This document shows, in pieces, positions 1 to 5,095 of a DNA stretch of 5,095 nt (positions within the stretch are counted from its first letter, which is position 1; every line of letters starts with the position of its first letter). The translations under genes were made by a program, and so were the position numbers. Below the pieces are notes generated by a model that saw only the letters and a program-made list of their open reading frames with translations, ran no database searches and was not told the origin of the DNA. Source of the DNA: Bacteroidales bacterium (GTDB lineage: Bacteria; Bacteroidota; Bacteroidia; Bacteroidales; UBA932); the NCBI GenBank assembly GCA_017509375.1, contig JAFWPT010000475.1:1-5095 (forward strand), given 5' to 3'.

Positions 1-948
1 CGCATCCTCCTGGAAGCACCTCAACCCCCGTCGTCAGGCTTCTTCGCCCGCTTCGAGAATGTCGGAAAGGTGCAGAATATGGGTGTGGAACTCGCAGTTG
101 ACGGGGCCATCTTCAACACCAAGGACTTCGGATGGACCGTAGGCCTGAACCTGGGCTTCAACAAGAACCGCGTGCTGGAACTCCCCAACCACGACGACAT
201 GGTCATGACCAAGAGCGAGGTATCCCAGATCCTCCGTGAAGGAGAGGACGTTTACTCTTGGTATATGCCCAAGTGGGCCGGAGTCGAGACTTACTATGAC
301 GAGGATGAAGAGGAATACTACGGTCTCCCCAGGTGGGAGAAGATCGGCGAGGACGGCAAGGTCGAGTACGTCAACAAGTACAATCAGGCCACCTTCCAGA
401 TCGTCGGCAGCGCTTCTCCTCTGTTCAGCGGCGGCCTGAACACCGCCCTTCGCTGGAAAGGCTTCACCCTGAGCATGAACGGAAGCTACATGGTCGGCAA
501 CAAGATTTACAACAAGACCCGTGAGACCATGGACGGAGACGGTGCCTACACCAACCTCAACCAGATGTCGCTCGACAACGGCCTCGGCTGGGTAAGATGG
601 GACAAGAACAAGAAGAGCACCTGGAAGACCGCAACTCACCCCGAGCCTGTTGCAGGCCGAAGCGACGGTACCAACAAGGCATCTTCGCGCTACCTTGAGG
701 ACGGCAGTTTCTTACGTCTGCGCAACGTCACCCTCTCTTACGACATACCCACCCAGCTCACCCAGAAGATAAAGATGGGCGGCGCCCGCGTGTATGTCTC
801 CGCCGACAACGTTCTGACCCTTTCCCGTTTCTCCGGCATGGACCCTGAGGTAGGCATGGATGCCGACACCTACCATCACGCCGGTCTGTACTCCAGCAAC
901 TACCCTGTACCTATGTCCGTAGTTCTGGGAATCGACGTTAAATTCTAA
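1..948 (+). CDS. SusC-like TonB-dependent outer-membrane transporter, C-terminal part (5' truncated)
   Basis: The frame is open from base 1 to the TAA at 946-948, giving the last 315 residues of a family whose members usually have about 1000 residues. The plug domain and most of the barrel lie upstream of the window. Seen in the sequence (counting from base 1): NVGKVQNMGVEL at 20-31, SPLFSGGLN at 139-147, EDGSFLRLRNVTLSY at 233-247, and NVLTLSRFSGMDPEVG at 270-285. These match conserved SusC/RagA barrel blocks. The protein ends in an alternating strand finishing with Phe (SVVLGIDVKF), the usual C-terminal signal for beta-barrel assembly, so the 3' end is intact. An acidic Tyr-rich segment (98-108) probably lies in an extracellular loop. 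SusC proteins form the barrel under a SusD lid and import oligosaccharides with TonB/ExbBD energy. The SusD-like gene 14 nt downstream supports the call. The substrate is unknown. Confidence 0.95.
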   Translation, partial: RILLEAPQPPSSGFFARFENVGKVQNMGVELAVDGAIFNTKDFGWTVGLNLGFNKNRVLELPNHDDMVMTKSEVSQILREGEDVYSWYMPKWAGVETYYDEDEEEYYGLPRWEKIGEDGKVEYVNKYNQATFQIVGSASPLFSGGLNTALRWKGFTLSMNGSYMVGNKIYNKTRETMDGDGAYTNLNQMSLDNGLGWVRWDKNKKSTWKTATHPEPVAGRSDGTNKASSRYLEDGSFLRLRNVTLSYDIPTQLTQKIKMGGARVYVSADNVLTLSRFSGMDPEVGMDADTYHHAGLYSSNYPVPMSVVLGIDVKF

Positions 949-962
949 ACAAGAGAGTAATT

Positions 963-2738
963 ATGAAGAAGATATTTACAATCGGTTTCGCAGCCCTGCT
1001 CATGGTTTCCTGCAACATGGATTTCTATCCTTCGGATGCCATGACCTCATCACAGCTTGCTGACAACCCGTCCTCGGCTATATACACAACCGACGGCATT
1101 TACTCCCTTTTCAAGGACTTCCTCGCATACAAGGGCGAGAGTGCGGACTACCCCAACGGACGTAACCAGTACCTGCGTCACTACTACCAGTTAACCGAGC
1201 TCCGCGGCGACAATGTTTCCGTGTCCGGAACCACTTCCGACCCGTTCGTACATCCTTACGACTACCAGGATGTTCCCACCGAGGAAAACATTTACTACAC
1301 CTGGTGGCTCGCTTATAAGGTCATCTACGGAGCCAACTCCAACATCGACGCCATCACCCCCGGCGTAAGTGCAGAAAGCGACCATCTGCTTGGAGAGAAC
1401 TACTTCCTGCGTGCACTCGGCCACTTCCACCTGGTTACCCTTTTCTCCATGCCTTACGTGTACTGGAAAGACCATCAGGAAGCCCTTGGAATCCCTATCC
1501 ACAGGGGCATGGACAGCTACAAAGGAGATGTACAGCGTCCTAACGTGGGAAAAGTATACGACGAAATCGTCCTTGACCTGATCGAAGCCCAGAAGTATCT
1601 GGCCGCCGAAGGTGTGCGCACCGACAAAGGCTATGCATCACTGGATGCCGCAAAGGCTCTCCTCGCACGCGTATATCTGTATATGGAAAAGAATCAAGAG
1701 TGTCTTGACATTTGCAACGACCTTATGGGCCACGCTCCTTCGGCCGTTACCGCCGGCTATGACTATGCAGCCTTCCCCACCAAGACTTACGACTTCGACG
1801 AGACCATATGGTGCATACGCGCAAGCCAGACCGACAAGTTCTTCAACACTCATCCCAAGTCTGCAATCGGTTCGATGTACTACGACGACGCCAACATCAA
1901 GCGCTTCGACGAAGACGGCGGCTGTGGCGAGCACTACTGGAGCGAGGAACTCATCGAGCTGTTCCAGCGCTATCCTCAGGACAAGCGTTTTGCAGCTTAC
2001 TTCGTACAGCCTTCCCCTACAGGCGACGGCAAGGTTATGGTAACCTTCCCTGTCAAGACCAAATCAAGCAACACATACTGCTCCAGCGGTGTTGTACACG
2101 GTCTTACCCCGGCAGCTGACGGTTCCGTCGAGTTCGCTTACAGCGGAAAGACATACAAGGCCGAGCCTACCTTAGTCAACGGTTACACCCAATACATCGT
2201 CAACGATGCCGGCTTCGTTTCCGGCAAAGACGGTGCATCAGTCCAGAAGAAAGTATATGTCCGTCCTGACGGCAGCGTACGTGCCAACGGCGGTAACTAC
2301 CCCATTTACTTCAACTGCAAGTTCAATGGCCAGGAAGGCAGGACCAACCTCACATCTCCAGCTATCCTTCGCTGGGGCGAGGTTGTCCTGAACCGTGCCG
2401 AGGCCAGGGCAAAACTGGGATATGGTAAGGAAGCTCTGGACGATGTCAACATCATCCGACACCGCGCAGGCCTGACCGGTGACGCCGATTTTGACGAGAC
2501 CAACTATCAGGCAAGAGGTTATAAAGAAATTCTGGATGTGGTTCTCGACGAGCGCCGTATGGAGCTCTGCTTCGAGGGTCACCGCTACTTCGACGTTTTC
2601 CGTAACCGCAAGGATATGGACCGCCGCTACGTAGGCTTCCACGAGTTCGGCACCATCAAGTGGACCGATCCCCGCATTGCCCTGCTCATTCCTCTGGATG
2701 AAATCAACGCAAGCCATATTCCTCAAAACAGACAGTAA
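963..2738 (+). CDS. SusD/RagB-family surface glycan-binding lipoprotein
   Basis: A complete 591-aa protein starting at ATG 963, 14 nt after the SusC-like stop, so the two are probably co-transcribed. The N-terminus is a lipoprotein signal (MKKIFTIGFAALLMVSC) with acylated Cys17. Family blocks are in the usual order: YYTWWLAYKVIYGANSNIDAI-type helix (111-131, split here as YYTWWLAY then IYGANSNIDA); ENYFLRALGHFHLVTLF (145-161) followed by PYVYW and GIPIHRG; a TPR-like helix with AKALLARVYLYME (230-242); and the C-terminal SPAILRWGEVVLNRAEA (465-481), IIRHRAGL (497-504), and ERRMELCFEGHRYFDVFR (530-547). SusD proteins close over the SusC barrel at the cell surface and bind the glycan before import. 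The stretch between DKR (340-342) and SPAILRW (465) is long, about 120 residues, Gly/Thr/Tyr-rich and probably beta-stranded. It is a likely specificity insertion. Family assignment is firm; the ligand is unknown. Confidence 0.96.
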   Translation: MKKIFTIGFAALLMVSCNMDFYPSDAMTSSQLADNPSSAIYTTDGIYSLFKDFLAYKGESADYPNGRNQYLRHYYQLTELRGDNVSVSGTTSDPFVHPYDYQDVPTEENIYYTWWLAYKVIYGANSNIDAITPGVSAESDHLLGENYFLRALGHFHLVTLFSMPYVYWKDHQEALGIPIHRGMDSYKGDVQRPNVGKVYDEIVLDLIEAQKYLAAEGVRTDKGYASLDAAKALLARVYLYMEKNQECLDICNDLMGHAPSAVTAGYDYAAFPTKTYDFDETIWCIRASQTDKFFNTHPKSAIGSMYYDDANIKRFDEDGGCGEHYWSEELIELFQRYPQDKRFAAYFVQPSPTGDGKVMVTFPVKTKSSNTYCSSGVVHGLTPAADGSVEFAYSGKTYKAEPTLVNGYTQYIVNDAGFVSGKDGASVQKKVYVRPDGSVRANGGNYPIYFNCKFNGQEGRTNLTSPAILRWGEVVLNRAEARAKLGYGKEALDDVNIIRHRAGLTGDADFDETNYQARGYKEILDVVLDERRMELCFEGHRYFDVFRNRKDMDRRYVGFHEFGTIKWTDPRIALLIPLDEINASHIPQNRQ

Positions 2739-2782
2739 TTTTTAACAACACTTATTTTAACATTTTTAATCCCAAACACACA
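2739..2782 (+). other. G-free A/T-rich leader between susD-like gene and CBM9-like lipoprotein gene
   Basis: This 44-nt gap has no G on the + strand (10 C, the rest A/T). It cannot form a stable GC hairpin, so no terminator separates the two genes here. The octamer TTTTAACA occurs twice (2740-2747 and 2755-2762). There is no Shine-Dalgarno sequence before ATG 2783. In Bacteroidota, A-rich unstructured leaders are known to favour initiation, so a role in efficient translation of the next gene is a reasonable inference. No convincing Bacteroides promoter (TTG at -33, TAnnTTTG at -7) is present. Confidence 0.4.
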
Positions 2783-3508
2783 ATGAAAAAAGTATTTGCA
2801 CTGATGGCTATCGCAGCCATGACACTTGTTGCTTGCAACAAGCCTAACAACGATGAAGACGATCCCGGCAAAGAGGATGATTCCAACAAGGAGTATGTAG
2901 CTCCCATCAAAATCGACGGCAACTTCGACGATTGGGCCAATCTCAAAGATGTCACCACTTGGAAATGTGCCGCAACAGCATCCAAGACTGACATGAAGCT
3001 TGCCAAGGTTTATGCCGACAAGTACTATGTTTTCGTATATGTAGAGTTTGACCTCTCCGCTTACGAAACCCTCACTACCACCAACTTCGATTTCCACATC
3101 AACGGTGACAACGACACCTCCACCGGTGGTTGGAAAGGCCAGTGGGACCAGGACGAGACCCCTTGTGTTGACCTGATGTGCCAGGGTGAGATCTTCGGTG
3201 AAGATGGCAATCCTGTTGACTACGCACCCGGCCTCTACAAGTACTTCGGCGCTGCCAACACCAGCGATTGGTCATGGGAAGAGCAGCCTGCTTCCGACTT
3301 CCTTATCGGCAAGGGTAACAAGAAGGCATTCGAGTTCCAGATCACCCGCGAGCTCTATCCTCTTGGCAAACTCAACAAAGAATTCACCATGGGTATCGAA
3401 GTACTCGTGAACGGTTGGGACGCTACCGGCGCTCTGCCTAACACCGAAGCTACCGAGACCAACCCTGCAGGTGAAGCTCCCCTCGGAGTTGTCAAATACG
3501 GCAAGTAG
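2783..3508 (+). CDS. Surface lipoprotein with CBM9/DOMON-like carbohydrate-binding domain (SusE/F position)
   Basis: A 241-aa protein from ATG 2783 with a clear lipoprotein signal (MKKVFALMAIAAMTLVAC, Cys18). An acidic linker follows (DEDD at 24-27, EDD at 31-33), resembling the acidic export signal that sends Bacteroidota lipoproteins to the cell surface. The mature domain opens with IKIDGNFDDW (42-51), the typical first strand of CBM9-like and DOMON-related beta-sandwiches. VFVYVEFD (83-90), the Asp/Asn-rich DFHINGDNDTSTGGW (103-117), which could bind a metal ion, and AFEFQITREL (182-191) follow. These occur in the usual family order. CBM9 domains bind sugars, classically chain ends of xylan or cellulose. 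Here a glycan-binding rather than catalytic role is inferred from the small single domain and from its place directly after SusC/SusD. C128 and C133 lie close enough to form a disulfide. The domain family is moderately sure; the ligand is not known. Confidence 0.78.
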   Translation: MKKVFALMAIAAMTLVACNKPNNDEDDPGKEDDSNKEYVAPIKIDGNFDDWANLKDVTTWKCAATASKTDMKLAKVYADKYYVFVYVEFDLSAYETLTTTNFDFHINGDNDTSTGGWKGQWDQDETPCVDLMCQGEIFGEDGNPVDYAPGLYKYFGAANTSDWSWEEQPASDFLIGKGNKKAFEFQITRELYPLGKLNKEFTMGIEVLVNGWDATGALPNTEATETNPAGEAPLGVVKYGK

Positions 3509-3531
3509 TTTTTATACTTAGTTATTCATTG

Positions 3532-3571
3532 ACGAGGGCCGGTTCCGGCCGGCCCCCGTTTTTAATTTTTT
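3532..3571 (+). terminator. Strong intrinsic terminator after the CBM9-like gene
   Basis: The arms GGGCCGG (3536-3542) and CCGGCCC (3549-3555) pair perfectly around a 6-nt loop, TTCCGG. After one A/C mismatch (3535/3556) the stem gains three more pairs (3532-3534 with 3557-3559). A T-rich tail follows directly: five T at 3559-3563, then AA and six T at 3566-3571. It begins 24 nt after the stop at 3508 and ends 14 nt before the next start, so it lies wholly between the genes. It is oriented for + strand transcription; there is no T-tract for the other strand. Confidence 0.88.
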
Positions 3572-3585
3572 CAAAAGTACATCAA

Positions 3586-4974
3586 ATGAAACGCACAGGC
3601 ATACTGTTAGTCCTTGCCACATTGGCGCTGACCCTCTCCTGCAACAAGAATATGAATCCGGATTATCCTGGCACGGAGAGGATCAGTTTCACTGAAGATA
3701 AAGAAGTGTTTGTCAATCCTGAAAGGGGATTATATACCGGCAGCAGTTTCAGCTCTGAGGCCGGATCGCCTGTATCGACAGGCATCCTTCAGGCCGACAG
3801 GCGCTCCGGCAGAAGCCTGCGCATGATTGAGTTCTGGCTCAAGCCTTTCTTTGAGTCGGACATCTCGGAAGGTTACCTTGAACTTATACGAAAAAACTTC
3901 GAAGCATTCCGCGGAAGCGGGGTCAAGGTCATCCTTCGCTTTGGCTACAAGGATGGCATCCGTGACCTCTCCCATCCCGAGAATGACGCTCCGTTCGATC
4001 CTACCGAAGAGCAGGTTCTCCGTCACATAGCCCAGCTTAAGCCCATCCAGCAAGAGTATGCAGACGTGATTTACGTATTACAGGCAGGTTTCATCGGCTG
4101 CTGGGGCGAATGGTATTACACCACCAACTTTAACATGAATCCTCAGAGTCCGGAAGACTACCTGCCTCGCAAGCACGTAGTGGATGCCCTTCTGGACGCA
4201 CTTCCCGGGAACAGGCAGGTTGAACTGCGTACTCCCCGGTTCAAAATGAAAATGTACGGCTGGTCTTTGGCCGACACTATATCACGCGCCGAGGCGCATA
4301 CCGCCACGGCAAAGGCCCGCCTGGCCGGGCACAACGACTGCTATCTGGCCGGCGCCGACGACCAGGGCACTTTCCGCGGACCTGACGAGAGATCTTACTG
4401 GAACGCCGAAACAAAATACACCATTATGGGCGGCGAGACTTGCGCCATGTCAAAATACTGCGAGTGCCCCAACACTCTGGACAATCTGGCCAAACAGCAT
4501 TTTTCTTATCTCAACCAAAGCTACAACCGCACTGTTATCAACTATTGGATCAAGAACGAGTGCTACGACGAACTTAAAGAGCGCCTGGGCTACAGACTCG
4601 TGCTTTCAGAGGCCGATATAACCAAGAAGCCGGCTGCCGGAAGCCCTTTGCGCGTAGTGTTGCTCATCCGTAACGATGGATTTGCTTCCATCATGAACCC
4701 GCGCGATGCCGAACGGGCCCTCACCGGACCCGACGGCAAGGTCGTGAAAACCTGGCCGCTGAACTCCGACCCCCGCTACTGGATGGCCGGAGAGACTACA
4801 GTAGTTGACCAGACAGTAGAACTGCCCTCCGGACTTAGCGGAGATTATACTATCTGCCTCAACCTGCCCGATCCCGACTATCGCGACAATCCCCTTTATT
4901 CCATACGTCTTGCCAATAAAGATGTTTGGGACGAGGAGACCGGTTTCAACAAATTGCATACAATCACTCTATAA
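3586..4974 (+). CDS. DUF4874/DUF4832 lipoprotein, putative TIM-barrel carbohydrate-active enzyme
   Basis: A 462-aa protein from ATG 3586. This start is chosen because it gives a clean lipoprotein signal (MKRTGILLVLATLALTLSC, Cys19); an upstream in-frame TTG at 3529 would read through the terminator hairpin. Motifs recognisable from the DUF4874 + DUF4832 pair are NPERGLY (44-50), IEFWLKPF (81-88), VILRFGY (115-121), QAGFIGCWGEWYYT (166-179), VELRTPRF (212-219), CYLAGADDQGTFRG (252-265), GGETC (282-286), HFSYLNQSY (305-313), and LGYRL (334-338). Residues from about 350 onward look like a C-terminal beta-sandwich. These families have no established reaction that I know of. The spacing of beta-strand-like segments suggests a TIM barrel with Glu175 and Glu284 as candidate catalytic residues (inference). 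The five cysteines at 252-326 may form disulfides, fitting an exported protein. It probably faces the cell surface or periplasm and acts on the glycan handled by the upstream genes. Function remains unproven. Confidence 0.85.
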   Translation: MKRTGILLVLATLALTLSCNKNMNPDYPGTERISFTEDKEVFVNPERGLYTGSSFSSEAGSPVSTGILQADRRSGRSLRMIEFWLKPFFESDISEGYLELIRKNFEAFRGSGVKVILRFGYKDGIRDLSHPENDAPFDPTEEQVLRHIAQLKPIQQEYADVIYVLQAGFIGCWGEWYYTTNFNMNPQSPEDYLPRKHVVDALLDALPGNRQVELRTPRFKMKMYGWSLADTISRAEAHTATAKARLAGHNDCYLAGADDQGTFRGPDERSYWNAETKYTIMGGETCAMSKYCECPNTLDNLAKQHFSYLNQSYNRTVINYWIKNECYDELKERLGYRLVLSEADITKKPAAGSPLRVVLLIRNDGFASIMNPRDAERALTGPDGKVVKTWPLNSDPRYWMAGETTVVDQTVELPSGLSGDYTICLNLPDPDYRDNPLYSIRLANKDVWDEETGFNKLHTITL

Positions 4975-4985
4975 ATCATAAAGCG

Positions 4986-5095
4986 ATGAAAAGGATCCTC
5001 ACTCTTATTGCAATGGCCGCCTTTACCCTGGTTGCGTGCAACTCCAACAATACCGATCCCGACGACCCTGAAGGCGGCGGCAATGACAGCAACTA
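4986..5095 (+). CDS. N-terminus of a further lipoprotein (3' truncated by window end)
   Basis: The ATG at 4986 lies 11 nt after the preceding stop, and the frame is open to the window end (36 codons plus 2 nt). The product begins with a lipoprotein signal, MKRILTLIAMAAFTLVAC, with Cys18, followed by an acidic and Gly-rich tether (D24, D26, D27, E29, then GGG). The last two bases are TA, so the next codon is Tyr or a stop. The first 19 residues match those of the 2783-3508 lipoprotein at 12 positions, and both have Asp at 24, 26 and 27. A second small surface-binding lipoprotein is therefore likely, but no domain is visible yet and many Bacteroidota lipoprotein signals look alike. The tight spacing suggests co-transcription with the DUF4874/DUF4832 gene. 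Confidence 0.8.
   Translation, partial: MKRILTLIAMAAFTLVACNSNNTDPDDPEGGGNDSN

What the first reader, a model, noticed from the sequence alone, without database searches (positions are those of the whole stretch)
3586..4974. DUF4874/DUF4832 protein reads as a complete TIM barrel with clan GH-A-like glutamates
Beta-strand-like segments can be laid out as eight in order: 46-55 (RGLYTGSSF), 77-88 (IEFWLKPF), 112-121 (VILRFGY), 160-176 (ending CWGEW), 211-220 (VELRTPRF), 251-263 (YLAGADDQGTF), 278-286 (IMGGETC), and 306-314 (FSYLNQSY). Glu175 (codon 4108-4110) then falls at the end of strand 4 and Glu284 (codon 4435-4437) at the end of strand 7. This is where retaining glycosidases of clan GH-A carry acid/base and nucleophile. 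Together with a C-terminal beta-sandwich and a PUL setting, this makes an undescribed glycoside hydrolase family a concrete hypothesis. The strand assignment is by eye.
Basis: partly seen in the sequence, partly recalled or inferred. Interest (0 to 1): 0.72.

Follow-up and report, generated by a model that had tools for sequence, protein, structure and literature searches.

The report
Likely galactosamine-polymer-cutting enzyme
The gene makes a barrel-shaped enzyme of a family whose function is hardly known, and its neighbours in related genomes suggest that it helps bacteria eat polymers built from the amino sugar galactosamine.

Summary
Window 3586-4974 encodes a 462-residue DUF4874+DUF4832 lipoprotein. 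E175 is present in 273 of 274 and E284 in 274 of 274 aligned sequences.

Two corrections. E175 lies nine residues past strand 4, in a loop, not at the clan GH-A position; GH5 and GH14 folds tie, so "retaining GH-A" is unproven. And hydrolase activity of one DUF4832 protein is published: SIR_1591 disperses GalNAc-rich Pel aggregates (PMC12345266).

What is new: in the collinear, 91%-identical locus L001 the SusC/SusD genes follow AgaR- and AgaS-like genes (galactosamine catabolism). Among 393 genomes of that order, 9 of 19 with AgaS carry a canonical DUF4832 gene versus 10 of 374 without; in 7 the two lie within 13 kb. Best reading: an exported (N-acetyl)galactosaminidase acting on aminogalactose polymers. 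Substrate, linkage and stereochemistry are inferred.

The parts
1..948 (+). 3' part of a SusC/TonB-dependent receptor gene (5' end outside the window)
   Evidence: PF00593 E 2e-5, 25.1 bits, just under its cut-off of 27; collinear with the SusC region of L001
963..2738 (+). SusD-like outer-membrane glycan-binding lipoprotein
   Evidence: PF07980 E 1.7e-23, PF14322 E 2.6e-17
2783..3508 (+). lipoprotein with an acidic stretch after the cysteine and an IDGxxDDW segment; possible surface glycan-binding protein
   Evidence: no Pfam match; TIGR04145 E 2e-8, under its cut-off; related lipoproteins in L001-L004; the glycan-binding reading is recalled, not tested
3586..4974 (+). DUF4874/DUF4832 lipoprotein P0001, predicted TIM-barrel glycoside hydrolase with C-terminal beta-sandwich
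3586..3642 (+). lipoprotein signal peptide up to Cys19
   Evidence: sequence; Cys19 in 90% or more of the 41 rows of A1
3727..4515 (+). (beta/alpha)8 barrel, residues 48-310 from strand 1 to strand 8 (last helices run to 333)
   Evidence: AlphaFold2 DSSP
4108..4110 (+). Glu175 of the W-G-E-W motif, proposed general acid, in the loop after strand 4
   Evidence: 273 of 274; strand 4 ends at residue 166
4336..4338 (+). Asp251 in strand 6, candidate active-site residue
   Evidence: 273 of 274
4360..4362 (+). Asp259 in the loop after strand 6, candidate active-site residue
   Evidence: 271 of 274
4435..4437 (+). Glu284 at the end of strand 7, proposed base or nucleophile
   Evidence: 274 of 274; strand 281-285
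4597..4971 (+). C-terminal beta-sandwich, residues 338-462
   Evidence: AlphaFold2 DSSP

Best explanation
P0001 is an exported lipoprotein glycoside hydrolase. Its TIM barrel carries the catalytic pair E175 (acid, on the loop after strand 4) and E284 (base or nucleophile, end of strand 7); its sandwich helps to bind the glycan or shape the active site. It cuts a polymer rich in galactosamine or N-acetylgalactosamine, of the Pel/galactosaminogalactan kind. SusC/SusD and the companion lipoprotein bind and import the pieces; AgaS-type and tagatose-pathway enzymes turn galactosamine-6-phosphate into tagatose phosphates that an aldolase splits. Shown here: predicted fold, invariant Glu pair, SusC/SusD locus, recurrent linkage to aga-like genes. 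Shown in print: hydrolase activity of one other DUF4832 protein. Inferred: the roles of the Glu pair, substrate, linkage, endo or exo action, stereochemistry.
Against: No biochemistry on this protein or on any aga-linked one. The AgaS, AgaR and KbaZ matches are below NCBIfam curated cut-offs. 12 of 15 DUF4832 genomes of the phylum draw show no AgaS near the fetched genes, and 10 of 19 canonical-DUF4832 genomes of the order draw have no AgaS hit at E<=1e-40, so other substrates are likely in the family. Among the neighbours that I scanned, no named galactosaminidase family appeared, and L001-L003 carry an alkaline phosphatase that this model does not explain. The genomes are related to each other, so the Fisher p values are too small.
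Confidence: 0.6

Rival explanations
1. Clan GH-A retaining glycosidase, with E175 as acid/base and E284 as nucleophile about 5 angstroms apart.
Against: E175 is nine residues past strand 4 and the GH42 match stops before it; none of the 82 members of A2 shows a GH42 or GH5 Pfam match at E<=10, HMMER's filters dropping most above 0.1; whole-model Foldseek ranks GH14 first.
Confidence: 0.35
2. GH14-like inverting hydrolase: acid on the loop after strand 4, base on strand 7, water attacks.
For: Whole-model Foldseek ranks 1-5 are GH14; GH14 tied with GH5 in VIA; acid on a longer loop; the SIR_1591 authors also report beta-amylase similarity.
Against: No GH14 Pfam match at E<=10 in 82 members; barrel-only searches put GH5 level or first; Foldseek TM-scores are low (0.36 or less) with rmsd over 13; the place of the GH14 acid relative to strand 4 is recalled, not aligned here.
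Confidence: 0.45
3. The enzyme cuts another glycan and the aga genes handle a side-chain amino sugar.
For: 12 of 15 DUF4832 genomes of the phylum draw show no AgaS near the gene; a GH36-like gene lies in 8 of 18 AgaS neighbourhoods, so the substrate may be branched.
Against: aga-linked DUF4832 proteins lie on several branches of the tree, and the one tested DUF4832 protein that I found attacks a GalNAc polymer.
Confidence: 0.3
4. Non-catalytic glycan-binding barrel protein of the PUL.
For: No direct assay exists for this protein; a shared barrel fold shows no function (old yellow enzymes and other barrels are among the Foldseek matches).
Against: Near-perfect conservation of two glutamates and of W173, R118, D251, D259; SIR_1591 activity.
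Confidence: 0.06

Closest known systems
SIR_1591 of Streptococcus intermedius (DUF4832 protein of the pel cluster, PMC12345266)
   Same: DUF4832, TIM barrel followed by a beta-sandwich, exported, linked to a galactosamine polymer
   Different: Belongs to a biosynthesis cluster and has a transmembrane helix; P0001 is a lipoprotein in a SusC/SusD locus; the sequences could not be aligned here
GH14 beta-amylase (for example 1b90, 1itc)
   Same: Best whole-model Foldseek match; a Glu pair in a TIM barrel acting as acid and base
   Different: No Pfam match; acts on starch; superposition of the Glu pair not tested
Clan GH-A families GH5 and GH42
   Same: TIM barrel, Glu at the end of strand 7; weak GH42 match in some relatives
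   Different: No Glu at the end of strand 4; P0001 itself has no Pfam match to them
PelA, Sph3 (GH135), Ega3 (GH114) and GH191 galactosaminidases (family numbers recalled or from search listings)
   Same: Proposed substrate type; PelA and Sph3 disrupt the same aggregates as SIR_1591
   Different: P0001 shows no Pfam match other than DUF4874/DUF4832
B. theta PUL BT4240-50 for mucin GalNAc (PMC11992087, abstract and passages seen)
   Same: SusC/SusD locus coupled to GalNAc metabolism
   Different: GalNAc kinase acting probably at O1, M60-like peptidase and GH109; the words AgaS, tagatose and DUF48 do not occur in the main text

Membership tests
DUF4874 + DUF4832 (PF16173, PF16116) | Pfam gathering scores | tested here: met
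   130.9 against 30.1 and 188.4 against 29.2 bits
Clan GH-A | (beta/alpha)8 barrel | tested here: met
   predicted models
Clan GH-A | acid/base Glu directly at the end of strand 4 (Asn-Glu; definition recalled) | tested here: not met
   strand 4 ends at Q166, followed by A-G-F; E175 is nine residues later
Clan GH-A | Glu at the end of strand 7 | tested here: met
   E284 in strand 281-285, 274 of 274; its role as nucleophile is not tested
Clan GH-A | retention, carboxylates about 5 angstroms apart | not testable with these tools
   no coordinates, no assay
GH14 | Pfam sequence match to the family | tested here: not met
   not among the 15 families listed for the 82 members of A2 at E<=10
GH14 | catalytic Glu pair superposes on E175/E284 | tested here: inconclusive
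   fold matches only, no residue-level superposition
SIR_1591-type DUF4832 hydrolase | TIM barrel then sandwich, DUF4832 | tested here: met
SIR_1591-type DUF4832 hydrolase | hydrolysis of GalNAc-rich Pel | not testable with these tools
   needs an assay
SusC/SusD polysaccharide utilisation locus | adjacent SusC and SusD genes | tested here: met
   the SusC piece in the window is just under its Pfam cut-off
aga (aminogalactose) catabolic cluster | AgaR, AgaS and tagatose-pathway genes in the same locus | tested here: inconclusive
   AgaR- and AgaS-family genes in collinear L001; KbaZ-, PfkB- and aldolase-like genes in other loci (L003, L066, L133-L136); NCBIfam AgaR, AgaS and KbaZ matches below curated cut-offs; the window itself does not reach them

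The most novel reading that the evidence does not exclude
DUF4874/DUF4832 is a dedicated aminogalactan depolymerase family, and Bacteroidota own whole uptake loci that eat Pel- or galactosaminogalactan-type biofilm polymers, with a catalytic layout (acid on a strand-4 loop) outside clan GH-A.
Probability: 0.35. Interest if true: 0.75.

Novelty: new variant of a known kind. Interest (0 to 1): 0.55.

Why it matters
Galactosamine polymers hold many bacterial and fungal biofilms together, and few enzyme families are known to cut them (recalled). A large family (2216 relatives at E<=1e-3 among the 8000 candidates scored) with a testable active site and substrate would give new biofilm-cutting enzymes, explain a domain of unknown function, and show that Bacteroidota graze on such polymers.

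Tried and rejected
Solved relatives by sequence: one chance match each (E 0.04 and 1.1, unrelated proteins). Phage records: no match at E<=1. Pfam at E<=10 over 82 members: no known glycosidase family. Reaching SIR_1591 itself: the searches with P0001 and with the Enterobacter protein list only the best 120, most without names, none named Streptococcus; I had no genome handle outside G001's phylum; the third protein search was not used. A GH42 reference set for a profile alignment was asked for and never answered. Papers: DUF4832 in 4, DUF4874 in 1, SIR_1591 in 1, the Pfam accessions in 0. No paper describing a Bacteroidota uptake locus for Pel or galactosaminogalactan was seen in the listings; one search gave one paper (PMC11653725, one passage seen), which assigns GH135 of some bins to galactosaminogalactan; of the five papers only PMC11992087 was opened. 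CAZy itself was not searchable, so whether the family has a number is unknown. Reference 80 of PMC12345266 was not looked up. Absence of a family from the VIA lists excludes nothing.

Full report
Observation. The ORF at 3586-4974 (+) translates to 462 residues with DUF4874 at 44-218 and DUF4832 at 245-444. A frame 57 bases longer with a TTG start exists, but the ATG at 3586 begins a lipoprotein signal whose Cys19 is nearly invariant. AlphaFold2 on an 82-sequence alignment gave pLDDT 93.8 and pTM 0.89, with eight barrel strands and a C-terminal sandwich; a barrel-only model from 48 sequences agreed (pLDDT 90.6, pTM 0.90).

Active site. In 41 close relatives, window included, E175 and E284 are invariant. 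In 274 sequences E175 is kept in 273 and E284 in 274; R118 271, W173 273, D251 273, D259 271. The 274 are 121 rows of the P0001 search, 120 rows of a search with an Enterobacter exopolysaccharide-cluster protein (36-98% identical to it) and 33 proteins from loci; they are top listings and not a random sample. Rows left out: L027, L033, L001c. E284 ends strand 7. E175 sits nine residues after strand 4. Ten relatives were scanned by Pfam, nine of them chosen because the listing already showed GH42; 10 of 10 match GH42 weakly (E 1.8e-7 to 5.8e-4, P0229 below the cut-off) and only in the first half of the barrel. In the eight whose match reaches strand 4 it ends 8 to 11 residues before the conserved Glu. 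So these proteins may be distant kin of GH-A barrels, but the acid is not at the GH-A position.

Published function. PMC12345266 (abstract, sections 21 and 22, and passages): SIR_1591, a DUF4832 protein of the pel cluster, was purified and disrupted pre-formed Pel aggregates like PelA hydrolase; the polymer is GalNAc-rich. Its deletion had no aggregation phenotype, and the assay is dispersal, not product analysis. PMC7112168 (two passages) puts DUF4832 genes beside pel in streptococci and clostridia. PMC7480376 (one passage) lists a DUF4874-DUF4832-dockerin protein of a Ruminococcus in a rumen consortium metaproteome. PMC6258164 (one passage) lists a DUF4832 gene among Klebsiella oxytoca capsule genes. 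So the glycosidase function of the family is partly known.

Locus. The window is collinear with L001 3942-9064 at 90.7% identity. L001 (MAG RUG13810, 'uncultured Bacteroidia'; RUG as rumen genome is recalled) reads AgaR-like, AgaS-family, SusC (two overlapping frames), SusD, lipoprotein, P0001 orthologue, lipoprotein, second DUF4874/DUF4832 protein, weak DUF5106, alkaline phosphatase, partial DUF4874 protein. L003 adds KbaZ-like, a weak phytase/SdiA-regulated-like gene, a divergent DUF4832 below the cut-off and an EamA transporter.

Is the aga link more than chance? In the 14 well-known control genomes DUF4832 rings in 0, AgaS at this threshold in 1, E. coli. Overlap: 11 of 19 for any hit against 22 of 374 (Fisher p 1.3e-8); 9 of 19 for canonical hits against 10 of 374 (p 1.2e-8); without G001 8 of 18 against 10 of 374, p 1.2e-7. 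In 7 genomes (G001, G404, G461, G493, G511, G603, G650) a canonical gene lies 6 to 13 kb from AgaS. A first look with windows of about 10 kb to each side, shorter at contig ends, had found DUF4832-family frames in only 3 of 18 AgaS neighbourhoods (L057, L059, L066); L066 of G361 has a divergent one (25.2 bits, cut-off 29.2) that the genome search missed. In a separate phylum draw 15 of 296 genomes have DUF4832; 3 of those 15 (G001, G010, G159) have AgaS in the fetched stretches, 2 of 14 without G001. L066 reads DeoR (divergent), AgaS, KbaZ, PfkB, class II aldolase, SusC, SusD, PKD lipoprotein, DUF4832; L133-L136 hold canonical DUF4832 with AgaS, KbaZ, PfkB, aldolase, amidohydrolase, GH36-like and SusC-like genes by tblastn. 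A tree of 45 DUF4832 proteins needs at least 6 label changes to place the 13 aga-linked ones among 36 labelled rows, though the label is more clustered than most shuffles (6 of 500 as low); one label (L124) rests on AgaR and AgaS fragments, some loci give two rows, and repeated gain cannot be told from loss. Against: relatedness inflates p; 12 of 15 and 10 of 19 DUF4832 genomes show no AgaS; contig ends cut some loci; AgaS, AgaR and KbaZ matches are under curated cut-offs.

Export. Two aga-linked DUF4832 proteins (L073, L075) carry type IX secretion tails and P0001 has a lipoprotein signal, so the enzyme probably works outside the cytoplasm.

Conclusion. My odds: glycoside hydrolase about 0.9; aminogalactose-containing substrate about 0.65; alpha-1,4 Pel-like polymer about 0.4; inverting slightly favoured over retaining. 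The finding is real, its GH-A label unproven, its 'undescribed' label overtaken in part by a 2025 paper, and the substrate clue is the new part.

Noticed in passing
L001 9697-11385, L002 6519-7901, L003 13670-14959, L008: Further DUF4832 proteins in the same loci or genome; the divergent type of L003 and L008 reads WAEY and GGEF instead of WGEW and GGET.
   Followed up: partly
L001 12110-13243, L002 12131-13267, L003 16998-18161: Alkaline phosphatase, with a weakly phytase/SdiA-like gene in L002 and L003; the streptococcal pel cluster also has genes of possible phosphate metabolism, so the polymer may be phosphorylated.
   Followed up: no
L029 9488-10879, L030 7545-8948: DUF4832 genes stand at the end of Enterobacter and E. 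coli plasmid exopolysaccharide clusters, next to galE on the other strand.
   Followed up: partly
L001 1921-4919: SusC is split into two overlapping frames in this MAG contig, a frameshift or an assembly error.
   Followed up: no
window 2783-3508: Lipoprotein with an acid-rich stretch after Cys and an IDG..DDW segment; a second copy lies in L001 about 9069-9667 (69% identity over 612 columns).
   Followed up: no
L002, L003, L056, L069, L070, L071, L073, L075, L084: An EamA-type transporter recurs near aga-like or DUF4832 genes; possible amino-sugar permease.
   Followed up: no
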